Assembly (NCBI GenBank): GCA_016184115.1
Contig: JACPDH010000091.1
Coordinates: 1-45,589, forward strand
Direction of reading: 5' to 3'
Length of the DNA stretch: 45,589 bases
Source of the DNA: Acidobacteriota bacterium
Lineage (GTDB): Bacteria; Acidobacteriota; Thermoanaerobaculia; Gp7-AA8
Shown: positions 1-45,589 of the stretch, in pieces
Layout: each line of letters starts with the position of its first letter
Position numbering within the stretch: position 1 is the stretch's first letter
The notes under the pieces: generated by a model
The model's input: the letters and a program-made list of their open reading frames with translations, nothing else
Databases searched by the model: none
What the model was told of the DNA's origin: nothing
Position numbers and translations under genes: made by a program

Positions 1-21
1 CCCCTCGCCTCGCGCCTCGCC

Positions 22-1392
22 TCACGCCGCGCGATCGAGAGGAATTCGCACTTCGAACGTAGACCCTTCACCTAGGCTGCTCTTCGCTTTGATCGTTCCA
101 CGGTGGAGTTGAACGAGATGCTTCGTGATCGCGAGACCAAGTCCCGATCCTGGAACCTGCGACCGACTCCGGTCGACGCGGTAGAAGCGGTTGAAGATCC
201 GCTCGAGGTCGCGCTCGGGGATCCCGGGACCGCGGTCCGTGACGCGAATGACCGCGTCGTCTTCGCTCCGGCACACTTCGACGACCACGGAGCTCGATCC
301 ATCGCCGTACTTCAACGCGTTATCGATGAGATTCGCAAAGATCTGCTCGACGCGGACGCGATCGGCAACCACCTCGACCTCGTCGCCCTCGACGCGGACG
401 CCGGGCGCGGTCTTCGCGCCAAACTCCTGTGCAACGTGGACGAGCACCTCGCGCAGTTCGATCCGCTCCGGGCGAAGTACGAGGTCGCCCGCCTCGATCG
501 CGTTGAGCTCCGAGAGATCGCGCACCAGCCGCTCGAGCCGATCGAGTTGCCGAGTCACGATACTGCGCAGCTGCGCCTCTTCGGCCGCGGAGAGCCCTCC
601 CATTTCGAACGTCTCGATCGCCGAGCGGAGGCCCGCCATCGGCGTGCGCACTTCGTGCGAGAAGTCGGAAATGAAGTCGCGTCGGATGCTCTCGAGTCGC
701 TCGATGAGTGTAATGTCGATGAACAAGGCGACCGCCGCGGCTTCCGAGAGCTTCTGGACTGGAAAGACGCGAACTTCGATCGAGCGTCTCCGTCCTCCCA
801 CATCGACGGTGTCGCGGTACGTCGATGTCGACCCCTCGAGCGCGCGATCGACCGCGGTCGCCAACTGGGCGCTTCGCACGACTTCGAGCAGCGGTTTCCC
901 GAGCAGCGAGCTCCGGACATCGACGAGCTCGGCGAGTCTACGGTTCGCAAGCACGATCTTGCGATCGCGACCGACGGCGAGCAGCCCCTCGCCGATCGAG
1001 TCGAGGATCTCGACCGTCAGCGCGCGGTTCTGGTCGTAGCGCTCGTGAAGCTGCCTCGTCCGGCGCCGCCACTCCTCGAGCATCCGCGCGAGGTCTGCGA
1101 GCTCGGTAAACAGGCCGTCCTGGAGTATCTCCGACTCTGTTTCGCGGCCGATGATCGCGCGCGCGCTGTCAGCGAGCCGTCCAATCTGCCGCAGCCTCCG
1201 CTGCCATATGAAGAAGAGGATCGAGCACGGGAGCGCGAAGAGATCAAGAACGACGAAGATCGCGGCGACGACGCCCCGCCGAGGCGCCAGGCCCGCATCG
1301 TGCGTCAGAAACAGCGCGAGCCCGATCGTGAAAATGATCGCGAGCAATCCTACGAATGAGTAGAACTTGAGGATTGACGCTGTTGAGCGCAT
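22..1392 (-). CDS. phoR: Phosphate regulon sensor histidine kinase PhoR
   Basis: This is a 456-residue membrane histidine kinase that should phosphorylate the adjacent PhoB-type regulator. Two membrane helices lie at about residues 11-30 and 41-63. They are followed by a HAMP-like linker, a PAS domain at about 125-235 and a HisKA helix with the phospho-acceptor His246 in the motif DFSHEVRTP. The HATPase domain has an N box (NLIDNALKYG) and glycine boxes (DRGPGIP, GSGLGLAI). PhoR proteins typically have this short-loop two-helix plus PAS layout and lack a large periplasmic sensor. The gene lies 13 bp after phoB in a phoU-phoB-phoR order, which supports the assignment. It starts with ATG and appears complete. 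The ligand or interaction that controls it cannot be read from the sequence. Confidence 0.9.
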   Translation of the reverse strand: MRSTASILKFYSFVGLLAIIFTIGLALFLTHDAGLAPRRGVVAAIFVVLDLFALPCSILFFIWQRRLRQIGRLADSARAIIGRETESEILQDGLFTELADLARMLEEWRRRTRQLHERYDQNRALTVEILDSIGEGLLAVGRDRKIVLANRRLAELVDVRSSLLGKPLLEVVRSAQLATAVDRALEGSTSTYRDTVDVGGRRRSIEVRVFPVQKLSEAAAVALFIDITLIERLESIRRDFISDFSHEVRTPMAGLRSAIETFEMGGLSAAEEAQLRSIVTRQLDRLERLVRDLSELNAIEAGDLVLRPERIELREVLVHVAQEFGAKTAPGVRVEGDEVEVVADRVRVEQIFANLIDNALKYGDGSSSVVVEVCRSEDDAVIRVTDRGPGIPERDLERIFNRFYRVDRSRSQVPGSGLGLAITKHLVQLHRGTIKAKSSLGEGSTFEVRIPLDRAA

Positions 1393-1405
1393 CGCGGCGG
1401 GCGCC

Positions 1406-2101
1406 TCACACCGCGGCGCCGGCGCGTACCGCCGGCTCGAACCGATAGCCGGTCCCGATCACGGTCGTGATCCGGTCCCTGCCGATCTTCTTACGCAGGT
1501 TTCGAATGTGAGCATCGACGGTGCGCGTCTCCACATCCTCCGACATCTGCCACACCTCGGAGAGAATCCTCTCGCGCGACACGACCGCCGGACGGCTCCG
1601 GATCAGCATCCAGAGCAGCTCGAACTCCTTCTTTGCGAGACGGACCTCCTCGCCGTGGAGATGGACGCGAAACGTCTTCCCGTCGACGGAAAGCTCGCCG
1701 TCGTCGTAGCTCGAGGTCGAGTCTTCGTAGCCGCGGCTGCGTCGAAGGATCGCCTGGATCCTCGCGACGAGCTCGCGAACGCTGAACGGCTTCGTTAGGT
1801 AGTCGTCAGCGCCGAGCTCGAGACCCGTCACGCGATCACGCTCGGAGGTTCGCGCCGTCAACATCAGAATCGGCAGTCCGCGGGTCGCCGGCTCGCGCCT
1901 GAGCTCGCGGCAGATCGTGAATCCATCGAGATCGGGGAGATTCAGGTCGAGAATCAGGAAATCGAAGCCGGAGCGCTGGACTTCCAGCAGTCCCTCCTGG
2001 CCGTTCGCGAAGTGCTCGACCCGGTGCCCTTCGCGATCGAGGTTCAGCTTGATGGTGTACGCGAGATCCGCGTCATCCTCGATCAATGCGATTCTGCTCA
2101 T
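1406..2101 (-). CDS. phoB: Phosphate response regulator PhoB (OmpR family)
   Basis: This 231-residue response regulator has an N-terminal receiver domain with the acidic pair Asp9/Asp10, the phospho-acceptor Asp52 in ILDLNLPD, and the conserved Thr and Lys (MLTAR, LTKPF). A C-terminal winged-helix domain of the OmpR/PhoB type follows from about residue 130 (RTVDAHIRNLRKKIG, GTGYRF). It sits between phoU and phoR with short gaps and should be cotranscribed with them. By family it activates pst and other phosphate-starvation genes when phosphorylated. A possible direct-repeat box for it is noted upstream of pstS in this window. The PhoB identity rests on the neighbours as well as on the fold, because the family is large. 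Confidence 0.88.
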   Translation of the reverse strand: MSRIALIEDDADLAYTIKLNLDREGHRVEHFANGQEGLLEVQRSGFDFLILDLNLPDLDGFTICRELRREPATRGLPILMLTARTSERDRVTGLELGADDYLTKPFSVRELVARIQAILRRSRGYEDSTSSYDDGELSVDGKTFRVHLHGEEVRLAKKEFELLWMLIRSRPAVVSRERILSEVWQMSEDVETRTVDAHIRNLRKKIGRDRITTVIGTGYRFEPAVRAGAAV

Positions 2102-2116
2102 GATTTGCGCTTCCGG

Positions 2117-2788
2117 TCACTGCGCCGGGGCGTCACCCGCCCCAGCGTGCTTGACGACGTTTCCTTCCACGAGCCACACGACGAGCTCGCTGATGTTAGT
2201 GGCGCCGTCGGCAATGCGCTCAAAGTACTTTGCCACGAATGTGCAGCGAATCGAGCGCGAGATGTTGCGTGCATCCTCGAGCATGAACGTCAGATGCTCG
2301 CGGAATGATTGCTCGGTCAGGCGGTCGACGAGGTCGTCGCGCGCGATGACCTCGCGCGCTAGCGTCGCGTCGCCTGACGAGAGTGCTTCGAGTGCATCGT
2401 GCAACATCTTCTGAGCAGCGCGCGCGAGCGGCAACACGTCGGGCTTCTTCTGCGCCGGCTCGGCACCGAGCTCCACGACTCGCTCGCAGACGTCCTGTGC
2501 GAGGTCGGCGATCCGCTCGATCTCCGGCGCCGCCTTCATGATCGTCAGGATTACGCGCAGATCGCTCGCCGTCGGCTGCATTCTCGCAATCAGTTCAAGC
2601 GCATGCTGGTCGACCTCGAGCTCGTGGCGGTCGACCTCGTCGTCGCGAGAGATCACTCTCTCCGCGAGCGCTACGTCACGCTCCTCGAACGCTCGGATCG
2701 AGCTCATGACAGCCTCTTCGGCTTCTGCCCCCATCCGGAGCAGCTGCTCCATCAGCTGGCCGATGTCATCGTCGAAATGCCTGTGCAT
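2117..2788 (-). CDS. phoU: Phosphate signalling protein PhoU
   Basis: This is a PhoU protein of two tandem three-helix PhoU domains, which couples the Pst transporter to PhoR and represses the Pho response when phosphate is plentiful. Metal-site motifs of the ExxxD type are present in both halves (EIERIADLAQD near the middle and KYFERIADGATNI near the C-terminus). I place the start at the ATG at 2788 (MHRHFDDDIGQL), which matches the usual PhoU N-terminus and has a GGGAG-like ribosome site upstream, giving 223 residues. A TTG at 2860 would add 24 residues. It lies directly upstream of phoB. A second PhoU-like gene (8060-9157) exists in the same locus, so the two PhoU proteins may have divided roles. 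Confidence 0.9.
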   Translation of the reverse strand: MHRHFDDDIGQLMEQLLRMGAEAEEAVMSSIRAFEERDVALAERVISRDDEVDRHELEVDQHALELIARMQPTASDLRVILTIMKAAPEIERIADLAQDVCERVVELGAEPAQKKPDVLPLARAAQKMLHDALEALSSGDATLAREVIARDDLVDRLTEQSFREHLTFMLEDARNISRSIRCTFVAKYFERIADGATNISELVVWLVEGNVVKHAGAGDAPAQ

Positions 2789-3060
2789 CTGCCCGGAACT
2801 CTCCCTGGTTGCGGTTTTGCGCGTAGGGACCTGGATGGGAGGAACTGGTGTCGCCGCCAATCCAGGCCCCTAGTATGCGGTACTCTCCGCCGATTCCTCA
2901 GACTCGGTGGACCGCTCGATCAGGCGTCAATCTACCCGCACCGCGGAAGGACGCGCGGAACTCCCCGTAAATTCGAGGTAAAGAGGCGCCCGCACACGTT
3001 CGCGTGCACGCCAACCCCGCCGACTCAGCCGCGATCCTATCGGCACTGGCGAGCCGCGAT

Positions 3061-3354
3061 CCCCGCCCTCACGGGCGGGGCCATCCAAACGTCGCCGCTG
3101 CCGCGGCTTTTTGGGAGAGACATCGAGGGACCCAGCGCTTACGCGCTGGGCTATCCAGACGGACGCCGCTGCCGCGGCGTTCGGTCGATTGTTTCGTTGC
3201 CGAATGTGGCGCCCTAACAAATCACGGCACGACGAGCCGCGCCAGCGGCACCGTCTGATTAGCCCCGCCCGTAAGGGCGGGGTCCGCAAGGGGAAGAACG
3301 ACGACGCGCCGCGCCAGCGGCGCCGTCTGATTAGCCCCGCCCGTCAGGGCGGGG
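3061..3354. repeat. Cluster of four REP-like double-hairpin elements
   Basis: Four copies of a ~47-bp element lie in the phoU-pstB2 gap: 3061-3107, 3131-3178, 3236-3282 and 3308-3354. Each has a long hairpin with an 8-bp stem and 4-base loop (CCCCGCCC/GGGCGGGG, or CCCAGCGC/GCGCTGGG in the second) and, about 14 bp away, a short hairpin GCCGC-N4-GCGGC. The first two copies are in one orientation and the last two are inverted, with a period of about 70-72 bp within each pair. This is the layout of bacterial REP/BIME clusters. No REP-associated transposase is visible in the window. In the rest of the 2789-3453 gap I see no gene. Confidence 0.8.
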
Positions 3355-3423
3355 TCCGCAAGGGAAGAACCGCGATCCCGCAGCAGCTCGTCATTCTGAT
3401 GTGAGCTCCGTTGGAGAGAAGTC

Positions 3424-3440
3424 CGGTGCCTGCCACCGGC
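3424..3440 (-). terminator. Hairpin just after pstB2
   Basis: A perfect inverted repeat CCGGTG-N5-CACCGG lies 13 bp beyond the pstB2 stop codon in its reading direction. No U-tract follows, so it may stabilise the mRNA end or be a weak terminator separating the pst genes from phoU-phoB-phoR. Confidence 0.35.
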
Positions 3441-3453
3441 GGCGGCGAGCGAC

Positions 3454-4230
3454 CTAACCGTAACGACCTTCGATGTACTCTTCGGTCTTCGGGTTCTTCG
3501 GGTTGAGAAACAGGTCGTTGGTGCGGGTGTGCTCGACGAGCTCGCCGAGGAGCATGAAGATGCACTCGTCGCTCGCGCGTCGCGCTTGCGCCATGTTGTG
3601 CGTCACGATGACGATCGTGTAGCGCCCCCTGAGCGCGAACATCAGCTCCTCGATCCCGCGCGTCCCTTCAACGTCGAGTGCGGAGCACGGCTCATCCATC
3701 AGGATGATCTCGGGCTTGAGCGGCAGGAGCCGCGCGATGCAGAGCTTCTGCTGTTGTTCGAGCTGCAGTGACGTCGCACGATCATTCAGCCGATCCTTGA
3801 GATCCTTCCAGAGGCCAACTTCCGTGAGCGACTTCTCGACTGCCATGTCGAGCTCCGCTTTGTGCGGCCGTCCGCCGGCGGCGTGGATGCGGAGACCGAA
3901 AACGACGTTCTCATAGACCGAGATCGGCAGCGGGTTAGGCCGCTGAAACACCATGCCAACCGACTTCCGAAGCTCGATGAGCGAGATATCGGGGTCGTAG
4001 ATGTTCTTCCCGAGAAGCTCGATCGTGCCGCTCGTCCGGACGTTGCCATATCGCTCGTTCACGCGATTGAAGCAGCGAAGCAGCGTCGTCTTGCCGCAGC
4101 CCGATGGGCCGATCAGCGACGTGATGATGCCGTCCTTGATGCTGACATTGATGTTTCGCAGCGCCTGAAACGCTCCGTACCAGAGGTCGAGCGCGCGCGT
4201 GGAGATGGCGATCTGGTGCGCGGCGCTCAT
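3454..4230 (-). CDS. pstB: Phosphate ABC transporter ATPase PstB, second copy with degenerate signature motif
   Basis: This 258-residue PstB-type ATPase should energise phosphate import through PstA/PstC. Walker A (GPSGCGKT, 41-48), the Q-loop Gln96 (MVFQRPNPLP), Walker B with catalytic Glu180 (ILMDEPCSALD) and the switch His211 (VTHNMAQA) are all canonical. The ABC signature is not: where PstB normally has LSGGQQQRL, this protein has LQLEQQQKL (from 155). The start at 4230 (MSAAHQ) overlaps the upstream pstB1 stop as ATGA, indicating translational coupling. Because the signature acts in trans on the partner ATPase, this subunit looks built to pair with PstB1, which has an intact LSGGQ but altered cis residues. 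The family assignment is firm; the heterodimer is inferred. Confidence 0.9.
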   Translation of the reverse strand: MSAAHQIAISTRALDLWYGAFQALRNINVSIKDGIITSLIGPSGCGKTTLLRCFNRVNERYGNVRTSGTIELLGKNIYDPDISLIELRKSVGMVFQRPNPLPISVYENVVFGLRIHAAGGRPHKAELDMAVEKSLTEVGLWKDLKDRLNDRATSLQLEQQQKLCIARLLPLKPEIILMDEPCSALDVEGTRGIEELMFALRGRYTIVIVTHNMAQARRASDECIFMLLGELVEHTRTNDLFLNPKNPKTEEYIEGRYG

Positions 4231-4994
4231 CCGAAGATCCCGTGTACGTAGTCGTAGGTCCGCCGGTCGGCCGGCTCGTCGGAGAAGACGACCTCGGTAA
4301 CACCGAGCTCGACGATCTCCCCTTTCCACATGAACATCGTCCGCTTCGCGAGGCGTCGCGCCTGCTGGACGAGATTCGTGACGAGAACGATCGTGATCTC
4401 GCGGCTCAGCTCCTTGAGGACGTCCTCGATTCGCATCGTCGTCACCGGGTCGATTGCGATCGAGAACTCGTCGAGGCAGAGCACGTCGGGCTGGTGCGAG
4501 AGAGCGCGCGCGATCGTGAGGCGCTGCTGCTGTCCCCCGGAGAGCGCGGTGCCGAGGCTGTTGAGGCGGTCCTTCACCTCGTCCCATAGCGCGGCCTGCC
4601 GGAGACAACGCTCGACGAGCCCGTCGAGCTCCTCACGATCGTGCATCCCGGCGCAGCGCGGTGCGAATGCGACGTTGTCGTAGATCGAGAGCGGAAGTCC
4701 GACCGGGAGCGGCGCCACCATGCCGATCTTGCGCCGGAGCGCGAAGACGTCGCGTGTTCTCCGCACATCCTCGCCCTCGAACAGCACCGTCCCCGTCATG
4801 CTCGCATCCGCAACGAAATCGATCGTCCTGTTGAGGCAGCGGAGCAGCGACGTCTTCCCTGATTGCGCGGGGCCGATGATCGCAAAGATCTCGTTTCGTC
4901 CGACGTCGAACGAGATGCCGTGAATGACCTCGCGAGTGCTGTAGGCAAGGCGCAGGTCGTCGACGACGATCGTCTTTTCGGTCGATGCCGCCAT
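4227..4994 (-). CDS. pstB: Phosphate ABC transporter ATPase PstB, first copy with degenerate Q- and H-loops
   Basis: This 255-residue PstB-type ATPase has Walker A GPAQSGKT (41-48) and an intact signature LSGGQQQRL (from 151). Its nucleotide-contacting cis loops are altered. The Q-loop reads MVAPLPVG (canonical MVFQKPNP), so the Gln is replaced by Pro95. After the Walker B Glu176 the usual DEPxSALD is DEFSIAID, and the switch His is Asn207 (VTNLVQQ instead of VTHNMQQ). The overall length and PstB-specific segments (SIYDNVAF, YDYVHGIFG) are normal and the frame is intact, so it is not a pseudogene. The ATG at 4994 overlaps the pstA stop by one base and the stop overlaps the next pstB start. 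The pattern implies a non-hydrolysing half-site in a heterodimer with the downstream PstB. Confidence 0.88.
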   Translation of the reverse strand: MAASTEKTIVVDDLRLAYSTREVIHGISFDVGRNEIFAIIGPAQSGKTSLLRCLNRTIDFVADASMTGTVLFEGEDVRRTRDVFALRRKIGMVAPLPVGLPLSIYDNVAFAPRCAGMHDREELDGLVERCLRQAALWDEVKDRLNSLGTALSGGQQQRLTIARALSHQPDVLCLDEFSIAIDPVTTMRIEDVLKELSREITIVLVTNLVQQARRLAKRTMFMWKGEIVELGVTEVVFSDEPADRRTYDYVHGIFG

Positions 4995-5905
4995 CACCAC
5001 TTCTTCCTGTTGCGCAGCCAGACTCGAAGTCCGATCGCGCTCACGTTGACGAGAAGGACCGTGGCGAGAAGGACCACCGCGGTCGCGAAGGGGATCGACT
5101 CCTTCACGTTGGGCACTTGCGTCGAAACTGTGTAGAGATGCATCGACAGCGCCATGCACTGATCGTTCAGACCGTACGAGAAGAGCGTGCCTTTCTCGAC
5201 CGCCTTGAAGAATACCGCTCCCGTAAACATGACTGGCGCCGTCTCGCCAGCAGCACGGCTCACCTGCAGAATGACGCCGGTGAGGATTCCGCTGATCGAG
5301 TTAGGCAGGACGATCGAGCGGATCGTCTGCCAGCGCGTCGCGCCGACGTTCCAACACGCTTCACGGAACGATCGCGGCACGGACGAAAGCGCTTCGCGCG
5401 TCGACGCGATGATGACGGGCAGCGTCATGATTGCGAGCGTCAGCGACGCCGCGAGGATCGAGTAGCCGAGCTTCGCCGCGTAGACGAATGCCCCCAGGCC
5501 GAAGAGGGCGTGAACGATGCTCGGCACACCGGCGAGGTTGATGACCGCAAGATTGATCAACCGGTTGAGCCAGTTGTCTTTCGCGTATTCGTTGAGATAG
5601 ATCGCGGCGAGAACGCCGATCGGAGCCGAGACGGCGAGCGAAATGACAACGAGGTAGAGCGTCCCGGTGAAGGCGGGCCAGATCCCCCCCTCGCGCATGC
5701 CTCGCTTCGGCACGTCGACGATGAACTGCCAGTCGAGAGACGGCGCCGCCTTCCAGAGGAGGAACGCAACGATCGCGACGAGCGGGATGATCATCGCGAC
5801 CGTCATCGAGAAGAAGAGCCACTTCGCCAGCGATTGCTGTCGCTCCTTCCGTGCGACGTGTCGCGTACGGATGAAGCGCTGGCTCGGGGCGATCGCGGTC
5901 GTCAT
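4994..5905 (-). CDS. pstA: Phosphate ABC transporter permease PstA
   Basis: This 303-residue inner-membrane permease forms the phosphate channel with PstC. After a basic, soluble N-terminus there are about six predicted membrane helices (for example WLFFSMTVAMIIPLVAIVAF near residue 30 and LTLAIMTLPVIIA mid-protein). The cytoplasmic EAA loop that docks the ATPase reads EACWNVGATRWQTIRSIVLP. It lies 3 bp after pstC and overlaps pstB1 by one base (TGATG), so the transporter genes form a tightly packed operon. It starts with ATG and looks complete. Confidence 0.92.
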   Translation of the reverse strand: MTTAIAPSQRFIRTRHVARKERQQSLAKWLFFSMTVAMIIPLVAIVAFLLWKAAPSLDWQFIVDVPKRGMREGGIWPAFTGTLYLVVISLAVSAPIGVLAAIYLNEYAKDNWLNRLINLAVINLAGVPSIVHALFGLGAFVYAAKLGYSILAASLTLAIMTLPVIIASTREALSSVPRSFREACWNVGATRWQTIRSIVLPNSISGILTGVILQVSRAAGETAPVMFTGAVFFKAVEKGTLFSYGLNDQCMALSMHLYTVSTQVPNVKESIPFATAVVLLATVLLVNVSAIGLRVWLRNRKKW

Positions 5906-5908
5906 CGC

Positions 5909-6847
5909 TTACTTCCTCCGCAGCCCGCGAATCGCCATGTCCGCCGTCAGGTTCACGGCGAACGTGATGCAGAAGAGGAGCACGCCCGTAAGGAACAAGA
6001 CGCGGTAGTGCGGGGAGCCTGCTGCCGCCTCGCCGAGCTCCGCCGCGATGTTCGCCGTGAGCGTTCGCACCGAATCGAGCGGACCGTGCGGAATCTGCAC
6101 GGCGTGCCCCGTCGCCATCAGAACGGCCATCGTCTCGCCGACGGCGCGCCCGACGCCTAACAGGACCGCGGCGAGCAGACCGTTGCGCGCGGCGGGGAGG
6201 AGCACGCGACGGATCATCTGCAGTTTCGTCGCGCCGAGCGCTTCCGCCGCCTCGCGGTACGAGTCGGGAACGGCCTTGAGCGCATCCTCGCCGATCGAAA
6301 CGATGATCGGAATGCTCATCAAGGCGAGGATGATCCCGCCGTTGAGCAGGTTCACGCCGACCGGTGCACCCGTCAGCGTGACGATCAGTTTGCTCATTAC
6401 CGTGAGGCCGATGAAGCCCCAGACGACCGAGGGAATCGCCGCGAGAAGCTCGATGACGATCTTCAGGATCTCCTTCTGCTTCTTTCCCGAGAACTCGGAA
6501 ATGTAGATCGCGGCGCCGAGTCCGAATGGCACGGCGATCACCATCGCAAGCGCCGTCACGGCGACCGACCCGAATGTCAGAGCCCAGGTTCCGTAGCGGA
6601 CGTTGCGCTCCGAGGTCGGATACCACTGCGTGCTGAAGAGAAACTCCTTCGGATCGAATTCAGAAGTGAAGAGCACCGGCGCCGCTTCGCGGAACACGAA
6701 GAAGAAAATCGCCAGGACGAAGAAGATCGCGCTGAACCCGCTGAGGCGGATCAGAATCTCGAGCGCGCGCTCGCCGAGAATCGTGAGGGGCCTGCGGCCC
6801 GGGAGCCGGGTCCGCACTCGCTCCCCGCTTGCGGGTATCGCCGTCAT
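5909..6847 (-). CDS. pstC: Phosphate ABC transporter permease PstC
   Basis: This 312-residue permease is the partner of PstA. I chose the ATG at 6847 (MTAIPASGERV) because sequence further upstream is arginine-rich shadow coding and the usual PstC cytoplasmic N-terminus begins here. About six membrane helices are visible, starting with LSGFSAIFFVLAIFFFVF. A periplasmic segment follows (FDPKEFLFSTQWYPTSE, a typical PstC sequence), and later comes the EAA loop EAAEALGATKLQMIRRVLLP. It is placed between pstS (20 bp upstream) and pstA (3 bp downstream). Confidence 0.92.
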   Translation of the reverse strand: MTAIPASGERVRTRLPGRRPLTILGERALEILIRLSGFSAIFFVLAIFFFVFREAAPVLFTSEFDPKEFLFSTQWYPTSERNVRYGTWALTFGSVAVTALAMVIAVPFGLGAAIYISEFSGKKQKEILKIVIELLAAIPSVVWGFIGLTVMSKLIVTLTGAPVGVNLLNGGIILALMSIPIIVSIGEDALKAVPDSYREAAEALGATKLQMIRRVLLPAARNGLLAAVLLGVGRAVGETMAVLMATGHAVQIPHGPLDSVRTLTANIAAELGEAAAGSPHYRVLFLTGVLLFCITFAVNLTADMAIRGLRRK

Positions 6848-6866
6848 TCGTTCGCTTCCGTCGATG

Positions 6867-7853
6867 CTAATTCGTCGCTGGAGCGGGGGTCGTCGCTGCT
6901 GCCGTCGTCGCCTCACCGGCCGACGTGGCAGCAGGCGCCGTGCCAACCGGAACGTAGCCGTTGTCCTGCAGGACCTTCTGCCCCGCCGAGGAGAGAATCC
7001 AGTCGATGTACGCCTTCACGGCGCCTTCCGGTTCGCCAAGCGTGTACAGATGGAGCGAACGAGCGAGCGGGTACGCCTTGCTGAGCGTGTTCTCCACGGT
7101 CGGCTCGACGGCAGGCTCGCCCTTCTTCGACGCGATCCTGAGCATCTTGACCTCGCCAGTCGCGTAGCCCATGCCGCTGTAACCGATGGCCGTCTTCGTC
7201 GTGCCGACGAGCTCGACGACTTCTTTCGAGCCATTCATGTCGCGCGACCCAAGCTTGAAATCGTGCTTGTCGAGGACATGCTCGCGAAAGAACTCGTACG
7301 TCCCTGAGCTCGACTGACGGCTGACACGAACGATCGTGTCGTCCTTGACACCCGGGATCTGCACGCCGAGCTGCGACCACTTCGTGACGGTGCCGCTCTC
7401 GCTGTAGATCGTCGCGAGATCCCCGATGCTGATCTCGCTCAGCGGATTGTCCTTGTTCACGAACACGGCAAGACCGTCGAATCCGACGGTGAATTCCTTC
7501 GGCTCCTTGCCCGTGTTCTTCTTCGTGAGCTCGATCTCTTCCGGCTTCATTTCGCGACTCGCGTTGGCGATGTCGATCGTGCCCTTTTCGAGCGCGGCGA
7601 TCCCAACGCCGGAACCGCCACCGGAAACCTCGACGTCAGCCGAAGGCTCGACCTTCTTGTACTCCTCGGCCCACGCCTGCGCGACGTTGACCATCGTGTC
7701 GGAGCCCTTCACCTGGATCGGCGTCACCTCCGCCGCGGCGGTGGTCGAGGTCGCCTGTTCGCCACCGCCGCAGCCGGTGATGAGTGCAACCGCGAGCGTG
7801 AGAGTGGCCGTCAGAGCGTAAAGGGAGCGTGAAGTACCCGAGGTAAGGTTCAC
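6867..7853 (-). CDS. pstS: Periplasmic phosphate-binding lipoprotein PstS
   Basis: This 328-residue high-affinity phosphate-binding protein delivers substrate to PstC/PstA. The GTG at 7853 has an AAGGAG ribosome site 9 bp upstream and gives a classic lipoprotein signal ending in the lipobox LITGC. The mature part begins after a Thr/Ala linker with IQVKGSDTMVNVAQAW. Phosphate-contact regions are recognisable (GSDTM, SGGGSGVGI, RQSSSGTYEFF). The C-terminus after NGYVPVG is an Ala/Thr/Pro-rich tail of about 30 residues that the family does not need. It is the first gene of the pst operon proper, with a possible promoter about 80-120 bp upstream. An upstream ATG in frame (7904) would ruin the signal peptide and was not used. 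Confidence 0.92.
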   Translation of the reverse strand: MNLTSGTSRSLYALTATLTLAVALITGCGGGEQATSTTAAAEVTPIQVKGSDTMVNVAQAWAEEYKKVEPSADVEVSGGGSGVGIAALEKGTIDIANASREMKPEEIELTKKNTGKEPKEFTVGFDGLAVFVNKDNPLSEISIGDLATIYSESGTVTKWSQLGVQIPGVKDDTIVRVSRQSSSGTYEFFREHVLDKHDFKLGSRDMNGSKEVVELVGTTKTAIGYSGMGYATGEVKMLRIASKKGEPAVEPTVENTLSKAYPLARSLHLYTLGEPEGAVKAYIDWILSSAGQKVLQDNGYVPVGTAPAATSAGEATTAAATTPAPATN

Positions 7854-7934
7854 TTTCTGTTTCTCCTTGAGGGCTGATCCGGAAACGCGTATCCCGGCAG
7901 GCATGCCGGAACCGTATCGCGCAAAACCGGCGAA

Positions 7935-7977
7935 ATTCTAGCAGAACGGCTCCGGGCACACGGCAGACGTCCGGCAG
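7935..7977 (-). promoter_or_regulatory. Candidate pstS promoter with Pho-box-like direct repeat
   Basis: On the minus strand a -10-like TAGAAT (7935-7940) lies 19 bp downstream of two 7-bp direct repeats spaced by 4 bp (CTGCCGG-N4-CTGCCGT, 7960-7977). The 11-bp period is that of E. coli PhoB boxes (CTGTCAT-N4-CTGTCAT), but several bases differ and the spacing to the -10 is longer than usual. This is suggestive only. Confidence 0.35.
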
Positions 7978-8059
7978 GCAGGTATCCCCACGCTCAGTAC
8001 TGCTGCGTCAAGACGATGTAAAGAGACGACTTAGGTGCTTGTTGCCAGCCAGGATGCGA

Positions 8060-9157
8060 TCAGCTGTTCGTATCGCGGATTGCCGATACGAGATCGCGAA
8101 TCTCGGATTCGATCGACGTATACGCCGAATCGCAGGCGGCGGCGAGCGCTTCGTCGCTCGCGTCCGCCCCAGGCATGGTACCGACCGCCCACTCGAGCAG
8201 CACGGCGCGACGCGGTCGCCGCGGAAATGCACTGCGAACTTCCGGCGACAGCAGCACGATGACGTGGTAGTGATCGAGGTTAGGAACCTGGATGATCGCC
8301 TTCGGAATCGATCGCGCGATGTCGAGTCCTTTCGATGCCATGTGCGCGGCGACGCGCCGATCGACCGGAGCCGGGTCGAGCCCCGCGCTCGAGAAGATGA
8401 AACCTTGCTCCCCCATCGCCGTACCGATGGCTTCGGCCATGAGACTGAGCGTTGAGTTATGTGAGTCGACGAAGAGGATTCGGAACGCCTCCGATCCAGG
8501 GTGCTTGGCGTATTCGCCGGTGCACATGTAAAGCGTTTCCATCCCGATGTTGCGCGCCTGATCGGAGACGCGCTCGAGCCGGCGTGTCGCCTGCACGAGC
8601 GGATTCAGTGCGTCGAACGGCAAGCGGCCCTCGGTAAAGGCGAGCGTGAGGTCCGCCGTCACCTTGTCACGCATCAAGTCGACCGCCTCGTCGGTCTCGA
8701 TCGTGCGGCGCGCGAGCTCCGGATCCTCGCTCACGAACGCGCGGATCGCGTCGCGAAGCATCGGAACCGCGAGTCCCGCGATCTGCTTCAAGTTGTCGAC
8801 CTGCACCGGAACCTCGACCTTCGTCAGCCGGAGCGCTTCGCGCGCGATGCTCTCGGCGTAGTCGCCAACCCGCTCGAGCTCGAGATTGACCTTGATCGCG
8901 GAGTAGGCGAACCGCAGAAGGCTGGCTGCCGGTTGGTGCCGCACGAGAAATTCGAGACAGAGACGGTCGAGCTGCTTTTCCATCTCGTCGATGAACTGGT
9001 CGCGCAGAATGACCGCGAACGCAAGTTGGCGGTCGCGCTCCGCGACCGCACGCACACTCGCCTCGATCGCCTTGGCGGCGAGCTCTCCCATCTCGGTAAT
9101 CTTCGACCTGATTTGTTCCAGGTCGCGTTGAAGTGAAACCTCGAGGTGCGTCGTCAA
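8060..9157 (-). CDS. PhoU fused to an inactive low-molecular-weight phosphatase-like domain
   Basis: This 365-residue protein has a full PhoU unit (about 1-215) with both metal-site motifs (LELERVGDYAESI near 95 and RRLERVSDQARNI near 195). It is joined to a C-terminal domain (about 225-365) that resembles low-molecular-weight protein tyrosine phosphatases or ArsC. The P-loop reads FVDSHNSTLSLMAEA where active enzymes have FVCxGNxCRSxMAEA. The nucleophilic Cys is Asp231 and the Arg is Leu237, while Asn234, Ser238 and MAEA are kept. It should therefore be catalytically dead but might still bind phosphate or a protein. The start is a TTG at 9157 with GGGAG upstream. It precedes pstS, so a phosphate-sensing role is likely. 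The effect of the extra domain is unknown. Confidence 0.82.
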   Translation of the reverse strand: MTTHLEVSLQRDLEQIRSKITEMGELAAKAIEASVRAVAERDRQLAFAVILRDQFIDEMEKQLDRLCLEFLVRHQPAASLLRFAYSAIKVNLELERVGDYAESIAREALRLTKVEVPVQVDNLKQIAGLAVPMLRDAIRAFVSEDPELARRTIETDEAVDLMRDKVTADLTLAFTEGRLPFDALNPLVQATRRLERVSDQARNIGMETLYMCTGEYAKHPGSEAFRILFVDSHNSTLSLMAEAIGTAMGEQGFIFSSAGLDPAPVDRRVAAHMASKGLDIARSIPKAIIQVPNLDHYHVIVLLSPEVRSAFPRRPRRAVLLEWAVGTMPGADASDEALAAACDSAYTSIESEIRDLVSAIRDTNS

Positions 9158-9199
9158 CGTGCACTCCCTCTCGCGGGCGCTTCCTGCGCTCTCTCCACG

Positions 9200-9260
9200 A
9201 GCATAGGACCAGCCTCACCGCAGAGCAAGCGCACGCTTACCAAAACTGCAGCCTCACCGC
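9200..9260 (-). promoter_or_regulatory. Candidate promoter with a perfect 12-bp direct repeat
   Basis: Upstream of the PhoU-fusion gene the minus strand has a -10-like TATGCT (9200-9205) and a -35-like TTGCTC (9223-9228) with a 17-bp spacer. The 12-mer CAGCCTCACCGC (plus strand) occurs twice, at 9210-9221 within the spacer and at 9249-9260. Repeats placed like this are often regulator sites, but no known box is matched. The rest of 9158-9607 contains no convincing gene. Confidence 0.3.
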
Positions 9261-9528
9261 GCCGTCCGCCAGCGCGGACGAAGTGTCCTCGGGGGCGACA
9301 TATCGACAATCGACGTTGAAAACGGGGCCTTGTCCCGCTCGGGCGGCTTACCCATATCGACCGTCGCGGCCTTACTCGCCCCTCCCTCACAGAACGTTGA
9401 CACGGCCCGGCGGCTCCGCACATCTCCCGCGCAATCAGTGACTTCCCGCGGCTCAGTGGCGCCAGCTTTCGATCGCGGGCTTCACGGTCGCCCGAATTGG
9501 TGCGCCCGCTCACAGTCGTGAAACCTCG

Positions 9529-9544
9529 TGGCACGGGCATTGAT
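9529..9544 (+). promoter_or_regulatory. Weak sigma54-like element upstream of the OmpA lipoprotein
   Basis: TGGCACG followed at the right distance by TTGAT resembles a sigma54 promoter (TGGCACG-N4-TTGC). The -24 half is perfect, but the -12 half lacks the near-invariant GC, so activity is doubtful. It lies about 64 bp before the start codon at 9608. Confidence 0.2.
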
Positions 9545-9607
9545 ATGAGTTCCGGGCAGGACGCGGGCGTGGCTCGCCACCCTGCGCCAGGGACAAAGGA
9601 GGCCGTC

Positions 9608-10252
9608 ATGCTGAAGAAATCGATCTCAACCGTCGCGCTCGCGAGTCTCATCGCCGCCGCCTGTATTTCGAGCGACGATCCGAACAAGCGGACGAAACAG
9701 GGAGCGGCGGTCGGTGCTGCGACCGGCGCGGTGGTCGGTGCCGTGGTGGGCCATCAGAAGGACAAGAAGACCGAAGGCGCCGCCATCGGTGCGGTGGCGG
9801 GCGCAGGCATTGGCGCCCTCATCGGCCGGAAGATGGACAAGCAGCAGCAGGAGCTCGAGCAGCTCCAGGGCGTCGAGGTGACGCGACCGGCTGAAGACAG
9901 GATCGACCTCGCCATTCGTAACGAGATCCTCTTCGACGTCGACTCGGCGACGCTCCGTCCGCGTGCGCGGGCGACGCTCGACGAGCTTGCCGACGTATTC
10001 AAGAAGTACCCCGACACGACGCTCCGGATCGAAGGTCATGCCGACTCGACAGGCACGTACGCCCACAACCAGCGTCTGTCGGACCGGCGCGCGGAGGCCG
10101 TGCAGAACTACCTCGCAACGCGAGGCGTGAGCGACGCGCGCATCTACGCAGTCGGCTACGGCGAGACCGAGCCGCGTGCGTCGAACGCAACCGCCGAGGG
10201 GCGGCAGCTCAACCGCCGCGTCGAGATCAGCGTCAAGGCGACCGAGGGTTGA
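9608..10252 (+). CDS. OmpA-family outer-membrane lipoprotein with glycine zipper
   Basis: This 214-residue lipoprotein starts at the ATG at 9608, preceded by AGGAGG. A signal peptide ends in SLIAAAC, the lipobox Cys. Residues about 35-80 form a glycine-zipper region of repeated small residues (GAAVGAATGAVVGAVVG, GAAIGAVAGAGIGALIG), and a Gln-rich linker follows. The C-terminal OmpA/Pal domain has the peptidoglycan-binding motif (FDVDSATLRP, IEGHADSTG, NQRLSDRRAEAV, GYGETEP, NRRVEI). This architecture matches YiaD/Pal-like proteins that tie the outer membrane to peptidoglycan. It stands alone and faces prfC convergently across a hairpin. An upstream in-frame GTG at 9497 would bury the signal peptide and was rejected. 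Confidence 0.9.
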   Translation: MLKKSISTVALASLIAAACISSDDPNKRTKQGAAVGAATGAVVGAVVGHQKDKKTEGAAIGAVAGAGIGALIGRKMDKQQQELEQLQGVEVTRPAEDRIDLAIRNEILFDVDSATLRPRARATLDELADVFKKYPDTTLRIEGHADSTGTYAHNQRLSDRRAEAVQNYLATRGVSDARIYAVGYGETEPRASNATAEGRQLNRRVEISVKATEG

Positions 10253-10281
10253 CGCGCAGGACGAGCATCTGACGGTTCCGC

Positions 10282-10312
10282 GAGGCAGGCGACGCAATGC
10301 GTTGCCTGCCTC
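10282..10312. terminator. Bidirectional hairpin between the OmpA lipoprotein and prfC
   Basis: A near-perfect inverted repeat of 15-bp arms (GAGGCAGGCGACGCA against TGCGTTGCCTGCCTC, one G-T wobble) lies between two converging genes. It is followed by only a short T-run (ATTT). It probably serves as a terminator for one or both. Confidence 0.55.
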
Positions 10313-10377
10313 ATTTGCGACCTGCCGCGCTCGAGCCGGCTGCGCTCCAGCGTTTCGTCGACGCGCCCTAACCCGGA

Positions 10378-11982
<1,605 letters not shown>

Positions 11983-12080
11983 CGTGCGGCTGGCTGAAGC
12001 TCCAGTCGTCCGGAGTTATTCCTGTCCCGCCAGGCGATCGAAACGCTCAGCGCCGCAGAGACTCGCGGACCGTTCGATTC

Positions 12081-12130
12081 ATGCACCGCTTCGCGCCGCC
12101 GTGACGGCCAGCAGCCGTTGACACCAGCCC
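12081..12130 (+). repeat. Dispersed ~50-bp repeat, copy 1
   Basis: This stretch in the prfC-arsR gap matches 17344-17393 at about 39 of 50 bases by eye. The shared features are ATGC, CGCTTCGC, a small dyad around ACGGCC/GCCGTTG and the end AGCCC. It has no coding potential. The remaining intergenic DNA here (11983-12173) shows nothing else recognisable. Confidence 0.6.
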
Positions 12131-12173
12131 CCCACGCAGCACGGCGTTTTGAAACCGTCATCGCAATCGCGCC

Positions 12174-12611
12174 CTAACCGGCCGAGAGAAGCTTTTCCGC
12201 TTTCTCGATCGCGATCGCCACCGCAGGCTGGTCGAGTCGTGTGAGATCGAGTCCCACGCCGCAGAGCTCCTCGAGCGGAACACGCCGAATCGACTTGATC
12301 AGCACGGCGTCCGCGCGAACAGTCGCATCGCGCGCAGAGCTTTCGGCGATCGCGTCGAGGAGAGCCCGATTCGCCGTGCCATCGACGAGACGGTACTCGA
12401 CCCATCGTCCATCCTTCTTCTCGACGACGAGCCCCGCCTTCTTCAATTCCGAGAGGTGCTCCGACACCGTTGACGCCGCGAGCTTCACCACCGCGCCGAT
12501 CTGGCAGCCGCAGAGCGGCCCGTCGCGAAGCATGAGAAGGATTCGAAGGCGCGCCGGGTGACCGATCGCCTTATGAGTCTGGACTGCCCGCGCGAGTGGT
12601 GTCACCGTCAT
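12174..12611 (-). CDS. ArsR-family metalloregulator
   Basis: This 145-residue winged-helix repressor of the ArsR/SmtB family has the recognition region STVSEHLSELKKAGLV and the wing DGRWVEYRL. A Cys pair in PLCGCQIG sits where ArsR proteins carry their As(III)/Sb(III) ligands (ELCVCDL), and another Cys lies near the C-terminus (ELCGVGL). That supports arsenite or a similar soft metal as inducer. The gene is last in a minus-strand group: permease, mini-thioredoxin, ACR3 remnant, arsR. An inverted repeat at the permease start could be its operator. It starts with ATG at 12611 and its stop codon lies in a GGTTAGG context. Confidence 0.88.
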   Translation of the reverse strand: MTVTPLARAVQTHKAIGHPARLRILLMLRDGPLCGCQIGAVVKLAASTVSEHLSELKKAGLVVEKKDGRWVEYRLVDGTANRALLDAIAESSARDATVRADAVLIKSIRRVPLEELCGVGLDLTRLDQPAVAIAIEKAEKLLSAG

Positions 12612-12639
12612 CGTTTCACCCCGCCTCTCGAGGGCCGCA

Positions 12640-12885
12640 TCATCGCACGACCTCGCCTTCCTCGCAGCCGATTCCCGCCTCGTACCACCCGCGCGTCGCG
12701 AGACACAGCGAACAAACCGAGAGCATCACCGGCACTTCGACGAGAACGCCGACAACCGTCGCGAGCGCCGCGCCCGAGCCGGGCCCGTAGAGCGCGATTG
12801 CCGTCGCCACTGCGAGCTCGAAGAAGTTCGACGATTGACTCGCGCATGACGCGTTCTCGCCCAGTCGAACGCCGGTCGGCGCGCC
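12640..12885 (-). pseudogene. C-terminal remnant of an ACR3-type arsenite permease
   Basis: Directly after the thioredoxin stop codon, in the same frame, 81 sense codons run to a TGA at 12640-12642. They read like the end of an ACR3 arsenite efflux protein. Recognisable pieces are [20 protein letters not shown], then [16 protein letters not shown], then [11 protein letters not shown], which match the last two membrane helices of that family. There is no start codon and the first ~270 residues expected for ACR3 are missing. An internal deletion joining the thioredoxin gene to the pump's 3' end is the simplest explanation. It lies between thioredoxin and arsR, as expected for an ars operon. The family match is from memory of conserved ACR3 motifs. 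Confidence 0.75.
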
Positions 12886-13125
12886 CTACGAAATCCCCAA
12901 CAGCTCCCTGATCTCCTGCGCCTTCGGGATCCTCCCCGCAATGACGATGATTCCGTCGACGACGACGGCTGGCGTTGACATGATGCCGAGGGTGGCCATC
13001 CGCGCGTACGACTCCTCCTTCACGAGCTCGACCTGAATACCCGCCGACTCGACGACGTGCTGAACGACGCGCAGCGTTTCCTTACAACGAGTGCAGCCGG
13101 GACCGAGAACTTCGATGCGATGCAT
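12886..13125 (-). CDS. Mini-thioredoxin (redox-active disulfide protein 2 family)
   Basis: This 79-residue protein has the compact thioredoxin fold of the MTH895/TM0996 type. Its active site CTRC is in the motif GPGCTRCKETLR near the N-terminus, the cis-Pro motif is MSTPAVVVDG, and the protein ends in a helix (AQEIRELLGIS). Such proteins are regularly encoded beside ArsP/DUF318 permeases and arsR and may reduce or pass a thiol-bound metalloid. It lies 16 bp after the permease gene, and the ACR3 remnant follows its stop codon without a gap. It starts with ATG at 13125. Confidence 0.88.
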   Translation of the reverse strand: MHRIEVLGPGCTRCKETLRVVQHVVESAGIQVELVKEESYARMATLGIMSTPAVVVDGIIVIAGRIPKAQEIRELLGIS

Positions 13126-13141
13126 GAGTTGTCTCCGTGAA

Positions 13142-14200
13142 TCAAAGAACCGCGTTGAACAGCACGCCGACGGCGAGGATGCCGACGGCTACGGTCGCGA
13201 CGAATGTGGCGATGAGGACAGGCCTCAGAACCTTGCGCAGGATGATGATCTCGGGAAGCGACAGCGCGATCACCGACATCATGAACGCGAGCACCGTACC
13301 TAACGCAGCTCCTTTGCCAAGGAGTGCCTGGACGACGGGGATGATCGCCGCTGCGTTCGAGTACATCGGTACACCTAACAGAACCGCGAGCGGCACTGCC
13401 CACCAGGCGTCGCGCCCCATGAACGATGCGAGGAAGTTCGTCGGCACGTAGCCATGGATTCCCGCGCCCACCGCGATCCCGAGTACGACGTACGGCCAGA
13501 CCTTCCCGACGATCTCACGCACCGCCACGCGTCCTGCGGCAAGCCGCTCGCTCCAGCGTGGCGGCAGTTCCTCTCTCGTGTCTCCCCTGGCCATCGCATA
13601 GACCCAGGGCTCGACGCGCCGCTCGAGCTTCAGCCGGCCAATCGTCCACCCGGCAACGATTGCGATCGCGAGCCCTGTGCCGAGGTAGAGCGCGGCGACC
13701 CTCCAGCCAAACAGACCGAAGAGGAGGACGAGGGCCACCTCGTTCACCATCGGCGCTGAAATGAGAAACGACAGCGTCACGCCGAGCGGGACACCCGCGG
13801 TGACGAAGCCGATGAAGAGCGGCACGGCCGAGCAGGAGCAGAACGGCGTCGCGACACCGAAGACGGCGGCGAGGACGTTCCCACCCGCCTCTCGCCGGCC
13901 GGCGAGAAGCCGGCGCGCGCGCTCCGGCGTGAGGTAGGTCCGCAGCACGCCGACGACGAAGACGACCGCGACGAGAAGCAGGAGCACCTTCGGCACTTCG
14001 AAAAGAAAGAACTCCATCGACGCGCCGAGGTGGGTGTCGCGCTCGAGCGGCAACAGACTGTAAGTCGCGAACGCCGCGATGCGCGCGAGTTGCGTGTAGA
14101 CGACGACTGCGGCCATGGCTGCGATCGACCACATGGCCGCATTCGCCAGACGACGACTCCCACGACTCGCTGCATCGATGCTGTCAGGCATGAGCGTCAT
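13142..14200 (-). CDS. ArsP-like (DUF318/SO_0444 family) permease
   Basis: This 352-residue inner-membrane protein has about eight to ten helices and the family motif TPFCSCSAVP with a Cys pair, followed by SAPMVNEVAL. A second family motif is GVPMYSNAAAIIPVV near the C-terminus. Members include ArsP, which exports trivalent organoarsenicals, and SO_0444-type proteins linked to metal efflux. The neighbouring mini-thioredoxin and ArsR favour an arsenic role. I chose the ATG at 14200 (MTLMPDS); an ATG at 14191 is an alternative, and the arginine-rich upstream reading is not credible. A perfect inverted repeat overlaps the 14200 start. Confidence 0.82.
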   Translation of the reverse strand: MTLMPDSIDAASRGSRRLANAAMWSIAAMAAVVVYTQLARIAAFATYSLLPLERDTHLGASMEFFLFEVPKVLLLLVAVVFVVGVLRTYLTPERARRLLAGRREAGGNVLAAVFGVATPFCSCSAVPLFIGFVTAGVPLGVTLSFLISAPMVNEVALVLLFGLFGWRVAALYLGTGLAIAIVAGWTIGRLKLERRVEPWVYAMARGDTREELPPRWSERLAAGRVAVREIVGKVWPYVVLGIAVGAGIHGYVPTNFLASFMGRDAWWAVPLAVLLGVPMYSNAAAIIPVVQALLGKGAALGTVLAFMMSVIALSLPEIIILRKVLRPVLIATFVATVAVGILAVGVLFNAVL

Positions 14201-14218
14201 TTCGGAAGATCCCGAAAT
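14199..14218. promoter_or_regulatory. Perfect inverted repeat at the permease start, candidate ArsR operator
   Basis: ATTTCGG-N6-CCGAAAT is a perfect 7+7 dyad covering the start codon and leader of the permease gene. It is AT-richer than its surroundings. Its position before the first gene of an arsR-containing operon makes it a reasonable repressor site, though no consensus operator is matched. Confidence 0.4.
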
Positions 14219-14352
14219 AACGTAAGCCGGCCGGCGAAGCCTCGAAGTGTCGCGAATCACGCGACTGCGTGCGGAACGAACTCGGGAGCGGGCCGAGCGC
14301 GCGGAAGGCAACGCGGGGGGGCGACGAGGCCACCGCTAGGGAAGCGGTTTTC

Positions 14353-14712
14353 CTAGCCGTGATGCCGCCGCAATTCTCGCAGCAGGATCTCCGCGTCGCG
14401 CGACTCCCCGAGATCACCTTCGGCCGCGGTGTACTCGTCGATCGTGACGGCGACGCCGTAGCTCATTCCTTCGCGGTCGAAATCGGATCGAACGACGCGC
14501 CCCGTGCAGCGAACGTTGATCGAATCGGGAACGCGAAGTACGAACTCGATCTGCTCGCCTCCCTCGAATGGAAACGCAGCGGTAAAAAAGACACCGAGTC
14601 CGCTGAGGTCGCGCGTGATTCCGGTGCCGCCGCGCAGTTCGATCGGGATCCTCACGGGAAGTCGTTCAGCTCGTCGTCTCTCGTCCACGGAGGCTCCTTC
14701 TCTCACGGTCAT
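14353..14712 (-). CDS. PilZ-domain protein
   Basis: This 119-residue single PilZ domain is expected to bind cyclic di-GMP and act as a small effector. The two binding motifs are visible: RxxxR within RRRAERLPVR near residue 13, and the D/NxSxxG motif as RDLSGLGVFF near residue 34. A beta-barrel pattern follows (IEFVLRVP, CTGRVVRS, YGVAVTIDEY) and a charged C-terminal helix closes the protein. It is transcribed away from ppk across a 173-bp gap in which I see no further gene. The output partner is unknown. Confidence 0.82.
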   Translation of the reverse strand: MTVREGASVDERRRAERLPVRIPIELRGGTGITRDLSGLGVFFTAAFPFEGGEQIEFVLRVPDSINVRCTGRVVRSDFDREGMSYGVAVTIDEYTAAEGDLGESRDAEILLRELRRHHG

Positions 14713-14885
14713 GCGCTGCGGGATCGTACCGAATCACGCAGCGATTGGAAAACAGAGATCGCAACCGCACGGAACATCGACATCGCGACCGAATCGTCCA
14801 CGCGCGCCTCAGGCCCTGGCGCCGCGACGCCCGGCTGTGCCTCGAGAATCCGACGCGGTAGTATTCTCGCGATCAGAATCGAGTC

Positions 14886-17081
14886 ATGACCGTCGAACCC
14901 ACGAAGAGTGCGCCGAGCGAACCGGGCGATCTCCCGGCATCGCCGCTGATCAACCGCGAGCTGAGCTGGCTCGACTTCAACCGCCGCGTTCTCGCCGAGG
15001 CGGAGAACGCGGCAGTGCCGCTCCTCGAACGGGTCAAGTTCGCGGCGATCACGTCGAACAACCTCGACGAGTTCTTCATGGTGCGCGGCGGCGGAATCAA
15101 AGCGCTGATGCGCGCGGGGCTGCAAGGCCCGTCGACGGACGGCATGTTGCCGAAGCAGCAGTGGCGCGGCGTGCGCAAGAAGGCGCGCGCCCTGCTCGAT
15201 GACATGTACGCGCTGCTGCAGAAGGAGCTACTCCCGAAACTCGCGAAGGAAGGGCTCCGCGTCGTCAGCGCGAAGGAGCTGAGCAACAAGGAATCGGCCG
15301 AGCTCGAGAAGTACTTCGCCCGCCAGGTCGAGCCGCTTCTCACTCCGCTTGCGACCGATCCGGGGCACCCTTTCCCATTCCTCGCGAATCTCTTCGTATC
15401 GCTCGCGGTACAGATCTCCACGCCGAAGGGAGAGGAGTCATGGGCCTTCCTCAAAGTTCCCCCTTCGGTGCCGCGGTTCATCGACGTTCCGGGTGACGGC
15501 AAGCTGATCCCGGTCGAGCAGCTGATCGGCCATTTCGCCGGGCGTCTCTTTCCAGGGCTCCAGGTCGGCGCCACGGTTCCGTTGCGCGTCATTCGCAACG
15601 CCGACATCGCACTGCGCGAAGACGAGGTGCTCGACCTCTTGAAGTCGGTCGAGTCGGAGCTTCGCCGCCGCGATCGGAAGGAGACGGTCTGGATGGAGAT
15701 CGGCGAAGGGGCGGACCCCGCGCTCGTCGATCTGCTCGCGGAAGCGACCGGGACACCGACCGACGACATCTACGTCGCGAGCGGGATGCTCAAGGTCTCC
15801 GACCTGATGCAGCTCGTCTTCGTGAAGGGAAAGTCGTCGCTTCGCGACGAGCCGTTCAACCCGCGCATTCCGGCGCCCTTCGCGTCGAGCGAGGACATCT
15901 TCTCGATCGTTCGTCGCGGCGACATCCTGCTCCACCGTCCTTACGACTCGTTCGGCGCCGTCGTCGAGTTCGTTCAGTCTGCGGCGGACGACGCCGACGT
16001 CCTCGCGATCAAAATGACGCTTTACAGGACCGATCGCGACTCGCCGATCGTCGCGGCGCTCGCGCGGGCCGCGCGTTCGGGCAAGCAGGTGACGGCGATC
16101 GTCGAGCTTCAGGCGCGTTTCGACGAATCGAAAAACATCGAGTGGGCTCGCCAGCTCGAGCTCGCCGGCGTCCAGGTCGTCTACGGGCTCGTCGGCATCA
16201 AGACGCACTGCAAGATCTGCCTCGTGGTCCGCCGGGAAGGGGACGACCTCCGCCGCTACGTGCACCTGTCGACCGGCAACTACAACGCCCGTACCGCCGC
16301 GCTGTACACCGACATCGACCTCTTCACCTCCGACGACGACTTCGGCGACGATGCGGCGCAGGTGATGAACATCCTCACCGGCTTTTCGATCGCCAGCGTC
16401 CAGGACGTCTTCGATGGTCGCGATGCCGGGCTCGAGTGGAAACGCTTCACCGTGTCGCCGATGGACTACCACCGGCGCGTCGTCGCGTTGATTCGCCGCG
16501 AGATCGACCACGCGAAGGCGGGACGCGGTGGCTCGATCAAGGCAAAGCTGAACGCACTCGTCGACCGCACGGTGATTAGCACGCTTTACGAAGCGAGTCG
16601 CGCCGGCGTGAAGATCGACCTCAACATCCGCGGCGTCTGCTGCCTCATCCCCGGCCTTCCTGGAATCAGCGACAACATCCGCGTCATCGCGGTCATCGAC
16701 CGATTCCTCGAGCATTCGCGCGCCTTCTGCTTCGGAAATGGAGGCGAACGCGAGGTCTACGTCTCGAGCGGCGACTGGATGCCGCGCAACTTCTTCCGTC
16801 GCGTCGAGCTGACGTTCCCGATCCGCGCCAAGGCGCTTCAGGCGCGCATCGTCGACGAGATCATCGGCAGCTGCTTCGCCGACGACGTGAAGGGATGGGA
16901 GCTCGGCTCGGACGGCGCGTACCGCCGGCGCACACCCGGCACCTCCCCGCTTCGCAGCCAGCAGCGCTTCATCGAAACGGCCCGCAGCGAGGCCTACAGC
17001 TTCGGACCGTACGAGCAGACGATCTTCGAGCCCGGCTCATTCCGGAAGAAGATGAAGAAGGCGAAAAAGAAGAAGAAGTAA
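14886..17081 (+). CDS. ppk1: Polyphosphate kinase 1
   Basis: This 731-residue PPK1 makes polyphosphate from ATP. The N-terminal domain starts with NRELSWLDFNRRVL and has NNLDEFFMVR. The two PLD-like catalytic domains contain the autophosphorylated histidine region (His441 in IKTHCKICLV) and the second essential histidine (His610 in FLEHSRAFCF), plus STGNYNARTA and GDWMPRN. The length is normal. The extreme C-terminus is a lysine-rich tail (KKMKKAKKKKK) that is probably disordered. It lies near the Pho/Pst genes, which fits phosphate storage, but it is a separate transcription unit. It starts with ATG at 14886, and heptameric repeats begin right after its stop codon. Confidence 0.96.
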   Translation: MTVEPTKSAPSEPGDLPASPLINRELSWLDFNRRVLAEAENAAVPLLERVKFAAITSNNLDEFFMVRGGGIKALMRAGLQGPSTDGMLPKQQWRGVRKKARALLDDMYALLQKELLPKLAKEGLRVVSAKELSNKESAELEKYFARQVEPLLTPLATDPGHPFPFLANLFVSLAVQISTPKGEESWAFLKVPPSVPRFIDVPGDGKLIPVEQLIGHFAGRLFPGLQVGATVPLRVIRNADIALREDEVLDLLKSVESELRRRDRKETVWMEIGEGADPALVDLLAEATGTPTDDIYVASGMLKVSDLMQLVFVKGKSSLRDEPFNPRIPAPFASSEDIFSIVRRGDILLHRPYDSFGAVVEFVQSAADDADVLAIKMTLYRTDRDSPIVAALARAARSGKQVTAIVELQARFDESKNIEWARQLELAGVQVVYGLVGIKTHCKICLVVRREGDDLRRYVHLSTGNYNARTAALYTDIDLFTSDDDFGDDAAQVMNILTGFSIASVQDVFDGRDAGLEWKRFTVSPMDYHRRVVALIRREIDHAKAGRGGSIKAKLNALVDRTVISTLYEASRAGVKIDLNIRGVCCLIPGLPGISDNIRVIAVIDRFLEHSRAFCFGNGGEREVYVSSGDWMPRNFFRRVELTFPIRAKALQARIVDEIIGSCFADDVKGWELGSDGAYRRRTPGTSPLRSQQRFIETARSEAYSFGPYEQTIFEPGSFRKKMKKAKKKKK

Positions 17082-17163
17082 CGCGGAACGCGGAACGCGA
17101 AACGCGCAATGCGGAACGCGAAACGCGCAATGCGGAACGCGGAAAGCGCAACGCGAAACGCGC
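17082..17163 (+). repeat. Heptameric tandem repeat array after ppk1
   Basis: About eleven imperfect 7-bp units of the type GGAACGC, GAAACGC and GCAATGC run head to tail immediately after the ppk1 stop codon. The period is strictly seven bases, so it is not coding. Related arrays occur elsewhere in this window. Confidence 0.85.
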
Positions 17164-17167
17164 CGGT

Positions 17168-17313
17168 TGTCGTCCCGATCCCGCGAAGCGGGAGAGGGAC
17201 CTCGCAGGCTGGTGCAATTGAGGTCTTCAGCCCTGCGCTCGTGGCTCGAGAGTACAAGCCTGCGAGGTCCCTCGTCGCTCCCCCGCTTCGCGGGGTCGCT
17301 TCTCGGGACGACA
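17168..17313. repeat. Large inverted repeat with internal hairpins
   Basis: The segments 17168-17210 and 17257-17313 are inverted copies of each other (beginning TGTCGTCCCGA and ending CCTCGCAGGCT on one strand), with a ~14-bp length difference and a 46-bp spacer. Each arm contains its own GC hairpin (CCCGC-GAA-GCGGG and CCCCGC-TTC-GCGGGG). The whole could form a cruciform or a strong RNA structure. No coding potential is seen. Confidence 0.7.
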
Positions 17314-17343
17314 CGGCGCATCCGGCGCTGCCTCCCCCAATCC

Positions 17344-17393
17344 ATGCGGCGCTTCGCACCGCCACAACGGCCGGAGGCCGTTGCCACTAGCCC
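17344..17393 (+). repeat. Dispersed ~50-bp repeat, copy 2
   Basis: This copy matches 12081-12130 and contains the clear hairpin AACGGCC-GGA-GGCCGTT. It lies in the 350-bp gap between ppk1 and the CAP gene, which is made almost entirely of three repeat types. Confidence 0.6.
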
Positions 17394-17431
17394 GCATTCC
17401 TCACAGCGCTTCGGTCTCGCGCTCAGCGTGC

Positions 17432-17920
17432 CTACTTCTTCCTCGACACCGGCCTAACCCTCTCGCGTGCGAAGACGGCGACGACCGATCGCCCTTCCGC
17501 GCGACGCGCGACGTGCCCGTCGATGATTGCGATCCCGACACTGCCGAACTCTGCCCCCAGTACGTTTCGCCTGTGGCCGGGCGAGAGCATCCAGCTCTCC
17601 ACGAGCACTTCGACCGTCTCGAATCCCGTCGCGAGGTTCTCCCCGGCAAGCGCAAACTCGAAGCCGTGGTGCCGGATCGCATCGAACGGGGAGCCGCCGC
17701 CCGACGGCTCATGCCGCCACTCTCCGCTCTCCTCCATGTCGCGCATGCGGTCTGCCGCCGCGGCTTGAAGACGCTCATCGATGAAGAGCGGCCCGAGGCC
17801 TTCGGCGCTCCGGTAACGGTTCATCTCGGCGACCAGCGCCTCCGCAGTGATCCCCGAGGCGTCAATGGGAGGCGCCACTGCAAGCGCGAGAAGGAAAGTG
17901 AACGTGGCCATCCATTTCAT
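17432..17920 (-). CDS. Secreted CAP/SCP-domain protein
   Basis: This 162-residue exported protein has an N-terminal signal peptide (MKWMATFTFLLALAVAPPIDA) followed by a CAP (cysteine-rich secretory/PR-1) domain without cysteines. Family motifs are LVAEMNRYRSAEGLGPL, the WRHEPSGG region and the HRRNVLGAEFGSVGIAI block, with GENLA in the middle. Bacterial CAP proteins are extracytoplasmic and of mostly unknown function. It is monocistronic, with repeats on its 3' side and a short heptad repeat on its 5' side. It starts with ATG at 17920. Confidence 0.87.
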   Translation of the reverse strand: MKWMATFTFLLALAVAPPIDASGITAEALVAEMNRYRSAEGLGPLFIDERLQAAAADRMRDMEESGEWRHEPSGGGSPFDAIRHHGFEFALAGENLATGFETVEVLVESWMLSPGHRRNVLGAEFGSVGIAIIDGHVARRAEGRSVVAVFARERVRPVSRKK

Positions 17921-17975
17921 TTGCCGTGCTCGTCACGCTGAGAGTACGCCGCGAAAAGGCAGAAGGGATGAAACG

Positions 17976-17996
17976 GAATTGAGAATTGAGAACTGC
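17976..17996 (+). repeat. Short heptad repeat (three units)
   Basis: GAATTGA, GAATTGA and GAACTGC follow one another without a gap. This is the same GAANNNN period-7 pattern as the larger arrays, here in the gap before the CAP gene. Confidence 0.6.
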
Positions 17997-18089
17997 AGGA
18001 CTGCCACCGAAACGAAGGGGCAGTGAAATCAAACGAGGGCCCAGGCCCTCTCTTCATGCCCCTGTAGACCGCCGTCCGCCGGTTTCGTT

Positions 18090-19331
18090 CTACCCGTCGG
18101 GCCGGACGCGCATGAAAAACGTGCAGGCCTTACCCGTTTTCGACTCGACCCAGACCGAGCCGCCATGCTGCGTCGCGAAGTCCTTGCAGCGCGCGAGGCC
18201 TCGGCCGCTCCGCTCGTCGGATCGCGCATCGGGGTTGAACCCGGCGCCAAAGATCACCTCGCGCAGGTGCTCCGGTACGTGCGCGCCGCTGTCCATCACG
18301 AAGAAGAGGAGGAGCGGCTTCCCCTTGTGCTCGAGCGAACGGAGCCCGAGAACGATCTGCCCCCCTTCGGGCGTGTAGTGAAGCGAGTTCTCCATCAGGA
18401 GGACGAGCACTTCTTCGAGCTCGTGATGGTTCCGGAACGTTTCGTCGCCTTCCTGTGCGTCGAGTTGAAGGAGGACGCCCTTCCTCGCCGCGACCGGCGT
18501 GAAGCGATCACCGACTCGGCGCACGACGTCGTCGACCTTGGGCGCACTCGTCGCCGTCAGCGACTCGGTCTCTTCGACACCAGGCGCCAGCTCGAACGCG
18601 GTGAGAATCTGTTCGATCGTTCCCGCGGCGTCGGTGAGCAGAGGATCCTGTTTGCGATTCTTCGCCGCCGTCGTCAGCGCCTCACGAAGCGCGCGCAGCG
18701 GATGGACGATCGTCTCCTGCGCGTAGTTCACGAACGCGCTCTGCATCGCGACCGCGGGATCGGTGGGACGAAGGATCAGCACCGCGCCCCCCGTGCCCCC
18801 TGAGAGTGGAACGACGGAGAATGCGACTTTGTGCGAACCGATCGAGACGTCTTTCGTGAACGGCACACTGAGGGGCGGCACCGTGAAGCCGAGTTGCTTC
18901 TCGAGCACGTCGATCGAAGGCCGCGACGACAGTTCGAGCGAGAGGAGGACGTGCGCCTCACCCGAGCAGTACTTCACCGCGCGATCCGAACCGATGAGCA
19001 GAGCCGGCAGCTTCGCCGCCGTCAGAACGTCGCAGATACTCGATGGCGCGAACGAAGTCGACTCGACCGGAAACGGCACGATGGGAGCCTTCGGGAACGG
19101 TTCGGCCGCCGGCTTCGTCGCGAGAACCGCCTGCTTCACTCCTGCTGCAGCCGCTGGAGGTGCCGTCGCGGGAGACGCCGCTGGAGGCGCTTTGGGAGCC
19201 TCCGGAGGCGGCGCAGGCTTCGAGGCGGCCGGCTGCGCGGGTGCTGCCGGCTTTCTTGTGCGCGGACGGTCGCACTTCTCGCAGAGGATTCCCTGCGAAA
19301 TCTGCGCCCCGCACATCACGCACTGACTCAT
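18090..19331 (-). CDS. Zinc-ribbon histidine-kinase-like protein
   Basis: This 413-residue soluble protein begins with a four-cysteine zinc ribbon (CVMCGAQISQGILCEKC). An Ala/Pro-rich linker of ~60 residues follows, then a domain of unclear type (about 95-215), a helical segment and a C-terminal HATPase domain. The ATPase is recognisable from the N box (MENSLHYTPEGG), G1 (DSGAHVPEHL) and G2 (SGRGLARCKDFATQHGG). The helical part has a His in ETIVHPLRALREAL at the place of the phospho-acceptor H box, but it deviates from the usual HExRTPL. The start at 19331 has GGAGGTG upstream. No partner regulator is adjacent, so it may be an orphan or cytosolic redox or metal sensor. That function is a guess. 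Confidence 0.7.
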   Translation of the reverse strand: MSQCVMCGAQISQGILCEKCDRPRTRKPAAPAQPAASKPAPPPEAPKAPPAASPATAPPAAAAGVKQAVLATKPAAEPFPKAPIVPFPVESTSFAPSSICDVLTAAKLPALLIGSDRAVKYCSGEAHVLLSLELSSRPSIDVLEKQLGFTVPPLSVPFTKDVSIGSHKVAFSVVPLSGGTGGAVLILRPTDPAVAMQSAFVNYAQETIVHPLRALREALTTAAKNRKQDPLLTDAAGTIEQILTAFELAPGVEETESLTATSAPKVDDVVRRVGDRFTPVAARKGVLLQLDAQEGDETFRNHHELEEVLVLLMENSLHYTPEGGQIVLGLRSLEHKGKPLLLFFVMDSGAHVPEHLREVIFGAGFNPDARSDERSGRGLARCKDFATQHGGSVWVESKTGKACTFFMRVRPDG

Positions 19332-19385
19332 GCCGACACCTCCAGCTATTACGGATCTTAAGCCCAACGGCAGGGAAACAGGAAG

Positions 19386-20147
19386 CTATCGAACCAGGGA
19401 AAGCCGGGCTCCGTTGGGAACGACGAGCCCGCGATCGGCGAGGTGCCGCGCATGCGCCAGCAATTGCATCTCCGCGGCCGAACGGAGTCCCGCCTGCAGT
19501 TCGGGGTAAATCCTCGCCCGGAGCTCGGCAACGCCGAGCGGCCCCTCGGCGAGCTCTTCCAGAATCTGACGTTCCCGCTCCTCGCGATGCGCAATGTAGT
19601 AGTCGATCCACGCGACGGCGTCGGATCGTACCGGACCGTGCCCGGGATAGATCGCGCGTGGCTGCAGTGCCCTTAGTTTCCTCAATGACGCCATGTAATC
19701 GGCCATCACCCCGTCAGGAGGGAAGATCGCGGTCGTTCCCTCGCCAAGGATCGTGTCCCCGGTAAAGAGGTCACCACCGTCAGTGAGGAAGCAAAAATGT
19801 TCCGCGGTATGGCCTGGCGTGGCAACCGCGGTGATGACGAAGCCTTCACACTCGATCGTCGCACCGTCTGTAAGGCGCTCGGCGACGATCGCGTCATCGA
19901 GAACACCCTCCGGTGCGAGGATCCGCGCCCCGCTCCGGGCCGCGACGAACGCTGCAGCAGGCGCGTGGTCTGCATGCCGATGCGTGACGAGGATCGTGGC
20001 GACGCGCGGCTGCGTTTCGAGGAGCGCTTCGACGTGGGTGTCGATCGCGGGTCCGGGATCGATCATCAGCGTCTCGCCGACGAGCCAGCTGCGTGTGCCA
20101 TCGAGCGTGAACGGCGCGGGATTGGGCGCAAGCACCGAGCGGATCAT
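19386..20147 (-). CDS. MBL-fold metallohydrolase (LACTB2-like)
   Basis: This 253-residue metallo-beta-lactamase-fold hydrolase has all metal ligands: THRHADH near residue 55, His in TPGHT, Asp in FTGDT and His in YPGHGP. The C-terminal helical winged region (EELAEGPLGVAELRARIYPEL) is that of LACTB2-type proteins, which include RNases and thioesterase-like enzymes. Its ATG overlaps the stop of the upstream Nudix gene (ATGA, 20144-20147), so the two are translationally coupled. The substrate is not evident. Confidence 0.85.
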   Translation of the reverse strand: MIRSVLAPNPAPFTLDGTRSWLVGETLMIDPGPAIDTHVEALLETQPRVATILVTHRHADHAPAAAFVAARSGARILAPEGVLDDAIVAERLTDGATIECEGFVITAVATPGHTAEHFCFLTDGGDLFTGDTILGEGTTAIFPPDGVMADYMASLRKLRALQPRAIYPGHGPVRSDAVAWIDYYIAHREERERQILEELAEGPLGVAELRARIYPELQAGLRSAAEMQLLAHARHLADRGLVVPNGARLSLVR

Positions 20148-20875
20148 TCGCCCTCCTGGAGAACGATCGATTTGCGTCCGTCGGCGATGACGAGCATGGG
20201 GCGGCGAACGGGAAGCGCGCGCGCGCCGCAGGCGGCGACGAGCTCTGCGGCGCTTGCAAACGACGTGAGCGTTTCGAGAATCCTGATCGTCGCGAAAACG
20301 AGCTGCATCGATCCATCATTTTGTCGCGCGAGCGCGTCGGCAGGGCGAATCCACGCGAGCTCCACTCCCTCGAGTTCGTCCGGCGATCCCTCGGAATCGT
20401 CGTCCGTACGCGCGAGAACGAAGAGCGTGTCGTAGCGTTTCGGGATGCCCGCTGGTGTAATCCAGCGCTCGAACGGAACGAGCCTGGGCAACGCGGCTCG
20501 AGCGTCTTCGGCCATCGTGCGAAAGAGCGACGGATCGCCTGCGAGCGCGGCACGGCGCGACGCGGCATCGGCGTCGCCTCCGCCTAACCAAATCCCGGCC
20601 TCCTCGAGCAGCTCGCGCACGGCGCAGATCGCCAGCGCGGCCTCTTCGCCCTTCTCTCCCGCGATCTCCGTGTCGGCCGCGTCGAGCGCTCCACCAGGAA
20701 AAACCCAGGCTCCAGGCACGAACGTGCTCGACTCGTGCCGTCGCATCATCAACACCTCGAACGGCTCTCCGCGAAGCAGAATCACGCTCGCAGCGGGAAC
20801 AGGAACCACCTCGCCGGCTGCGCCGGCTCCTCGGGGAAGCATCGCGTCGGTGACCCTGGTGCGGCTCACCGGCAC
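20144..20875 (-). CDS. Nudix hydrolase (NUDT19/CoA-type)
   Basis: This 243-residue Nudix hydrolase has the core RELLEEAGI, preceded by a long insertion after the first glycines (PGGALDAAD...). The conserved Glu of the first half of the box is not in its canonical spacing. Such insertions occur in NUDT19/NUDT7-like enzymes acting on CoA derivatives. The N-terminal strand VPAASVILLRG and the motif MMRRHESSTFVPGAWVFPGG fit that subgroup. It is coupled to the MBL hydrolase downstream. The pairing of an acyl-CoA-type Nudix with a LACTB2-like hydrolase suggests a shared pathway, which is not shown here. Confidence 0.8.
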   Translation of the reverse strand: MPVSRTRVTDAMLPRGAGAAGEVVPVPAASVILLRGEPFEVLMMRRHESSTFVPGAWVFPGGALDAADTEIAGEKGEEAALAICAVRELLEEAGIWLGGGDADAASRRAALAGDPSLFRTMAEDARAALPRLVPFERWITPAGIPKRYDTLFVLARTDDDSEGSPDELEGVELAWIRPADALARQNDGSMQLVFATIRILETLTSFASAAELVAACGARALPVRRPMLVIADGRKSIVLQEGE

Positions 20876-20892
20876 CTCCGTCCATTCATCTT

Positions 20893-20992
20893 GAAGTGAG
20901 AACGCAGAACGATGAATGCTGAACCCAGAAACGGCGTTCGTAGACGACCTCCCTTTCTGGATTCAACGATCATCGTTCTGCGTTCAAAATTC
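20893..20992. repeat. Facing heptad arrays forming an imperfect hairpin
   Basis: Six contiguous GAANNNN heptads (20893-20934) face six NNNNTTC heptads (20951-20992, one reading ATC). The 16-mer GAACGCAGAACGATGA recurs as its exact reverse complement in the second arm. It lies in the gap between moaE and the Nudix gene, and no gene is present. Confidence 0.8.
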
Positions 20993-21025
20993 ATCGCTTT
21001 CCCTCGTACGGCGACAGCCCTCGCG

Positions 21026-21439
21026 TCAGTTCCCCTGCCACCCGACCCACTCCTCGCCGTCCGGACCTTTCTCGCGCTTCCAGATCGGCACGGTCTGTTT
21101 CACCCGTTCGATGATCTCGCGGCACGCGGCAAAGGCTTCGTCGCGGTGAGGCGACGTGCAGGCGATCACGATCGACGCCTCGCCGACTTGAAGTAGCCCT
21201 AGGCGGTGGATGAACGCGATCGCGACGTCGGGGTACGCGGCTGCGACGTCCGCCTCGATCTTCGCCATCTCCTTTTCCGCCATCGGCCTCCAGCATTCGT
21301 AGAAGATCGATTCGACGCTCTTTCCCTGGTGGTGATTCCGTACGACACCGGCGAAGAGTGCGAGTGCGCCGTCGGACGAGCGCATGACGCGGGCAACGAG
21401 AGCGGGCTGGTCGATGGGAGAGTCGGTCAGGTAGCTCAT
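21026..21439 (-). CDS. moaE: Molybdopterin synthase catalytic subunit MoaE
   Basis: This 137-residue MoaE converts cyclic pyranopterin monophosphate to molybdopterin using thiocarboxylated MoaD. Conserved features are GALALFAGVVRNHHQGK, HRLGLLQVGEASI and the active-site lysine Lys121 in PIWKREK (E. coli Lys119). I chose the ATG at 21439 (MSYLTDSP) because it gives the normal length. It follows moaD by 28 bp. These are the only cofactor-biosynthesis genes in the window. Confidence 0.93.
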   Translation of the reverse strand: MSYLTDSPIDQPALVARVMRSSDGALALFAGVVRNHHQGKSVESIFYECWRPMAEKEMAKIEADVAAAYPDVAIAFIHRLGLLQVGEASIVIACTSPHRDEAFAACREIIERVKQTVPIWKREKGPDGEEWVGWQGN

Positions 21440-21467
21440 CGCTGCGCTCGAATTGATTCCGCCCAAC

Positions 21468-21713
21468 CTACCCCCCCGACACCGGCGGGATGAACGCCAG
21501 TTCGTCGCCGTCGCGCAGCATGGTCTCGGGCTGGACATAGTCCTGATTCACGGCGGTAAACGGCGGCCGCTCGTACGATGCGATCCGTGGATGCGCGGCA
21601 CGCAGCCCGTTCCATACGTCGATCGCGCGCGACCCGTCAGCGACCTCGAGCTCGCGTTCGTCGGTACCGACGATATCGCGCAGTACGGCAAAGAGAAGGA
21701 GTCGGACTTTCAT
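21468..21713 (-). CDS. moaD: Molybdopterin synthase sulfur carrier MoaD
   Basis: This 81-residue ubiquitin-like protein starts at the ATG at 21713 (MKVRLLLFAVLRDIVG) and ends in the essential Gly-Gly (IPPVSGG), where the thiocarboxylate forms. Length and pattern fit the MoaD/ThiS family, and the next gene, moaE, identifies it as MoaD. An upstream in-frame start at 21743 would add only ten atypical residues. Confidence 0.92.
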   Translation of the reverse strand: MKVRLLLFAVLRDIVGTDERELEVADGSRAIDVWNGLRAAHPRIASYERPPFTAVNQDYVQPETMLRDGDELAFIPPVSGG

Positions 21714-21750
21714 CGTCGAAGACAATCGTATCGGCTGCAGCAAGATTCCG

Positions 21751-21799
21751 CGAATGACGAAACGGCTCCGTCCGCAGGGAACGGAGCCGTCGTCATTCG
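21751..21799 (-). terminator. Long stem-loop after the Met/Gly-rich protein gene
   Basis: An inverted repeat with ~19-bp arms (CGAATGACGA/TCGTCATTCG and CGGCTCCGT/ACGGAGCCG), a 2-base bulge and a 9-base loop lies 17 bp beyond the stop at 21816. No clear U-tract follows. It very likely separates this transcript from moaD. Confidence 0.6.
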
Positions 21800-21815
21800 G
21801 AAACGCGATCGCCGA

Positions 21816-22463
21816 TCAATTCAGCGTGATCGTCCAGAGGATCGCGCCATCGTTCGACACGGCGACGAGCGACCTGACGCCAGTGCCGCTTCCCGGCGCC
21901 GGCGTTCCGGTTGCATCGGTCGCCGGCTTGACGACCGTCAGGTAGAGTCCGCCGCTGAACGCCGTCGCGCTCGAAACATGGCCCTCGATGTCGCGAGTCC
22001 AGAGCGCGCTTCCCGAAGCCTGCGATAGACCGATGAGCTTCGAGGTGATCGCTGCCGTCGCCGTTCCATTCTGACCGTACCCACCCGCGACTTGAATCGC
22101 CACAACGTTCGTTCCCGAAAGAACGAGATCCGCCATGCCGAGCGCAGGAAGTTTGTAAGTCCAGCCCGTCACGCCTGTCGCGCGGATCGAGACGACCTCG
22201 AACTGTCCGGTCGCATCGGCCTCGAGGTGGCGAAGCAGATACGCGCTGCCATCGGTGCCGACGACGACGCTGGGGAAGCCTCCCATTCCTTCGCCGCGCG
22301 GACCCATTCCGCTCCCCGCTCCGCTACCGTTCCCCATTCCCATTCCACTGCCCGAGCCGTTCCCACCACCCATGCCTCCGCGCTCGACGGTCGCACTCTG
22401 AGCGAAAGCCGCGCCGGCCATCGAGAGGGTCAGGACTGCCACTGCCAATGTATTCAGTTTCAT
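21816..22463 (-). CDS. Secreted protein with Met/Gly-rich N-terminal segment
   Basis: This 215-residue protein has a clear signal peptide (MKLNTLAVAVLTLSMAGAAFA) and an AGGAGA ribosome site before the ATG at 22463. The mature N-terminus (about residues 28-58) is almost only Gly, Met, Ser and Asn (GMGMGNGSGAGSGMG). The remainder reads as short beta strands (SVVVGTDGSAYLLRH, VVAIQVAGGYGQNG, LIGLSQASGSALWTRDI, SLVAVSNDGAILWTITLN), resembling blades of a PQQ-type beta-propeller, but too few for a full ring. I do not recognise a named family. It is the last gene behind a CHASE2 kinase, a sigma54 activator and a FecR-domain protein. It has its own candidate sigma54 promoter, so it may be the main output of that system. 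Confidence 0.7.
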   Translation of the reverse strand: MKLNTLAVAVLTLSMAGAAFAQSATVERGGMGGGNGSGSGMGMGNGSGAGSGMGPRGEGMGGFPSVVVGTDGSAYLLRHLEADATGQFEVVSIRATGVTGWTYKLPALGMADLVLSGTNVVAIQVAGGYGQNGTATAAITSKLIGLSQASGSALWTRDIEGHVSSATAFSGGLYLTVVKPATDATGTPAPGSGTGVRSLVAVSNDGAILWTITLN

Positions 22464-22519
22464 GATTCGTTCTCCTGTCTTCGCGGGAGCTCGCCGGCTC
22501 CTCGTACAGGATCGATATC

Positions 22520-22535
22520 GCAAGCGTCATGCCCG
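22520..22535 (-). promoter_or_regulatory. Candidate sigma54 promoter for the Met/Gly-rich protein gene
   Basis: On the minus strand GGGCATGACGCTTGCG fits the sigma54 consensus (TGGCACG-N4-TTGCW). The GG at 22533-22532 and the GC at 22521-22520 are separated by exactly 10 bp. Transcription would begin near 22508, leaving a ~45-base leader with a good ribosome site. An NtrC-type activator is encoded two genes upstream. Confidence 0.55.
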
Positions 22536-22563
22536 GTTTTCGGAGCGCTCACTCACGAATCCT

Positions 22564-22620
22564 GGGTCAAACCGACTCTGCCTCCGCGTCGATTCGACCC
22601 GACGAGAGTCAGATCGACTC
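22564..22620. promoter_or_regulatory. Three phased 15-bp dyads upstream of the sigma54 promoter
   Basis: The sites are GGGTCAAACCGACTC (22564-22578), GCGTCGATTCGACCC (22586-22600) and GAGTCAGATCGACTC (22606-22620). They share the form GNGTCRNWYCGACYC. Their centres are 22 and 20 bp apart, about two helical turns each. They sit roughly 60-105 bp upstream of the predicted start site, as expected for enhancer sites of a sigma54 activator. Confidence 0.5.
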
Positions 22621-23356
22621 ACGGACGCTTCGTTCCTCCGCCACTGTGCCCCATCCCTCCCGGCTGGCCTGACTGCGAGCCCGGCTGGCCCATCATTCCA
22701 CCCTCGGATCCTGACTGACCTCCTCCCGACGTGCGACTCCCGTCGGGCATTCTCGACCCGCGCTGCTCCCACATCGTCTCGTTCATCCCTGAAGGCGACT
22801 GGTGCATTTCAGGACGCCGACCGCGACCGTACTCGGCCATCTCTCCCGCGTGCACGGCGATCGGCTCGAACGAATGATCGAACGAGTCGATCTGGACCGT
22901 TCCTTCGAAGACGACGACCGAGGTGTTCCCATGCCCGTCGACATCGACGCCGTATCGCGTGCCGCGCACGGCGAGTAGCGCGCCCGGAGTCGCGACGACG
23001 CGCGGCTCGTCGCCGGTGAATGCGTCGAAGATCGCTTTCAGACGTCCTTGCTGCAGCTTGAGAATCACACCCGGCTGGTCGCTTCCAAGCGAAACCTCGC
23101 TCGACGATGAAATCTCGAAGCGTGCGTTCCAGCGCGGCGCGGCGACGAGCGTCGAGCCGAGCCAGCCCGTCTTGACGACGTCGCCACCCGTCGCATCCGC
23201 TCCCTCACTCACACGAACTTCGCGCCCCTGGCTCACAAGGATCACCTTGCTCCGGACTTTGTCGAACCGGTACGACACCGGCTCACCCGCGGGTCCGGTC
23301 GCCGACGCGGCGAGGGCAGCGGCAAGCACAATTGATCCGAACGTCGCCTTTTTCAT
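22619..23356 (-). CDS. Secreted FecR-domain protein with Met/Gly/Ser-rich tail
   Basis: This 245-residue exported protein starts at the ATG at 23356 (MKKATFGSIVLAAALAASATG signal) with GAGAGGTG upstream. A FecR-type beta domain covers about residues 25-170 (VKTGWLGSTLVAAP, ISSSSEVSL, VVATPGALLAVRGTRYGV, VVVFEGTVQI). The C-terminal ~55 residues are low-complexity, rich in Gly, Ser, Gln and Met (GGMMGQPGSQSGQPGG). FecR domains outside iron transport are common in secreted proteins next to sensor kinases and may bind a wall or surface ligand. It lies 10 bp after the activator gene. Its tail resembles the Met/Gly-rich segment of the next gene product, hinting that they interact. Confidence 0.8.
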   Translation of the reverse strand: MKKATFGSIVLAAALAASATGPAGEPVSYRFDKVRSKVILVSQGREVRVSEGADATGGDVVKTGWLGSTLVAAPRWNARFEISSSSEVSLGSDQPGVILKLQQGRLKAIFDAFTGDEPRVVATPGALLAVRGTRYGVDVDGHGNTSVVVFEGTVQIDSFDHSFEPIAVHAGEMAEYGRGRRPEMHQSPSGMNETMWEQRGSRMPDGSRTSGGGQSGSEGGMMGQPGSQSGQPGGMGHSGGGTKRP

Positions 23357-23366
23357 GACACACCTC

Positions 23367-24749
23367 TCAGTCCCGGCCTCGGGCCTCGATCCCATACCGT
23401 TTCATCTTCCGTGCCAGAGTCTTTCGCTCGATCCCGAGGATGAACGCGGCCTGCGTCTGATTGCCTCGGGCCGCTTCGAGCACCGCGAGGATGTGGCGCT
23501 TCTCCGCGTCGTCGAGCGATCCGAGCTCCGCGCCAGCCTCCGGCTCGCTCGCGTCCGCAACCGCGGGCGCGATTTCCAGGGAGGGCGAGCTCGGGCCCGA
23601 CATCTCGCGAAGTACGCGGCCGGCCGCCACTGCGTCCGTAAGTGCGCCGGTATCGATCGCGATGCGCCTCACGGCCTGTTCGAGCTCACGAATGTTGCCT
23701 TGCCACGGGTGCAGCGTGAGCCGCTCGATGAGCGCTCGTGACGGGCCCTCGATTTCTGCGCGGCCGAGCTCGCCCGCCAGCTTCCGGCGGAAGTGATCGA
23801 CGAGGAGCGGGATGTCACTCGCGCGCTCGCGCAGCGCCGGCACGCCGATCTCGTAGCCGGCAAGGCGGAAGTAGAGATCCTCGCGGAACCGCCCCGCCGC
23901 GACCATTGCGCGCAGGTCGCGATGGGTCGCCGCGATCACGCGCACCGCGACCCGCAGCTCCTTTTCGCTTCCGAGTGGCGTTACGGTTCCTTCCTGAAGG
24001 AATCGCAGCAGTCGCACCTGGAACGCCGGTGACACGTCGCCGATCTCATCGAGGAAGAGCGTCCCGCCGTCGGCGCGGACGAGCGCGCCGCGCCGGTCCT
24101 GCCTCGCATCGGTGAAGGCTCCTCGGATGTGGCCGAATAGCTCGCTCTCGAGGAGCGTGTCGGGAACCGCGCCGCAATTGAGCGCGACGAACGGTCCGTC
24201 AGGCCGGGAGCCTAACGAGTGAAGCGCACGCGCCACGAGCTCCTTCCCTGTGCCACTCTCGCCGCGCACGAGCACCGGGACGGCGAGCGGCGCGATCTTC
24301 GAGATCGCGCGGTAGAGGGCGATCATCGACGGGTGCGCGCCCACCATCATCGACGGCGGCGCCGGCTCGATCTCGAGAATCTCGTGCCTCACCGGCGCGA
24401 CCGCGGCGGCGATCCTCGCCATCATCTCCACGAGGTCGAATGGCTTCGCGATGTAGTCGAACGCTTCGCCACGCTCCGCGAGCGCAGCAGTTTCGAGGCT
24501 TCCGCGAGCAGTCATCAGAATCGTCGCAGGTCGTGGGTCGAGCTCGCGGATCTCGTCGAGCAGAACGAGCCCCGTGTCTCCCGGCATGTAGATGTCGCTG
24601 ACGACGACATCGACTCTCTCCGTGGCGAGAAGCGCCCGCGCACTTGCGACGCTGGCGGCACGGAACACCGCATGTCCCGACTTTTCGGCCGCGATCGCGA
24701 CACTCTCGCGAATGCCGGCGTCGTCGTCGACGACGAGTACTCGTGCCAT
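23367..24749 (-). CDS. NtrC-family sigma54-dependent response regulator
   Basis: This 460-residue activator has a receiver domain (Asp8-10 cluster, phospho-acceptor Asp52 in VVSDIYMPG), a central AAA+ domain and a C-terminal Fis-type helix-turn-helix (NQTQAAFILGIERKTLARKMKRYGI). The AAA+ domain has Walker A (GESGTGKE) and Walker B (GGTLFLDEIGD). The sigma54-contact loop reads GAFTDA rather than the usual GAFTGA, a substitution that also occurs in natural members of the family as far as I recall. The ATG at 24749 has GGAGA 8 bp upstream. It follows the CHASE2 kinase by 21 bp, forming a two-component pair, and precedes the FecR-domain gene. Likely targets include the candidate sigma54 promoter at 22520. 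Confidence 0.9.
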   Translation of the reverse strand: MARVLVVDDDAGIRESVAIAAEKSGHAVFRAASVASARALLATERVDVVVSDIYMPGDTGLVLLDEIRELDPRPATILMTARGSLETAALAERGEAFDYIAKPFDLVEMMARIAAAVAPVRHEILEIEPAPPSMMVGAHPSMIALYRAISKIAPLAVPVLVRGESGTGKELVARALHSLGSRPDGPFVALNCGAVPDTLLESELFGHIRGAFTDARQDRRGALVRADGGTLFLDEIGDVSPAFQVRLLRFLQEGTVTPLGSEKELRVAVRVIAATHRDLRAMVAAGRFREDLYFRLAGYEIGVPALRERASDIPLLVDHFRRKLAGELGRAEIEGPSRALIERLTLHPWQGNIRELEQAVRRIAIDTGALTDAVAAGRVLREMSGPSSPSLEIAPAVADASEPEAGAELGSLDDAEKRHILAVLEAARGNQTQAAFILGIERKTLARKMKRYGIEARGRD

Positions 24750-24770
24750 CAGCAATTCTCCATCAATGGA

Positions 24771-26588
24771 TCACGTCGTCAGCGGTAGCACGATCCTGAA
24801 GATGCTCCCGCTTCGCACCCCTTCCCTCACATCGACTTCGCCTCGGTGCCACTTCACAACCTCGGCGACGAGCGCGAGCCCCAGGCCGAGCCCTTCGGTC
24901 TCGCCGGCCGAGCTCCCTCGCTTGAAACGCTGAAAGATCGTGGCGCGTTCCTCTGCGGAGATTCCCGGCCCTTCGTCGCCGACCTCGACGACGGCGCCGA
25001 CGTGCGCGGTCATGACCCGCAAGCTCACCTTCGATCCCACGGGCGAGTACTTCACTGCATTCCCGACGAGGTTGTCGATCGCGCGCTCGAGCAGCGCGGC
25101 ATCTCCGCGCACGCGGACTCCCGGCTCGATCTCCGCGACGAGTGACGGCGCGACGCCGGCACGAAGCAGTTCGGCGCGGTCGCGACCGAGCGATGAAAGA
25201 TCGACGGTCGTTGCGGTCGCTTCGAGCTCGCGCAGCGCGAGCCGCTCGATCTCGAGGAGACTCCCGACCATCGCCTGCAGCTTGTCGGTCTCCTTCTCGA
25301 TGAGCGCCACGACGCGCCTCGTCTCGTCTTCGCCGAGCTTGTATCCCGACAGCAGCTGCGTGAGGCCGCGCACCGATGCAAGTGGCGTTTTCAGTTCGTG
25401 TGCGAGCACGCGGCGCGACTCGACGTCGCTCCGCCGCCGGCGATCGAGTAGCGCACCGAGCTCGTCGAGCCGCTCGACGAGTCCCGCATCGTTCGCGAGA
25501 TTCGCGTCGCCCAGGCCGCTCGCGATCCGCGCGACTGCCTCGCTGCCGCTGCGCTGAAGCCGCCACGCCGCGAGCGTCTCCATGACGCCGACCGCGGCGC
25601 CCGTTGCGAGCGCGAGCGCGACAATCGGCAGGAGGAGCTTCGCCGTGAAAAGCAGCGCGATTCCCGCCACCAACGGCGTCGCGAGCAGCGCGATGCCGAC
25701 CGCGACGCGGCGCGACATTCGCCTTGGCCGCCAGGCGAACGTGAGCGCAACGAACGCGGCAGCGAGAAGGCCGCTGACGACGGGAGGAACCTCGTGAACG
25801 ACATCGCCCGAAACGAGAGCCTCGGTCGCAGCCGCATGAACGACGACTCCCGCATCGGGACGCCCCTCCACGGTGGTTGGCGTGACCGCTCGATCACCGA
25901 GCGCGAGTGCGGTAAGGCCGATGAAGACGACGCGACCTCGAAGCGCCTCGCTCGTCCTTCCTTCGAGAAGTCCTGCGGCGCTCACGACGGGAACATCGAC
26001 CGTGCGCGCGCGAAAGCCCGGTTCGAGGACGCTCCCAGGCGTCACGACGACGGCATCTCTCAGCGCGGACGCCATCGCGATCGAGAGCGCAGGAAGGCTC
26101 ATCTCCCCCGCCTGCTTCGTCATCGATAGCCGCCGCATTACGCCATCGCGGTCGAGCTCGATCATGCCGTGCGCAAGACGCGCACTCCTTGAAAGCGCCG
26201 GAGGAGGCACTACCCACTTCCCCTCGCCGTCGAGTCCCGAGACGAGCGTCGCCCCGGCGCCCTCGAGGCTCAATGCAAGCTCATCGTCTCCCGGGCGCGG
26301 TTCGGCCAGGAGGATGTCGACTGCGACTGTGCGTGCTCCTGACGCCGCGACGCGATCGACGAGCGCGGCGACGCGCTCGCGAGGCCAGGGCCACGAGCCG
26401 GAGACGCGCAGCGATTCCTCGTCGATCGCGACGACCGCGGTTGCCACCACCGGTCGTGGCGAGCGAAGCCGCAGCAGCGCGTCGCGTGCCGGAAGCTCGA
26501 ACGAGTCGAGAAACCCTGCAGCCGAAACGCTCGCCACCACCGCACCCGCGCAAAACGAGACGGTCACGCGCCAGAGCCGGCTTTCCAC
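24771..26588 (-). CDS. CHASE2-domain sensor histidine kinase
   Basis: This 605-residue membrane kinase has an N-terminal helix and a CHASE2 extracytoplasmic sensor (about 30-270; AIDEESLRVSGSWPWPRERVA and GRVVFIGLTALALGDRAVTP are typical). Three closely spaced membrane helices (about 275-350) come next. The HisKA domain has phospho-acceptor His397 (VLAHELKTPL), and the HATPase domain has NLVGNAVKYSP, GDEGPGIS and GLGLGLALV. The start codon is GTG at 26588. CHASE2 ligands are unknown. The next gene is its probable partner, an NtrC-type regulator. The co-occurrence of CHASE2 and FecR domains in one operon is a recurrent theme in bacterial signalling. Confidence 0.9.
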   Translation of the reverse strand: MESRLWRVTVSFCAGAVVASVSAAGFLDSFELPARDALLRLRSPRPVVATAVVAIDEESLRVSGSWPWPRERVAALVDRVAASGARTVAVDILLAEPRPGDDELALSLEGAGATLVSGLDGEGKWVVPPPALSRSARLAHGMIELDRDGVMRRLSMTKQAGEMSLPALSIAMASALRDAVVVTPGSVLEPGFRARTVDVPVVSAAGLLEGRTSEALRGRVVFIGLTALALGDRAVTPTTVEGRPDAGVVVHAAATEALVSGDVVHEVPPVVSGLLAAAFVALTFAWRPRRMSRRVAVGIALLATPLVAGIALLFTAKLLLPIVALALATGAAVGVMETLAAWRLQRSGSEAVARIASGLGDANLANDAGLVERLDELGALLDRRRRSDVESRRVLAHELKTPLASVRGLTQLLSGYKLGEDETRRVVALIEKETDKLQAMVGSLLEIERLALRELEATATTVDLSSLGRDRAELLRAGVAPSLVAEIEPGVRVRGDAALLERAIDNLVGNAVKYSPVGSKVSLRVMTAHVGAVVEVGDEGPGISAEERATIFQRFKRGSSAGETEGLGLGLALVAEVVKWHRGEVDVREGVRSGSIFRIVLPLTT

Positions 26589-26594
26589 GACTCG

Positions 26595-26623
26595 ACGCTA
26601 GGCGCGGGCGAAGTCAGCGTCAA
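26595..26623 (-). promoter_or_regulatory. Weak sigma70-type promoter candidate before the CHASE2 kinase
   Basis: On the minus strand TTGACG (26618-26623) and TAGCGT (26595-26600) are 17 bp apart. The predicted start site falls on or next to the GTG start at 26588, which would make the mRNA leaderless. The -10 element is poor. Confidence 0.25.
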
Positions 26624-26674
26624 GGGGGACACGACAAGTTTGAGGTCAAAGCCAATAGCCTCAAGTTAAGGAGA

Positions 26675-26723
26675 GAACCCTGAAGTTAGAACGTAGAACG
26701 ATGAATTTCGAACCCAGAAGTGC
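26675..26723 (+). repeat. Heptad array (seven GAANNNN units)
   Basis: Seven contiguous units run from GAACCCT and GAAGTTA to GAACCCA and GAAGTGC. Four of the units are nearly identical, in the same order, to those at 20893-20934, so the two arrays probably share an origin. It lies in the 292-bp gap between the CHASE2 kinase and polA. Confidence 0.8.
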
Positions 26724-26828
26724 ATTCTGGGCGGGGGTTTCTGCTGCGAAAGTGGCTAACAGTTCGCTACACCGGGACCGGATGTCGTCCCTCTATGAGA
26801 AGGCCCTCGGCCCGCCTCCCCGCTGGGC

Positions 26829-26863
26829 TGGAACCTTGGACCTTTGACCTTTGACCTTTGACC
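26829..26863 (+). repeat. TTTGACC heptad array just upstream of polA
   Basis: TGGAACC, TTGGACC and three perfect TTTGACC units run in tandem, ending 17 bp before the polA start. The period is again seven. The unit contains TTGACC, so each copy offers a -35-like hexamer. Confidence 0.75.
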
Positions 26864-26880
26864 TGCCTTTAATACGTTCC

Positions 26881-29487
26881 ATGGCCAAAACGCTTCTCCT
26901 CATCGACGGCTCGAACAACCTCTTCCGTTCGTACTACGCCATCCGCGCGCTGACGAACTCGGCGGGGCTTGCGACGAACGCCGTCTACGGCTTCGCGCTG
27001 ATGCTTCGGAAGATCCTGAAGGACTACAAGCCCGATGCAGTCGGCGTCGCCTTCGACATCGGCCGCAAGACTTTCCGCCATCGCCAGTTCGAAGCCTACA
27101 AGAAGGATCGGAAGCCGATGCCGGAAGACCTGCGTCCGCAGGTGCCTCTCATCCACGAGCTCTGTGCCGCGTTCGGCTTCCCGATCCTCACGAGCGAGGA
27201 ATACGAGGCAGACGACCTGTTAGGCGCACTCGCGAAGCAGGCCGCGGCAAAGGGCTGGAACGTCGTCCTCGCGACATCGGACAAGGATTACTTCCAGCTC
27301 GTCGGCGACGGCGTCACGATGTTCCATACCGGCCGCGACAAGGTCTATGACGCGAAGCTGGTCGAGGAGGACTACGGTCTGCCTCCCGAGAAAGTCGTCG
27401 ACGTGATGGCGATCATGGGCGACGCGATCGACGGTATTCCGGGCGTCGCCGGGATCGGCGAAAAGGGAGCCAAAGAGCTGATCAAGGAGTTCGGATCGCT
27501 CGACGCGATCTACGCCCGGCTCGACGAGGTGAAGAAGCCGGCGCAGCGGAAGAAGCTCGAGGAATCGAAGGACAACGCCTTCCTCTCGCGCGACCTCGCA
27601 ACGATCCGTACCGAGATCGACACCGGCCTCGACATCGACGCGCTCGCGATCGGGGAACCCGACCGCGAGAAGCTGCACGACCTCTTCTCGCGCCTCGAAT
27701 TCGGTACGCTCCTTCAAGAGTACCTGCCGAAGGAACCGGAAACGCCTACCGACATCGTCCGTACCTCGTCCGCCTCGGAGATCGAAGAGCTCTGCAAAGG
27801 AGCGAAGCTCGTCGCCATCGGCGTCGAATCGACGGACGACGCGGACCGTGCACTCGACCTAATCTCGTTCTCGACCGGCTCGGGGCGCACGCTCGTCGCC
27901 GCGGTCCCTGAACTGCATGGCGCGATCTCCAAAGTCCTCGGCGGACACCACGCTTTCGTCACCCATGACGCGAAGCGTCTCCTGCACGCCTGTGCGCGCC
28001 ACGGCCTAACGCAGCCTTCGCACCTCGACGATACGATGCTCGAGTCGTATGTCCTCAACCCAGGCGCCTTCGCGCACGACCTCGGGACGCTCTCGCGCGA
28101 AAAACTCGCCGCGAACGTCACCGAACGCAAGGAGATCTTCAAGCATCGCGACGAGATCGGCTTCGAGCAGTCGCTCGATCGCCGCGCCGGAGATTCTGCG
28201 TCGGTCGCGGCGAGGCTCCACGCGCTGCAGATGCCGGAGCTCGAGAAGGAACCGTCGCTCGCAGAGGTCTATCGCACGCTCGAGCTGCCACTCGTCCCTG
28301 TTCTGCAGAAGATGGAGGCCCACGGCATCCTCGTCGACTCGGAATTCCTTCTGGGAATGTCGGCGACGATGGGCGCCCAGCTCGAAACGCTCGAAACGCA
28401 GATCTACAAGGAGGCCGGGGAGAAGTTCAACATCAACTCCCCTGCGCAGCTCGGAACGATCCTCTTCGAGAAGCTGAAGTATCCGGTGCTGAAGAAGACG
28501 GCGAAGACGAAGAGCTGGTCGACGGGCCAGGAAGTGCTCGAGGAGCTCGCCGGTATGGGCTTCGCTGTGCCACGCCTCATCATCGAGCACCGCGAGCTGC
28601 ACAAGCTCAAGTCGACCTACGTCGATGCGCTTCCAACGCTCGTCGACGACAACGGGCGCATTCACACGAGCTTCAATCAGGCGGTCGCAGCGACGGGACG
28701 ACTCTCGTCGTCCGATCCCAATCTGCAGAACATCCCGGTCCGCACGGCGCAGGGGCGAGAGATTCGCAAGGCGTTCCGCGCAGCTGACGGATTCGTGCTG
28801 CTGGCGGCCGACTACTCGCAGATCGAGCTCCGCGTTCTGGCGCACATGTGCGGCGACGAGGGACTGATCGACGCATTTCGCCGCGGCGCCGACATCCACC
28901 GGGCGACCGCTGCCGCGATGTTTGGCGTCGCCGAGGCGCTCGTGAACTCGGAGCAACGACGCGCGGCGAAGACGATCAACTTCGGCGTGCTCTACGGCAT
29001 GTCCGCCTTCCGTCTCGCGTCGGAGCTCGGCATCTCTCAAGGTGACGCAAAGAAATTCATCGACAACTACTTCGGCCGCTATCCGAAGATCCGCGAGCTG
29101 CTCGACCGCACTCTCGACGAAGCGCGCACGACCGGCAAAGTCACGACGATGTTCGGGCGCGTTCGTTACATTCCGGAGATCAACAACAAGGCATTCCCGA
29201 TCCGGTCGAACGCCGAGCGGATGGCGACGAACGCGCCGATGCAGGGAACCGCTGCCGACATCCTGAAGCTCGCGATGATCGAGCTCGACCGCGCGATCGC
29301 GGACGCGGAACCGGAGGCACGAATGCTGCTGACGGTCCACGATGAAATCGTGATCGAGGTGCCCGAATCGCGCGCCGAAAAACTCGCGAAGGTCGTAACG
29401 GAGACGATGGAGGGAGTGCGCGAGCTGAGCGTGCCGCTCTCGGTTGATGCCGGCTGGGGACGCACGTGGTACGACGCGAAACTCTGA
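26881..29487 (+). CDS. polA: DNA polymerase I
   Basis: This 868-residue family A polymerase serves replication and repair. The N-terminal 5' nuclease (LLLIDGSNNLFRSYYA, EADDLLGALA, GDAIDGIPGVAGIGEKGA) and C-terminal polymerase (motif A ADYSQIELRVLAHM, motif B RRAAKTINFGVLYGMS, motif C LLTVHDEIVIEVP) are intact. The middle 3'-5' exonuclease domain is present but degraded: the Exo I motif, FDTET in E. coli, reads IGVES, so the catalytic Asp is Gly. Proofreading is probably weak or absent, as in Taq polymerase. The ATG at 26881 (MAKTLLLIDG) is the family start. A heptad repeat lies immediately upstream. The following lipoprotein gene overlaps its 3' end. Confidence 0.96.
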   Translation: MAKTLLLIDGSNNLFRSYYAIRALTNSAGLATNAVYGFALMLRKILKDYKPDAVGVAFDIGRKTFRHRQFEAYKKDRKPMPEDLRPQVPLIHELCAAFGFPILTSEEYEADDLLGALAKQAAAKGWNVVLATSDKDYFQLVGDGVTMFHTGRDKVYDAKLVEEDYGLPPEKVVDVMAIMGDAIDGIPGVAGIGEKGAKELIKEFGSLDAIYARLDEVKKPAQRKKLEESKDNAFLSRDLATIRTEIDTGLDIDALAIGEPDREKLHDLFSRLEFGTLLQEYLPKEPETPTDIVRTSSASEIEELCKGAKLVAIGVESTDDADRALDLISFSTGSGRTLVAAVPELHGAISKVLGGHHAFVTHDAKRLLHACARHGLTQPSHLDDTMLESYVLNPGAFAHDLGTLSREKLAANVTERKEIFKHRDEIGFEQSLDRRAGDSASVAARLHALQMPELEKEPSLAEVYRTLELPLVPVLQKMEAHGILVDSEFLLGMSATMGAQLETLETQIYKEAGEKFNINSPAQLGTILFEKLKYPVLKKTAKTKSWSTGQEVLEELAGMGFAVPRLIIEHRELHKLKSTYVDALPTLVDDNGRIHTSFNQAVAATGRLSSSDPNLQNIPVRTAQGREIRKAFRAADGFVLLAADYSQIELRVLAHMCGDEGLIDAFRRGADIHRATAAAMFGVAEALVNSEQRRAAKTINFGVLYGMSAFRLASELGISQGDAKKFIDNYFGRYPKIRELLDRTLDEARTTGKVTTMFGRVRYIPEINNKAFPIRSNAERMATNAPMQGTAADILKLAMIELDRAIADAEPEARMLLTVHDEIVIEVPESRAEKLAKVVTETMEGVRELSVPLSVDAGWGRTWYDAKL

Positions 29488-30185
29488 TTCGCCGGCGTGT
29501 CGCCGTCGCAATCCTCGCGCTCGCCTTCGCTCTCGCATGTCGCGAGCCCGAGTCCCCCTCTCCACCACCACCTCCGACGGTGGCGGCGACAGTTCTCGTT
29601 TACGAGACGGTCGTCGGACATGAGAACCGCCTTTTCCGCTGGCAGGTCGTGACCGATGGCGAACGGGTGCGCTTCGGAGACGACGCTGATCGCTGGCGAC
29701 TCTTCGATACGCGCGCACGGACGATCGTCTTCATCGACGACACGCGGCGCACGCAACGCACCGTCACCTTCGAAGACGCTCTCGCCTCGCGGGAGCGGCT
29801 TCTCGCCGCCTCACTACCCGAGGGAGCGCCGCGCGCAGTCGTCTCCGAAGAGCCCGCTGGGATTGTCGACGGCCGTGAGGCGACGCGCGTGACGATCGTC
29901 GCGGGGGGATACAAACGAACGCTCGTCTATTCGACTGCGTCGCTCCTCCCCGCCCCCGCATCCGTCATGAAATGGACGACCGATCCGATCGAGCCGGAGT
30001 ACGCGGGCGTCATCCGCGATCTAATGCCCGCGATCGTCTCGAAGACAGGAACGCTGCTCGCAGATCGCAACGAGATCGCGTACGAGGGAGGCGCGATGGC
30101 GGTAGAGACGCGCCTCGTCTCGGTCGAGCGGAGCCGTTTGCCGAGGAGCCTGTTCCAGGTGCCGGCAGGATTCAGGAGCGAGTGA
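29466..30185 (+). CDS. Small lipoprotein of unknown function
   Basis: This 239-residue protein starts at a GTG (29466) inside the last codons of polA, so the two genes overlap by 22 bp and are probably coupled. Its N-terminus is basic (RRETLIRRR), with a hydrophobic stretch and a lipobox-like end (ALAFALAC), then a proline-rich linker (ESPSPPPPPT). The mature part is mixed beta (LFRWQVVTDGERVRFGDD, GIVDGREATRVTIVAGGYKRTLVYST) and resembles proteins that read out a measured or bound state, but I recognise no family. The 79-bp gap after it, before the convergent lipoprotein gene, has no clear feature. Confidence 0.65.
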   Translation: MVRRETLIRRRVAVAILALAFALACREPESPSPPPPPTVAATVLVYETVVGHENRLFRWQVVTDGERVRFGDDADRWRLFDTRARTIVFIDDTRRTQRTVTFEDALASRERLLAASLPEGAPRAVVSEEPAGIVDGREATRVTIVAGGYKRTLVYSTASLLPAPASVMKWTTDPIEPEYAGVIRDLMPAIVSKTGTLLADRNEIAYEGGAMAVETRLVSVERSRLPRSLFQVPAGFRSE

Positions 30186-30264
30186 GTGGTCTGAGAATCG
30201 AACTCTCGCGGAGTCGCCAGCGAGATTTGCGAGCCCACAGTCTCAACACGACAATTCGCGCGTT

Positions 30265-32598
30265 TCAGTTCGGCACTCCAGCCCGCGCTCCTCTCCGCCT
30301 GGGGCTCTTCGTCGGGTCGACGACGCGCCACTCGGTAATCTCGCGCCCGTCGATCCAGCGCGCGGCGGCGAATAGTGGGCCGTACGTCGTCCAGCTGAAC
30401 GGGAGAGTGCGGACGAGCTCTCCCCGCGCGTCGATTGCGCGTACCTCGAGCTGTGTCGAGGCGCTCCATCCAGCGAGTGGGCGGATGACGATCGCGGTGT
30501 CGGCTCCTGAGGGCTTGCGAATCGTCACGCCCTGAGCATCGCGCTCCTCGATGATCCAGTGCTCGCCATTCGCGAGCCGGACGCCGCTCCAGGTCGTGAA
30601 GAGCCCCGCGACCATACTTCCATCGAGGGCGCGCGCGATCGCCCCTCCCGGTACCACGCTCCCTTCCGGCATGTCGAGTGGCGTATCGTCACCGTTCGCG
30701 ACGATCTCGACCGACGGGAATCTCGTCTTCGTCACATGAGGCGTGACCCATGTGAATGCCGTTGGCCGCTCCGTCGCGTACCGTGAGAGCACGTAACGCT
30801 GGAGGAGCGAGACAACGCGCAAGTCGTCACGGTCGAGCCCGCCACCACGTCCTGTATTGAAGATACTTCCCGGAGGGTTGTAGAGAGGGAAGACGGGAAA
30901 CTGCCCCGTCGCGAGACTCATCGTGAGATTCGCGGTCGTCACGGGATTGGCGCCCATGTTGTGAAAATAGAAGAGCGCCTTGTCGCGGGCGGCGAGCGCG
31001 ACGAACGGGAAGATCTCCCAGTTTCCTTCGCCGAAGCGCTCCGTCGCCCAGCCGTCACCATCAGGGGTGATGCAGCCGAAGAAGGCGAGCTCGTAGCCGA
31101 GAAGCCGGTCGAATCCCGACTCGGTGCCGAGCATCGCCGACGCATGGCGGCGCGCGTGATCGACCCAGCCGTCGATATACGACGTGGGCGACGGCGCGGC
31201 GGGATTCGCGTCGAAGAGCCAGGGACGCGCGCCGATCTGGTCCTCAAAGAGCATGTCGCAGCCAAGCGACTCGATCACCTCGGTCACCGCCTCGTCGACA
31301 CGCTTCGTCACGAAGGGATGCCACGGCGAGACTGCATAGCCGCCGCGCACGCCGTAGGTCTCCCAACGCGGCGCCCCATCATCAATCACTGCGATTGCGG
31401 GGATTGTGAGCGGCGACGGCAACGATCCGAGCGTCGGCCCCTCGTCGTCCCACCACGTCGGATTCGTGTAGGGAATCGTGATGTGCCCGAGTCCCTTGGC
31501 GCTCGCGACGAGCGTCGCAAACTCCTCCGTAGTCCCATGCGCTGGGTTAGGCGGGAGGAAATCGGGATAGTCCTCGTCGAAACCGCGAATGCCATAGCCG
31601 GTGAAATGGAGTACCGAGGGGACCGCGAGCGCCCGAATCACCGGCTCGAACTCGACAAAGGCGCGCCGCATCTCCTGCATGTCGAGCTTCAGAAAGGGAG
31701 CGCGAACGAGGCGCGGGAGAAGCACCCCCGCTCTCGTCTCGAGCGGCGTGATCGCCGCAATCCCGTTGTCGTTGCGCCATGCGAGTACGCTTCCCACGAG
31801 TCCTGCACCGATGCGCAGCCGCATCCTCGGCGAAGCCCATCGCCGACCATTCGCGAGGCGCGGCGCGAACGAATGCCTGATGACCGCTTCACCGGCCACC
31901 GATTCGCCTTCGTGCGCGATACCGAGCCACGCAGGGTGGAGCGTACCGTCGGAAATCTCGTAGAGCGCAAGGCTCCCGACCGTCGTCTCGAATGCGACGA
32001 AGTCGGCGAACATCCCTTCTCCCGGGTACTTCGCGACGTAGCTCCTGCTCGCGTCGAAGAATCCTGGGCGCAGCACGAGCCCAGGGATGAGTGGAAGGAG
32101 AGCTCGCTTCACATCGGCGTCGCGCAGCGCGATCCCTCCCGGAAACGCGATGTCGTCGATCGGCGTCGCCGAGCTGCTCTCGATCTCGATCGCGAAGTCG
32201 AGGAACGCGTCGTCGTGCACAACGACGATCACTCGCGCCTTCACAGCGGCCGGCTTTCCCGCGGACGGGGTGTAGTCCATTGTCAGCGTCTGCGACGCCT
32301 CGGACCAGGAGTAGGTGAAGGCGTCCGCGCTTCCCGCACGGAAGGCACAGCTCGACGCCTGATCCGAGGCGCGCCAGAGACAGCCGTCGCGCGCACCCCG
32401 CGCGAGCATCTGTCCCGTTGCTGCGTCTGTGATCTCCGCGATTGCGCCGTCGGATTTGCGAAACATCACCCGATAGTGATCGTTGGCGACGGAGAAGGAG
32501 TCGGCGGCGGAGTCGTCGAAGACTGACGCACTGCTCGCGCACGACGACAACACGGTCGCGAACGCCAGCAGCGTGAGCAGTGGCGCGCTTCTACGCAC
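30265..32598 (-). CDS. Large secreted lipoprotein, TIM-barrel glycosidase-like (DUF6259-like)
   Basis: This 777-residue lipoprotein has a GTG start at 32598, a signal peptide and lipobox (ATVLSSC). The N-terminal ~250 residues look like a beta-sandwich (NDHYRVMFRKSDGAIAEITDAATG is typical of the substrate-side sandwich in carbohydrate-active enzymes). The central ~350 residues have a TIM-barrel pattern with aromatic- and acid-rich loops (IPYTNPTWWDDEGP, SLGCDMLFEDQIGARPW, FYFHNMGANPVT). A C-terminal beta domain follows. It resembles the DUF6259/glycoside-hydrolase-like group from memory; the substrate is unknown. It stands alone, oriented opposite to the amino-acid transporter that starts 71 bp away. 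Confidence 0.55.
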   Translation of the reverse strand: MRRSAPLLTLLAFATVLSSCASSASVFDDSAADSFSVANDHYRVMFRKSDGAIAEITDAATGQMLARGARDGCLWRASDQASSCAFRAGSADAFTYSWSEASQTLTMDYTPSAGKPAAVKARVIVVVHDDAFLDFAIEIESSSATPIDDIAFPGGIALRDADVKRALLPLIPGLVLRPGFFDASRSYVAKYPGEGMFADFVAFETTVGSLALYEISDGTLHPAWLGIAHEGESVAGEAVIRHSFAPRLANGRRWASPRMRLRIGAGLVGSVLAWRNDNGIAAITPLETRAGVLLPRLVRAPFLKLDMQEMRRAFVEFEPVIRALAVPSVLHFTGYGIRGFDEDYPDFLPPNPAHGTTEEFATLVASAKGLGHITIPYTNPTWWDDEGPTLGSLPSPLTIPAIAVIDDGAPRWETYGVRGGYAVSPWHPFVTKRVDEAVTEVIESLGCDMLFEDQIGARPWLFDANPAAPSPTSYIDGWVDHARRHASAMLGTESGFDRLLGYELAFFGCITPDGDGWATERFGEGNWEIFPFVALAARDKALFYFHNMGANPVTTANLTMSLATGQFPVFPLYNPPGSIFNTGRGGGLDRDDLRVVSLLQRYVLSRYATERPTAFTWVTPHVTKTRFPSVEIVANGDDTPLDMPEGSVVPGGAIARALDGSMVAGLFTTWSGVRLANGEHWIIEERDAQGVTIRKPSGADTAIVIRPLAGWSASTQLEVRAIDARGELVRTLPFSWTTYGPLFAAARWIDGREITEWRVVDPTKSPRRRGARAGVPN

Positions 32599-32669
32599 GC
32601 TTCATGGTGGATGCTGATGCAACGCGTCGTCAACCCGTCTCTCGCCTTTCGCCCTTCGATCGCTACACT

Positions 32670-34181
32670 ATGCGCGTGCTCCCCAGACTGCTCGCGTTCG
32701 TCGCGCTCGTCGCAGCGCTCGCGCTGCCGCTCGTCGCTGCGCCCGAGAACGGCGTCCTTCGCTGGGGCGGCGATGCCGAAGGGGGCGCGCCATTCGTCGA
32801 ATCGGATCCGACGGATCCTTCGGTCGTCCGCGGCTTCGACGTGGAGATCGCCGGCGAGATAGCGCGGCGTCTCGGCCGGCGTCCGCGATTCGTCCAGGTC
32901 GGCTACGCGGCAATCGACCAGTCGGTCGAGCGCGGTGACTTCGAGATCGGCCTCTCTGGTGTCGAAGATACGCCGGCGCGACGCGCGAGCCGGGCGACGA
33001 CGCTCCCGTATTTCGAGTTCCGTGAAGTGCTGACGCAGCGCCTTGCCGATCGTCGGAAGGCGAGCCGCCTCGACGACCTTCGCGGACGCCGCGTCGGCAC
33101 GCTCGGCGGCACGCTCGCCTACGACATCCTGATGACGCGCAAGGACGAGCTCGCTCTGGACGTCGTCTCCTACGATGACGACGTTCACCCTTACGAGGAT
33201 CTGCTCCAGGGACGTCTCGACGCGGTGCTTCTCGACCATGTCATCGCGGCGCGGTCCCAGCGGCGGATGAGCGGACTCGCGACGCTCGAAGCCGCCGTCG
33301 CACGCGGACACTACGTCGCCGTCCTTGCGAGCTCGGACAAGGCGCTTCGCGACGAGGTCGACGACGCGCTGCGCGCGATGATGGCCGACGGGACGCTGGA
33401 ACGGATCTTCCGCGAGTGGGACTGCTGGGACGACGACCAGCGCATTCTCTACGAGAGGGTCGCGAAGGGCGACGTACGTCCTCCGTTCGAGATCGAAGGC
33501 GCGCCGGCGCCAGCGACGGCGACAACGCAGCGACCTAACAAGGCGCGCATTCTCAACTATCTCCCCTCGCTGTTCCGCGCCGCGCTGATCACGATCGTCC
33601 TCTCCTGCCTCGCGATGGCACTCGCTGTCGCCTTCGGTGTCGCGATCGCCAGCGGCCGCATCTACGGCGGAGCCGTCACGCGCGCGCTCCTGACCCTGTA
33701 TGTCGAAGTGATGCGAGGGACGCCGCTCCTGCTGCAGCTCTTCGTCATCTACTACGGTCTCTCCGCGGTGGTTAAGCTCCCTGCATTCATCGCAGCGCTC
33801 CTCGGGCTCGGGATGAACTACGCGGCGTTCGAGAGCGAGATCTACCGCGGCGCGCTCGAGGCGATCCCGCGCGGGCAGCTCGAAGCAGCACGCACGTTAG
33901 GCCTAACCGAGGGCCAGGTATTTCGGCTGGTGCGCGCGCCGCAGGCGCTCCGGTTGGCGCTCGCACCGATGACGAACGACTTCGTGGCGCTCCTCAAAGA
34001 TTCTTCGCTCGTATCGGTGATCACCGTCGTGGAGCTGACGAAACAGACATCGATCCTCGCCTCGAACGTCGGGAGCTGGCTCGTACCTGGACTTCTCTGC
34101 GCCGCGATCTACCTCGCGATGTCGCTGCCGCTCTCGAGCCTCGCACGGAAGCTCGAGGATCGATGGAGGGTGCGGGCATGA
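32670..34181 (+). CDS. Amino-acid ABC transporter: binding domain fused to permease
   Basis: This 503-residue protein starts at the ATG at 32670 with a signal peptide (LLAFVALVAALALPLVA). Residues about 28-270 are a family 3 solute-binding domain (GFDVEIAGEIARRLG, FEIGLSGVEDTPARRA, GRRVGTLGGTLAYDIL). From about 290 it is a polar-amino-acid permease with about five helices and the motifs YVEVMRGTPLLLQLFVIYYG and the EAA loop EAARTLGLTEGQVFRLV. The domain order matches the GlnP-type fusions of Gram-positive bacteria, in which the receptor is tethered to the channel. It overlaps its ATPase gene by ATGA. The substrate is probably glutamine or another polar amino acid, but the pocket was not analysed. 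Confidence 0.87.
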   Translation: MRVLPRLLAFVALVAALALPLVAAPENGVLRWGGDAEGGAPFVESDPTDPSVVRGFDVEIAGEIARRLGRRPRFVQVGYAAIDQSVERGDFEIGLSGVEDTPARRASRATTLPYFEFREVLTQRLADRRKASRLDDLRGRRVGTLGGTLAYDILMTRKDELALDVVSYDDDVHPYEDLLQGRLDAVLLDHVIAARSQRRMSGLATLEAAVARGHYVAVLASSDKALRDEVDDALRAMMADGTLERIFREWDCWDDDQRILYERVAKGDVRPPFEIEGAPAPATATTQRPNKARILNYLPSLFRAALITIVLSCLAMALAVAFGVAIASGRIYGGAVTRALLTLYVEVMRGTPLLLQLFVIYYGLSAVVKLPAFIAALLGLGMNYAAFESEIYRGALEAIPRGQLEAARTLGLTEGQVFRLVRAPQALRLALAPMTNDFVALLKDSSLVSVITVVELTKQTSILASNVGSWLVPGLLCAAIYLAMSLPLSSLARKLEDRWRVRA

Positions 34182-34924
34182 GCGCGCCGGTCCTGAGCGT
34201 CGACTCCCTGCAGCTCCGTCGCGGGGCCCGCACCGTGCTTCATGACGTCGATCTCGAAGTCGGGCGCGGCGAACGAGTCGCGCTGATGGGGCTCTCGGGA
34301 GGAGGCAAGACGACGGTGCTTCGCGCCATCGTCGCGCTCGAAGCCTTCGATGGCGGTTCGATCGACGTCGACGGCGTCGCTCTCCGGCCCGGTCGTGTGC
34401 CGCGCGAATCGGAGCTTCGCGCGCTGCGCGCGAAGGTGGGCATGGTCTTTCAAATGCACTGCTTGTTCGAGCACCTCACCGCGCTCGGCAACGTCACGCT
34501 CGCTCCCGTTCACGTCTTCGGTCGCGATCGAGCGGCCGCCGAGGCCCGGGCGCACGAGCTTCTCGATTCGCTCGGCGCGGGTCACCGGCACGACGCCCTC
34601 CCCTGCGAGCTCTCGGGCGGCGAGGCGCAACGCGTCGCGATCGCCCGCGCCCTCGCGGTCGACCCGCCGCTGCTTCTGATGGACGAGCCGACCGCCTCGC
34701 TCGACCCTGCGCGTCGCAGCGAGCTCGCCGTGCTGCTTCGCACGCTGGCCGCGCAGGGAAGGACGCTCGTCGTTTCGACGCACGACGTCGACTTCGCTCG
34801 CGATTTCGCCTCGCGCATCGTCGTCCTCGCAAAAGGCGAGATCGTCGAACAGGGCCCACCGTCAGAGATTCTCGAGGCTCCGCAACACCCGGAGACGAAA
34901 AGGTTGCTGCGGGGGGAGCAGTGA
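34178..34924 (+). CDS. Polar amino-acid ABC transporter ATPase (GlnQ-like)
   Basis: This 248-residue ABC ATPase has canonical Walker A (GLSGGGKTT), a Q-loop (MVFQMHCLFEHLTALGNV), a signature (LSGGEAQRVAIARAL), Walker B (LLLMDEPTASLDP) and a switch His (VVSTHDVDFA). The Q-loop region has MHCLF where GlnQ proteins usually have QFNLF, a minor deviation. The ATG at 34178 overlaps the permease stop codon. Together the two genes form a complete importer without a separate binding protein. A heptad repeat array begins at its stop codon. Confidence 0.9.
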   Translation: MSAPVLSVDSLQLRRGARTVLHDVDLEVGRGERVALMGLSGGGKTTVLRAIVALEAFDGGSIDVDGVALRPGRVPRESELRALRAKVGMVFQMHCLFEHLTALGNVTLAPVHVFGRDRAAAEARAHELLDSLGAGHRHDALPCELSGGEAQRVAIARALAVDPPLLLMDEPTASLDPARRSELAVLLRTLAAQGRTLVVSTHDVDFARDFASRIVVLAKGEIVEQGPPSEILEAPQHPETKRLLRGEQ

Positions 34925-35390
34925 GAATGCGGAATGCGAAACGCGAAACGCGAAGTGGGGAACGCGGAACGCGAAATGCGGATTGCGGATTGCGGACTGC
35001 GGATTGAAAACCGAAATGAAGAATGTCGAATGAGGAATGAAGACCGATGAAGGGGAGAGCGCGATTCGATTACCGGCGTCGTCGGATTGAATCTCTCAAT
35101 TCCCCATTCTCAATTCGACATTCTCCATTTCGGTTCTGATCCTCCGGTCCCGCTCCCCACTCCGCACTCCGCATTCCCCACTCCGCACTCCGCGTTCCGC
35201 GTTCCGCACTCCGCATTCCGCACTCCGCGTTCCGCAGTCCGCGTTCCGCATTCCGCGTTCCGCACTCCGCGTTCCGCACTCCGCACTCCGCGTTCCCCAC
35301 TTCGCCTTCCGCCTTCCGCACTCCGCATTCCGCATTCCGCGATTCGGATTCCAGTTCCGCGTTCCGCACTCCGCGTTCCGCATTTCCCTC
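34925..35390. repeat. Long facing heptad arrays between the ABC transporter and murG
   Basis: From 34925 to about 35050 the plus strand carries period-7 units (GAATGCG, AAACGCG, GATTGCG and variants, drifting to ATGNNGA). From about 35095 to 35390 the complementary units follow (CACTCCG, CATTCCG, CGTTCCG, over 35 of them), so the two blocks face each other around a ~40-bp centre. All 7-mers are variants of one unit. The array fills the whole intergenic space and carries no credible gene. Confidence 0.88.
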
Positions 35391-35450
35391 CCGTTAACGC
35401 CCTCCTTGTGGTAAATCGTTCGCGACGAATTCCCCTCTCGACGTAATGAA

Positions 35451-37451
35451 ATGACGCGACGACCGAAAGAGAACATCCGCCTCCTGCTCACCGGCGGCGG
35501 TACCGGCGGACACGTTTACCCGATCCTCTCGATTCATTCGATCCTTGCAGACGAGATCGGCGTGAGCGAGGCGCTCTACGTCGGATCGAAAGGGCGCGCC
35601 GAGGAGCAGATCGTGCCGCGGTACGGGCTGCCGCTCCGCTTCGTCCAGACCGCGCCGGTTGCAGGCAGCGCCCCCTGGAAGCTCATCCCTGCCGCGTGGC
35701 GCAACTTCGTCGGCACGATCCAGGCCGCCGTCATGCTGCTCAAGTTCCGTCCCAATCTCGTCGTCGCATCAGGTGGCTATGTGAGCGCGCCGGTCTGCTT
35801 CGCGACCTTCCTCTTGAAACCGTTCCTTCGCGCTCCACTCGTCATCAACGAGCAGAACGTCATGCCCGGGTTGATGAACAAAGTCGCGTCGCTCTTCGCC
35901 GACGTGATGATGGTCAGCTTTCCCGAGAGCCCCTACTTCCTCTGGAACAACCGCTGCGTCTTCACCGGCTACCCGGTGCGCGACGACATCCTGCGCGAGC
36001 GCGAACGGCGCGCGATGCGCATGAAGCTCGGGCTCGATCCCGATCGCACGATGATCCTCGTCCACGGTGGCTCGCTTGGTTCGCGTTCAATCAACCGCTC
36101 GGTCACGGCACTCGTGCCCCTTCTCGCGTCGCTCGGCCATGACTTGCAGATCATCCACTCAACGGGCCTCGCTCGCGGCGACTACGACGCCTGGAGCGAC
36201 ACGCTTGCGCATCTGAAGAAGGCGTGCCCGGAAGGCACCGAGCTCGAAGAATCCGAGCGCGTGTTGCAGGCGAGAATCGGGCGAGGTCGCGTCATCTACC
36301 GTCTGCAATCGTACGTTCACGAGATGGCCGATTGCCTTGCGGCCGCGGACGTCGTCATCTGCCGAGGCGGCGCCGGCGCGATCACCGAGCTCTGCGCCGC
36401 CGGACGTGCCGCGGTCGTGATCCCAAAGCGAGGCCTCCCGGGCGATCATCAGGAGCTCAACGCGCTCCATCTGGGCGAAGGACATGGCTGTGAGGTCGTC
36501 TTCGAGCGGCGCGGCGAGAACGGAGTCGACTACGTCGTCGCCGAGGAGCTTGCATCGATCGTCCGCTCGCTCGTGACATCGCCCGAGAGGCGCGCCGAGC
36601 TCGAGACGAATGCGCGTGCTCATTTCCACTCACACTTCCGCGACAAGATCGCCGCGACGACGCGTGACGTCCTCGCGCGAAGGAACCCCGAGTTTACGTC
36701 GAGCATCGTCGAGCCGGCCGGCAGCCGCATCCTTCGACAAGTCGACGTCCTCGTGCAGTTCCTGCGCAGGCAACCTGCCGGGAGCACCTACCGCCGCCTC
36801 TATGGGATCAAGATGGAGGAGAGCCTCGCCTCCTCCGACTGGACGAAGATCAACACCGGAATCAAACTCGCAGGCGCGCTCGGCCGCTTCGACAGGCTCG
36901 ACGATCTTCGCAGGTGGCTGCGCGAAGGAAACGGCTTCATGCGCCGCAACTCTCTTCGCGCCATCGACCACCTCGGTGCCCCGGTGCCCGATCTTGGCGC
37001 GCTCCTCGGCGCGGCTCTCGACGATAGTTATTTCGAAGCGCGCGCCGCCGCGCTCGAGATTGCCGGGCGCCACCACGAAGTGCTGCGAGGCGACGCTGCT
37101 TTCATCGCGCGGCTGCGTGCCACGTCGACGCCACGATTCCAGCACTTCGACGTCCGCTATCAACAGCTTCGCGTGCTGCCGCTCTTCGTTCCGCTCGAGG
37201 AGTACTTCGCGTTTGCCGACCGCTACCGGTTCGCCGAGAACACGCGGCTGCGGCAGGCGATCCTCGACGGGCTGCGTCGCGCACTCGACGCCGGCATCAT
37301 CGGCGCAAACGAACGCGAGACGACGCGCCGCTTCATCGACGAAATGCCAGTGACGACGAGCGACTTCACGCCGCAATTCACGATCCGCGAGAGCTTCATC
37401 CAGCTCTACAAGCAGCTTTCGAATGACGACCACAGGGAGGGCCCGAAGTGA
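35451..37451 (+). CDS. murG: MurG-type glycosyltransferase with HEAT-like C-terminal extension
   Basis: This 666-residue protein has a full MurG glycosyltransferase in residues 1-~400: LTGGGTGGHVYP, ASGGYVSAPVCF, NEQNVMPGLMNK, VHGGSLGSRSIN and CRGGAGAITELCAAGRAAVVIP. MurG adds GlcNAc to lipid I to give lipid II at the inner membrane. Two positions differ from typical MurG: HEQN is NEQN, and the QQ of the UDP-GlcNAc loop is QE (GDHQELNA). A ~250-residue extension (about 410-660) looks like HEAT-type helical repeats (RRNSLRAIDHLGAPVPDLGALLGAAL, YFEARAAALEIAG). Ordinary MurG has about 360 residues and no such tail. It overlaps mraY by four bases, and no other cell-wall gene is nearby. Confidence 0.85.
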   Translation: MTRRPKENIRLLLTGGGTGGHVYPILSIHSILADEIGVSEALYVGSKGRAEEQIVPRYGLPLRFVQTAPVAGSAPWKLIPAAWRNFVGTIQAAVMLLKFRPNLVVASGGYVSAPVCFATFLLKPFLRAPLVINEQNVMPGLMNKVASLFADVMMVSFPESPYFLWNNRCVFTGYPVRDDILRERERRAMRMKLGLDPDRTMILVHGGSLGSRSINRSVTALVPLLASLGHDLQIIHSTGLARGDYDAWSDTLAHLKKACPEGTELEESERVLQARIGRGRVIYRLQSYVHEMADCLAAADVVICRGGAGAITELCAAGRAAVVIPKRGLPGDHQELNALHLGEGHGCEVVFERRGENGVDYVVAEELASIVRSLVTSPERRAELETNARAHFHSHFRDKIAATTRDVLARRNPEFTSSIVEPAGSRILRQVDVLVQFLRRQPAGSTYRRLYGIKMEESLASSDWTKINTGIKLAGALGRFDRLDDLRRWLREGNGFMRRNSLRAIDHLGAPVPDLGALLGAALDDSYFEARAAALEIAGRHHEVLRGDAAFIARLRATSTPRFQHFDVRYQQLRVLPLFVPLEEYFAFADRYRFAENTRLRQAILDGLRRALDAGIIGANERETTRRFIDEMPVTTSDFTPQFTIRESFIQLYKQLSNDDHREGPK

Positions 37452-38551
37452 TCGGGCTCCTCATCGACATTCTCCGCGAGCACGGAATCCATCCCGGGTT
37501 TCTGCGCATCTTCGACTACATCACCTTCCGGATGCTGATGGCGGCAGTGACCGCGCTCGTGCTCGAGGTCGCGTTCGGCCACACCTTCATCGTTTTTCTT
37601 TACAGGGCGCGCTTCCGCGACACCGGCGGCGACTACCTTTCACTCAAGACGAGCGACAAGCGCGGCACACCCACCGGAGGCGGGCTCCTCATCATGATCG
37701 TCGTCGGCGTGTCGCTTCTCATCTGGGGAAGGCTGACGAATCCATACCTCCTCGCCGCGGCATCGTCGTTCTTCTACTTCGGCGTCGTCGGGCTCTTCGA
37801 CGATTGGCAGAAGGTGCGCCTGAAATCCTCGCTCTACGGACTCAGCCAGATCGCGAAGACACTGCTTCAACTCGCCTACATCGTCCCGTTCGCCGCGTGG
37901 TTCGTCACGATGAGTCCGCTGCCCGCGTCGCATCGGCACACCTTCTTTCTCCCGTTCGTGAAGGACTTCGCTCTCGACCTCGGGCCGTGGGTGTTCGGTG
38001 CATTCGTCGTCTTCACGTTCTTTTCGATCGTGAACGCGGTGAACATCACCGACGGAATGGACGGACTCGTCACGGGCCCCGCGGTGCTGACTGCAACGCT
38101 CTACGGCATTTTCGGCTACATCCTCAGCAATGCGGTTTTATCGAAGTACCTCCTATTCACGTTCCTCCCAGGTGCGGGCGAACTGACGATCTTCGCGGGC
38201 GCGCTCGCCGGCGGGCTCTTCGGATTTCTCTGGTTCAACGCCTATCCGGCGGAGCTGTTCATGGGCGACACCGGGTCGATGTCGATTGGCGCTGCGCTCT
38301 CCTCGCTCGCGTTCCTCACGCGCCAGGAATTGCTCTTCCCGATCGTCGGCGGTGTGTTTGTCGCATCGATCTTCACGTCGCTCGTGCAGGAGAAGATCGG
38401 CATGCGCCTGGGGCGGCGCGTGCTCGTGCGTGCGCCGTTGCACCACGCGCACGCGTACAAGGGCATCGCCGAGCCGAAGGTCGTCGTGCGCTACTGGATC
38501 GTCTCGATCCTTCTGATGCTCATCGCGGCGATCTCGATCAAGCTGCGGTAG
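37448..38551 (+). CDS. mraY: Phospho-N-acetylmuramoyl-pentapeptide transferase MraY
   Basis: This 367-residue polytopic membrane enzyme (about ten helices) transfers phospho-MurNAc-pentapeptide to undecaprenyl phosphate. MraY motifs are present: KRGTPTGGGLL, the Asp pair in GLFDDWQK, NAVNITDGMDGL, and WFNAYPAELFMGDTGSMSIG. The C-terminal PLHHHxE motif reads PLHHAHAYKG, so the three consecutive histidines are interrupted by Ala. The ATG at 37448 is coupled to the murG stop (ATGA). A murG-mraY pair outside a division/cell-wall cluster is unusual. It could be the only copy or a specialised second copy; the window cannot tell. Confidence 0.9.
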   Translation: MIGLLIDILREHGIHPGFLRIFDYITFRMLMAAVTALVLEVAFGHTFIVFLYRARFRDTGGDYLSLKTSDKRGTPTGGGLLIMIVVGVSLLIWGRLTNPYLLAAASSFFYFGVVGLFDDWQKVRLKSSLYGLSQIAKTLLQLAYIVPFAAWFVTMSPLPASHRHTFFLPFVKDFALDLGPWVFGAFVVFTFFSIVNAVNITDGMDGLVTGPAVLTATLYGIFGYILSNAVLSKYLLFTFLPGAGELTIFAGALAGGLFGFLWFNAYPAELFMGDTGSMSIGAALSSLAFLTRQELLFPIVGGVFVASIFTSLVQEKIGMRLGRRVLVRAPLHHAHAYKGIAEPKVVVRYWIVSILLMLIAAISIKLR

Positions 38552-38562
38552 GGGCGAGACCC

Positions 38563-38623
38563 GTGTCGGGAATCCCGTCGCGCTGTCGGGATTCCCGACT
38601 TGCGTGTTGGGATATCCCACACG
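38563..38623. promoter_or_regulatory. Three helically phased palindromes upstream of the respiratory operon
   Basis: The palindromes are CGGGAATCCCG (38567-38577), GTCGGGATTCCCGAC (38585-38599) and TGGGATATCCCA (38608-38619), all in a TGTYGGGA context. Their centres are about 20 and 21.5 bp apart. They lie roughly 130-175 bp upstream of the start site predicted from the sigma54-like promoter at 38721, a usual enhancer distance. They begin only 12 bp after mraY, so a role in transcript termination is an alternative. Confidence 0.5.
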
Positions 38624-38720
38624 GGCGACATTTCCGAGCAGGCCTTTCCTGAGGCTCCGCCACGCCTAACCCACTCTTCCGGCACGACTAACCCGTCGTC
38701 ATCCGCTCGATGCGTTCCGT

Positions 38721-38736
38721 CGGCACGTTCCTTGCC
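38721..38736 (+). promoter_or_regulatory. Candidate sigma54 promoter for the respiratory operon
   Basis: CGGCACGTTCCTTGCC fits TGGCACG-N4-TTGCW except at its first and last base. The GG (38722-38723) and GC (38734-38735) are separated by exactly 10 bp. Transcription would start near 38747, about 50 bp before the first start codon. Confidence 0.5.
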
Positions 38737-38797
38737 TCTCTCATGGTCGGACCATACCGGCACACGGTGAGGTCCGAAACGGAAGCGGGAGGTGCAC

Positions 38798-39043
38798 ATG
38801 TTTGGAATCGACGTTTTCGAGCCACAGACGATGTGGCTGAACATCACGAATATCGGACTCGGTATCGTCACGTTCGTCTGCATCGCGGCCGTCGCCTGGG
38901 GCGCCGCAGTCGAGATCCTCGAGCGCATCGCGGCGAAGTCGCGCGCTGCGGTCGAGCGCGACGATCACGCGTTCGCCGTGCCCGGCCTCGGCCTCACGAT
39001 GGCCGACGGCGGCGAAAAGCACGACGAGCCCGAGACCAAGTAA
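38798..39043 (+). CDS. Small single-helix membrane protein
   Basis: This 81-residue protein begins at the ATG at 38798 with GGGAGGT upstream. It has one membrane helix (about residues 14-36, IGLGIVTFVCIAAVAWGAAV) and a charged C-terminal part that is probably cytoplasmic or disordered (EKHDEPETK). I recognise no family. It is the first gene of the respiratory operon, 25 bp before the Cys-rich GcvH-like gene, so it may be a small accessory or anchoring subunit of the complex. The clear ribosome site and conserved-looking position support a real gene. Confidence 0.7.
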   Translation: MFGIDVFEPQTMWLNITNIGLGIVTFVCIAAVAWGAAVEILERIAAKSRAAVERDDHAFAVPGLGLTMADGGEKHDEPETK

Positions 39044-39068
39044 GCAGGCGAGCGGCGAGGAGTCGGCG

Positions 39069-40031
39069 ATGCGATGCCCGTTTCTCAGGGAAGAGCTCGT
39101 GAAGTACTGCCAGGCGTCGGCGTATCGCAAGATGATCGTCGATGCCGCTCGCGACGCGGGGCACGAACGCTGTTCGTCTTCCTCCTGGCATTCGTGCCCC
39201 GCCGCCGCCCGTCATGCCGTGACTCCCGACGAGTCCGATAGCTGCCCGTGGTTGCACGATGCCAGGGTCGAATACTGCGGCGGAGCCGCCGTCCCCCGCT
39301 TCATCCCTGCGAGCGACGCGCTTCTTTCGCACTGCAACTCCGACGCCCACAGATTCTGTGAGGTCTACCTCGCGCATGCCGACCCCACCGGCGAACGGCT
39401 CGTCGCCTCCGTCGACCGCGAGCTGCGGCCGGCTCCGGCCGCTGGAACGCCGATCGTCGACGGGCTGCCGGTGCCCGCGGGACTCGCCTACTCGCCTAAC
39501 CACATGTGGCTCGATGTCGGCGACGACGGCTGTCGCCACGTCGGCATCGATGCGTTTCTCGCCCGCGTAATCGGCGATGTCGACGAGATCAGCTTCGTCG
39601 TCCCAAGGGGTGACGGGCGGCCCGTCGCCATCCTCACCGTTCACGGTGTCGATCTGCAGCTCGTTTCTCCCGCGCCACTCCGTCGTGCCGTGGCGAACGT
39701 CTATCTGCGCACGAGCCCCGCGAAGCTGACGTCGGATCCGTACGGCGCCGGCTGGCTCTTCGCGAGCGTCGAGCCGAGCGGCGCACAGGCCGATCCGCCG
39801 GCCTCTGGTCTCCGGCACGGAGACGACGCGGCGCGCTGGATGCTCACCGAGTCGGCGAGGCTCGCGCTACACGTTCACGACACGCTCGCGCGCCGCGGAA
39901 GCGAGGGAGCACGCTTCATGGCCGACGGTGGGATCCCGTGCGCGAAACTCGCGGCCCAGCTCGAGCGCGGCGAGCTACTCGACCTCTTCAACCAGTTCTT
40001 CTCGCTTCACGTCATAGGACGGAGCTCGTGA
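39069..40031 (+). CDS. Cys-rich protein with lipoate-free GcvH-like domain
   Basis: This 320-residue protein has three parts. The N-terminal ~100 residues contain a duplicated four-Cys unit (C3-x10-C14 ... C35-x7-C43 and C59-x10-C70 ... C89-x7-C97), with CPFL...VKYC and CPWL...VEYC matching. The middle (about 138-240) resembles glycine cleavage H protein: LAYSPNHMWLDVGDDGCRHVG and DPYGAGWLFASVEP. The lysine that carries lipoate in GcvH is replaced (VDLQLVSP where GcvH has K-A-A-S-x-x-Y-SP). The C-terminal helical segment (WMLTESARLALH, ADGGIPCAKLAA) is shared with the last protein of the window. It may ligate metal or scaffold the neighbouring complex. It starts at 39069 after GAGGAG. Confidence 0.75.
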   Translation: MRCPFLREELVKYCQASAYRKMIVDAARDAGHERCSSSSWHSCPAAARHAVTPDESDSCPWLHDARVEYCGGAAVPRFIPASDALLSHCNSDAHRFCEVYLAHADPTGERLVASVDRELRPAPAAGTPIVDGLPVPAGLAYSPNHMWLDVGDDGCRHVGIDAFLARVIGDVDEISFVVPRGDGRPVAILTVHGVDLQLVSPAPLRRAVANVYLRTSPAKLTSDPYGAGWLFASVEPSGAQADPPASGLRHGDDAARWMLTESARLALHVHDTLARRGSEGARFMADGGIPCAKLAAQLERGELLDLFNQFFSLHVIGRSS

Positions 40032-40618
40032 TGAATCCAAGGGGACCCCTGACGTTCGCACTCGGGCTGGCGTCGGCGCTCGCGCTCGGCTGGGTCGCAT
40101 ACCCGCGCCTGCAGTACCGCAGCGTCGAGCAACCGATTCAGTTCAGCCACAAGATCCACACCGGCGAGTCGGTGGGCATGACCTGCGCCGAGTGCCATCC
40201 GTTAGGCGACGACGGCCGGTTCGCCGGGCTCCCGTCGATCGCCACGTGCGAGCCGTGCCACACCGAGACGCAGGGGACGACGAAAAACGAGAAGCACTTC
40301 GTCGAGCAGTACGTGACGAAGGGACGCGAGGTGCCGTGGCTCGTCTATGCGCGCCAGCCCGAGAACGTCTACTTCGCCCACGCGCCGCACATCGGGCTCG
40401 CGCATCTCCCCTGCGAGCGGTGCCACGGACCCCACGGCGGCTCCGACCAACTTCGTCCATACCAGGAAAACCGGCTCAGCTCGTACAGCCGCGACATCTG
40501 GGGACCCTCCGCCACTCGCCTTGCGCGGGCGGAGTGGGAGGGAATGAAGATGACCGACTGCTCGGCGTGCCACGAAGCGCACGGCGTACGCGAAAGCTGT
40601 TTGACCTGCCACAAGTGA
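40031..40618 (+). CDS. Membrane-anchored pentaheme cytochrome c (QrcA/ActA-like)
   Basis: This 195-residue protein has an uncleaved-looking signal anchor (PLTFALGLASALALGWVAYP) and five CxxCH heme-binding motifs: CAECH (52), CEPCH (73), CERCH (128), CSACH (177) and CLTCH (190). Additional histidines (QFSHKIHTG, FAHAPHIG) can serve as distal ligands. Pentaheme ActA of alternative complex III and hexaheme QrcA of the Qrc complex are the closest functional analogues known to me. It should exchange electrons with a periplasmic partner. The ATG at 40031 overlaps the previous stop by one base. The Mo-family subunit follows after 14 bp. Confidence 0.85.
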   Translation: MNPRGPLTFALGLASALALGWVAYPRLQYRSVEQPIQFSHKIHTGESVGMTCAECHPLGDDGRFAGLPSIATCEPCHTETQGTTKNEKHFVEQYVTKGREVPWLVYARQPENVYFAHAPHIGLAHLPCERCHGPHGGSDQLRPYQENRLSSYSRDIWGPSATRLARAEWEGMKMTDCSACHEAHGVRESCLTCHK

Positions 40619-40632
40619 GACGGGAGTTAGCG

Positions 40633-42741
40633 ATGAGATTCGAGGTCACACGCCGTGACGTGATGCGGTTCGCCGGAGGCGCGGCGATCGGAGCGGCTCT
40701 CTCTCCGATGCCGTGGACTCTGACCGACGATCTCGCGATCTGGACGCAGAATTGGCGCTGGATCCCGAGGCCGTCCAAAGGAGAGCGGTCGACGGCGACT
40801 ACGGCTTGCGCTCTCTGCGCGGCCGCATGCCCGCTCGAAGCGAATTGCGTCGGTAAGTCGCCGATCGCCCTGCGTGCCGCAGGCGGCGCGCAGCCACTCT
40901 GTTCTCTTGGCCTAACCGGCCATCACCTTCCCTGGCATCCGGCGCGGATCACGCGCCCGCAGCGCATCGAGCGCGGAGCGGCGCGACCTGCGAGCGTCAG
41001 CATCGAAGCCGTCGTGCGCGAGACTGCGCGGGCCATGGCCGCTGCGCGCTCGGGATCGGGATCGGTCGTGGTTCTCGACAGCCGCCCGGACCGCAGCGGC
41101 TCCTGGGCATGGCAACGTCTGCTCGCCTCGATCGAAGGAGCCGTCGTCGTCGCCACTCCGGGAACCGAAGGATCGAGCCTCGATGCGCTCGATGCTCTCT
41201 CGTCCGACGCTACGCGACTCACGACGCTCGATCTCGCCGGCGCCCGCACGATTCTCAGCTTCGGCGCGCCGGTCGCCGAAGGCTGGGGACGACTCAGCGA
41301 GTGCTGTCCCGGAGACGTCACCCTCGTGCAAGTCGAGCCGATGCGCTCGCGCAGTGCCGAGCTCTCCGATCACTGGCTCCCCGCGAGGCCGGGCACAGAG
41401 GGTGTTCTCGCACTTGGCATCGCGAACACCCTGATCTCCGCGAGTCTCGTCCCCTCCAGCGTCACCGAGTCGATCGCCGACTTCGCAGCCTACACAGACA
41501 TCGTCGCGCGCTTTCCTCTCGCCCGCGTCGCCGCGATCACCGGACTCGCGGCCGATGACATCGCGTTGACCGCGCGCGAGCTCGCCGCGAACGGACCGAC
41601 AGTCGTCGTCGCGGGCGAGCAACCGGGCGGAGGGCCGCTTCGCCGCTCCGATCGTGTCGCGATTCTCGGGCTGAATGCGCTGTTAGGCTCCGCCGGACGC
41701 ATCGTCGACCGGGCTGAGCTCCTCTCGCCTCGCGCCGGCGAGCCGCTCGCGCCCGTCGCAAGGCTCGAATCGCTGCCCGGCCGCTCCGTGGCCCTCCTCG
41801 TCATCGACGCATCCGCCGGCGACGTCGCGTTCCCGTGGCACGTGGTCGATCGCAAACTGGCGAGCAGTGCCCTCGTCGTCGCGCTGTCTCCCTATCTCGC
41901 GGGAACCGCGCGACACGCCGACTTCGTCGTCCCCACCGCACCCTTTCTCGAGGCGATCCATGAGATCCCCTCATCGCGCACCGAGGCTGCTCCGGCACTC
42001 TCGATCTCCGCACCGCTTCTCCCGGCGCGCGAAGGAGCGATCGACCCGGTCGCCTTCGTGCGGATGCTCGCCAGCGCAGGGCAGATCGATCTCGGCGGTG
42101 ACTGGAGCTCGACCGAGTCGCTCGCACGCGAGCGTGTCGCGCGGATCCACGCCGCAGCAATCGGCAGCGTGGCGCAGCCGTCGGAAAGTGCGAGCCTGCC
42201 GGTCGCCTCTCTTGCCTCCGCCGACGAGCTCTGGGATGCGCTCGCGAAGGGAGGTCGATGGACTGGAGATCGCGCAGCTGCGAATCCGGAACGACGCGTC
42301 GAACTCGCCGCGGGGCTCGGCGTCGACCTCACACGTGAGGTAGGCGCCGCGCAGGCGAGCGATCGCACGCTGAAGCTCGTGCCACGCGCCGCGCGCGAGA
42401 CCACGCTCACCGCCGTCGTCTCTCCGGTCCTCTCGAAGCTCTATCGCGAGTCGCAACTCCGCCGCTCGCCCGGCAGCGCGACGCTGAGCCCGCGCACCGC
42501 CGCGGCGTTAGGCCTGCGCAATGTGCGGGCTGCCCGCATCCTCACGGCCGGCGGTTCCGCGCACGTCTCCCTCTCGCTCGACGAAGGCGTGATGGCAGGC
42601 GTCGTCGAGCTCACCGTCGCCCCCGACCTCATCGCGCTCGGCGATGCGGCTCGCGCCGATCACCGTATGGCAATCGACCTTCTAACCCCCGCTGCCGATG
42701 GCTCCTGGAGCTCGATCGACGCAGAGCTCGTGGAGGGATGA
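40633..42741 (+). CDS. Molybdopterin-oxidoreductase-family subunit (QrcB-like)
   Basis: This 702-residue protein begins with a twin-arginine signal (VTRRDVMRFAGGAAIGAALS) at the ATG at 40633. Four cysteines for one [4Fe-4S] cluster follow (TACALCAAACPLEANC... and QPLCSLG). The rest has the MopB fold (SVVVLDSRPDRSG, TILSFGAPVAEGWG, DHWLPARPGTEGVLALGIA, a C-terminal beta domain near 620-700). I see no Cys, Sec or Ser in the usual metal-ligand context. As in QrcB, it may be a structural homologue without a catalytic Mo-bisPGD centre; that is an inference. It directly precedes the ferredoxin subunit, with no gap between the stop and the next start. Confidence 0.8.
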   Translation: MRFEVTRRDVMRFAGGAAIGAALSPMPWTLTDDLAIWTQNWRWIPRPSKGERSTATTACALCAAACPLEANCVGKSPIALRAAGGAQPLCSLGLTGHHLPWHPARITRPQRIERGAARPASVSIEAVVRETARAMAAARSGSGSVVVLDSRPDRSGSWAWQRLLASIEGAVVVATPGTEGSSLDALDALSSDATRLTTLDLAGARTILSFGAPVAEGWGRLSECCPGDVTLVQVEPMRSRSAELSDHWLPARPGTEGVLALGIANTLISASLVPSSVTESIADFAAYTDIVARFPLARVAAITGLAADDIALTARELAANGPTVVVAGEQPGGGPLRRSDRVAILGLNALLGSAGRIVDRAELLSPRAGEPLAPVARLESLPGRSVALLVIDASAGDVAFPWHVVDRKLASSALVVALSPYLAGTARHADFVVPTAPFLEAIHEIPSSRTEAAPALSISAPLLPAREGAIDPVAFVRMLASAGQIDLGGDWSSTESLARERVARIHAAAIGSVAQPSESASLPVASLASADELWDALAKGGRWTGDRAAANPERRVELAAGLGVDLTREVGAAQASDRTLKLVPRAARETTLTAVVSPVLSKLYRESQLRRSPGSATLSPRTAAALGLRNVRAARILTAGGSAHVSLSLDEGVMAGVVELTVAPDLIALGDAARADHRMAIDLLTPAADGSWSSIDAELVEG

Positions 42742-43515
42742 ATGGAATCCGCTGAAACGACTCTGGCTCGCTACGGCATGGTCATCGACCTCGACCGCTG
42801 CAACGGCTGCGGCGCATGTGCAACCGCCTGCGCGGTCGAGAACAACGTTCCTCCCGCGAACACATCTGCGACCGAGCGGACCGGCCTCACCTGGCTCCGC
42901 GTTCAGCGCGTCTCGAACGGCCGGCAGTTTCCGCAGAATCGAGCGGTCTATATCCCAATCTCCTGCCAGCAGTGCGGCGAGCACACCCCATGCGTGAGCG
43001 TCTGCCCGCAGAATGCGGTCGACGTCAATCCCGAAACGGGCGTCGTGAGCCAGGTTCCGGCGCGATGCCTAGGTTGTCGCTACTGCATGGCCGCGTGCCC
43101 GTTTCACGCTCGCTACTTCAACTGGTTCGATCCGAAGTGGCCCGATGGGATGGAGGCGACGCTCAATCCCGACGTTTCGATCCGCATGCGCGGCGTCGTC
43201 GAGAAGTGCAACTTCTGCCATGGCCGCTGGCAGGCGGCAAAGGCGAAGGCGGCGGCAAATGGAGCGCGCGACATCGACCCGGCCGACTACGTTCCGGCAT
43301 GCGTCGATGCGTGCCCCGAGAAGGCGATCACCTTCGGCAACCTCGACGACCCCCGAAGCGATGCCGCACGCGCGTCGAAGAGCGCGAACGCCTTCCGCTT
43401 CCTCGAGAAACTCGGCACCGATCCGAAGGTCTACTACCGTTCCGATCGCGCCTGGGTCAGGCGCCTCGCCGACGCCGACGTGACGGCGAGAGAAAGCGAG
43501 GCGAGTCGTGGATAA
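42742..43515 (+). CDS. Four-cluster ferredoxin subunit (QrcC/PsrB-like)
   Basis: This 257-residue iron-sulfur protein of the DmsB/PsrB/NrfC type carries four cysteine groups for four [4Fe-4S] clusters: CNGCGACATAC, CQQCGEHTPCVSVC, CLGCRYCMAAC and CNFC with CVDAC. No signal peptide is present, as usual for subunits exported together with a Tat partner. It should carry electrons between the MopB subunit or hemes and the membrane NrfD subunit. Its start follows the previous stop directly, and its end overlaps the next gene by 8 bp. Confidence 0.92.
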   Translation: MESAETTLARYGMVIDLDRCNGCGACATACAVENNVPPANTSATERTGLTWLRVQRVSNGRQFPQNRAVYIPISCQQCGEHTPCVSVCPQNAVDVNPETGVVSQVPARCLGCRYCMAACPFHARYFNWFDPKWPDGMEATLNPDVSIRMRGVVEKCNFCHGRWQAAKAKAAANGARDIDPADYVPACVDACPEKAITFGNLDDPRSDAARASKSANAFRFLEKLGTDPKVYYRSDRAWVRRLADADVTARESEASRG

Positions 43516-44740
43516 ACCCCTCATCCTCCGCGGCGCGAGGCGCTGCTCGACGAAACGGTTCCTGACGTGGCTCGCTCCCTGGGCTGCGATGGCCGTTCTC
43601 GGCGTTCTGGCGATCGGTCTCTGCCTCGTCAAGGGGCTGAACCAGACGAATATGGACAACCGATTCGCGTTCGGCCTCTGGATCTTCCTCGATCTCGCGG
43701 TCATCGCGCTCGGCGCCGGCGCGTTCTTCACCGGTTTCCTTCTCTACATCCTCCGACGCGACGAGCTCCGCGCGGTCATCAACAGCGCAGTCGTGATCGG
43801 CTTCATCTGCTACTCCGGCGCAGTGCTCGTCCTCGCCGTCGACGTCGGGCAGCCTCTGCGCGCCTGGTTTACCTTCTGGCACCCCAACGTCCACTCGATG
43901 CTGACCGAGGTGACGTTCTGCATCACCGTCTATCTGACGGTACTCGCGATCGAGTACCTCCCGATCGTCCTGCGCAACCGCCAGCTCCGCAAAGTGCCTT
44001 CGTTTCTCGTGTTCGAAGGAGAGTTACACAAGGTGATGCCGGTCCTCGCGGCCGTCGGCACGTTCCTCTCGTTCTTCCACCAGGGATCGTTAGGCGGACT
44101 CTACGGCGTCCTGCAGGGGCGGCCGTTCGCCTTTCGCGACGGCTTTGCAATCTGGCCGACGACCTTCTTCCTCTTCATCCTCTCCGCGATTGCGACGGGG
44201 CCGGCGTTCGTCCTGCTGACGACGTCGATCGTCTCGAAAGTGTCGGGCACGCGACTCGTTCGCCATGTCGTCTATGAGCTTCTCGCGAAGGTCTCGGGAT
44301 GGCTCCTCATCGTCTACGTCGGTTTCAAGAGTGTCGATACGATCGTCTGGCTCAACCAAACCGCACCGCGGAGCGGCGTGAACCCGAGCCAGTTCTATGC
44401 GTGGCAGCCGTTCGGCAGCTGGGTTCTCGTCGTCGAGATCGTCATCCTCGGTCTCGTGCCTGCGCTGATCTTCATCTCCCCAACGCGGCGCCGCAGCCTT
44501 CCCTGGCTCGTCACCGCGTCAGTGCTCGCAAGCCTGGGCGTTGCGACCAACCGGCTCGTCATGACGATCCAGACGCTCGCGCTGCCAACGTTCAAGTTCG
44601 AACCGTTCATGACCTACTGGCCGAGCTGGCAGGAAGTCGCCACGTTTCTCTTCGTCATCGCGTACGGCGTCATTCTCTACTCGCTCTCGTTCCGCTACCT
44701 GAGACTCTTCCCGCAGGAGCGCGAGCTTCAGAAGTACTGA
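43508..44740 (+). CDS. NrfD-family quinone-linked membrane subunit (QrcD-like)
   Basis: This 410-residue NrfD/PsrC-type integral membrane protein has about ten helices and a GTG start at 43508 overlapping the ferredoxin gene. The N-terminus is cytoplasmic and basic. Family features include FGLWIFLDLAVIALGAGAFF, the HPNVHSMLTEVTF region and the conserved SFFHQGSLGGLYG segment. These proteins bind menaquinone and, in Qrc and ACIII, are thought to take part in charge or proton movement. It completes the set of cytochrome, MopB protein, ferredoxin and NrfD in the same order as qrcABCD. Confidence 0.9.
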   Translation: MDKPLILRGARRCSTKRFLTWLAPWAAMAVLGVLAIGLCLVKGLNQTNMDNRFAFGLWIFLDLAVIALGAGAFFTGFLLYILRRDELRAVINSAVVIGFICYSGAVLVLAVDVGQPLRAWFTFWHPNVHSMLTEVTFCITVYLTVLAIEYLPIVLRNRQLRKVPSFLVFEGELHKVMPVLAAVGTFLSFFHQGSLGGLYGVLQGRPFAFRDGFAIWPTTFFLFILSAIATGPAFVLLTTSIVSKVSGTRLVRHVVYELLAKVSGWLLIVYVGFKSVDTIVWLNQTAPRSGVNPSQFYAWQPFGSWVLVVEIVILGLVPALIFISPTRRRSLPWLVTASVLASLGVATNRLVMTIQTLALPTFKFEPFMTYWPSWQEVATFLFVIAYGVILYSLSFRYLRLFPQERELQKY

Positions 44741-44752
44741 GGAGGTTCAACC

Positions 44753-45589
44753 GTGCTGCCCGGAATCTACGAGTTCGCCTGGGACGAAGGCCACATCATC
44801 TTCCTCGGAATCTTCTATTCAGTTGTCATCGTCGTCCTGACCACGGTCGTCATCGCGCTGCTTCGCGCGATCCGTCACGCACGAACGCGCAACGCCGAGC
44901 TCGCGCTCTGGCACGCCGACTTCGAAGATCTGCCTGCGCGCGACCGGCGCTGCCGGTATGAACTGACCGGCGAGGTCGCCTCGCGTGCATGCGAGAACTG
45001 CTTCGACTGCAGGCATTGCGCAGATCATCCGCATTTCGTCGCGGCGGCTGCCTCAGCAGTTGCAGCGACGGCTCCGCAGAGCGACACCGTCGCCGGGTTC
45101 GCGCTTCCGTCCGATCGCCTCTACCACCGAGGGCACACGTGGGTTCGAGAGGAAGCGGACGGAACGCTGACGATCGGCCTCGACGACCTCGGGGCGCACC
45201 TCATGGGCGCCCCCGATGCAGCCGAGCTCCCTCGGATTGGCGCGAGGCTCGTTGCAAACGGTACCGCGTGGAAGGCGACGAAGCGAGACGTGACCGTGCG
45301 GGTGATGTCTCCGATCGAAGGAGAACTTCTCGCGATCGGCGGTGAGGGCGACGACTGGATCCTCAGGCTCCGTCCGGAAGGGGAACGCGCCGACACGCGT
45401 CACCTGCTGAGCGCGGCGGAAGCGCGCCCCTGGATGCTCCGCGAGGTCGAACGTCTTCAGCTCGCGCTCGCGACCGATCTCGTCGGCGCCGCGCTTGCAG
45501 ACGGCGGCGTGCCCGTCGACGATCTCGCCTCGGTGATACCGCCGGACAAGCTCGACGACGTCTGCGGGATGCTGTTCCTGGAGCCGTAA
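44753..45589 (+). CDS. Membrane-anchored four-Cys protein with lipoate-free GcvH-like domain
   Basis: This 278-residue protein starts at a GTG (44753) with GGAGG upstream and ends with TAA at the window edge. It has one N-terminal helix (IIFLGIFYSVVIVVLTTVVIA). A cysteine motif C-x5-G-x-V-x4-C-x5-C-x2-C (from CRYELTGEV to CRHC) follows, then a GcvH-like domain (about 120-215; YHRGHTWVREEADGTLTIG, SPIEGELLAI) and a C-terminal segment (WMLREVERLQLAL, ADGGVPVDDLAS) shared with the 39069 protein. The GcvH lipoyl-lysine position is Asp. I recall similar C-G-V-C-C-C plus GcvH-like proteins in other anaerobe or respiratory operons; their function is undescribed to my knowledge. It is probably a subunit or assembly factor of the upstream complex. 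Confidence 0.75.
   Translation: MLPGIYEFAWDEGHIIFLGIFYSVVIVVLTTVVIALLRAIRHARTRNAELALWHADFEDLPARDRRCRYELTGEVASRACENCFDCRHCADHPHFVAAAASAVAATAPQSDTVAGFALPSDRLYHRGHTWVREEADGTLTIGLDDLGAHLMGAPDAAELPRIGARLVANGTAWKATKRDVTVRVMSPIEGELLAIGGEGDDWILRLRPEGERADTRHLLSAAEARPWMLREVERLQLALATDLVGAALADGGVPVDDLASVIPPDKLDDVCGMLFLEP

Follow-up and report, generated by a model that had tools for sequence, protein, structure and literature searches.

The window analysed here is the entire contig JACPDH010000091.1 (45,589 nucleotides) of an Acidobacteriota bacterium. Its last part carries seven genes in the order SmallTM-GcvL1-QrcA-QrcB-QrcC-QrcD-GcvL2, all on the plus strand and almost without gaps, the intergenic distances from SmallTM through GcvL2 being 25, -1, 14, 0, -8 and 12 bases. 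The final 141 bases of the window are identical to the first 141 bases of contig C111, and the neighbourhood therefore continues there. A sigma-54 (-24/-12) promoter-like site, CGGCACG-N4-TTGCC, was located by motif score at 38721..38736 (+), 5' of SmallTM.

The four central genes encode a penta-CXXCH cytochrome c with an N-terminal membrane segment (QrcA, 40031..40618), a MopB-like protein with a Tat-type signal and the pattern C-x2-C-x3-C-x23-C (QrcB, 40633..42741), a four-cluster ferredoxin with 16 cysteines (QrcC, 42742..43515) and an NrfD-family membrane subunit (QrcD, 43508..44740). This is the five-heme cytochrome, MopB protein, ferredoxin and NrfD series in qrcABCD order that the original prediction had read from the window. 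QrcA (NF041781, 212.7 bits) and QrcD (NF041784, 584.7 bits) scored above their equivalog cut-offs of 180 and 570, whereas QrcB (NF041783, 211.6 bits; cut-off 440) and QrcC (NF041782, 356.1 bits; cut-off 400) scored below. As QrcB and QrcC stayed below the NCBIfam cut-offs in relatives too, the complex was filed as a Qrc-type sister clade and not as classical QrcABCD. The operon had also been called ACIII-like. ACIII (ActABCDEF) shares MopB-like, Fe-S, NrfD and multiheme cytochrome parts with it, but has a fused MopB/Fe-S protein (ActB) and two NrfD subunits (ActC and ActF), while QrcB and QrcC are separate here and a single NrfD gene is present. This gene structure ruled out ACIII, and the Qrc half of the description stood on the A-B-C-D order, the single NrfD and the QrcA and QrcD scores.

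The functional residues were highly conserved. Five CXXCH motifs were counted in 63/63 QrcA homologues, and the quinone-site tyrosine of QrcC was kept in 76/78. QrcD residues D62, Y102, D112, S130, Y142 and R349 were found in 80/80 sequences. Matching was done by a constant numbering offset to the Desulfovibrio reference residues QrcD D70, Y110, S138 and Y150 and QrcC Y113, which are essential for quinone reduction and proton uptake (PMC13059093). Since all six functionally tested QrcD residues are retained, QrcCD should work as in Desulfovibrio, with electrons from the periplasm and protons from the cytoplasm; together with the Tat-type signal of QrcB this gives, by homology, a periplasmic electron path and cytoplasmic protons. 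Gene order, the QrcA and QrcD scores, the tested QrcD residues, the QrcB signal and the QrcC tyrosine are thus shared with Desulfobacterota QrcABCD, and the low-scoring QrcB and QrcC are not. QrcB also keeps four cysteines in cluster-type spacing (58/59 homologues), whereas Desulfovibrio QrcB is described as cofactor-less. A further difference lies in the three extra conserved genes; the four-gene operon of Desulfobacterota is taken from the literature, where that of N. vulgaris yields active QrcABCD (PMC13059093). In a survey from 2021, QrcD was reported in Deltaproteobacteria only (PMC8076601).

We compared 80 named QrcD loci from Acidobacteriota, Bacteroidota/Ignavibacteria, Kryptoniota, KSB1, Eisenbacteria and Myxococcota. 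GcvL2 followed QrcD in 76/76 eligible loci, GcvL1 preceded QrcA in 56/58 and SmallTM was present in 50/52. The full gene order recurred in 47 of the 50 completely covered loci and in several phyla, which argues that it is not due to chance. The proposed seven-gene module, with two GcvH-like cysteine-rich proteins flanking the respiratory genes and a small helix protein, therefore holds in related genomes, and GcvL1, GcvL2 and SmallTM are the three conserved parts that had been put forward as undescribed. Two loci lacked both GcvL1 and SmallTM, one from Myxococcota (L115) and one in which the upstream region looks foreign (L104). Within Acidobacteriota the survey found QrcD in 4 of 396 genomes. 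Distances of GcvL1 and QrcD were correlated over 50 loci (Mantel r 0.75, 0/1000 permutations), as expected if both genes are inherited together. The module is also carried by MAG CO124 (locus L083), for which qrc transcription under anoxic conditions has been reported (PMC10564751).

GcvL1 (39069..40031) is a soluble protein of 320 aa with two 4-Cys modules, a GcvH-like domain at residues 140-231 (39486..39761) and a C-terminal helical DGG segment. GcvL2 (44753..45589, 278 aa) has an N-terminal membrane helix, one 4-Cys module, a GcvH-like domain at residues 123-194 (45119..45334) and a C-terminal ADGG segment. The Pfam GCV_H model scored 21.1 bits for GcvL1 (cut-off 22.2) and 24.9 bits for GcvL2, and matched 50/53 and 73/73 of their homologues. 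AlphaFold models of the GcvL proteins matched GcvH structures: GcvL1 aligned with the E. coli H-protein at Z 13.5 and rmsd 2.3 over 124 residues, a comparison covering essentially the GcvH part and not the Cys modules, and the best Foldseek matches of GcvL2 were GcvH (E 1.8e-8). The predicted H-protein fold is thereby backed by structure prediction and structural matches. An hhalign comparison showed GcvL1 and GcvL2 to be related over the GcvH domain and the C-terminus (probability 99%, E 4e-18), in line with the common C-terminal segment noticed earlier.

Anchored on the S-P motif, the lipoyl lysine is replaced by Gly or Asp in the window. In the families this column holds N, G, H, R, D and others for GcvL1 (K in 1/53) and G, E, D, N, R and others for GcvL2 (K in 5/73), so that the suggested loss of lipoate chemistry agrees with a lysine conserved in neither family. 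That the GcvL proteins carry lipoate on a shifted lysine is very improbable: a basic residue does lie two positions before the canonical lysine in 60/73 GcvL2 sequences, but it is Arg in 17/73 and some sequences do not have it, no lysine occupies this place in GcvL1, both proteins lack E-S-V-K, and scores against GcvH models were 25-32 bits with cut-offs near 116. For the curated gcvH model TIGR00527 (cut-off 115.85), the two proteins scored 25.2 and 26.1 bits. An ordinary GcvH with E-S-V-K is encoded on contig C83. Unlike GcvH, the GcvL genes are not linked to gcv genes, and their products add Cys modules, a membrane helix and the C-terminal DGG segment to the fold. Among the open-access papers searched, we found none of relevance on GcvH together with NrfD or Qrc.

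The cysteine modules agreed exactly with those first described. In GcvL1 they are C3-x10-C14-x20-C35-x7-C43 (39075..39197) and C59-x10-C70-x18-C89-x7-C97 (39243..39359), all eight cysteines being invariant in 53 sequences. GcvL2 carries C67-x5-G-x-V-x4-C80-x5-C86-x2-C89, with spacing C67-x12-C80-x5-C86-x2-C89 (44951..45019) and four cysteines invariant in 73 sequences. Neither Pfam nor NCBIfam gave a significant match to a known Cys domain, no Fe-S family was matched by these modules in Pfam or by PDB sequence, and the CPFL module had no PDB sequence match.

The membrane helix of GcvL2 (residues 12-44 in the model, 44786..44884) has on average 0.12 K+R before it and 4.58 after it, in the same sense in 73/73 sequences, indicating N-out/C-in. 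SmallTM (38792..39043, 83 aa) has a single membrane helix with the same charge sense in 56/56 sequences; its conserved tail L-G-L-T-M-A-D-G-G-E-K, with ADGG at 39002-39013, is predicted to be cytoplasmic. By the membrane charge rule, and with no export signal on the extra proteins, GcvL1, GcvL2 and SmallTM would all face the cytoplasm.

Three invariant 4-Cys modules on the predicted cytoplasmic side, associated with ferredoxin-NrfD pairs, could be Fe-S relays that link a partner in the cytoplasm to an additional quinone site on that side of the membrane, coupling two redox inputs. We consider this improbable, as the operon has no flavin- or NAD-binding partner, the modules match no Fe-S family in Pfam or by PDB sequence, and QrcD contains no redox cofactor and has its tested quinone site at the periplasmic side (PMC13059093). 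For these last two reasons, direct electron transfer from GcvL through QrcD is likewise unlikely. A role in maturation is possible, if still doubtful: GcvL1 and GcvL2 would insert or protect the QrcC Fe-S clusters, or proofread QrcB-QrcC before Tat export and docking to QrcD. With a Tat-type signal on QrcB and none on QrcC, both should be finished in the cytoplasm, the predicted GcvL side, and the soluble GcvL1 has eight invariant cysteines. However, a structural part would account equally well or better for the membrane anchoring of GcvL2 and SmallTM, for the fixed flanking order and for a paralogue set dedicated to each complex, and no resemblance of the proteins to known chaperone families was found.

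The GcvL family was a frequent companion of Fdx-NrfD operons. Separate paralogues occurred beside Fdx-NrfD pairs without the Qrc-type MopB and cytochrome genes, which ties GcvL to the Fdx-NrfD part. In some Fdx-NrfD operons other than Qrc, a single fused protein combines both Cys modules with the GcvH domain, and single Cys modules are also encoded by separate small genes.

The upstream region scored at least 11 for a sigma-54 site at 20/56 loci compared to 0/56 when the reverse strand was scored, 0.8% of dinucleotide-shuffled sequences and 1.2% inside the operon. Frequent downstream neighbours were a heme-motif histidine kinase, an NtrC-type regulator and an archaemetzincin; here the C111 side adds the kinase, the archaemetzincin and a sigma-54 regulator to the unit. 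The kinase and the NtrC-type regulator may switch the operon on at the sigma-54-type promoter. The archaemetzincin of the same genome matched PF07998 (86.9 bits), and 35/35 neighbours tested had the M54 signature HExxHxxGxxHCx4CxM. A link of archaemetzincin (peptidase M54) to respiratory operons was not found in the searchable literature, and its natural substrate is unknown (PMC3427221).

Cofactor-free lipoyl-like domains occur in Na+-NQR, and GcvL2 gave a weak, non-significant Foldseek match to 8a1y_A. Together with the lost lipoyl lysine and the invariant cysteines, including the C-x2-C pair of GcvL2, this precedent would suit a purely Zn-stabilised scaffold, in which the GcvH-like proteins hold complexes together in a larger assembly without sensing or catalysis. 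A scaffold leaves both the frequent regulatory cassette and the small single-Cys-module genes without a reason; we regard it as improbable.

We give a probability of about one half to a Qrc-type complex, belonging to a clade other than the classical Desulfobacterota group, joined by a cytoplasm-facing accessory module that tunes QrcCD. By homology, periplasmic cytochrome c would feed electrons into QrcA, and QrcC would hand them on to menaquinone at the outer face, with the protons drawn from the cytoplasm. GcvL and SmallTM are best read, from sequence and models, as a putative accessory module of NrfD-type complexes that would bind metal or Fe-S clusters in the cytoplasm and probably controls or assembles QrcCD. 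The GcvH domains may dock to QrcD from the cytoplasmic side, the 4-Cys sites may bind metal as Fe-S or Zn, and the module may tune proton uptake or assembly of QrcCD according to the cytoplasmic redox or metal state. However, the four-gene operon of N. vulgaris yields active QrcABCD (PMC13059093), so the extras are not needed for the basic reaction, and they may act during assembly only. Furthermore, among the 30 best GcvL loci of Acidobacteriota, 9 had neither an NrfD nor a regulator gene within 1.5 kb, and inheritance as one operon is no proof that the products bind each other; GcvL1, GcvL2 and SmallTM are candidate subunits. More speculative, and improbable as a whole, is that the lipoate-free GcvH fold is a general cytoplasmic metal-binding subunit gating proton uptake of NrfD complexes by redox, switched by the archaemetzincin cutting the shared (M/L)ADGG tails of SmallTM, GcvL1 and GcvL2.

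Qrc itself is a known energy-conserving complex, and GcvL seems to be an undescribed protein family. The sister clade spans several phyla, nearly always with the extra proteins, and for most of its hosts the known genomes are metagenome assemblies from soil, peat and water. The archaemetzincin link suggests candidate substrates for a peptidase family of unknown biological role. Should GcvL and SmallTM prove to be subunits, NrfD-type complexes would have components that were overlooked; as regulators or assembly factors, they would instead offer a handle on the control of NrfD complexes.

The final 6.8 kb of the window are occupied by a single tight operon on the plus strand. Its four central genes, QrcA (40031-40618), QrcB (40633-42741), QrcC (42742-43515) and QrcD (43508-44740), are preceded by SmallTM (38792-39043), which encodes an 83-residue one-helix protein, and are flanked by GcvL1 (39069-40031) and GcvL2 (44753-45589), which encode cysteine-rich proteins with a GcvH-like domain. 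The best NCBIfam family of each central gene was the Qrc subunit of that name; the equivalog cut-offs were passed by QrcA and QrcD but not by QrcB and QrcC. The distant members tested scored like the window proteins, and their QrcD was near the cut-off. In N. vulgaris, D70, Y110, S138 and Y150 of QrcD were found to be essential by mutagenesis (PMC13059093). With positions matched through a fixed numbering offset and motif rather than by aligning the N. vulgaris sequence itself, these residues correspond to D62, Y102, S130 and Y142 in the window and are identical in 80/80 QrcD sequences, as are D112 and R349 (N. vulgaris D120 and R358). The QrcC tyrosine is retained in 76 of 78 sequences. N. 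vulgaris QrcB is described as lacking a cofactor, whereas QrcB of this clade retains a C-x2-C-x3-C-x23-C cluster motif (C59, C62, C66 and C90, present in 58 of 59 sequences). QrcB also has a Tat-type signal. QrcABC are therefore expected in the periplasm, across the membrane from the accessory proteins.

We scanned genome contigs with a QrcD alignment and kept the best 80 matches as loci. As QrcD was the query, the presence of flanking genes was not selected for, and as the best matches were kept, the sample represents one QrcD clade. These loci were labelled Acidobacteriota (Thermoanaerobaculia, Bryobacterales and others), Ignavibacteria and other Bacteroidota, Kryptoniota, KSB1, Eisenbacteria and Myxococcota; a published survey found QrcD confined to Deltaproteobacteria (PMC8076601). 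Where the contig was sufficient, GcvL2 was present in 76/76 loci, GcvL1 in 56/58 and SmallTM in 50/52, in agreement with the original prediction that the GcvH-like genes are conserved beside the complex in related genomes. The complete gene order was found in 47 of the 50 loci with a long enough contig. The exceptions include a Myxococcota locus (L115) with GcvL2 alone of the extra genes and a locus with a foreign-looking upstream part (L104). Pairwise distances of GcvL1 and QrcD were correlated.

AlphaFold2 models of GcvL1 (53 sequences) and GcvL2 (73 sequences) had a mean pLDDT of 84.7 and 90.4, and their top structural matches in the PDB were all GcvH (GcvL1 against the E. coli H-protein: Z 13.5, rmsd 2.3, 124 residues). 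The predicted GcvH-like domain was thus borne out for both proteins. So was the loss of the lipoyl lysine, as its column is not conserved as lysine in either family. Eight cysteines are invariant in GcvL1 and four in GcvL2, and the cysteine modules fall outside all Pfam and NCBIfam models. A C-terminal DGG segment is common to all three proteins, with ADGG in the SmallTM tails and DGG in 53/53 GcvL1 and 71/73 GcvL2 sequences. In every sequence, GcvL2 and SmallTM each have one membrane segment, preceded by almost no positive charge and followed by four to five positive charges; because the positive charge follows the segment, the main parts of both proteins are predicted to be cytoplasmic. GcvL1 showed no clear membrane segment.

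The same genome carries a second set (contig C107, L007 3465-10148) with ferredoxin, NrfD, a heme-motif kinase, a sigma-54 regulator, archaemetzincin and GcvL3, a paralogue with a membrane helix, a lipoate-free GcvH domain and the DGG segment. Neither a MopB nor a cytochrome gene was seen beside this set. Among the 30 best Acidobacteriota loci of the GcvL family, 12 had ferredoxin or NrfD genes within 1.5 kb, nine had only kinase, regulator or archaemetzincin genes, and nine had neither. In several families a lone CPFL-type cysteine module forms a small separate gene directly 5' of ferredoxin-NrfD genes (L145 1396-1734, L147 1423-1719, L149 1441-1737, L150 1420-1722, L151 1438-1734, L152 1399-1776 and L050 7659-7907). 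In three genomes a single protein, adjoining a sigma-54 regulator, combines the CPFL module, two C-x-W-M/C-R-Y-M modules, a lipoate-free GcvH domain and the DGG segment (L148 1477-2637, L153 1420-2643 and L154 508-1782). GcvL1 and GcvL2 therefore appear to represent one modular family in divided form. Genome G036 has the order cysteine module, ferredoxin, NrfD, GcvL, GcvL. In one family (G086, G098, G110, G121, G141 and others), open frames of about 376 residues gave GcvH-like matches of 130-147 bits, intermediate between true GcvH and GcvL. At L055 8542-10697 the neighbors of a GcvL gene include a small NifX/NafY-like protein and P-loop ATPases with ferredoxin-type cysteine motifs (identified by eye).

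A -24/-12 element upstream of SmallTM scored highly in 20 of 56 loci, 20 to 108 bases before the SmallTM start; the opposite strand gave 0/56, and shuffled and coding controls about 1%. In the window it lies at 38721-38736 (CGGCACGTTCCTTGCC). The window, a complete contig, terminates at the GcvL2 stop codon, and its end is identical over 141 bases to the start of contig C111, as is typical where an assembly breaks. The first genes of C111 form a cassette: an NtrC-type sigma-54 response regulator in converging orientation, archaemetzincin, and a histidine kinase whose heme-type motifs read C-x2-CH and C-x4-CH. The closest relative, G001, carries the same operon-plus-cassette arrangement on one contig. 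With at least 6.5 kb available beyond QrcD, all three cassette genes were found in 22/44 loci and none of them in 18/44. We infer that the cassette regulator acts on the -24/-12 promoter. A further NtrC-type regulator and a probable kinase lie on the minus strand at 23367-26588. Upstream of the operon (35451-38551) are a MurG-like family 28 glycosyltransferase gene with about 270 additional residues and, directly after it, a MraY-like glycosyl transferase family 4 gene.

By homology, periplasmic cytochrome c would supply the electrons with which the Qrc core reduces menaquinone at the outer face, and the protons would come from the cytoplasm; the core might conceivably run in the reverse direction. 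The accessory module would be positioned at the cytoplasmic face, where QrcD takes in protons. Because QrcD has no cofactor, GcvL is unlikely to pass electrons directly to the outer quinone site. The four-gene operon is sufficient in N. vulgaris (PMC13059093), and the role of the GcvL proteins and SmallTM is therefore considered accessory. We favor docking by the GcvH domain, with control or assembly of QrcCD that may be tied to metal or Fe-S sites. The qrc genes of MAG CO124, whose locus has the whole module and cassette, are described as transcribed under anoxia in the passages found (PMC10564751), which do not mention the flanking genes. A literature search of incomplete coverage found no paper joining GcvH-like proteins to Qrc or NrfD. 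We regard the complex as a variant form of Qrc accompanied by a new protein family.
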